A stretch of DNA of 23,823 nt from a virus: positions 1 to 23,823 of the IMG/VR virus record IMGVR_UViG_3300008627_000662; one strand, 5' to 3'. Each line of letters starts with the position of its first letter. Position 1 is the first letter of the stretch. The notes beneath the pieces were generated by a model, which saw only the letters and a program-made list of their open reading frames with translations, was not told the DNA's origin and searched no databases. The position numbers were made by a program, and so were the translations under genes. Shown in pieces: positions 1 to 23,823 of the stretch.

Positions 1-59
1 CGATACTGCTTCTCGATGCGCTCTAGTCGGCGCGTGAGTCTTGCTTTACTTGCTGGCAT
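1..59 (-). CDS. Partial leftward gene, unknown function (N-terminal 19 residues only)
   Basis: Only the start lies in the window. It reads M-P-A-S-K-A-R-L-T-R-R-L-E-R-I-E-K-Q-Y on the minus strand and then runs off the left edge. The start is supported by a GGAGG ribosome binding site nine bases upstream (on the plus strand around 65-75). The ATG overlaps the last codons and TAA of the upstream leftward gene by 14 bases, as expected for a translationally coupled operon. The visible part is very basic and helix-prone. No family can be assigned from so little. Confidence 0.6.
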   Translation of the reverse strand, partial: MPASKARLTRRLERIEKQY

Positions 60-597
60 TGTATTCCGCCTCCAACTCAAGCTGATACCGCTCTTCGGCG
101 GCGAGCGCGAACACGAGCAGCGAGGCATAGACCGACCGGCGGATCGGGCAAGGCGGCAAGCTGCCGAAGTTCCCGTGAGTGTCGGTGGACTCGATCTCAA
201 GCCCGGCTCGGACTTGACTCCTCCACCGGTGCGGACCATGTGCGATCTTCTCTAGTAGCTTGTGGACCTCGTAGAAGGGTGACGCCTCATAGTCGGCCTC
301 GGCCCGGCAGGTCTTGCACAGCTTGTCGTCGCCCTCCTCGCCGGTGACTAGTGTCGCCCCGAAGACCTCGCCGCAGTCAGCGCAGGAGCGCCGCCATTCG
401 TCCTCGACGGCGTCGCGGTCGCCATACTCAACGCAGCCGCCACAGATGTACAGATCGTGGACCTCGTCGTACTCCAGCTCGTCCGCGCGGCGGTCGACTT
501 GGCAGCGATCGCACTCCCGCTCGGAGAAGCCGGGACCGAAGTCCTCGGGTGTCAGGTTGTCGTATGCGCGTTGGGCGCTAGCGAATCCGTTCGGCAT
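46..597 (-). CDS. Zinc-finger phage protein with four CxxC motifs
   Basis: 183-residue protein. I chose the ATG at 595-597 because GGAGG lies eight bases upstream. The open frame continues further upstream (to 717), but that would run through the leftward promoter. The N-terminus N-G-F-A-S-A-Q-R-A-Y-D-N-L-T-P-E-D resembles a short segment I recall from other phage accessory proteins. Four CxxC pairs follow at C29/C32, C52/C55, C72/C75 and C94/C97, which fits two treble-clef-like zinc sites. The C-terminal half is helical and charged, without further motifs. It is the first gene of a leftward operon and overlaps the next leftward gene. The zinc binding is inferred from cysteine spacing. The function is unknown; binding DNA or a host protein during early infection is plausible. 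Confidence 0.75.
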   Translation of the reverse strand: MPNGFASAQRAYDNLTPEDFGPGFSERECDRCQVDRRADELEYDEVHDLYICGGCVEYGDRDAVEDEWRRSCADCGEVFGATLVTGEEGDDKLCKTCRAEADYEASPFYEVHKLLEKIAHGPHRWRSQVRAGLEIESTDTHGNFGSLPPCPIRRSVYASLLVFALAAEERYQLELEAEYNASK

Positions 598-617
598 TGT
601 CTTGACCTCCATCAAGT

Positions 618-632
618 TAGAGCCAGACTCTA
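618..632. promoter_or_regulatory. Possible operator: TAGAG-N5-CTCTA inverted repeat
   Basis: A perfect 5-bp inverted repeat with a 5-base spacer covers the -10 box and probable transcription start of the leftward promoter. A protein bound here would block leftward transcription. The divergently encoded helix-turn-helix protein starting at 733 is the obvious candidate, but nothing in the sequence proves that pairing. The repeat is short and could be chance. Confidence 0.3.
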
Positions 633-655
633 CGCCGCGACAAGACAGGGCGCAA
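627..655 (-). promoter_or_regulatory. Leftward promoter for the zinc-finger operon
   Basis: On the minus strand a -35 TTGCGC (plus-strand 650-655) and a -10 TAGAGT (627-632) are separated by 17 bases. This sits about 30 bases upstream of the ATG at 597, leaving room for a short leader with GGAGG. The boxes closely resemble those of the other leftward gene (TTGCAC-N16-TAGAAT at 4498-4525), which supports both assignments. Sigma-70-type recognition is inferred. Confidence 0.55.
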
Positions 656-686
656 GCGGAAGAGTGCAGAAAGTTGAAAGAGGGGC

Positions 687-714
687 GCGACAACCTGCGC
701 CAATTTCGTATACT
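687..714 (+). promoter_or_regulatory. Rightward early promoter
   Basis: The -10 TATACT at 709-714 is a good match to the consensus. It is preceded by a weak -35 (GCGACA at 687-692) with a 16-base spacer. It lies just upstream of the AAGGAGG site and ATG of the excisionase-type gene, and it diverges from the leftward promoter at 627-655. An alternative -35, TTGAAA at 674-679, is too far away (29 bases). Confidence 0.45.
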
Positions 715-732
715 CAAGCGGAAGGAGGCACT

Positions 733-945
733 ATGCCCGAGATACTTACGACGACAGAATGCGCCGAGCGGCTACGGGTGAGTACCCGCACGATCCGGCA
801 GATGATCACAGACGGGAAGATCCCGCACTTCCGCATCGGAGGACAGGGGCGCGGCCAACTCCGCTTCGACTGGGACGAGGTGCTTACGAGCCTGCGCGAG
901 CAGGACCGGAGCAGGGTAGGCCGGGAGGCTCAGGCCGGTGAGTGA
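733..945 (+). CDS. Excisionase-family helix-turn-helix DNA-binding protein
   Basis: 70 residues. The start is set by AAGGAGG six bases before the ATG at 733; the same frame is open further upstream but lacks any such signal. Residues 5-60 match the excisionase/MerR-like winged-helix pattern: T-T-x-E-C-A-E-R-L-R-V-S-x-R-T-I-R-Q-M-I-x-D-G-K-I-P-H-F-R-I-G, then R-F-D-W-D-E-V. In this family the first helices contact DNA and the G-R-I/L-R-F strand forms the wing. It is the first gene of the rightward early operon and overlaps the replication gene by eight bases. No integrase is visible here, so it may be a transcription regulator rather than a true recombination directionality factor. Confidence 0.75.
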   Translation: MPEILTTTECAERLRVSTRTIRQMITDGKIPHFRIGGQGRGQLRFDWDEVLTSLREQDRSRVGREAQAGE

Positions 946-1756
946 CGGGTTCGGCATGATACCCAACGCGCTGATAGACGCGCTGGCGCTAGACTCTCGG
1001 CTCACCCTCTCGGATCACCGGGTGGTGCTCTACGTTGTGCGCCAGAGCATCGGCTACAACCGAGCAGACTCGGGCGACTTTGGATCCTTCGCCGCCATAG
1101 CGCGAGGAACGGGGCTCAGCCGCCGAACAGTCGTCTCCACTCTCGGGAAGCTCCAAAGGCTCGGGGTGCTATCTCGGACGCGACCACCGGCAGGAACTAG
1201 GCCGGCGGCTTACTCCGTCTGTCCTGCCAAGGAGTGGGCTAGGGGTGAGCCACAGATCACCGGTGAGCCACAGATCACTAGTGAGCCACAGATCACCCAT
1301 AGGGGTGAGCTACAGATCCCCCCTGGGGGTGAGCCACAGATCACCCCACAAAAGACAAGGATCAAAAAACAAGTAAAAGACAACAACAACAAGGCGTCGT
1401 CGTGGCTGGATGACATTCGATCGATCAAGGACGAGCCGAGTGCAGAGGGCCGGATCGACATCGCCGCCCTTCGCCAGCGTCTCGGGATGCGGATCAGTAT
1501 CGCCGATGTCGCCCGCCCGAAGTGGATCGGGATCTCCCAGCAAGACCCCGCCCGAGTCGAGGAACTCCTGACCTGGGCAGCGGGTACAGCCGATCCGGCC
1601 TCAGCCTTCACCGCATGCTTCGACGCGACCGGCAAAGCGAAAGCCAAGCGCAGAGCGAAGCCCGGCAAAGAGACACCCGAAGAGAAGTCCCGGCGTTATG
1701 CCGAGATGGAAGAGCGAGTAAAGAAGAAGTTAGCAGCGCGAGCTGCGCTAAGATAA
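938..1756 (+). CDS. Phage replication initiator, lambda O-like organisation
   Basis: 272 residues from GTG at 938, preceded by GGGAGG and overlapping the upstream gene by eight bases. Residues 1-100 form a winged-helix region: N-A-L-I-D-A-L, then S-D-H-R-V-V-L-Y-V-V-R-Q-S-I-G-Y-N, then I-A-R-G-T-G-L-S-R-R-T-V-V-S-T-L-G-K-L-Q-R-L-G-V-L. This layout is known from phage replication proteins that bind origin DNA. Residues about 103-136 are a repetitive linker (GEPQIT repeats) encoded by the 18-bp iterons. An Asn/Lys-rich linker follows, then a C-terminal domain from about residue 150 ending in a highly basic helix (K-K-K-L-A-A-R-A-A-L-R). The order of N-terminal DNA-binding domain, iterons and A-rich tract inside the gene, and C-terminal domain mirrors lambda O. 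Its role would be to bind the iterons and recruit the helicase loader. Family assignment rests on these patterns. Confidence 0.75.
   Translation: MSDGFGMIPNALIDALALDSRLTLSDHRVVLYVVRQSIGYNRADSGDFGSFAAIARGTGLSRRTVVSTLGKLQRLGVLSRTRPPAGTRPAAYSVCPAKEWARGEPQITGEPQITSEPQITHRGELQIPPGGEPQITPQKTRIKKQVKDNNNKASSWLDDIRSIKDEPSAEGRIDIAALRQRLGMRISIADVARPKWIGISQQDPARVEELLTWAAGTADPASAFTACFDATGKAKAKRRAKPGKETPEEKSRRYAEMEERVKKKLAARAALR
1244..1345 (+). repeat. Five 18-bp iterons inside the initiator gene (putative origin)
   Basis: Five copies of GGTGAGCCACAGATCACC or close variants start at 1244, 1262, 1280, 1304 and 1328. Copies 1 and 5 are identical. Copies 2 and 3 differ by one base each, and copy 4 by two (GCTACAGATCCCC end). 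Copies 1-3 abut; copies 4 and 5 are each preceded by a 6-base spacer, so all unit lengths keep the reading frame. Each unit is itself a hyphenated palindrome, GGTGA-N8-TCACC, as lambda ori iterons are. All copies point the same way. Together with the A-rich tract just downstream they look like the replication origin. Confidence 0.7.
1346..1392 (+). other. A-rich tract beside the iterons (putative DNA unwinding element)
   Basis: Immediately after the fifth iteron the coding strand becomes strongly adenine-rich (AAAAGACAAGG, AAAAAACAAG, then a run of AAC triplets), in sharp contrast to the GC-rich surroundings. It encodes a Lys/Gln/Asn linker in the initiator. In lambda an equivalent A-rich stretch next to the iterons is where the origin opens, so the same role is inferred here. 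Confidence 0.55.
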
Positions 1757-1773
1757 CCACCGCAGGAGGACAC

Positions 1774-2391
1774 ATGGACCAGATCGCAGAGACAATAGAG
1801 GCCCAGCTAACATCAGCAAACCAGAGGACGCCCGACCCCGATGTCGTCGAGACGTGGCTGATCGACCTACAAAACAGACTCGGCGCAATCTCCGCCGACC
1901 GACTCGAGCGAGCCTTCACCGCTGCCCGGGACGAGTGCGCAGAGCGGAGAGCACGAGGCGCGTTCGGACAGCTCAGCCTCGACGACGTGATCCGGCAGTA
2001 CCGGAAGACCGAAGCCCGAGCGGTCGACGTTCCCACCGATCCGCACTGCCCGCACGCCTGCGACAAGGGCCACGCCATGATGACGGACAAGGAAGGCTAC
2101 GACGTGCAGGTGCCGTGCTCCTGCCGAGCCGGCGAACACCTTCGTAACCACCTCAAGATCTACGAGCGGAGGCGCAACGTCGAGGAGCTCCTGCGCTTCG
2201 GGTGGAAGGTCAAGAGCCGGTCAAAGCGTCGACTCTCGGAGGACGAAGTACAGTGGCTGATGGCTCGCTCGTTTGAGACATCGATCCAGCACGCAATGTG
2301 GGAGCACCGGAAGGACCGGAAGATGCCGGCGACCGATGAGAACATGGATCGAGCAGCTAAGATCCTTTCCCGATCTATCGGTCGCGGGTAG
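1774..2391 (+). CDS. Zinc-cluster protein after the initiator; possible helicase loader
   Basis: 205 residues. ATG at 1774 is preceded by AGGAGG four bases upstream and starts 17 bases after the initiator stop. Residues 1-80 are helical and highly charged. A compact Cys/His cluster follows: H91, C92, H94, C96, H100, then C115 and C117 (C-x3-C ... C-x-C), suitable for one zinc ion. The C-terminal 90 residues are basic and helical. No Walker motifs are visible, so it is not an AAA+ DnaC-type loader by sequence. Its place directly after an O-like initiator is where lambda-type phages keep the protein that delivers the host replicative helicase. That position is the only argument for the role, so it is tentative. 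Confidence 0.5.
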   Translation: MDQIAETIEAQLTSANQRTPDPDVVETWLIDLQNRLGAISADRLERAFTAARDECAERRARGAFGQLSLDDVIRQYRKTEARAVDVPTDPHCPHACDKGHAMMTDKEGYDVQVPCSCRAGEHLRNHLKIYERRRNVEELLRFGWKVKSRSKRRLSEDEVQWLMARSFETSIQHAMWEHRKDRKMPATDENMDRAAKILSRSIGRG

Positions 2392-2400
2392 GCTGGCACC

Positions 2401-3576
2401 ATGGCAGGAGCACTTAGACACGACCTCACGATCCAGACTCGCCCGATCTCCGAGCTGACACCCTGGGCCAAGAACCCACGGGACAACGACGCCGCAGCAG
2501 AGGAACTCGCCTACACGATCAGCGAGGTCGGATGGACTAACCCGATCCTCCTCGACAAGCACGGCACGATCATCGCCGGGCACACTCGGCTCAAGGCCGC
2601 GCTCAAGCTGGGACTCACCGAGGTTCCTACGATCACTCTCGATGTCGACGGACCACAAGCAGAACTGATCGCCATCGCGGACAACCGACTCTCTGAGTTC
2701 GCAGAGTGGGACAAGGATGCACTCGCTGAGATCCTGGAGAGCCTACAGGCCGAAGGCATCGACACGAAGATCGCAGGCTACGGGGACGACGACCTCTCCG
2801 ACCTTCTAGCCTCGCTCGACTCCGAGCCCATCGGTCCCGACGACATCGAGCCCGAGGCACCGCCCGAAGATCCCGACAGCAAGCGCGGCGAGGTCTACGA
2901 ACTCGGACCGCATCGGTTGATCTGCGGTGATTCGACTGATGAGAGTGTCTGGGCACTCGTCATGGGAAAGACAAAGGCTGACTTGGTGTTAACAGATCCG
3001 CCTTATGGGCTGGGCGACACAGAGAGCGAAAAGAACAACTACAGGACCCACGACGACACAAAAGAAAACCTCATCAATATAGTCGCCAATGTAATTCCCA
3101 TCGCTCGCGCTCGCGCTCGCGTTGTCGCACTAACTCCGGGCAACGGGAACACTGCGCTCTATCCGCCGCCAACGTGGACAATGGCATGGTTCACCCCTGC
3201 TGGCGTCGGGCGTGGACCTTGGGGGTTCTGTTGCTGGCAACCAATTCTCTGCTACGGGAAAGATCCAAAGCTCGCCAAGGGGCTAGGCTGCCACCCTGAC
3301 GCCATCGTGCACACAGAGAGCGCCGAAGACTTCGGGCACCCCTGCTCAAAGCCGATCAACTTCTGGGTGTGGCTTGTTGAGAGAACCAGCGAAAAAGGGG
3401 ACGCTATCGTCGACCCATTCGGGGGAAGCGGGACGACGCTGATCGCCTGTGCTCGCACCGGACGAACCGCTACGCTGATCGAGCTTGACCCCGGCTACTG
3501 CGACGTTATCCGTAAGCGGTGGACAGCCTGGGCCAAGGAAGCAGGGCAAGACCCAGGACCGGGGGCGCTTGACTGA
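2401..3576 (+). CDS. ParB-like domain fused to DNA methyltransferase
   Basis: 391 residues. Residues 10-110 are a ParB/Srx-type N-terminal domain: I-S-E-L-T-P-W-x-x-N-P-R, then G-W-T-N-P-I-L-L-D, then I-I-A-G-H-T-R-L with the conserved G-H-x-R at 60-63. Residues 165-385 are an N4-cytosine/N6-adenine methyltransferase with catalytic D-P-P-Y at 199-202 and the AdoMet-binding D-P-F-G-G-S-G-T-T at 338-346. Catalytic motif first and AdoMet motif last gives the beta-class order. The intervening part (W-F-T-P-A-G-V-G-R-G-P-W-G-F) probably holds target recognition. Such fusions are common in phages, where they modify phage DNA, often against host restriction. No cognate nuclease is nearby, so this is an orphan enzyme. 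The ribosome binding site is weak. The stretch from about 2960 to 3420 is richer in A/T than its flanks, suggesting a transferred module. Confidence 0.9.
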   Translation: MAGALRHDLTIQTRPISELTPWAKNPRDNDAAAEELAYTISEVGWTNPILLDKHGTIIAGHTRLKAALKLGLTEVPTITLDVDGPQAELIAIADNRLSEFAEWDKDALAEILESLQAEGIDTKIAGYGDDDLSDLLASLDSEPIGPDDIEPEAPPEDPDSKRGEVYELGPHRLICGDSTDESVWALVMGKTKADLVLTDPPYGLGDTESEKNNYRTHDDTKENLINIVANVIPIARARARVVALTPGNGNTALYPPPTWTMAWFTPAGVGRGPWGFCCWQPILCYGKDPKLAKGLGCHPDAIVHTESAEDFGHPCSKPINFWVWLVERTSEKGDAIVDPFGGSGTTLIACARTGRTATLIELDPGYCDVIRKRWTAWAKEAGQDPGPGALD

Positions 3577-4049
3577 TGGCCGTCGCTACTAGCACAGGCG
3601 GGGCAGTATCTAAGCGGCCTACACAGAAGGAGCGCAAGCGCAGGCTCGACCTCGTAGAGCGCACGATGGCGGAGGCGGGATGGAGCGGTCGCGTAGTGCG
3701 TGCCCTCGCTGCGCAGCTCGATGTAGACCAGCGCACGATCTACCGATACCGAGACGAGGTGCTCGACGACATAGAGAAGGCATACCGGGGCATCGACCGC
3801 AGCCGGGCAAGGGCTGAGTTCATCGCTCGACTCCGAGACCACCAAGCGCATGCTCGCGGCCTCGGCAGCATGGGAAGCGTGAGCGGGATGATGGGGATCG
3901 AGGCTCGGGTGCTCGGCATTGACCGACCGCTAGAGGAGACAGACGCCGACGACCACAGCAACCTCACGCGAGACGAACTGCTCGACCGCCTAGCCTCCGA
4001 GCTGGACCCCGAGATGGTCGAAGCCATCCGAGTTCGGCAGAGGCATTAG
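3576..4049 (+). CDS. Putative terminase small subunit
   Basis: 157 residues, with its ATG overlapping the methyltransferase stop (TGATG). Residues 15-66 are basic and contain a helix-turn-helix: G-R-V-V-R-A-L-A-A-Q-L-D-V-D-Q-R-T-I-Y-R-Y-R-D-E-V. The middle is helical, and the C-terminus (T-R-D-E-L-L-D-R-L-A-S-E-L-D-P-E-M-V-E-A) is acidic and helical. Small terminases combine an N-terminal DNA-binding HTH, a central oligomerisation region and a C-terminal segment contacting the large subunit. The length and the position one gene cluster before the large terminase fit. It would recognise the packaging site. Sequence alone would also allow a transcription regulator. Confidence 0.65.
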   Translation: MAVATSTGGAVSKRPTQKERKRRLDLVERTMAEAGWSGRVVRALAAQLDVDQRTIYRYRDEVLDDIEKAYRGIDRSRARAEFIARLRDHQAHARGLGSMGSVSGMMGIEARVLGIDRPLEETDADDHSNLTRDELLDRLASELDPEMVEAIRVRQRH

Positions 4050-4181
4050 GTGCTCTTCTCGATCTGGCATATCAAGCCGAGGAGCACACGCCGGATCTGC
4101 GTCGGATGCCTCGCTCTCTACTTCGGCCCGCCGTGGTGCTCGGACGACGACTGCAAGGGCTTCGGTGAACCGCTCTGCTAG
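4050..4181 (+). CDS. Tiny cysteine-rich ORF after the small terminase
   Basis: A 43-codon frame starts with GTG directly after the previous stop (TAGGTG) and ends at TAG 4179-4181. It reads M-L-F-S-I-W-H-I-K-P-R-S-T-R-R, then C-V-G-C at 17-20, then C30, C35 and a terminal C43. A CxxC followed by C-x4-C could bind one zinc ion. A weak AGAGG lies upstream inside the preceding gene. It ends ten bases before a stem-loop. It is too short for composition to be convincing, but zero spacing, cysteine pairing and lack of any other content support a real gene. Confidence 0.45.
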   Translation: MLFSIWHIKPRSTRRICVGCLALYFGPPWCSDDDCKGFGEPLC

Positions 4182-4190
4182 AACGACAAA

Positions 4191-4208
4191 GGCCCGCCGA
4201 AGCGGGCC
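4191..4208 (-). terminator. UUCG-loop hairpin terminator of the leftward small gene
   Basis: A perfect 7-bp stem (GGCCCGC/GCGGGCC) closes a four-base loop. Read leftward the loop is TTCG, the very stable UUCG tetraloop, and the stem is followed by TTTGTCG. It starts 22 bases after the stop codon of the leftward gene at 4231-4455. Read rightward it has no T-run, so it should act mainly on leftward transcripts, although the stem may also stabilise or slow the rightward message. Confidence 0.7.
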
Positions 4209-4230
4209 AGAGTGTTGGGGGCGGGCGGGA

Positions 4231-4455
4231 CTAGTCCTCGTAACGGGAGGCCCAGTCGTCAATCATCGCGTCCGTCGGGTTCATGTAGCGGCCAGCGGCG
4301 GCGGTGTTCAGGTCGGCAGCGGGGCGCACGCGGGCGGCGACGGCGCGGCGGTCAGCCTCGGCGCGGTCAGCCTCGGCGTCGGCCTCGGTGTCGAGGCCCA
4401 GGAGGGCGTCGAGGGCGGCTTCGGTGAGGTCGGTAATGTCGGTCAGGTTGGTCAT
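4231..4455 (-). CDS. Small acidic leftward protein between the terminase genes
   Basis: 74 residues from the ATG at 4453-4455, chosen because AAGGAG lies nine bases upstream; an in-frame ATG at 4479 lacks one. The protein begins M-T-N-L-T-D-I-T-D-L-T-E-A-A-L-D-A-L-L-G-L-D, followed by an Ala/Glu/Asp/Arg helical stretch and M-N-P-T-D-A-M-I-D-D-W-A-S-R-Y-E-D. It is acidic at both ends and carries no known motif. It has its own promoter (4498-4525) and hairpin terminator (4191-4208), a complete monocistronic unit running against the packaging genes. The function is unknown; a small regulator or inhibitor expressed independently of the late genes is conceivable. Confidence 0.7.
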   Translation of the reverse strand: MTNLTDITDLTEAALDALLGLDTEADAEADRAEADRRAVAARVRPAADLNTAAAGRYMNPTDAMIDDWASRYED

Positions 4456-4497
4456 TGTCTTAGTCTCCTTCGGGCTCAATTGCCCTTGACTGTCTTT

Positions 4498-4525
4498 ATT
4501 CTACATACGTTTAAGATAAGTGCAA
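4498..4525 (-). promoter_or_regulatory. Leftward promoter for the gene between the terminases
   Basis: On the minus strand TTGCAC (plus-strand 4520-4525) and TAGAAT (4498-4503) are 16 bases apart, inside a notably A/T-rich island (about 4495-4560). The leader then runs some 35 bases to AAGGAG and the ATG at 4455. The last 16 bases of this leader match the leader of the 46-597 gene at 13 positions (GGAG-N3-AAGACAATG), and the promoters match too. This is one of the better sigma-70-like promoters in the window. Confidence 0.65.
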
Positions 4526-4582
4526 GTCTTTTTTGTAAATACACAAAAGAAAGTTAGAAAGCGCAATACGTCGCCCTAGTGC

Positions 4583-4588
4583 TACGCT
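4583..4588 (+). promoter_or_regulatory. Possible -10 box for a leaderless large-terminase mRNA
   Basis: TACGCT ends six bases before the GTG at 4595, the distance that would make the start codon the first transcribed bases. There is no Shine-Dalgarno sequence before the GTG, and an in-frame TAG at 4577-4579 rules out a start further upstream. No clear -35 is visible. TANNNT boxes at this spacing are typical of leaderless genes in some bacterial phyla. The call is tentative. Confidence 0.35.
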
Positions 4589-4594
4589 CTCCCC

Positions 4595-5953
4595 GTGTCG
4601 CTAGCTTCCGCCCTTTCCGCCGTATCTGCTAATCCGCTCGCCCGCTATCAGCCCCGCCCAGGGCAGGAGCGGTTCCACCGAAGCCAAGCGCAGACGAGAT
4701 GCATGAGGGGGCCGAACCAGATCGTCGGCAAGTCCTACGCAGGCTGTGCGGAGGCGTTGTGGTTCCTGACGCACACTCACCCTTACCGGGAGATCCCCGA
4801 CCGTCCCGTAGCCGGGCGACTCGTTCCCTACTCCGACGACAGCAGCAAAGAGATCGAGGGCAAGCTGTACGAGCTGCTTCCCAAGTCGCTGCTCCACCCT
4901 GACTGCCGCTACCATCCAGATCGCGGGTTCACCACCGGGCGGCGGCGGATGCTCAGACTCAAGACGGGCGACTCGATGGGGATCGTCTCGCAGTCGGCGG
5001 GCACCCTGGCGGCGGCAGGCTCTACGCTCGACTTCGTATGGCTGGACGAGCCACCCGAGCGGAAGATCTTCGCGGAGGCTCAAAGCCGGGTGCTAGTGCG
5101 CAAGGGCTGCTTGTGGCTCACCCTCACCCCGGTCGGGCGTCCGGTGGGCTGGCTCAAGGATGCGTGCGAGGATGGGCTGATCGAGGACATCCACGTTGAG
5201 CCTACGCCAGAGAACACCGGGCTCAGCGAGGAGGAGCTTGACGCGATCAAGCAGATGATCCTCCCAACCGAGCGCCCGCAGCGATTCGGGGGCGAGTGGG
5301 AAGGGGCGACGCCTGATCGCTTCTACGGGGCATGGCACGACGGGATGGTCAGCAAGGAGCTACCCGACTGCGAGCTACAGATTGGGATCGGCATCGACCA
5401 CGGCGAAGGCCACGGGCGACAGGGCGCGCTGCTCTGCGGCTTCGACACTCGCGACAAGAGCAACCCGCGTGTCTGGTTCCTCGACGAGTACACGAGCCAA
5501 GGGCACAGCGGGATCGAAGAGGACGCCAACGGGATCCTCGACATGCTCTCACGCTGGGACCTAGGACCCGAAGCGGTCGACGTGGCGCGCGGGGATGTCA
5601 ACAGCGCAGGCAAGGCCGAGTCGGGCTACCGGGTGAACCAGTTGCTTGAGCAGAAGATCGCGGTGCTCTCCGGCCTACCGCCCACCGCTCCACCGTTCCG
5701 CATCAAGGCGGCGCGCAAGGGTCCGGGCTCGGTGGCCTACACTGCTCGCCTACTTCACTCCGCGATGGTCAAGGGCTCGCTCACCGTCCACCCGAACTGC
5801 GAGGCCTTGATCGCTGGGCTGCGTCACTGGCGGGGGCCGGGCGGCACGTCCCAGAATAAAGAGCTGTCTCACATTCTCGACGCTGCCCGGTACATTGGGC
5901 GGGAGTTCCTAGACACGAGGCACCGCAACACCGACCGGATCAAGGTGCGATAG
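4595..5953 (+). CDS. terL: Terminase large subunit (packaging ATPase and nuclease)
   Basis: 452 residues. The motor translocates DNA through the portal into the prohead and cuts it to genome length. Walker A is G-P-N-Q-I-V-G-K-S at 39-47, and Walker B with catalytic glutamate is V-W-L-D-E at 148-152. An ATPase coupling stretch (L-W-L-T-L-T-P) follows. The C-terminal RNase H-like nuclease begins at G-I-D-H-G-E-G-H-G, with D268 as a likely metal ligand, and includes H-I-L-D-A-A-R-Y near the end. GTG at 4595 is the first start after the in-frame TAG at 4577 and has no ribosome binding site. The length is normal for the family. The gene is separated from the small terminase by a leftward gene, which is unusual. 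Confidence 0.93.
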   Translation: MSLASALSAVSANPLARYQPRPGQERFHRSQAQTRCMRGPNQIVGKSYAGCAEALWFLTHTHPYREIPDRPVAGRLVPYSDDSSKEIEGKLYELLPKSLLHPDCRYHPDRGFTTGRRRMLRLKTGDSMGIVSQSAGTLAAAGSTLDFVWLDEPPERKIFAEAQSRVLVRKGCLWLTLTPVGRPVGWLKDACEDGLIEDIHVEPTPENTGLSEEELDAIKQMILPTERPQRFGGEWEGATPDRFYGAWHDGMVSKELPDCELQIGIGIDHGEGHGRQGALLCGFDTRDKSNPRVWFLDEYTSQGHSGIEEDANGILDMLSRWDLGPEAVDVARGDVNSAGKAESGYRVNQLLEQKIAVLSGLPPTAPPFRIKAARKGPGSVAYTARLLHSAMVKGSLTVHPNCEALIAGLRHWRGPGGTSQNKELSHILDAARYIGREFLDTRHRNTDRIKVR

Positions 5954-5956
5954 GTG

Positions 5957-5986
5957 TTGACCTCGCACACCGCGCGCGCTTACTCT
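5957..5986 (+). promoter_or_regulatory. Rightward promoter for the head operon
   Basis: TTGACC at 5957-5962 and TACTCT at 5981-5986 are separated by 18 bases, directly after the large-terminase stop and 36 bases before the portal ATG. The boxes and spacer length match the promoter before the major capsid gene (TTGACG-N18-TAGCCT at 8096-8125), suggesting the same holoenzyme or activator reads both. The spacer is a CG-alternating stretch. Confidence 0.6.
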
Positions 5987-6021
5987 TGCGGGGGCGACTC
6001 ACGGACGGGCACCGAGGACAC

Positions 6022-7488
6022 ATGAGCCAAGATCAAACCGCACTCTCAGACGTTCCGCCTCTTCCATCTCAGGAGGACGAGGCACGCCGCACGCACTCAC
6101 GACTTCGTCGCCGGCTACTTGAGGGGCAGTGGAAGCAGGACCTAGAGAACAAGTGCCGCTCGTTCTTCCCGCCGCAGACCGTCGAGCGCTTCGGGAATCT
6201 GGATGTCAGCAGGAATTTATTCGCCACGATTACCAAGCAGCTCGCGGTCCAGTACGACGTAGCACCCCGAGTGACCCACGACTCCGCCGACGTAGACGAG
6301 TTCGCCACCCGCGTTCGCCACGACGGCCTATGGTCCATCGGTGCGCGCAATGCTCGGAATGTTCTAGGGATGCGCGAAGGGCTGATGCGGACCGACTACA
6401 GCACCGAACGCGGGGAGCTGCTCTACCGGGCCGTGCCTTCCGATCTCGTCTACGCCGAAGCTGCGGCAGACAACCCGGACGAGCCCAACCTAGTAGTCGA
6501 GGCCCGGCTTGCCTCGCTCGATGTCGGAGACGGGAAGGGCGAACAGGACCGATGGACCTGGGACGTTCTCGACCTCCGCGATCCGCAGGATCCAAAGTAT
6601 CGGGTACTGCTCCCGAGCGGTCGGGCTCAGATCGAAGACTCCCGCGACATCACCGAGCAGGTGCTAGGCGGCAGCTTCAGCGGCGGAGACTACCCCTACG
6701 TAGTAGAGGGCTCGGCGGTCCTCCCTTATTCATTATTTCATGCTCAAAGGACTGGGGCGCTCTGGAACCCTTACGACAACTCCGAGCAGGTCGAGGCCAC
6801 GCTATTAATCGGCGCGCTCTGGACCTTCTGGGGCTACCTCTGCCGAGATGCGGCCTACTCGCAGCGGTGGGCGATCGGCGTCCATCTCGGCGGCGGTGCC
6901 ATCCGGGGCAGCGGCAAGGCGGCGCGCAAAGAAGTACACCTTGACCCGACCTCGATCGCTATGTTCACCGAAGAGGTGCCCGGTGGTGGCAGGCTCGGCC
7001 AGTTCGGCGCGAGTGTAGATCCCGAGCGCTATCAGCTCGCGGTCGACTCCTTTGAGCAGAGGGTGCTCGCGCACAGCGGCTTGAGCCCCGACGACTTCCA
7101 GAAGAGCGGAGGTGCTGCCGAGTCCGGCTACGCTATCGCACTCAAGCGCGAGACGGTCCGCAGGATCCAGAAGGCTAGCGAGGCTCAGTTTGAGCGGGCC
7201 GACAAGGAAGTCCTCGCCCTCTCCGCTGCGCTCCTCAACGCGAACGAAGGCGGCAACCTCCCCGAGTCCGGCTACTCGATCCGATACATGGCAGTGCCCC
7301 CGACACCCTCGGAGCGACAGGCCCGGGTCGCAGAGGCTACGTCCCTGCTAGAGGTCGGCCTAGCTTCCCCGGTCGACATCGTCCTAGCTCAGCACCCCGG
7401 CATGGAGCGAGCCGAAGCGATCGCACACTTAGAAACAATCCGCCAAGAGCGGGCACTCTTCCCCGGCGTAGGAGGCGGGCATCAATGA
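6022..7488 (+). CDS. Portal protein
   Basis: 488 residues from ATG 6022, preceded by GAGG; an in-frame TTG at 5986 lies inside the promoter and is rejected. Portal proteins form the dodecameric ring at one capsid vertex through which DNA passes. Supporting features are the position between terminase and scaffold, the length, and the layout. There is an N-terminal helical region (E-D-E-A-R-R-T-H-S-R-L-R-R-R-L-L-E-G), a mixed core, and a long helical C-terminal part (E-S-G-Y-A-I-A-L-K-R-E-T-V-R-R-I-Q-K-A-S-E-A-Q-F-E-R-A-D-K-E-V). The latter is the kind of segment seen in SPP1 gp6-like portals near the stem and crown. The exact family is not certain. The stop overlaps the scaffold start as ATGA. 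Confidence 0.8.
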   Translation: MSQDQTALSDVPPLPSQEDEARRTHSRLRRRLLEGQWKQDLENKCRSFFPPQTVERFGNLDVSRNLFATITKQLAVQYDVAPRVTHDSADVDEFATRVRHDGLWSIGARNARNVLGMREGLMRTDYSTERGELLYRAVPSDLVYAEAAADNPDEPNLVVEARLASLDVGDGKGEQDRWTWDVLDLRDPQDPKYRVLLPSGRAQIEDSRDITEQVLGGSFSGGDYPYVVEGSAVLPYSLFHAQRTGALWNPYDNSEQVEATLLIGALWTFWGYLCRDAAYSQRWAIGVHLGGGAIRGSGKAARKEVHLDPTSIAMFTEEVPGGGRLGQFGASVDPERYQLAVDSFEQRVLAHSGLSPDDFQKSGGAAESGYAIALKRETVRRIQKASEAQFERADKEVLALSAALLNANEGGNLPESGYSIRYMAVPPTPSERQARVAEATSLLEVGLASPVDIVLAQHPGMERAEAIAHLETIRQERALFPGVGGGHQ

Positions 7489-8093
7489 GCGAAGACACAC
7501 CGAAGACTTACACCGAGGCCCAGGTTCAGGAGTTAATCCAGACCCGCACCGCCGAACTGCGCGACAGCCGCAACGCCCTCACCGCCGAGCTAGCCGAACT
7601 CCGCCCCACCGCTGCGGCGTGGGAGCAGAAGGCCGGCGCGTTCCAGGCAGAGCTAGAGACGCTATCCGAGGTGCGCTCTCAGTTCGACGGACTCCAGACG
7701 AAGCACGCCGAGGCCGAGGCTCGATGGGGTCAAGACCGGGTGCTGCTCGGTGCCGGGATCAAGGATGCCGATGTCTCCGACGTGCTGCGCTCTAAGTTCG
7801 CACGCGCCGAAGAGCCCGGCGAGTTCTCCGACTGGTTTGAGCGGGAGGGGCGGAATACTCCGCTAGTCGCTGCGTTCTTGTCCCCCCAGCCTACAGCGCA
7901 GATCGATCCCCACCTCGCGGATCCTGCCCTTCCCGCTCCGACCTCCCCGCAGATGCCGCAGGCGAACGCAGGCCGTAAGCCAGCCCCGCCCGCCGCCCAG
8001 CCCTACACGCCCGGCAGCATCGCCAGCATGAGCCGCGACGAGTTCCGGCGACAGAAGGATTCGCTGCTCAACGGGCTGAAGGTCCCGCTTTAG
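7485..8093 (+). CDS. Capsid scaffolding protein
   Basis: 202 residues overlapping the portal stop by four bases. Residues 10-85 are a predicted coiled coil rich in Glu, Ala, Leu and Arg (A-E-L-R-D-S-R-N-A-L-T-A-E-L-A-E-L-R). Residues 130-175 are a Pro/Ala/Gln-rich disordered linker, and the C-terminus is short and basic (R-D-E-F-R-R-Q-K-D-S-L-L-N-G-L-K-V-P-L), like the capsid-binding hook of other scaffolds. Scaffolds guide assembly of the capsid shell and leave or are cleaved before packaging. Position between portal and capsid genes supports the call. No protease gene is visible nearby, so the scaffold may exit intact. Confidence 0.75.
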   Translation: MSEDTPKTYTEAQVQELIQTRTAELRDSRNALTAELAELRPTAAAWEQKAGAFQAELETLSEVRSQFDGLQTKHAEAEARWGQDRVLLGAGIKDADVSDVLRSKFARAEEPGEFSDWFEREGRNTPLVAAFLSPQPTAQIDPHLADPALPAPTSPQMPQANAGRKPAPPAAQPYTPGSIASMSRDEFRRQKDSLLNGLKVPL

Positions 8094-8095
8094 AC

Positions 8096-8125
8096 TTGAC
8101 GGGCGGCGCTCGGTGCGCCTAGCCT
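8096..8125 (+). promoter_or_regulatory. Promoter for the major capsid gene
   Basis: TTGACG at 8096-8101 and TAGCCT at 8120-8125 have an 18-base spacer and sit just after the scaffold stop. The same architecture occurs before the portal gene. The spacer contains a short inverted repeat (GGCGC-TCGGT-GCGCC). Transcription from here would give the capsid message a leader of about 145 bases carrying the direct repeats described next. A separate promoter fits the need for much more capsid than scaffold. Confidence 0.6.
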
Positions 8126-8147
8126 AAGTGCGTCGGGTCCTCTGCTA

Positions 8148-8217
8148 GGTCACTCCCACCTCACGGGCGAAGTAAGAGCACCGACCGAAGCGCCGGTCAC
8201 TCCCACCTCACGGGCGA
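8148..8217 (+). repeat. Perfect 23-bp direct repeat in the capsid-gene leader
   Basis: Two identical 23-bp copies occupy 8148-8170 and 8195-8217, 47 bases start to start. Each begins GGTCACTCCCACC and ends TCACGGGCGA. Each contains TCACTCC (8150-8156 and 8197-8203), the exact complement of GGAGTGA (8262-8268) that forms the capsid ribosome binding site. Copy 2 also overlaps a small stem (GACCG 8183-8187 with CGGTC 8194-8198). The region does not code for an obvious protein. A role in leader RNA folding or as paired protein sites is possible. Confidence 0.8.
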
Positions 8218-8249
8218 GCGCAGCGAAGACTGAACCAACATCTACGCGC

Positions 8250-8274
8250 CGCGATGCGGCAGGAGTGATCCACA
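8250..8274 (+). promoter_or_regulatory. Capsid ribosome binding site with an adjacent mini-hairpin
   Basis: A 5-bp hairpin (GCCGC-GAT-GCGGC, about 8250-8262) directly abuts AGGAG (8261-8265), which lies nine bases before the capsid ATG. The hairpin touches the first bases of the ribosome binding site and could modulate access. GGAGTGA at 8262-8268 is complementary to both leader repeats. Confidence 0.5.
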
Positions 8275-9192
8275 ATGGCTAACGAAATTACCTATACGGG
8301 GCAGGGTGCGAACCTCCGCGCCGCCGAAGTCTTCAACTCTCTCATCTGGGATCTGGTCTACGACCGAACCGATCTCCGGCAGCTCTGCGTCAAGCTCGGC
8401 GACCTCGGTGGCTCCGGCTCCGCGAAGCTTGAGACTCCGCAGGTTGACTGGAATCTCCCGATGGCGGCTGCGAACGCCGATGAGGTCACTGCCGCAGGCA
8501 ACACCGCGATCACCGACTCGGCCTTGAGCCTCACGGTCGCTCAGCAGATCATCGCCTTTGAGATCTCCGACCTGATGTCGGTGACGGGTGGAGCGGGTAA
8601 CCTCGACATCGCACGCCTCGCTGAAGCAGTCAGCAACGCCTACAGCCTCCGCTTCACGGATCAGGTCTGCGGCGTGATTGACGGCTTCACCGCGACAGTG
8701 GGAACCACCACCGTCGACATGACGGTTGACGACTTCTACGCGGCCATGTTCGCCCTTGAGCAGGCAGTTGTCAGCGGACCTTACGCCGCTGTGCTCTACC
8801 CCACCCAGTTCACCGACTTGCAGGAATCCCTGCGCTCGGAAGGCGGAGCGCTTTCCTTCTCCGCCCCGACCGCTGAGATGCTTGCGATGAAGGGTCCCGG
8901 CTTCTCTGGCTCCTTCCTCGGCGTCGACATCTGGAAGTCCGATTCGGTCGTAACTGCCAACGCAGGTGCCGACAGCGCGGGGGCCATGTTCGGCCTCGGT
9001 GGTGTGGCATACGCGGAGGCCAGCGCCTCGGGTGCCCTGCCCGGTAGCATCGCAGCTCCCGCGATGAGCCCGGTATACGCCGAGTTTGAGCGTGTAGCTG
9101 ACCCCGGTTTGTGTCGAGTCATCGGTCACGCCTTTAATGCGGTCGCCATCGGTGAGGACGCGCGAGGCGTGTCCATCATCACCGACCGATAA
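8275..9192 (+). CDS. Major capsid protein (HK97-type fold likely)
   Basis: 305 residues starting M-A-N-E-I-T-Y-T, with a strong ribosome binding site and its own promoter. It would form the icosahedral shell. Composition is typical of capsid proteins: Ala/Gly/Ser/Thr-rich with few charges. Blocks I read as HK97-like are a helical N-arm, an alternating segment A-A-N-A-D-E-V-T-A-A-G-N-T-A-I-T-D-S-A-L-S-L-T-V-A-Q-Q (E-loop-like), a spine helix L-D-I-A-R-L-A-E-A-V-S-N-A-Y-S-L-R-F-T-D-Q-V, and a P-domain strand P-Y-A-A-V-L-Y-P-T-Q-F. The C-terminal strands end in V-S-I-I-T-D-R. Position after the scaffold is diagnostic. The fold is inferred from pattern only. I see no separate protease or delta-domain. 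Confidence 0.88.
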   Translation: MANEITYTGQGANLRAAEVFNSLIWDLVYDRTDLRQLCVKLGDLGGSGSAKLETPQVDWNLPMAAANADEVTAAGNTAITDSALSLTVAQQIIAFEISDLMSVTGGAGNLDIARLAEAVSNAYSLRFTDQVCGVIDGFTATVGTTTVDMTVDDFYAAMFALEQAVVSGPYAAVLYPTQFTDLQESLRSEGGALSFSAPTAEMLAMKGPGFSGSFLGVDIWKSDSVVTANAGADSAGAMFGLGGVAYAEASASGALPGSIAAPAMSPVYAEFERVADPGLCRVIGHAFNAVAIGEDARGVSIITDR

Positions 9193-9196
9193 AGCT

Positions 9197-9424
9197 ATGG
9201 CGGTTCACGGTTACTTGAGTCTCCGTGACTCCTCTCCCTTGACCTTCGGGGATGCGGTTAGTTCCGCGCTCCGCAGGTCCAGGGAGGGGGCCGCTCATGC
9301 TTCCGGAGAGCGAACTCCCGACGGATGGATCATCCGTTTTCACAAGACGGGCAAGGATGGCAAGGCTGGCAAGGCCGCTCTGTCCTCCTGGGTCGTCACT
9401 CCCAACACAGTCAAACGAGGGTAG
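9197..9424 (+). CDS. Small head-region protein, unknown function
   Basis: 75 residues, beginning four bases after the capsid stop with no good ribosome binding site, so it is probably translated by re-initiation. It starts M-A-V-H-G-Y-L-S-L-R-D-S-S-P-L-T-F-G-D-A. The middle holds G-W-I-I-R-F-H-K-T, and there is a Gly/Lys repeat (G-K-D-G-K-A-G-K-A) before S-S-W-V-V-T-P-N-T-V-K-R-G. Third-position base choice matches its neighbours, which supports coding. Genes right after the capsid often encode decoration or minor head proteins, but nothing here identifies one. Confidence 0.6.
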   Translation: MAVHGYLSLRDSSPLTFGDAVSSALRRSREGAAHASGERTPDGWIIRFHKTGKDGKAGKAALSSWVVTPNTVKRG

Positions 9425-9430
9425 GAACTC

Positions 9431-10075
9431 ATGGCACAAGTACTAGGCAAGCGCGTTACTCAGGCCGAGCGGCTGGACGCAGTTAAGATCCCGAGGCGGG
9501 TTAAGAAGCAGACCCGGTTTCTCTACAAGCACCACCCGATGCGCTTTATGTTCGTCGGCGGCGAGTGGCTTCCCCAACTCTCCAAGCTCCGCATCGATCC
9601 CGGTGTTGGCGGAGTCGTCACCGGCGGCGGGATCGACCTCGCAGTAGCAGGCAACATGCGGCAGGGCTGGCAAGTGATACAGCCCTCCGACGCACGCCTT
9701 GGCGAGTATCAGGATTACATGGTCGCCCTCCCCCACGCGGCAGGCGGCAGCACCTACGTCGACCCCTTCCAGAAGGTCACCGTTGAGGCGGGCCGGATGT
9801 TCGTCGAAGAGGGCGGGGATAACTACTTCGCGTTCCTTCGCCACCTCATCGATAGCGGCGTCGTCGCGCCTATCTCCGCCAACGTCAAGAAGATCAAGCT
9901 TCACGACATAGAGAAGAAAGTCGAACGCCTCCAAGGTGCCGTATCGGTGAACCCAGCGAACCAGATCGCAGCGGGTCGCCTCCGTCAAGCCGAGGAGTTG
10001 TTAGCAGCGATGCGCGGCGACAAGCCGAAGACACGCAAGCCACGCAAGAAAGTCGAGGCCGCTGATGTCGGGTGA
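9431..10075 (+). CDS. Conserved-looking head-module protein, unknown function
   Basis: 214 residues, ATG at 9431 behind AGGAA. The N-terminus is basic (K-R-V-T-Q-A-E-R-L-D-A-V-K-I-P-R-R-V-K-K-Q-T-R-F-L-Y-K-H-H-P). The centre is globular with Gly-rich turns and aromatic residues (G-G-E-W-L-P-Q-L-S-K-L-R-I-D-P-G-V-G-G-V). The C-terminal 70 residues are helical and end in a strongly basic tail (K-P-K-T-R-K-P-R-K-K-V-E). Basic tails suggest DNA or RNA contact inside the head. It overlaps the next small gene by 11 bases. I do not recognise a family. Confidence 0.75.
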   Translation: MAQVLGKRVTQAERLDAVKIPRRVKKQTRFLYKHHPMRFMFVGGEWLPQLSKLRIDPGVGGVVTGGGIDLAVAGNMRQGWQVIQPSDARLGEYQDYMVALPHAAGGSTYVDPFQKVTVEAGRMFVEEGGDNYFAFLRHLIDSGVVAPISANVKKIKLHDIEKKVERLQGAVSVNPANQIAAGRLRQAEELLAAMRGDKPKTRKPRKKVEAADVG

Positions 10076-10220
10076 GAAGCGCGGAGTGCGTGAGTCGATG
10101 GACCGGATGACCGGGCGGATCGTCCGCGAGTCTCGTGGCAAGATCTCGCAGGAACAAGCCGAAAAGAAAGTGCGAGCTGCGGCTCGCTACGTAGTAGACG
10201 GGGTGAAGCGCAAGAGCTGA
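10065..10220 (+). CDS. Small basic protein overlapping the previous gene
   Basis: 51 residues: M-S-G-E-K-R-G-V-R-E-S-M-D-R-M-T-G-R-I-V-R-E-S-R-G-K-I-S-Q-E-Q-A-E and on to V-K-R-K-S, then TGA at 10218-10220. The ATG lies inside the last codons of the upstream gene, whose GTCGAGG stretch may serve as its ribosome binding site. It fills what would otherwise be a gap and is followed by a hairpin. It is helical, basic and amphipathic without motifs. The function is unknown. Confidence 0.6.
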   Translation: MSGEKRGVRESMDRMTGRIVRESRGKISQEQAEKKVRAAARYVVDGVKRKS

Positions 10221-10236
10221 TCACCGCTAAATCAAT

Positions 10237-10257
10237 GGCCGGGCTCGCTGCCCGGCC
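10237..10257 (+). terminator. Strong GC hairpin between head genes (weak or partial terminator)
   Basis: A perfect 8-bp stem (GGCCGGGC/GCCCGGCC) with a five-base loop lies 16 bases after a stop codon and 21 bases before the next start. What follows is TCCTCATAAG, not a T-run, so it is a poor intrinsic terminator. It may lower readthrough into the next genes, block 3' exonucleases, or act as a processing site. Confidence 0.45.
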
Positions 10258-10278
10258 TCCTCATAAGGGAGCATTGTA

Positions 10279-10491
10279 ATGGCAAAAGGAACGAAGACGC
10301 TCAACAGCGCAATCAAGGTAGACAACTCCGGCAATATCTACATGAAGGGCAACACCACCGAGCCCGCAGACGGGGATGTAGCCGAGGGCGAGGTCGTCTA
10401 CTGGGTCGACACCTCCTCAGGAATCGTGCTCACCGCGAAGGCTCGGGCCGGCGGAGTCATCGTTAGTGGCGCAGTCGCCACCCTGACCTAA
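10279..10491 (+). CDS. Small beta-rich structural protein (possible decoration protein)
   Basis: 70 residues with ATG 10279 and a GGGAG ribosome binding site. Sequence M-A-K-G-T-K-T-L-N-S-A-I-K-V-D-N-S-G-N-I-Y-M-K-G-N followed by alternating strands E-G-E-V-V-Y-W-V-D-T-S-S-G-I-V-L-T-A-K-A and G-V-I-V-S-G-A-V-A-T-L-T. This is a small all-beta pattern. Small beta proteins in head modules often decorate the capsid, but the assignment is by position and composition only. Confidence 0.6.
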   Translation: MAKGTKTLNSAIKVDNSGNIYMKGNTTEPADGDVAEGEVVYWVDTSSGIVLTAKARAGGVIVSGAVATLT

Positions 10492-10494
10492 ACG

Positions 10495-10764
10495 ATGTCG
10501 CTCTATCGCTCAGCCACTCAGGCACTCACGACCGCCTACGGAGCCAGCATCACGCTGGAAGACGGGGCGCGTTCAATCTCGGTCACCCTCGACGACTCCT
10601 CGATCGGGTTCACGGTTCGGATCGCAGGGGCTAACGAAGAGAACGTGCCGGCGGGCTCGGGGTGGGAACTTCGACCACCTCCGCCCGGCCTCAGCGACGA
10701 CCTCGGGATCGAGATCAAGTCGGCCTCGGGAACTCCTAACGCTTCTGTGATCTGGTTTAGATAA
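10495..10764 (+). CDS. Small beta-rich structural protein, unknown
   Basis: 89 residues, starting three bases after the previous stop without its own ribosome binding site, so coupled. The pattern is alternating short strands: A-S-I-T-L-E-D-G-A-R-S-I-S-V-T-L-D-D-S-S-I-G-F-T-V-R-I, a Gly/Pro-rich middle (A-G-S-G-W-E-L-R-P-P-P-P-G-L), and a final strand A-S-V-I-W-F-R. It resembles a jelly-roll or Ig-like strand order in miniature. Its stop overlaps the next start as TAATG. It is probably a virion accessory protein; I see no specific family. Confidence 0.6.
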   Translation: MSLYRSATQALTTAYGASITLEDGARSISVTLDDSSIGFTVRIAGANEENVPAGSGWELRPPPPGLSDDLGIEIKSASGTPNASVIWFR

Positions 10765-11555
10765 TGCCGATCGGAGGAAGCATAACGAGCAGCGGTGCTG
10801 TCGCTTCGTCGAGCTGGACGGAGCGCTATTCGGTCACCTGGGCAGACGAGCCCGCTCACGACTGGACCTCCAACGCTTCGCCGCATGGAGTCTCCGGGGC
10901 GGCTTGGGGTGCGGTCAATGCCGGGAACGCGTCCGCGTTTGAGATCAACGGGAGCGGATTGCAGATGGCACCGGATGCCGCCACCGCTTCTTACTGGTAC
11001 TCAACCCAGACTTGTCCCCGGCTCTACTGCTCCTTAAAGGATCCGTCATCGACTCCGATTTATCCGAACGCGAGTAACCTACAGGCGATTGCTTTTCAGG
11101 CGATCATCTCGGGGAGCGCAGCGCAGGACAATAACGGATACGGGATGCTCGTCGGAGCAGCGGCGACCTACACGGCGAGCATCGAGCGACACTATTCCTC
11201 GTCGATCTGGGGCGGCTCGCACGCCGGATACAGGGTTAGCAATAGCCCCGGCACCGGGTGGACTGCTCTCAATAGCGCAGAGATGCCGGACACGTTTAGC
11301 CTCTTTGAGATCGTCGCCTTTCCGAGCGGGACCTTGGTGTGCTCGATTCGCGACGGTTCGGAGTTCTCCGATCCGATGGGCGAGGCTCAGTGGCGCTCCC
11401 AGGTCACGAGCAACAGCTACCGGGGCACCACCGACGCGAGCAACACTTGGCTCCCGTCGAATATGTGGGTCCAGTTCGTCGCTTACAACGGGGCGACCAA
11501 TGCACATACGATGACCGTCGACAAGTTCCGAGTCGTCACCTTGGGGGCAGAATGA
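10764..11555 (+). CDS. Lectin-like structural protein (possible capsid surface fibre or decoration)
   Basis: 263 residues, coupled to the previous gene by TAATG. It is rich in Ser, Ala, Thr, Trp and Tyr with few charges. The strand pattern suggests a concanavalin/LamG-like sandwich: F-E-I-N-G-S-G-L-Q-M-A-P, A-I-A-F-Q-A-I-I-S-G, Y-G-M-L-V-G-A-A-A-T-Y-T, F-E-I-V-A-F-P-S-G-T-L-V-C-S-I-R, M-W-V-Q-F-V-A-Y-N-G, and M-T-V-D-K-F-R-V-V-T. That fold commonly binds sugars. Placed in the head module rather than by the tail-tip genes, it is more likely displayed on the capsid or neck. The fold is inferred by eye. Confidence 0.6.
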   Translation: MPIGGSITSSGAVASSSWTERYSVTWADEPAHDWTSNASPHGVSGAAWGAVNAGNASAFEINGSGLQMAPDAATASYWYSTQTCPRLYCSLKDPSSTPIYPNASNLQAIAFQAIISGSAAQDNNGYGMLVGAAATYTASIERHYSSSIWGGSHAGYRVSNSPGTGWTALNSAEMPDTFSLFEIVAFPSGTLVCSIRDGSEFSDPMGEAQWRSQVTSNSYRGTTDASNTWLPSNMWVQFVAYNGATNAHTMTVDKFRVVTLGAE

Positions 11556-11752
11556 TCGGTCCAGACGAGGCATATGCAATCGGCTACGAGCAGGTCGGGT
11601 CACAGGTGGACGGCTGGGCAACCAGTCAGATCACCGGCGACTTTACCGAGCCCACCGATCCCCCTACGACGTGGTCGATCTCGTGGTTCGCTGCGGACGG
11701 CTCTACCCTCGCATCGGCAGAAGTCGACGCGCAGACCGGAGCCGTTAGCTAA
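11552..11752 (+). CDS. Small structural protein, unknown
   Basis: 66 residues, ATGA overlap with the preceding gene. Sequence begins M-I-G-P-D-E-A-Y-A-I-G-Y-E-Q-V-G-S-Q-V-D-G-W-A and continues with strands T-T-W-S-I-S-W-F-A-A-D-G-S-T-L-A-S-A-E-V-D-A-Q-T-G. It is acidic and beta-rich. Its stop overlaps the next start as TAATG. It lies between the lectin-like gene and a connector candidate, so it is probably a minor virion component. Confidence 0.55.
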   Translation: MIGPDEAYAIGYEQVGSQVDGWATSQITGDFTEPTDPPTTWSISWFAADGSTLASAEVDAQTGAVS

Positions 11753-12516
11753 TGACCACCAACGCCACCCTCTACCGCATCCACGCACCCTACCCTGAGT
11801 TTATTGTCAGGGCGCAGGCGAACCCGATCGAGGCTCAGATCTTCGACACGACGGGAACACTGATCGCTCCCGACTCGGGGACGGTGACGATCTACGACGG
11901 GAGCAATGTCAAGGTCGTGGACGCGGCAGCGGTGGCAGTGGTGGCGGACATCGCGACTTATACGATCGCAGCGGTGGACCTGCCCGATACTAAGAGCCTC
12001 GGCGACGGGTGGCGGGTCGAGTGGGATCTGGTGATCAGCGGTAACCCTGCGGTCAAGTTCGTCCGGGCTGCATCGCTCGTCCGGTCCAACCTCTTCCCCA
12101 CCGTAGTCTCGGCTGACCTGGAAGCCCGGCATCAGAATCTGTCTCGACTCATCGCGACCGGGAACGACGCCGACAACTTCATCACGACCGCCTGGGAAGT
12201 GATCGTGCGGATGCTGCTCAAGGCGGGCCGGATGCCGTTCCTGATCCTCTCGCCCTTCGCCCTCCACGATGCTCTCGTGTTCAAGTCGCTGGAGCTGATC
12301 TTCCGCGACGGGCATACCGCAGCCGGTGATGGCAAGTACGCCGAGCTGGCGGAGGACTATCAAAACATGTTCGCGACCGAGTGGGCGTCAATCAGTTTTG
12401 ATTACGACTACGACCGGGACGGGGACGCCGATAGCACCGAGCAAGCGGGAGCCGAGTCGGTGCTGTACACGGGTGGCCCAGGCGTCCAGACCGGGAGCCT
12501 TCCCTTGTGGTCTTAA
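11752..12516 (+). CDS. Head-to-tail connector-region protein with an EF-hand-like loop
   Basis: 254 residues. Residues 15-110 are beta-rich and Ig-like (P-I-E-A-Q-I-F-D-T-T-G-T-L-I-A-P, D-S-G-T-V-T-I-Y-D-G, G-W-R-V-E-W-D-L-V-I). Residues 115-215 are helical (L-E-A-R-H-Q-N-L-S-R-L-I, W-E-V-I-V-R-M-L-L-K-A-G-R), as in head completion proteins. Residues 219-230, D-Y-D-R-D-G-D-A-D-S-T-E, fit the 12-residue EF-hand calcium loop with Asp at 1, 3 and 5, Gly at 6 and Glu at 12. The hydrophobic residue at position 8 is replaced by Ala. Gene position just before the neck proteins suggests an adaptor at the portal. The family is not recognised. Confidence 0.6.
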   Translation: MTTNATLYRIHAPYPEFIVRAQANPIEAQIFDTTGTLIAPDSGTVTIYDGSNVKVVDAAAVAVVADIATYTIAAVDLPDTKSLGDGWRVEWDLVISGNPAVKFVRAASLVRSNLFPTVVSADLEARHQNLSRLIATGNDADNFITTAWEVIVRMLLKAGRMPFLILSPFALHDALVFKSLELIFRDGHTAAGDGKYAELAEDYQNMFATEWASISFDYDYDRDGDADSTEQAGAESVLYTGGPGVQTGSLPLWS

Positions 12517-12941
12517 CACACGCCCAAGTGCTCGATAACGTCGCGGCGATTGTCGAGGGCGGGACGAGCCTCCTCGAGTCAGCCGAACTGCTCAATCCTA
12601 GGTGGGCACCCGAGGCGGCGCTTAACCGCGCGTTCTCTGTGCTCCCGACTACGATCGCCAACACCGGACAGTACCGCGACCGCTTCGACCGACACGAGCG
12701 CGCACGCTACGAGATCGATCTACTCTGCGTCTGGGCTCAGGATGTCCACAACTACAAGACGACTAGGGACGTGGCGCTAGCCGATGCCCTAGCGGCACTC
12801 CAGGCGATCGAGGGTGACACGTCCTCACGCTCGGAGCAGTGGAGCGCCCACCACGTCTCGACTTCCTTCACCGTCCACGAGTCGCGAGAGTGGCTATTCG
12901 GATCGGTGCGCTTCCGGCTTGACACGGATATCGAGCTATGA
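12507..12941 (+). CDS. Neck or tail-completion protein (tail terminator candidate)
   Basis: 144 residues from GTG 12507, with GGGAG upstream, overlapping the previous gene by ten bases. After an N-terminal helix come strand-helix-strand elements: R-Y-E-I-D-L-L-C-V-W-A-Q-D-V-H-N-Y, then a helix D-V-A-L-A-D-A-L-A-A-L-Q-A-I, then closing strands S-T-S-F-T-V-H-E-S-R-E-W-L-F-G-S-V-R-F-R-L-D. This order is what tail terminator and head-tail joining proteins of siphophages show. They cap the tail tube and dock it to the head. Similarity is by pattern and position. Confidence 0.55.
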   Translation: MVLTHAQVLDNVAAIVEGGTSLLESAELLNPRWAPEAALNRAFSVLPTTIANTGQYRDRFDRHERARYEIDLLCVWAQDVHNYKTTRDVALADALAALQAIEGDTSSRSEQWSAHHVSTSFTVHESREWLFGSVRFRLDTDIEL

Positions 12942-13399
12942 GCGACACGCTGTTAGAGGTCGATGTCGAAGGCTTGCAGGATGCCATTGACAACGCCCAA
13001 GAGATCAATTGGTCCGACCTCACCGAAGCACTCGGCGAAGGCCTCACCCGATTCAAGGACAAGCTACGCGGGACAGGGCAGCGCCCCGGCGACCCGTGGC
13101 CTATCGGCACGCGCAAGCGCAGCGCGAAGGGGAACGACTACTACGTGCCGCTCGGCACTAAGGGCGGCAGGCGCAGCGGTCGAAGCCTGCGAGGGTGGAA
13201 GGCTCGGCAGCGTGGGATCTCTGCGGTCGTCTTTAACGATGCCCGAGACAAGCGCGGGAACTACTACGCCGAGCACGTACACCTCTCCGGCAAGCCCTCG
13301 GGGAGTGCCGCCGAAGAGGCGTTTGAGATCTTCGCGGAAGAGATGGAGATCGTGTCCCAGGAGATGATCGCCAGCCTTACGAGGGATCTCAGTGGCTGA
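12938..13399 (+). CDS. Putative head-tail joining or tail completion protein
   Basis: 153 residues, ATGA overlap with the preceding gene. The N-terminus is helical and acidic (V-E-G-L-Q-D-A-I-D-N-A-Q-E-I-N-W-S-D-L-T-E-A-L). The middle is basic and Gly-rich (G-T-R-K-R-S-A-K-G, K-G-G-R-R-S-G-R-S-L-R-G-W-K-A-R), then N-Y-Y-A-E-H-V-H-L-S-G and a C-terminal acidic helix. An HK97 gp10-like plan (N-terminal helix, central sheet with a Y-A-x-x-V motif, C-terminal helix) is possible. It sits directly before a better gp10-like candidate, so the two may be neck partners. Confidence 0.5.
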   Translation: MSDTLLEVDVEGLQDAIDNAQEINWSDLTEALGEGLTRFKDKLRGTGQRPGDPWPIGTRKRSAKGNDYYVPLGTKGGRRSGRSLRGWKARQRGISAVVFNDARDKRGNYYAEHVHLSGKPSGSAAEEAFEIFAEEMEIVSQEMIASLTRDLSG

Positions 13400-13937
13400 G
13401 AACACCCGAACCTCTGGATCCGTCGACATCTCGATCAACGTCGGCGCACGCCTACGCGAGCAGGGCATCGCCACAGCGAAGCTCACCGCCGGCGCTCGCT
13501 CTGCGATCTGGGGCATCGTTGAGGGCATAAGCTTTCAACTCGGTGAGTTTGTGGACTTCATCTGGCCCGTCGATACCGGCGCGAGTCAGGCCGACTGGGA
13601 TATCACCGCCGAGGGCCTAGAGTGGACGATCCGCAACCCGCGAGAATATGCCGCCTACGTTCGCAGGGCAGGAGCCGCAGAGGATGACTTTGTATATCTC
13701 AAGATCGCGGCGAAGTCCGAGGAACTCCTGCGCTCGGCATGGTCACAGATCAGAGCGGCAGTCGAAACCACTACACCAAGCACCTCGGGGCTTCTCGGTC
13801 GCGTCGGGCAATTCCTCCTGCCCTCGATTGTCGGGCAGACCGAGAGTCCCGCAGGTACACTTTTCCAGGCTCGCGCTGCGGGCTTCCTTAGACAGAACAC
13901 AAGGAGCCGTGAGCGTGACCGCTTGCGAGCCCGATAG
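13392..13937 (+). CDS. HK97 gp10-like neck protein
   Basis: 181 residues from GTG 13392, overlapping the previous gene by eight bases. The diagnostic stretch is W-P-V-D-T-G-A-S-Q-A-D-W-D-I followed by I-R-N-P-R-E-Y-A-A-Y-V-R-R. In HK97 gp10-type proteins the P-V-D-T-G-x-L-x-x-S and N-x-x-x-Y-A-x-Y-V elements are the recurring signature. A helix (K-S-E-E-L-L-R-S-A-W-S-Q-I-R-A-A-V-E) closes the domain. The C-terminal 50 residues are an extension rich in Gly, Arg and hydrophobics. These proteins join portal or adaptor to tail. Position just before the tail tube gene agrees. Confidence 0.65.
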   Translation: MAENTRTSGSVDISINVGARLREQGIATAKLTAGARSAIWGIVEGISFQLGEFVDFIWPVDTGASQADWDITAEGLEWTIRNPREYAAYVRRAGAAEDDFVYLKIAAKSEELLRSAWSQIRAAVETTTPSTSGLLGRVGQFLLPSIVGQTESPAGTLFQARAAGFLRQNTRSRERDRLRAR

Positions 13938-13947
13938 GAGTTAGATC

Positions 13948-14448
13948 ATGGCCGAGTCACTAATTGTCAAAACTAAGCGGGACGGAACGATCAAGTTTTC
14001 GGACAATGCCGCAGCGTCAACTTATACCGTGGCCTTTGAAGCTGGTGACTTGAACATCAGCATCCCGGGACCGACCGTGATCAGCCCGCTCGATCGCGGG
14101 TCGCTTGGCTCGCCTCCCTCGCTGAGGTATTCGGACGACGCCCCAATTACCGGATCCTTCACCGCGATGCTCAGAGATTTGGGCGACGCCTCTTTCGCGA
14201 GTTTGAGCGAAATTATCACCCAGACGGGCGAGGTCGGAACTAGCTGGGTATCGACGATGGGCGCGAATGGCGAGGTCTTCACTCTCGACCTAGAGTGGAC
14301 GATCGAAGGCACCGACCACGGGGACGCATCCGATCACGTCCTCACCCTTCCTTACTGCGTCGTGACCGGCTCGCTCTCGGAGGGTGATCCCGATCAGATC
14401 TCGATCAGCTTCACCTCCTACAGCGTCTACCCAAGCTCGGTCAGCTAA
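13948..14448 (+). CDS. Major tail protein (tail tube subunit)
   Basis: 166 residues with AGGAG eight bases before ATG 13948, one of the better ribosome binding sites here, as expected for an abundant protein. Beta-rich: S-L-I-V-K-T-K-R-D-G-T-I-K-F, T-Y-T-V-A-F-E-A-G-D-L-N-I-S-I-P, I-T-G-S-F-T-A-M-L-R-D-L, V-F-T-L-D-L-E-W-T-I-E-G-T, then H-V-L-T-L-P-Y-C-V-V-T-G-S-L-S-E-G-D-P-D-Q-I-S-I-S-F-T-S-Y-S-V. The final elements match the tube-protein habit of ending with a long strand pair. It would stack as hexameric rings round the tape measure. Position before the chaperones and tape measure is strong support. Confidence 0.75.
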   Translation: MAESLIVKTKRDGTIKFSDNAAASTYTVAFEAGDLNISIPGPTVISPLDRGSLGSPPSLRYSDDAPITGSFTAMLRDLGDASFASLSEIITQTGEVGTSWVSTMGANGEVFTLDLEWTIEGTDHGDASDHVLTLPYCVVTGSLSEGDPDQISISFTSYSVYPSSVS

Positions 14449-14618
14449 TGTCGGAACTCGACGACCTCCGCAAGGCCTGTGGCAAGTGGTGCTTCCCTGA
14501 TGGGGTGCGCCGCTTGCGGGTCGACCGGATCAAAGAGCTAGAAGCGATCAAGCCGAAGGCGAAGAAGAAGGGCAAGACAGATGCGAAGAGTAAAGCGCGA
14601 GCTACCAAGAAAGCCTAA
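14448..14618 (+). CDS. Small lysine-rich protein between tail tube and chaperone genes
   Basis: 56 residues starting at the TAATG overlap with the tail tube gene: M-S-E-L-D-D-L-R-K-A-C-G-K-W-C-F-P-D-G-V-R-R-L. The second half is a Lys/Ala tail (K-P-K-A-K-K-K-G-K-T-D-A-K-S-K-A-R-A-T-K-K-A). C11 and C15 form a C-x3-C pair. Its last 38 bases overlap the next gene in another frame, which is long for this window. The function is unknown; a basic tail could bind nucleic acid or the acidic chaperone. Confidence 0.6.
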   Translation: MSELDDLRKACGKWCFPDGVRRLRVDRIKELEAIKPKAKKKGKTDAKSKARATKKA

Positions 14619-15042
14619 CGGCGAGGTGAACCCGATCTACTTCCAAGTCGAAGCGGACGGAATGGATCCTCGCTGGTTCCGCATGCCAAACGATCGACAG
14701 GTCGTGGAGCTGTTACAGCTTCTAGCTACCTTCTCGACCGGGTCGGACGGGCTCAGTTTTGAAGGCTCGATCGACGCCCTCGCTGCTCTAGTCGGCGCGG
14801 CTTGGTGGGATGAGGAGTTAACCCTCTCCACCCCGAAGCCGAAGCGCGGAGAGTCGTGGCTTGACTACGGGTCCGAAGTGCTGGAGGAGTTCCACGAGGA
14901 GGGCTTCGGTGGTGCCTCGCACCTCGCACCCTGGGCTGCGGAACTCGCGAAGAAGATGGGCTCGGTGCTGATGTCGACGGAGGAAGTGAAGGATTTTGGC
15001 GAAGCCCCGATGGCTTCCCAGACTTGTGTCGCCTCGACATAG
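14581..15042 (+). CDS. Tail assembly chaperone, first ORF (G-like)
   Basis: 153 residues. ATG 14581 lies inside the preceding small gene, behind a GAAGGG sequence. Residues 1-45 form a basic then mixed region with R-W-F-R-M-P-N-D-R-Q-V-V-E-L-L-Q-L-L-A. The rest is acidic and helical (L-D-Y-G-S-E-V-L-E-E-F-H-E-E-G-F). Located between tail tube and tape measure, this is the position of lambda G. Such proteins bind the tape measure during tail assembly. The next frame is open in -1 register and overlaps its end. A TTTT run at 14994-14997 could permit a -1 slip yielding a longer G-T-type fusion of about 260 residues. Confidence 0.7.
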   Translation: MRRVKRELPRKPNGEVNPIYFQVEADGMDPRWFRMPNDRQVVELLQLLATFSTGSDGLSFEGSIDALAALVGAAWWDEELTLSTPKPKRGESWLDYGSEVLEEFHEEGFGGASHLAPWAAELAKKMGSVLMSTEEVKDFGEAPMASQTCVAST

Positions 15043-15362
15043 GATTGCAGCTACTCGGGGATCCGGACGGGTACTGGAAACAGGACCCGCACAATCAGCA
15101 GAGGCTGCTAGCCTACTGGCAGCTCACCCACGCGACCGACCAAGTCGCAGGCTCAGGGAAAGGCGGAGAGATGACAGACTCAGACCTCCGAAGAGCCCTT
15201 GCCCGCCCCGCCTCTCTAGGCGACCTGCTAGAGGTTTGGATGCTGACACACCCGCGCAAGAGCGGAGGCCAGTCCTCAGCCTCTCAGGCCGCTCTGCGTC
15301 GAGATATGCGGCGTGATGGGTCTACCGAGGCGGGGCTAGACTTCTGGCTCGGGGCTGACTGA
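14997..15362 (+). CDS. Tail assembly chaperone, second ORF (T-like, likely made by -1 frameshift)
   Basis: The frame lies at -1 to the first chaperone and ends at TGA 15360-15362. No ribosome binding site precedes its in-frame start-like codon (TTG at 15024), so fusion to the first ORF by slippage is more likely. After a slip at TTTT it continues W-R-S-P-D-G-F-P-D-L-C-R-L-D-I-G-L-Q-L-L-G-D-P-D-G-Y-W-K-Q-D-P-H, then R-L-L-A-Y-W-Q-L-T-H-A, and a C-terminal stretch L-G-D-L-L-E-V-W-M-L-T-H-P-R-K. The slip position is inferred. A 6-bp complement (CCCCGA 15005-15010 with TCGGGG 15055-15060) begins seven bases past the run and might stimulate slipping. The stop overlaps the tape measure start. Confidence 0.6.
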   Translation, partial: WRSPDGFPDLCRLDIGLQLLGDPDGYWKQDPHNQQRLLAYWQLTHATDQVAGSGKGGEMTDSDLRRALARPASLGDLLEVWMLTHPRKSGGQSSASQAALRRDMRRDGSTEAGLDFWLGAD

Positions 15363-17311
15363 TGGCAGACAAACAGATCAAATTCGTCTTTGAGGGCGAC
15401 ACTACCGATCTTGAGAAGGCTCTAGCCCAGGTCGGTAAACAGTTCGACAAGACCGACAAGAAGGCGAAGAAGACCGGGATCACCGGAGCCGAAGCCGCGA
15501 AGGTCGCGAAGGCTGGAGCACTGGCCGCAGCGGCGGCGGTTGCTGCGCTTGCTGTAGCGTATGCCGCCACGGCCAAGGCTGCGCTCGATCTAGCTGCCAA
15601 GGCCGACAAGATCGCGAAGAGTGCCGCAGCGGTGGGCGCGTCTGCCGAGGAGTGGCAGAAGGTCATAGGCGCGTTTGAGTTGGGCGGGCTCAGCGCAGAG
15701 CAGACCGAGATGGCGATCAAGAAGCTCGGGCTTCGGATCGGACAGGTTGCATCCGGTGCGGGCGGTCCTGCCGCCGACGCCTTCGCCAAGCTCGGGCTCA
15801 CGTGGCAAGACCTAGAAGCCCTCCCGCTGCCGGAGCGGATGGCGACGATCGCGGACAGTGTGAAAGGGCTGGGCTCGCAGACCGAGCGGGCCGCAGTCCT
15901 CAACGCGATCTTTGAGGAATCCGGGATCCAGATGGCCGGCGCGTTCGCTCAGGGTGGCGAGGCTATCCGAGACGCGGCGCAACAGATCGAAGACGCCGGG
16001 CTAATCTCAAACAAGGTAGCCAAGCAATCCGAGGAGATGTCCGATGCGGTGACGCTTGCCAAGCGTGCCTTCGATGGGCTCAAGACTGAAGCACTCGCGC
16101 CGATCATCCCGCTGATAACGGAGGTCGCCAAGCTCGCCTTCAAGATGATCACCGAGTTCCGAAAGACGAACGACGTCAAGAAGTTCGGAGAGGTCTTCGT
16201 CGACGTGTTCCTTAACGGCATCGCTCCCGCCGGAGCCTTCGCTGCTAATCAGGTGCTCAAGGGCATGGCCGCGATCCAGCCTGCGATGAATGCGGCGACG
16301 GTTGCCGCCCTCCGGCTCAAGGCTGCCTTCCTCGCGATGACGGGGCAATTCGCAGAAGCCGAGAAGATGATCAGCAAGATCGGCGCAGCGGAGGACGAGT
16401 TTGCGCAGAGCATCAGGGACCTCGGCGCGGCTCAGGTTGACATCGACGCTTCAACGGTGGCATTCCTCGCCGGGCTCGACAAGATCCAGGCGAAGTTAGG
16501 CGACACGACCGACGCAGCGAACGAGACGAGCGACGCGATCGGCGGGATGGGCAAGAGCGCCGAGGACACAACGCAGACGATCACCGCTACCGCCGGACCT
16601 GGGCTCAAGGATTACGCGGCGGCGGCGGCAGACATCGCGGGCGCAATCGGTGGGATCATCGATCAAGTCGCGGGCGGGATCGCGGAAGACATCGCAGCGA
16701 CGGAAGCGGAGATCGAAGACCTCACCGGGCGGATCGAAAGCGCGACCACCGACCGAGAGCGGCGGAGACTATCCCAACAAAAGCAAGCCCTGAGCGACGA
16801 ACTCAAAGAACGCAAGCGCGCTGCCCTAGAAGCGTTCGGAGTGTCGAAGGCGTTGTCAATCGCCGAGGCCTCAATCAGGACCGCAGTCTCTGTCGCAACC
16901 GCCCTCTCGACTCCGCCCGGCCCGCCCGCAACTATTCCGATGGGTGTCTTGGCTGGGGTCCTCGGTGGGATTCAGATCGCAGCCATTGCCGCCGAGCCTC
17001 CGCCCTCTTTCCACTCAGGCGGGATGGTGTCGATGGGTGCTCCCGACGAGATCACCGCTAGGCTACTCCGCTCCGAAGCTGTGCTCTCCCCGCAGGGCGT
17101 AGCAGCGGCAGGCGGTGAGGATGGCGTTAGGGATCTCAACAGGGGCAGCGGTGGACAGCAACCCGTGATCTCTGTGCTCCAAGTTCGCTCTCGTGTCGTT
17201 GATGCCATGCTCAGCGACAACCTCCGCACCAAGCAAGGCCCACTCACAGACGCCCTCCGAGCAGCCCGCCCCCGAGCCCTCGGTCGGCACAATCCCTTCG
17301 CGAGTTCCTGA
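15362..17311 (+). CDS. Tail tape measure protein
   Basis: 649 residues, TGATG overlap with the chaperone ORF. It sets tail length and lies inside the tube. At about 0.15 nm per residue, the usual scaling, the tail would be roughly 100 nm. The N-terminus (L-E-K-A-L-A-Q-V-G-K-Q-F-D-K-T-D-K-K) is helical. Residues 50-75 are an Ala-rich hydrophobic stretch. Residues 85-170 show the tape-measure core pattern A-A-A-V-G-A-S-A-E-E-W-Q-K, D-A-F-A-K-L-G-L, P-E-R-M-A-T-I-A-D. A coiled coil lies around 450-490. The C-terminus has F-H-S-G-G-M-V and A-R-L-L-R-S-E-A-V-L-S-P-Q-G-V, recurrent in this family. I see no lysozyme or peptidase domain. Confidence 0.92.
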   Translation: MADKQIKFVFEGDTTDLEKALAQVGKQFDKTDKKAKKTGITGAEAAKVAKAGALAAAAAVAALAVAYAATAKAALDLAAKADKIAKSAAAVGASAEEWQKVIGAFELGGLSAEQTEMAIKKLGLRIGQVASGAGGPAADAFAKLGLTWQDLEALPLPERMATIADSVKGLGSQTERAAVLNAIFEESGIQMAGAFAQGGEAIRDAAQQIEDAGLISNKVAKQSEEMSDAVTLAKRAFDGLKTEALAPIIPLITEVAKLAFKMITEFRKTNDVKKFGEVFVDVFLNGIAPAGAFAANQVLKGMAAIQPAMNAATVAALRLKAAFLAMTGQFAEAEKMISKIGAAEDEFAQSIRDLGAAQVDIDASTVAFLAGLDKIQAKLGDTTDAANETSDAIGGMGKSAEDTTQTITATAGPGLKDYAAAAADIAGAIGGIIDQVAGGIAEDIAATEAEIEDLTGRIESATTDRERRRLSQQKQALSDELKERKRAALEAFGVSKALSIAEASIRTAVSVATALSTPPGPPATIPMGVLAGVLGGIQIAAIAAEPPPSFHSGGMVSMGAPDEITARLLRSEAVLSPQGVAAAGGEDGVRDLNRGSGGQQPVISVLQVRSRVVDAMLSDNLRTKQGPLTDALRAARPRALGRHNPFASS

Positions 17312-20300
17312 TGTCCGAGATCGTCAACTCACGCTATCAAGGGATCTTGATTCCTGACGAGCGGTTCAACCTTCTAAACCTAACCGCCGAGGATCACTCC
17401 ACCGCGCCAAGCAACTACGACCAAGCCGACCCGAAGCCCGGTGTACCAGTCGCGTCGCAGAGCACCCGGATGGTTCTCCAGGCTAGCGGGGAGCAGCCCG
17501 CGCGGAAGCAGCTAGGAATCCACAGCGTGCGAGCCGGTCACCCTGGACTAGAGCGGGCGGGCTATCTCTGGTACGACGCAAGCGAGGCCGAGCCCGAGGA
17601 GTTCGGTTGGGACGGTCCGCAGATCCTCTCGGGGTGGGAGTCTCTGTTCTGGTCAAGCGATGCGTCGGAGCTTTCAGCCTACCCCGACCTAATCCGGCTC
17701 GACTCGGGCAAGCTGCTTGCGCTCGGATTGCAGGACAAGACGACTTTTGCCCAAACCGTCAAGCGATACGATCCCGACGCAGTAACGAAGTGGAGCACGG
17801 CGGGCACGTTCACGCCGGATACTGCAACCGCCCAGCTTGGCCCGGCTTTGTGCCAACTTCCAAGCGGTCGGGTGCTTGCGTTCATCTCGACTGGCGTACA
17901 GGTCGACGTGTACTTCTCAGATGATGACGGATCGACCTGGGCTTCTTACAGTTATCGGTGCCTCGATGTCGCAGTAGCGAACGCCGACGTTCGACAACTT
18001 CGCGCGGAGTACAGCGCGGGAGAGGTCTTGCTGCTCGTTCAATACGAAGCGGTGGGCACCGGGAGAACCTGCGCCCAGTACGCCAGCGACGATCTGGGCA
18101 CAAGGTTCACCCAGGTCGAGGCGGATTGGATGGCGACGACATCGGCGGCAGGCTCAGAAGAGCGCCCGTCTGCGATCCATATTGTCGACGTAGACGGCGC
18201 GTTCTTGATCACCTATCACCACACGCCGACGTCGGGATCGGGGCAGTACAGGTCGAGGCGGATCGGGTCGGCGTTTGAGAAGGCGACAGACGTTCCCGCT
18301 GTGGTGATTTCGGGCGGGTGTTCGATCGCATATAAGCCGGGCGGGACGGCGTGGCGGAACGACAGTGGAGTTGTCTTCTTTATCTATACGCAAATCCCGA
18401 GCGCGACGGGGAGCGATCTGGTTCCGATGCGCTCGACCGACGCGGGCGACTCCTGGGAGCAGTTCGATGGAGATGGGGGGTTCTTCTCGGGGAACTTTGC
18501 CAACGGACACTTTCACAGCTACAGCGCGGAGAGCATCGCAGGACAAGCGGTGCTCTTGGCTCGCTGGCACTCCGAGACAGCGGACGAAGATCCGCAGTCC
18601 CTCGCCGCTGTTTATCTCGGCGGGTTCTCTACACACACAGCGCCCGCAGGCGAGAGCGTCACGAGCTTCTTCGACACCGAGTACTGCGAGTTTAATAAGG
18701 ATTCGACGCGGGCGATCTCGGGCGGGTCGTGGCTTCCTGTCGCGAACCCTTCGGACGTCGCTTGGACAGCTTCGGGCGGAGGGTCGGACACCCTAGCAAG
18801 TGGCAAGCTTGCGATCGTGACGGCGGGCGCTCAGCGGTTCTTTTATCGCGAGATGTCAGGAGACGACGACACAGATCGAATCTTTGCCGAGTTCGCTCTT
18901 GAGGTAGACGACGGAGACGGCGACACCGCGACGAATCAGATCGGAGCCCTAGTCCTGCTTGGTAACGGGGCGAACAAGTGGGAGATCGTGATCAACGTGT
19001 CTTCAGCTGGGTGGGCGCTCTATGACGTTGCCGCAGCGAAGATCGGGAGCACCGTAACCACCGACATTACTAAACAGATCCACATTCGCGTAGCGATGGA
19101 GCAGGGCAAGATCAGGACTTGGTGGGCCTATCGGTCAAACGTAACCTACAGGGATTGGGCCGAAGGTCCGGGCGGGGCGCTCAGTTCAACAGCAAGCGCG
19201 GACGCATCGCGGATCCAGTGGGGGCACTCGCACCTCGGAAGCAATACAAGTCGTTGGCCTATGGTCGGCTACTGCTTTTGGCCCGGTCGATGGGCTCCCG
19301 TGTCCAATGATTACGCGGGAGGGTGGAACACGCCCGAAGACCTCCATCCGAAGAGCTATTCAACGCTACCCTCACAGATTGTAGACAAGACTCGGATCGC
19401 GGCGGTTTCCGGCCCGACTCGCTACGGTGAGAGGTGGGTATCCTCGACGGATTACGACTACCCGATCCGACAGCTTCTGCCCTCGGTCGCGCCCTCTCCC
19501 CGCTCGACATGGCGGAGCAACGACACGACTGAGAACGTGATCGCCTGGGACATCGGCGGCGGGCTCACCGAGGCTAGGTTTGAGAACAGCACGATCGGGA
19601 TCGTCCTCCTCGGGATCAACTTCCGAACCGCTGTGCTTGAGTCCTGGGACGGGGCAGCTTGGCAGGCGGTCGCGAACATCGACGCCGCAGACGGGTTCAC
19701 TTCCCTACGCTTCTCTCGCAAGGGTGACGCAGTGCTCCCCGAAACAGGAGGAGCAGCGCACAAGGCGGGTCGATATCTGATGATGGACGATCTCGTGGCC
19801 GGGACCTTCGTAGACCTCACCAACACAAAGCACCGGAAGATCAACCGGAACACCGAGGGCGCATGGACAGACGAGCCGGCGAAGCATCCCACCGTCTACC
19901 TCGACGGAGCAGACGGGACCGAGGCAGCAGCGGGTGACTGCGAGCTATGGGCTCCGAGCTGCGCCACCATCGCCCACAACTTCACCGCCGACCACCGCTA
20001 CTACCGACTGAGGATCCCAGCGCAGACGACCGCCGACGGGTACTTTGAGATCGGGCAAGTCGTAATCGGAGCCTTCGCGATCTTCGGTACTCAGTACGGG
20101 CGAGGTCGGCAGATCGTGGCGAGGAACAATACCGAACTGATCATCCTGCCCAACGGACAGACACGAGCGCGGAAGCGCGGACCTCAGGCGCGAGAAGTCG
20201 AGTTCGCCTGGACCGATGGTGTAGACGCGAGCCAGATCAACCGAGTCGACCCGGTGCCGGACTACGTCGCAAGCAGCATCGGAGGCGATCCGATCGCATC

Positions 20301-20538
20301 CCTCAAAGACTCGCTCTACCTGATGGACAGCGTGATCGGTCGGCAAGGTGGGGCGGCGCTCCCGGTGGTCTACTTCGCCCGCATCCCCGGCGCTACCAAC
20401 GAAGAGAAAACGAATAACCCGAGGCACTTTGTCTACGGGCGGATCACAGGCTCAGCGACGCGGAGCAACATCCTCGGAGACGAGGAGCGAACCGACCTCG
20501 ACCGACTCAACACGATCACGATCGCCGAGCTTGTCTAG
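17311..20538 (+). CDS. Large tail-tip protein with sialidase-type Asp-boxes
   Basis: 1,075 residues, TGATG overlap with the tape measure gene. Residues 125-445 look like a beta-propeller with two Asp-boxes (S-x-D-x-G-x-x-W): S-D-D-D-G-S-T-W at 203-210 and S-T-D-A-G-D-S-W at 375-382. Such propellers occur in sialidases and other glycan-binding proteins. Residues 450-660 resemble a LamG/concanavalin sandwich (R-I-F-A-E-F-A-L-E-V-D-D-G-D-G-D). Residues 740-920 have a galactose-binding-like pattern (V-L-E-S-W-D-G-A-A-W-Q-A-V-A-N-I and Y-Y-R-L-R-I-P). The C-terminal 150 residues are charged and mixed, perhaps the tail attachment part. It is probably a distal tail protein that adsorbs to surface glycans. 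Enzyme activity cannot be judged from the visible residues. Confidence 0.7.
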   Translation: MSEIVNSRYQGILIPDERFNLLNLTAEDHSTAPSNYDQADPKPGVPVASQSTRMVLQASGEQPARKQLGIHSVRAGHPGLERAGYLWYDASEAEPEEFGWDGPQILSGWESLFWSSDASELSAYPDLIRLDSGKLLALGLQDKTTFAQTVKRYDPDAVTKWSTAGTFTPDTATAQLGPALCQLPSGRVLAFISTGVQVDVYFSDDDGSTWASYSYRCLDVAVANADVRQLRAEYSAGEVLLLVQYEAVGTGRTCAQYASDDLGTRFTQVEADWMATTSAAGSEERPSAIHIVDVDGAFLITYHHTPTSGSGQYRSRRIGSAFEKATDVPAVVISGGCSIAYKPGGTAWRNDSGVVFFIYTQIPSATGSDLVPMRSTDAGDSWEQFDGDGGFFSGNFANGHFHSYSAESIAGQAVLLARWHSETADEDPQSLAAVYLGGFSTHTAPAGESVTSFFDTEYCEFNKDSTRAISGGSWLPVANPSDVAWTASGGGSDTLASGKLAIVTAGAQRFFYREMSGDDDTDRIFAEFALEVDDGDGDTATNQIGALVLLGNGANKWEIVINVSSAGWALYDVAAAKIGSTVTTDITKQIHIRVAMEQGKIRTWWAYRSNVTYRDWAEGPGGALSSTASADASRIQWGHSHLGSNTSRWPMVGYCFWPGRWAPVSNDYAGGWNTPEDLHPKSYSTLPSQIVDKTRIAAVSGPTRYGERWVSSTDYDYPIRQLLPSVAPSPRSTWRSNDTTENVIAWDIGGGLTEARFENSTIGIVLLGINFRTAVLESWDGAAWQAVANIDAADGFTSLRFSRKGDAVLPETGGAAHKAGRYLMMDDLVAGTFVDLTNTKHRKINRNTEGAWTDEPAKHPTVYLDGADGTEAAAGDCELWAPSCATIAHNFTADHRYYRLRIPAQTTADGYFEIGQVVIGAFAIFGTQYGRGRQIVARNNTELIILPNGQTRARKRGPQAREVEFAWTDGVDASQINRVDPVPDYVASSIGGDPIASLKDSLYLMDSVIGRQGGAALPVVYFARIPGATNEEKTNNPRHFVYGRITGSATRSNILGDEERTDLDRLNTITIAELV

Positions 20539-22131
20539 GTGGGCTTTAACCTCTCCCAGCTCATCGGACGGGATCTAGTCTGGCTCCTCGACTTCACCTA
20601 TGCAGGGCAAGTGTTCCGGCTCGCTCGGGGCTTTGAGACTTACACCGACGAGGACGGCGATGACCACGAGTACCAGCCGGGGCTTGAGTGGGGCGGCACG
20701 CTAGAGGATGAGATCGCGCTGCTCTCCGACGCGCCGAGCCCAAACCAAGTAGGGCTCACTCTCCACCTCGGCGACCTGATCAACGTCCCCGAGCACGTCG
20801 CCCTCGGCTTCGACCTCGCAGCCGCGACGGGCAAGCTTTACATATGGGCTCGCGGGACGACAGAGCGACGGCTACTGATCGACGGGCGGGTGTTGGATCC
20901 GCAGTACGGGGCAGCTCACCAGCCGGTCACGCTCTCGATCGAAGAAGCACCCTTCGACGACCTCGCCCTATTCCCGCCTGCGACCGCTCAGATCAACGCG
21001 ACGACCTGGGCAACTCACGCGGACGGAGTGACCGAGGAGCGTTACCCGTGGATCTTCGGAGCACCGGGGCAGGGCACCTACGGATCGCCGGGACTGTGGA
21101 TCGAGAACAATAAACTCCTGATCGCAGGTCACCCCACCACAGGCGGGGCAGACGTTCACGTCTGGAATCTTACGAACTTCGACATCCCCGGAGCCTCGGG
21201 ACAGCGCCCCGTCATCGTCGAGGCCGACGGACTCGGGCGGGAAGTGTCGAGGGTCGGGATCGGAACGCTATCAAACACCGACGAGGCCAATGAGTACTGG
21301 ATCGAATGGCTTCCCGGTGAGGCTACAGGACAGGCCGACCACGATCAGACGGCGATCCTCGGGGCCGGCTCGGTGCTGCGCTTCATGATGGAGCAGAGCG
21401 ACGTTCGTTGGGACCGTGGCCGCATCGCTGCGATTCTCCCGGCCCTCAACCTCTACCGGATCGACGCTGCCGTTGTGGTCGGCCCAGGAGCGCGGTTCTC
21501 GCCGCTCTCGTGGATACAAGAGCACCTGTCCCCGATCTTGCCTATCTCAGCAAGACAGGGCGAGCACGGTCTTTACTACTCCCTCTTCCGCTACGACGCA
21601 GACAGCACCTCCGCAGTTGCCGAGATCAGCGTAGAGCGCGGGGATGCAGTGCGCGAGGGTGCGGTGAGCTATTCACCCGTCGACTCGATCGCGAACGAGA
21701 TCCGGCTGAGCTACGCACCGAACGCGAAGGATAACAAGAGCACCGCGCTCTTCGTCCTGACTGGCGACGACGACACGCTAGCAACGGAGGCGGGCTCAGT
21801 GAGCAACGCGCCGTGCAGAGTGAGCCGGGATCGGTTCGGGCTTCGGGTGCTGGAGTTATCCACAGATGTTATCTACGACAGCGGGACGGCGGGCCGGATC
21901 TGCTCGTGGCTATCCTTCGCCTTCGCGCTTCCGTCGAGAACGATCGCCTATGTCGCCGCACCGGAATTCGGACACCTAGAGCCCGGCGACGTGGTAACAA
22001 TAAGCGACTCCGAGATCTATCTAGATCAACTCGTCTGTCTAGTGGACTCGGTGACATGGACGGAGAGCGGATCGATCGGTCTGGTCTTGAGGGCGATTGA
22101 TAACCCGGCACGCGAAAGCTTCGGAGGATAG
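20539..22131 (+). CDS. Tail hub or baseplate protein
   Basis: 530 residues, GTG directly after the previous stop (TAGGTG). The N-terminal 170 residues are beta-rich (L-V-W-L-L-D-F-T-Y-A-G-Q-V-F-R-L-A-R-G-F-E-T-Y), with V-G-L-T-L-H-L-G-D-L-I-N-V-P and L-L-I-D-G-R-V-L-D-P-Q-Y-G. Later come Y-W-I-E-W-L-P-G, S-W-I-Q-E-H-L-S-P-I-L-P and a C-terminal sheet (L-E-P-G-D-V-V-T-I-S-D-S-E-I-Y, then C-L-V-D-S-V-T-W-T-E-S-G-S-I-G-L-V-L-R-A-I). The closing G-D-V-V-T-I strand followed by a final repeat strand is common in gp27/gpJ-type hub proteins. It probably forms the ring closing the tail tube. The family is inferred from order and fold pattern. Confidence 0.6.
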   Translation: MGFNLSQLIGRDLVWLLDFTYAGQVFRLARGFETYTDEDGDDHEYQPGLEWGGTLEDEIALLSDAPSPNQVGLTLHLGDLINVPEHVALGFDLAAATGKLYIWARGTTERRLLIDGRVLDPQYGAAHQPVTLSIEEAPFDDLALFPPATAQINATTWATHADGVTEERYPWIFGAPGQGTYGSPGLWIENNKLLIAGHPTTGGADVHVWNLTNFDIPGASGQRPVIVEADGLGREVSRVGIGTLSNTDEANEYWIEWLPGEATGQADHDQTAILGAGSVLRFMMEQSDVRWDRGRIAAILPALNLYRIDAAVVVGPGARFSPLSWIQEHLSPILPISARQGEHGLYYSLFRYDADSTSAVAEISVERGDAVREGAVSYSPVDSIANEIRLSYAPNAKDNKSTALFVLTGDDDTLATEAGSVSNAPCRVSRDRFGLRVLELSTDVIYDSGTAGRICSWLSFAFALPSRTIAYVAAPEFGHLEPGDVVTISDSEIYLDQLVCLVDSVTWTESGSIGLVLRAIDNPARESFGG

Positions 22132-22134
22132 ACG

Positions 22135-22425
22135 ATGACAGCCCAGACCGAACACCGGCTCAAGATGGCTCTATGGCTGGTCCCGATCATCTTCTCGGCG
22201 GGCTCGCTCTACTCCGTCGTGACCGTGGGCAATGCGGACGTGTCCGAGCGGGTCGAGCAGATCGAAGAGGGGCTAAGGATTCACTCGGCACTCAAGGCGC
22301 ACCCGGTGACCGAAAGCCGGATGGATCGAATGCTTGACGAGCAGTTAGAGATCCGAAAGACGCAAGCCGTCCAGGCCTCCAACATCAGCGCGATCTGTCA
22401 GGCAACCGGCGCGCGGTGCAAGTGA
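22135..22425 (+). CDS. Small one-TM protein of the lysis module (inner-membrane spanin candidate)
   Basis: 96 residues, ATG 22135 behind GGAGG, four bases after the tail hub stop. One membrane segment spans residues 11-31 (M-A-L-W-L-V-P-I-I-F-S-A-G-S-L-Y-S-V-V-T-V), preceded by a basic residue pair. This is followed by a mostly helical domain (V-S-E-R-V-E-Q-I-E-E-G-L, then M-D-R-M-L-D-E-Q-L-E-I-R-K). C88 and C95 lie near the end. N-in/C-out topology with a helical periplasmic domain fits an i-spanin, which would pair with the small lipoprotein at 23203. It could equally be a holin accessory protein. It lies two bases upstream of the endolysin start. Confidence 0.55.
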   Translation: MTAQTEHRLKMALWLVPIIFSAGSLYSVVTVGNADVSERVEQIEEGLRIHSALKAHPVTESRMDRMLDEQLEIRKTQAVQASNISAICQATGARCK

Positions 22426-22426
22426 G

Positions 22427-23206
22427 ATGTTACGCCGGGGCAGCACGGGGCCGAACGTCCGAGCGTGGCAGCAGTTCCTGATCGGGGCGGGCCATCTCCC
22501 GGCCCACAGCGACGACGGGATCTTCGGACCCAAGACCGACCAAGCCACTCGCCGCTATCAAGCCGCAGAGGGCTTCCCGGCTTCCCAGGTGGACGGTATA
22601 GCCGGACCCCTTACTCTCGGCTCCGCATACGGGCAGGGCTTCGACGGACACGCCGAGGATCACGACCTCGTCCGCGTCACCGCAGACGGACTCGGGATAG
22701 ACCCAGACCTGATGCGAGCGTTTGAGATCGTGGAGAGCGGAGGACGCGCGAGTGCGGTCAGGTTTGAGCCGCACATTGCGAGGCGCAAGATGGGCGAGCG
22801 CGCCGAAGCCATCCCGTACACCCCGAAGAGCAGATCTCAGCGGTGGTCGGTCGTCCGCACCGAGACAAGCCGGGGCGCGTTCGATCGAGCCTTTGCGATG
22901 CACGACGATCAGGCGTGGCGACAGGCAATGATCGAGTCGGCGAGCTGGGGTCTGTTCCAAGTGCTCGGCTCTCACCTCATCGGAATGTTCGGGGTCGACG
23001 ATGCCGTGCAAGCCTTCGACGACGATCCAAAGATCGTGTCGTTCGCCCTCGTGGCGAGTTGGTTCCGAGCCTCCCCACAAGCCCTCAGGGCGGCGAAGGC
23101 GGAAGACATCCGCAAGCTCACCCGCCTCTATAACGGACCGGGGCAGGTCGACCGTTACAGCGCCAAGCTCAGCTCGGCACTAATCAAGGTCAGGGCATCG
23201 GCGTGA
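22427..23206 (+). CDS. Endolysin: peptidoglycan-binding domain plus N-acetylmuramidase
   Basis: 259 residues. Residues 1-66 are a PG_binding_1-type domain: G-S-T-G-P-N-V-R-A-W-Q-Q-F-L, D-G-I-F-G-P-K-T-D-Q-A-T-R-R-Y-Q, V-D-G-I-A-G-P-L-T. Residues 90-255 match the N-acetylmuramidase family known from modular endolysins: L-M-R-A-F-E-I-V-E-S-G-G with E103 as likely catalytic acid, R-F-E-P-H-I, E-S-A-S-W-G-L-F-Q-V-L-G at 170-181, and R-L-Y-N-G-P-G at 233-239. It would cut the glycan chain of peptidoglycan. There is no signal peptide, so release needs the holin. The ATG lies one base past the previous stop. It overlaps the lipoprotein gene by four bases (GTGA). Confidence 0.92.
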   Translation: MLRRGSTGPNVRAWQQFLIGAGHLPAHSDDGIFGPKTDQATRRYQAAEGFPASQVDGIAGPLTLGSAYGQGFDGHAEDHDLVRVTADGLGIDPDLMRAFEIVESGGRASAVRFEPHIARRKMGERAEAIPYTPKSRSQRWSVVRTETSRGAFDRAFAMHDDQAWRQAMIESASWGLFQVLGSHLIGMFGVDDAVQAFDDDPKIVSFALVASWFRASPQALRAAKAEDIRKLTRLYNGPGQVDRYSAKLSSALIKVRASA

Positions 23207-23346
23207 CGCTGCACTGTCGAAGAGTGAGTGCCATCTTAGGGATCATCGCGGTCGGGTCTGCGCTCGTCCTGATCGCTACCTGCTCCGAGCCCGGCCCGAC
23301 GAAGCCACTCACCCCACCCGAATCTCTATACACCCCTGGAGGATGA
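23203..23346 (+). CDS. Tiny proline-rich lipoprotein (outer-membrane spanin candidate)
   Basis: 47 residues from GTG 23203, GTGA overlap with the endolysin stop, ending at TGA 23344-23346. A basic start (H-C-R-R) is followed by a hydrophobic stretch (A-I-L-G-I-I-A-V-G-S-A-L-V-L) and I-A-T-C-S, a lipobox-like site with C27; Thr at -1 is less usual than Gly/Ala/Ser. The mature part would be 21 residues rich in proline (E-P-G-P-T-K-P-L-T-P-P-E). This is the hallmark of Rz1-type o-spanins, which join an inner-membrane partner to disrupt the outer membrane. A second in-frame GTG at 23224 could be the start. It sits between endolysin and holin-like genes. Confidence 0.6.
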   Translation: MTLHCRRVSAILGIIAVGSALVLIATCSEPGPTKPLTPPESLYTPGG

Positions 23347-23347
23347 T

Positions 23348-23536
23348 ATGCCCGAACGATTGAAGTCCCGTAAGTTCTGGATGGCGCTGCTTGGCGCGAC
23401 CCTTCCGATCCTTGCTAGCTACCTCTCCGGCGACCTCGCCCTAGAGCCTGCGATCCAGGCATCGAGCGCGGTGCTCTGTACCTATCTGCTCGGGCAAGGA
23501 TACGCCGACGCGGCGAAGGCTCAGGCCGATGAGTAA
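23348..23536 (+). CDS. Small holin-like membrane protein
   Basis: 62 residues, ATG 23348 with GGAGG five bases upstream, one base after the lipoprotein stop. The N-terminus M-P-E-R-L-K-S-R-K-F-W is the S-R-K-F-W type seen in several small phage holins. Two hydrophobic segments follow, residues 11-27 (W-M-A-L-L-G-A-T-L-P-I-L-A-S-Y-L-S) and 34-49 (A-I-Q-A-S-S-A-V-L-C-T-Y-L-L-G-Q), then a short charged tail. A holin would open the inner membrane to the endolysin. Size, topology and position all fit. It overlaps the next gene by eight bases. Confidence 0.65.
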   Translation: MPERLKSRKFWMALLGATLPILASYLSGDLALEPAIQASSAVLCTYLLGQGYADAAKAQADE

Positions 23537-23823
23537 GTCACTCAGCCGACAACAGAAGCGGATCGACGCTGCCGCCTTCCTTGAGAAGCACCACGACCCG
23601 ATCGCGATCATGCTGATCGAGGTGGTCGGTGACCTCACCGCAGAGGTCGAGGGGATGCAGAGGTGGGAAGAGGACGCAGCGTATGCTTCTGAGCTAAGCT
23701 TCCGCCTCTCGCGACTCGTCCCCGGCGACGCGCTGGCGAAGGAGATCGCGCGGGTGGTCGTGTTCTTCGTCGCCCTCCTGGCGGTCGGCGTCTATCGCCA
23801 CGCCTCGCAGCGTCTCTTCCGCA
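23529..23823 (+). CDS. Partial membrane protein after the holin gene
   Basis: ATG 23529 overlaps the holin-like stop; the right end is cut by the window after 98 codons. It begins M-S-K-S-L-S-R-Q-Q-K-R-I-D-A-A-A-F-L-E-K-H-H-D-P-I. A helical acidic middle follows (V-E-G-M-Q-R-W-E-E-D-A-A-Y), and there is a membrane segment near residue 80 (V-V-V-F-F-V-A-L-L-A-V-G-V-Y). The soluble helical region before a C-terminal anchor could mean an antiholin or a second lysis regulator. No family is recognised. Confidence 0.55.
   Translation, partial: MSKSLSRQQKRIDAAAFLEKHHDPIAIMLIEVVGDLTAEVEGMQRWEEDAAYASELSFRLSRLVPGDALAKEIARVVVFFVALLAVGVYRHASQRLFR

Follow-up and report, generated by a model that had tools for sequence, protein, structure and literature searches.

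A putative lambda-type replication origin within an O-like initiator gene of a phage known from metagenomes

Analysis of a viral DNA of 23,823 nucleotides with a GC content of 62% (IMG/VR record IMGVR_UViG_3300008627_000662; this whole stretch is called the window) revealed five direct repeats followed by an A-rich tract in the middle of a gene for an O-like replication protein. This arrangement very probably represents a replication origin of the lambda type, in which the repeats are putative iterons bound by the initiator and the tract is an unwinding element. The design is a known one; the region is a good further example of it in a phage known only from metagenomes and not a new system. 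In related phages the repeats change together with the winged-helix (wHTH) domain encoded in front of them. The coordinates of all features are summarized in Table 1.

Table 1. Features of the putative origin region (positions in the window)
Feature	Position	Strand	Sequence or evidence
Promoter-like site GCGACA-N16-TATACT, directed toward the initiator gene and through the putative origin	687..714	+	1 found, 0.1 expected
Small HTH_17 gene, conserved left flank of the cassette	733..945	+	PF12728, E 3.3e-10
Gene for the O-like initiator protein (272 aa; start codon GTG)	938..1756	+	phrog_678 match, PF04492 match below the cut-off; AlphaFold model
Winged-helix DNA-binding domain, exchanged along with the repeats	938..1237	+	39% aa identity to L002; wHTH fold matches
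Iteron 1 (putative)	1244..1261	+	GGTGAGCCACAGATCACC
Iteron 2 (putative)	1262..1279	+	GGTGAGCCACAGATCACT
Iteron 3 (putative)	1280..1297	+	AGTGAGCCACAGATCACC
Iteron 4 (putative), dyad weakened	1304..1321	+	GGTGAGCTACAGATCCCC
Iteron 5 (putative)	1328..1345	+	GGTGAGCCACAGATCACC, sequence as iteron 1
A-rich strand-asymmetric tract, putative DNA unwinding element, cassette seam	1346..1392	+	30 A, 2 T in 47 bases
C-terminal domain, presumed helicase/loader interaction module	1393..1753	+	82% identity to L002; unrelated counterpart in L005
Next gene, 205 aa, Cys/His motif CPHAC...CSC	1774..2391	+	85-88% identical in three relatives

Repeat array, A-rich tract and initiator protein

The five 18-bp units follow each other directly after the wHTH domain at spacings of 18, 18, 24 and 24 bp. 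All of them are in frame 0 of the initiator ORF and encode, in this order, the peptides GEPQIT, GEPQIT, SEPQIT, GELQIP and GEPQIT; the first-pass annotation had rightly stated that the lengths of units and spacers are multiples of three, which applies to the entire array. The repeats were also placed correctly and are far above chance, since no 12-mer occurred more than twice in any of 1000 versions of the gene with shuffled codons, compared with four copies of one 12-mer in the real gene. The description of each unit as a GGTGA-N8-TCACC dyad was confirmed in part: the exact dyad with its 5-bp arms is present in units 1 and 5, an outer base is altered in units 2 (TCACT) and 3 (AGTGA), and unit 4 ends with TCCCC. 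The inner core GTGA-N8-TCAC occurs in four of the five units, so that the array possesses the internal dyad symmetry of a lambda-type origin within a gene. Unit-like sequences were found on neither strand elsewhere in the window, and Tandem Repeats Finder detected no second array of such kind in it. A search of IMG/VR with the repeat pattern of the window matched only a near-identical contig (L020).

The A-rich tract that had been noticed on the coding strand right after the repeats is real, and as an AT-rich, strand-asymmetric neighbor of the repeats it corresponds to the tract next to the iterons of such an origin. The most A-rich 40-mer of the + strand of the window is located here (1350-1389), just after the array. 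The same 40-mer ranks second in AT content (72.5%) behind a stretch at 4495, which is apparently intergenic. The GC skew along the window does not clearly change direction at the array.

Profile searches with the encoded protein are in line with its earlier description as a putative initiator. It matched phrog_678, a profile shared with lambda O, over residues 2-187 (E 1.5e-15), and PF04492 (Phage_rep_O) with 27.4 bits (E 5e-6), which is 1.3 bits below the gathering cut-off of 28.7. The AlphaFold model, whose mean pLDDT of 59.9 is modest and in which most wHTH blocks reach about 70-84, assigns residues 10-95 to a winged helix, predicts disorder for residues 97-150 and shows a helical C-terminal part. 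In a structure comparison the model aligned with many wHTH proteins (best Z 10.0), and the N-terminal domain of DnaD was among the fold matches (Z 8.6). The predicted disorder falls on the linker that the repeats encode. The product of the ORF is an O-like initiator composed of a wHTH domain, a repeat-encoded disordered linker and a helical C-terminal domain, and the additional use of the array as a flexible linker between two domains suits its location in the gene.

Comparison with lambda and other phage origins

For comparison, the O gene and ori of lambda were read from J02459. Within the lambda O gene, four annotated 18-bp iterons start at codon 117 and are followed by an A-rich coding strand; the window shows the same order, as the first-pass annotation had proposed. 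In both cases the origin, which is putative in the window, is part of the initiator gene and closely follows the wHTH domain (J02459; PMC3349717, PMC7466680, PMC5043065), the repeats are 18 bp long with internal dyads, and the coding strand 3' of the repeats is rich in A and poor in T (in lambda, A accounts for 26 and T for 8 of 46 bases). The domain similarity of the proteins is apparent through phrog_678, which lambda O matched with E 1.7e-35; the score of lambda O with PF04492 was 123.4 bits. The window differs from lambda in having five repeats instead of four, in spacings of a single frame in place of 20/24/23 in three frames, and in a C-terminal half without convincing BLAST similarity to lambda O. 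The repeat sequences, which the first-pass annotation had described as dissimilar, are unrelated. The 11-mer CACAAAAGACA occurs immediately 3' of the last repeat both in the window (1347-1357) and in lambda (L022 521-531) in differing frames, and may be a coincidence of A-rich DNA.

The layout had been attributed to independent evolution. This view is unsupported because the wHTH domain of the window initiator is probably homologous to that of lambda O, as judged from the shared profile phrog_678, from the relative L002, whose wHTH domain aligns directly to residues 25-117 of lambda O (E 1.4e-4), and from the same position of the repeats, which start at the end of the wHTH domain in all three cases (codon 117 in lambda, 96 in L002 and 103 in the window). 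A profile of three wHTH sequences matched lambda O with E 2.7e-4 over 41 columns and a probability of only 42%, so that the link is moderate and not strong. The simpler reading is probably that the layout is shared with lambda by descent and that the sequence of the repeats is rapidly replaced.

In the established mechanism of lambda, the amino-terminal half of O binds the repeats (PMC4488673), binding occurs as dimers, and negatively supercoiled DNA is opened in the adjacent A+T-rich region (PMC5043065); the P protein has a high affinity for DnaB (PMC3640518) and helps to bring the helicase. The parts for repeat binding and for opening of an A+T-rich region are present in the window in the same order. 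We infer that the repeats act as iterons for the protein of their own gene, with the N-terminal winged helices of initiator copies bound to the dyad repeats, probably as dimers. The bound initiator would wrap or bend the DNA and help to melt the adjoining A-rich tract in a similar way as lambda O, and the C-terminal half would recruit the replicative helicase, either directly or via the product of the neighboring gene at 1774-2391. After recruitment of the helicase the phage genome could be copied by enzymes of the host.

Similar arrangements have been described in other phages. The O genes of Stx phages contain 4 or 6 iterons, and an in-frame change of the repeat number lengthens the protein (PMC7466680); the lambda repeat sequence is common to these phages, whereas the relatives of the window replace the repeats entirely. 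In SPP1, gp38 binds direct repeats within its own gene, the origin includes an AT-rich unwinding element and the helicase loader gp39 participates in initiation (PMC6316719). By description, SPP1 oriL resembles the window in its direct repeats in the initiator gene and its AT-rich element, with binding being putative in the window, but SPP1 additionally has oriR, another origin at a distance of about 13 kb (PMC6316719). For hybrids of lambdoid O genes (lambda/phi80 and lambda/82; Furth and Yates 1978, cited in PMC6022878 and PMC4488673), iteron binding is reported to reside in the amino-terminal half of O, and other lambdoid O genes are reported not to complement, so that domain and origin should travel together.

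Related phages and exchange of the DNA-binding half

The initiator gene of the relative L001 is identical to that of the window. L002 shares with the window the A-rich tract, the HTH gene in front of the initiator gene, the C-terminal half of the initiator (82% amino acid identity, aligned over residues 6-134 of a C-terminal query of 135) and the gene that follows (86%), whereas the identity of the wHTH domain is 39% and the repeats are dyad units of the GTACAG-N4-CTGTAC type, unlike those of the window. At the DNA level, identity between window and L002 is about 0.45-0.57 over most of the wHTH domain and the repeats (960-1350) and mostly 0.72-0.95 in the flanks, with a level of about 0.85 on both sides of this region; in a sliding comparison the drop begins with the gene itself, and the higher level is reached again no more than about 15-20 bp past the last repeat. 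The first-pass annotation had suggested a comparison of homologues for a variable repeat number between conserved flanking domains. Conservation was confirmed for the flanks and the C-terminal half of L002, but the wHTH domain is replaced along with the repeats.

The relative L005 carries the wHTH domain and the repeats of L002 (spacings 18, 15, 24 and 24 bp) joined to an unrelated C-terminal half of low similarity, and its identity with L002 stops within the A-rich tract, which is kept in part. The repeats of L002 and L005 also show dyad symmetry, though their sequence differs from that of the window. L007 encodes an initiator with an N-terminal domain of a different class (phrog_16167, E 1.9e-25), and this gene contains five 11-bp repeats of the CAAGCATGAAT type. 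Since the units of L007 are not clear dyads and the repeats are not accompanied by an AT-rich tract, the full lambda layout is not present in every member. In place of the A-rich tract, a run of GAGTCG units (ESESESKSESES) follows the repeats of L007 at 4589-4636.

Comparison of the window, L002, L005 and L007 demonstrated that the N-terminal domain and the repeats change while the flanks stay, hence the wHTH domain and the repeats travel together. These phages appear to exchange the DNA-reading half of the initiator and the matching DNA sites as one unit. In contrast to the lambdoid hybrids, the exchange takes place among uncultured phages, and it extends to another class of initiator (L007) and to an independent swap of the C-terminal half (L005). 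Sequence exchange between relatives is enough to recognize the DNA-binding half of the initiator and the repeats as one functional unit, in phages for which the searches found no cultured representative. A search of 50,697 phage records revealed relatives of neither the initiator nor the neighboring gene; in GTDB contigs the neighboring gene had no match and the N-terminal alignment had one distant match, in Laceyella sacchari. The three matched pairs of protein and repeats (window, L002/L005 and L007) are suitable for studying how winged helices read their sites, and the approach offers a simple route to replication origins in metagenomic phages.

A more far-reaching idea, which we regard as possible but rather doubtful, is that the initiator gene serves as a socket for two exchangeable parts, a specificity cassette made up of the DNA-binding domain with its own repeats and a C-terminal domain for recruitment. 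Each part would be replaced independently of the other via the A-rich tract, and this would include exchange between initiator classes that are not related. If so, the specificity of the origin would be changed in one recombination step, for example to escape cross-interference when related phages share a cell.

Alternative roles of the repeats and surrounding genes

The repeats could also be a duplicated GEPQIT linker without a role as DNA. Every unit of the window and of L002 is in one frame and the linker is predicted to be disordered, as expected for such a protein repeat, but we consider this very unlikely in view of the relatives. The 11-bp period of L007 shifts the frame unit by unit (2, 1, 0, 2, 1), the resulting peptide MHDSSMNQARAKHEPSMDPS is non-repetitive, and none of 2000 synonymous-codon shuffles reached the observed periodicity of the DNA; because these units span all three frames, they are not explicable as protein repeats. 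The linker peptides of the relatives have no common sequence, yet dyads recur in L002 and L005. Between these two genomes the synonymous rate per site is 0.31 in the wHTH domain and 0.07 in the repeats, about fourfold lower (changes in the repeats 2/26, binomial P 0.015), which, as a small sample from a single genome pair, is supporting evidence only.

A role as an internal operator, at which the wHTH protein would control its own transcription with the true origin elsewhere, has an equally small chance in our opinion. MarR-like repressors also have the wHTH fold, protein bound within the gene could block RNA polymerase, and such control would be compatible with a function as origin. However, the repeats adjoin the A-rich tract more than 500 bp away from the sole promoter-like site, the database relatives are replication initiators and not repressors, and Tandem Repeats Finder detected the array as the only one of its kind in the window. 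Least probable of all is that the dyads form hairpins in the mRNA for attenuation or control of translation. For the window array, predicted folding of the + strand RNA is better than that of shuffled sequences (z -3.4), but the L002 array shows no such difference (z -0.44) and L007 a weak one (z -2.4), Rfam gave no match, and sites for binding of dimers are expected to be short and symmetric anyway. Hairpins as the main function were rejected because they are not kept in L002.

Among the flanking genes of the putative origin, the HTH_17 gene is conserved with 86-91% amino acid identity in L015 and L016, and TATACTCAAGCGGAAGGAGG of the promoter-like site is kept in L002 and L007. The gene at 1774-2391 is complete in three relatives and conserved in each of them, regardless of the type of initiator, which makes its product a candidate for a loader or another partner of the initiator. 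The invariant Cys/His motif of this product is possibly metal-binding. The protein matched no family in Pfam or PHROG at E values up to 1, so that a relationship to lambda P is not seen, and neither profiles nor structure comparison matched a known helicase loader. The structure matches were weak (Z up to 6.7), and with a mean pLDDT of 57 the model is too uncertain to call a loader by fold; the absence of G39P among the matches is uninformative. The following ORF of the window (2401-3576) fuses a ParB N-terminal domain (PF02195) with an N6/N4 DNA methylase (PF01555); in L005 its place after the neighboring gene is taken by a gene for a different protein of 148 aa.

The near-identical contig L020 provides additional information on the wider phage. 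Its gene order suggests that the two ends of the window are joined through a stretch (7374-10038 of L020) that separates the tail genes from the initiator region. On its reverse strand this stretch contains ERF, SSB and Gp157 genes and a gene for a protein that resembles RuvC-type resolvases by its DPGPT motif, without a Pfam match. A putative major capsid protein is encoded at 8275-9192 of the window (weak match to Linocin_M18, E 0.001, below the cut-off), and L020, although a phage contig, encodes at 4899-5435 a protein that matches the NikA-like mobilization domain PF21983 (E 2.7e-7).
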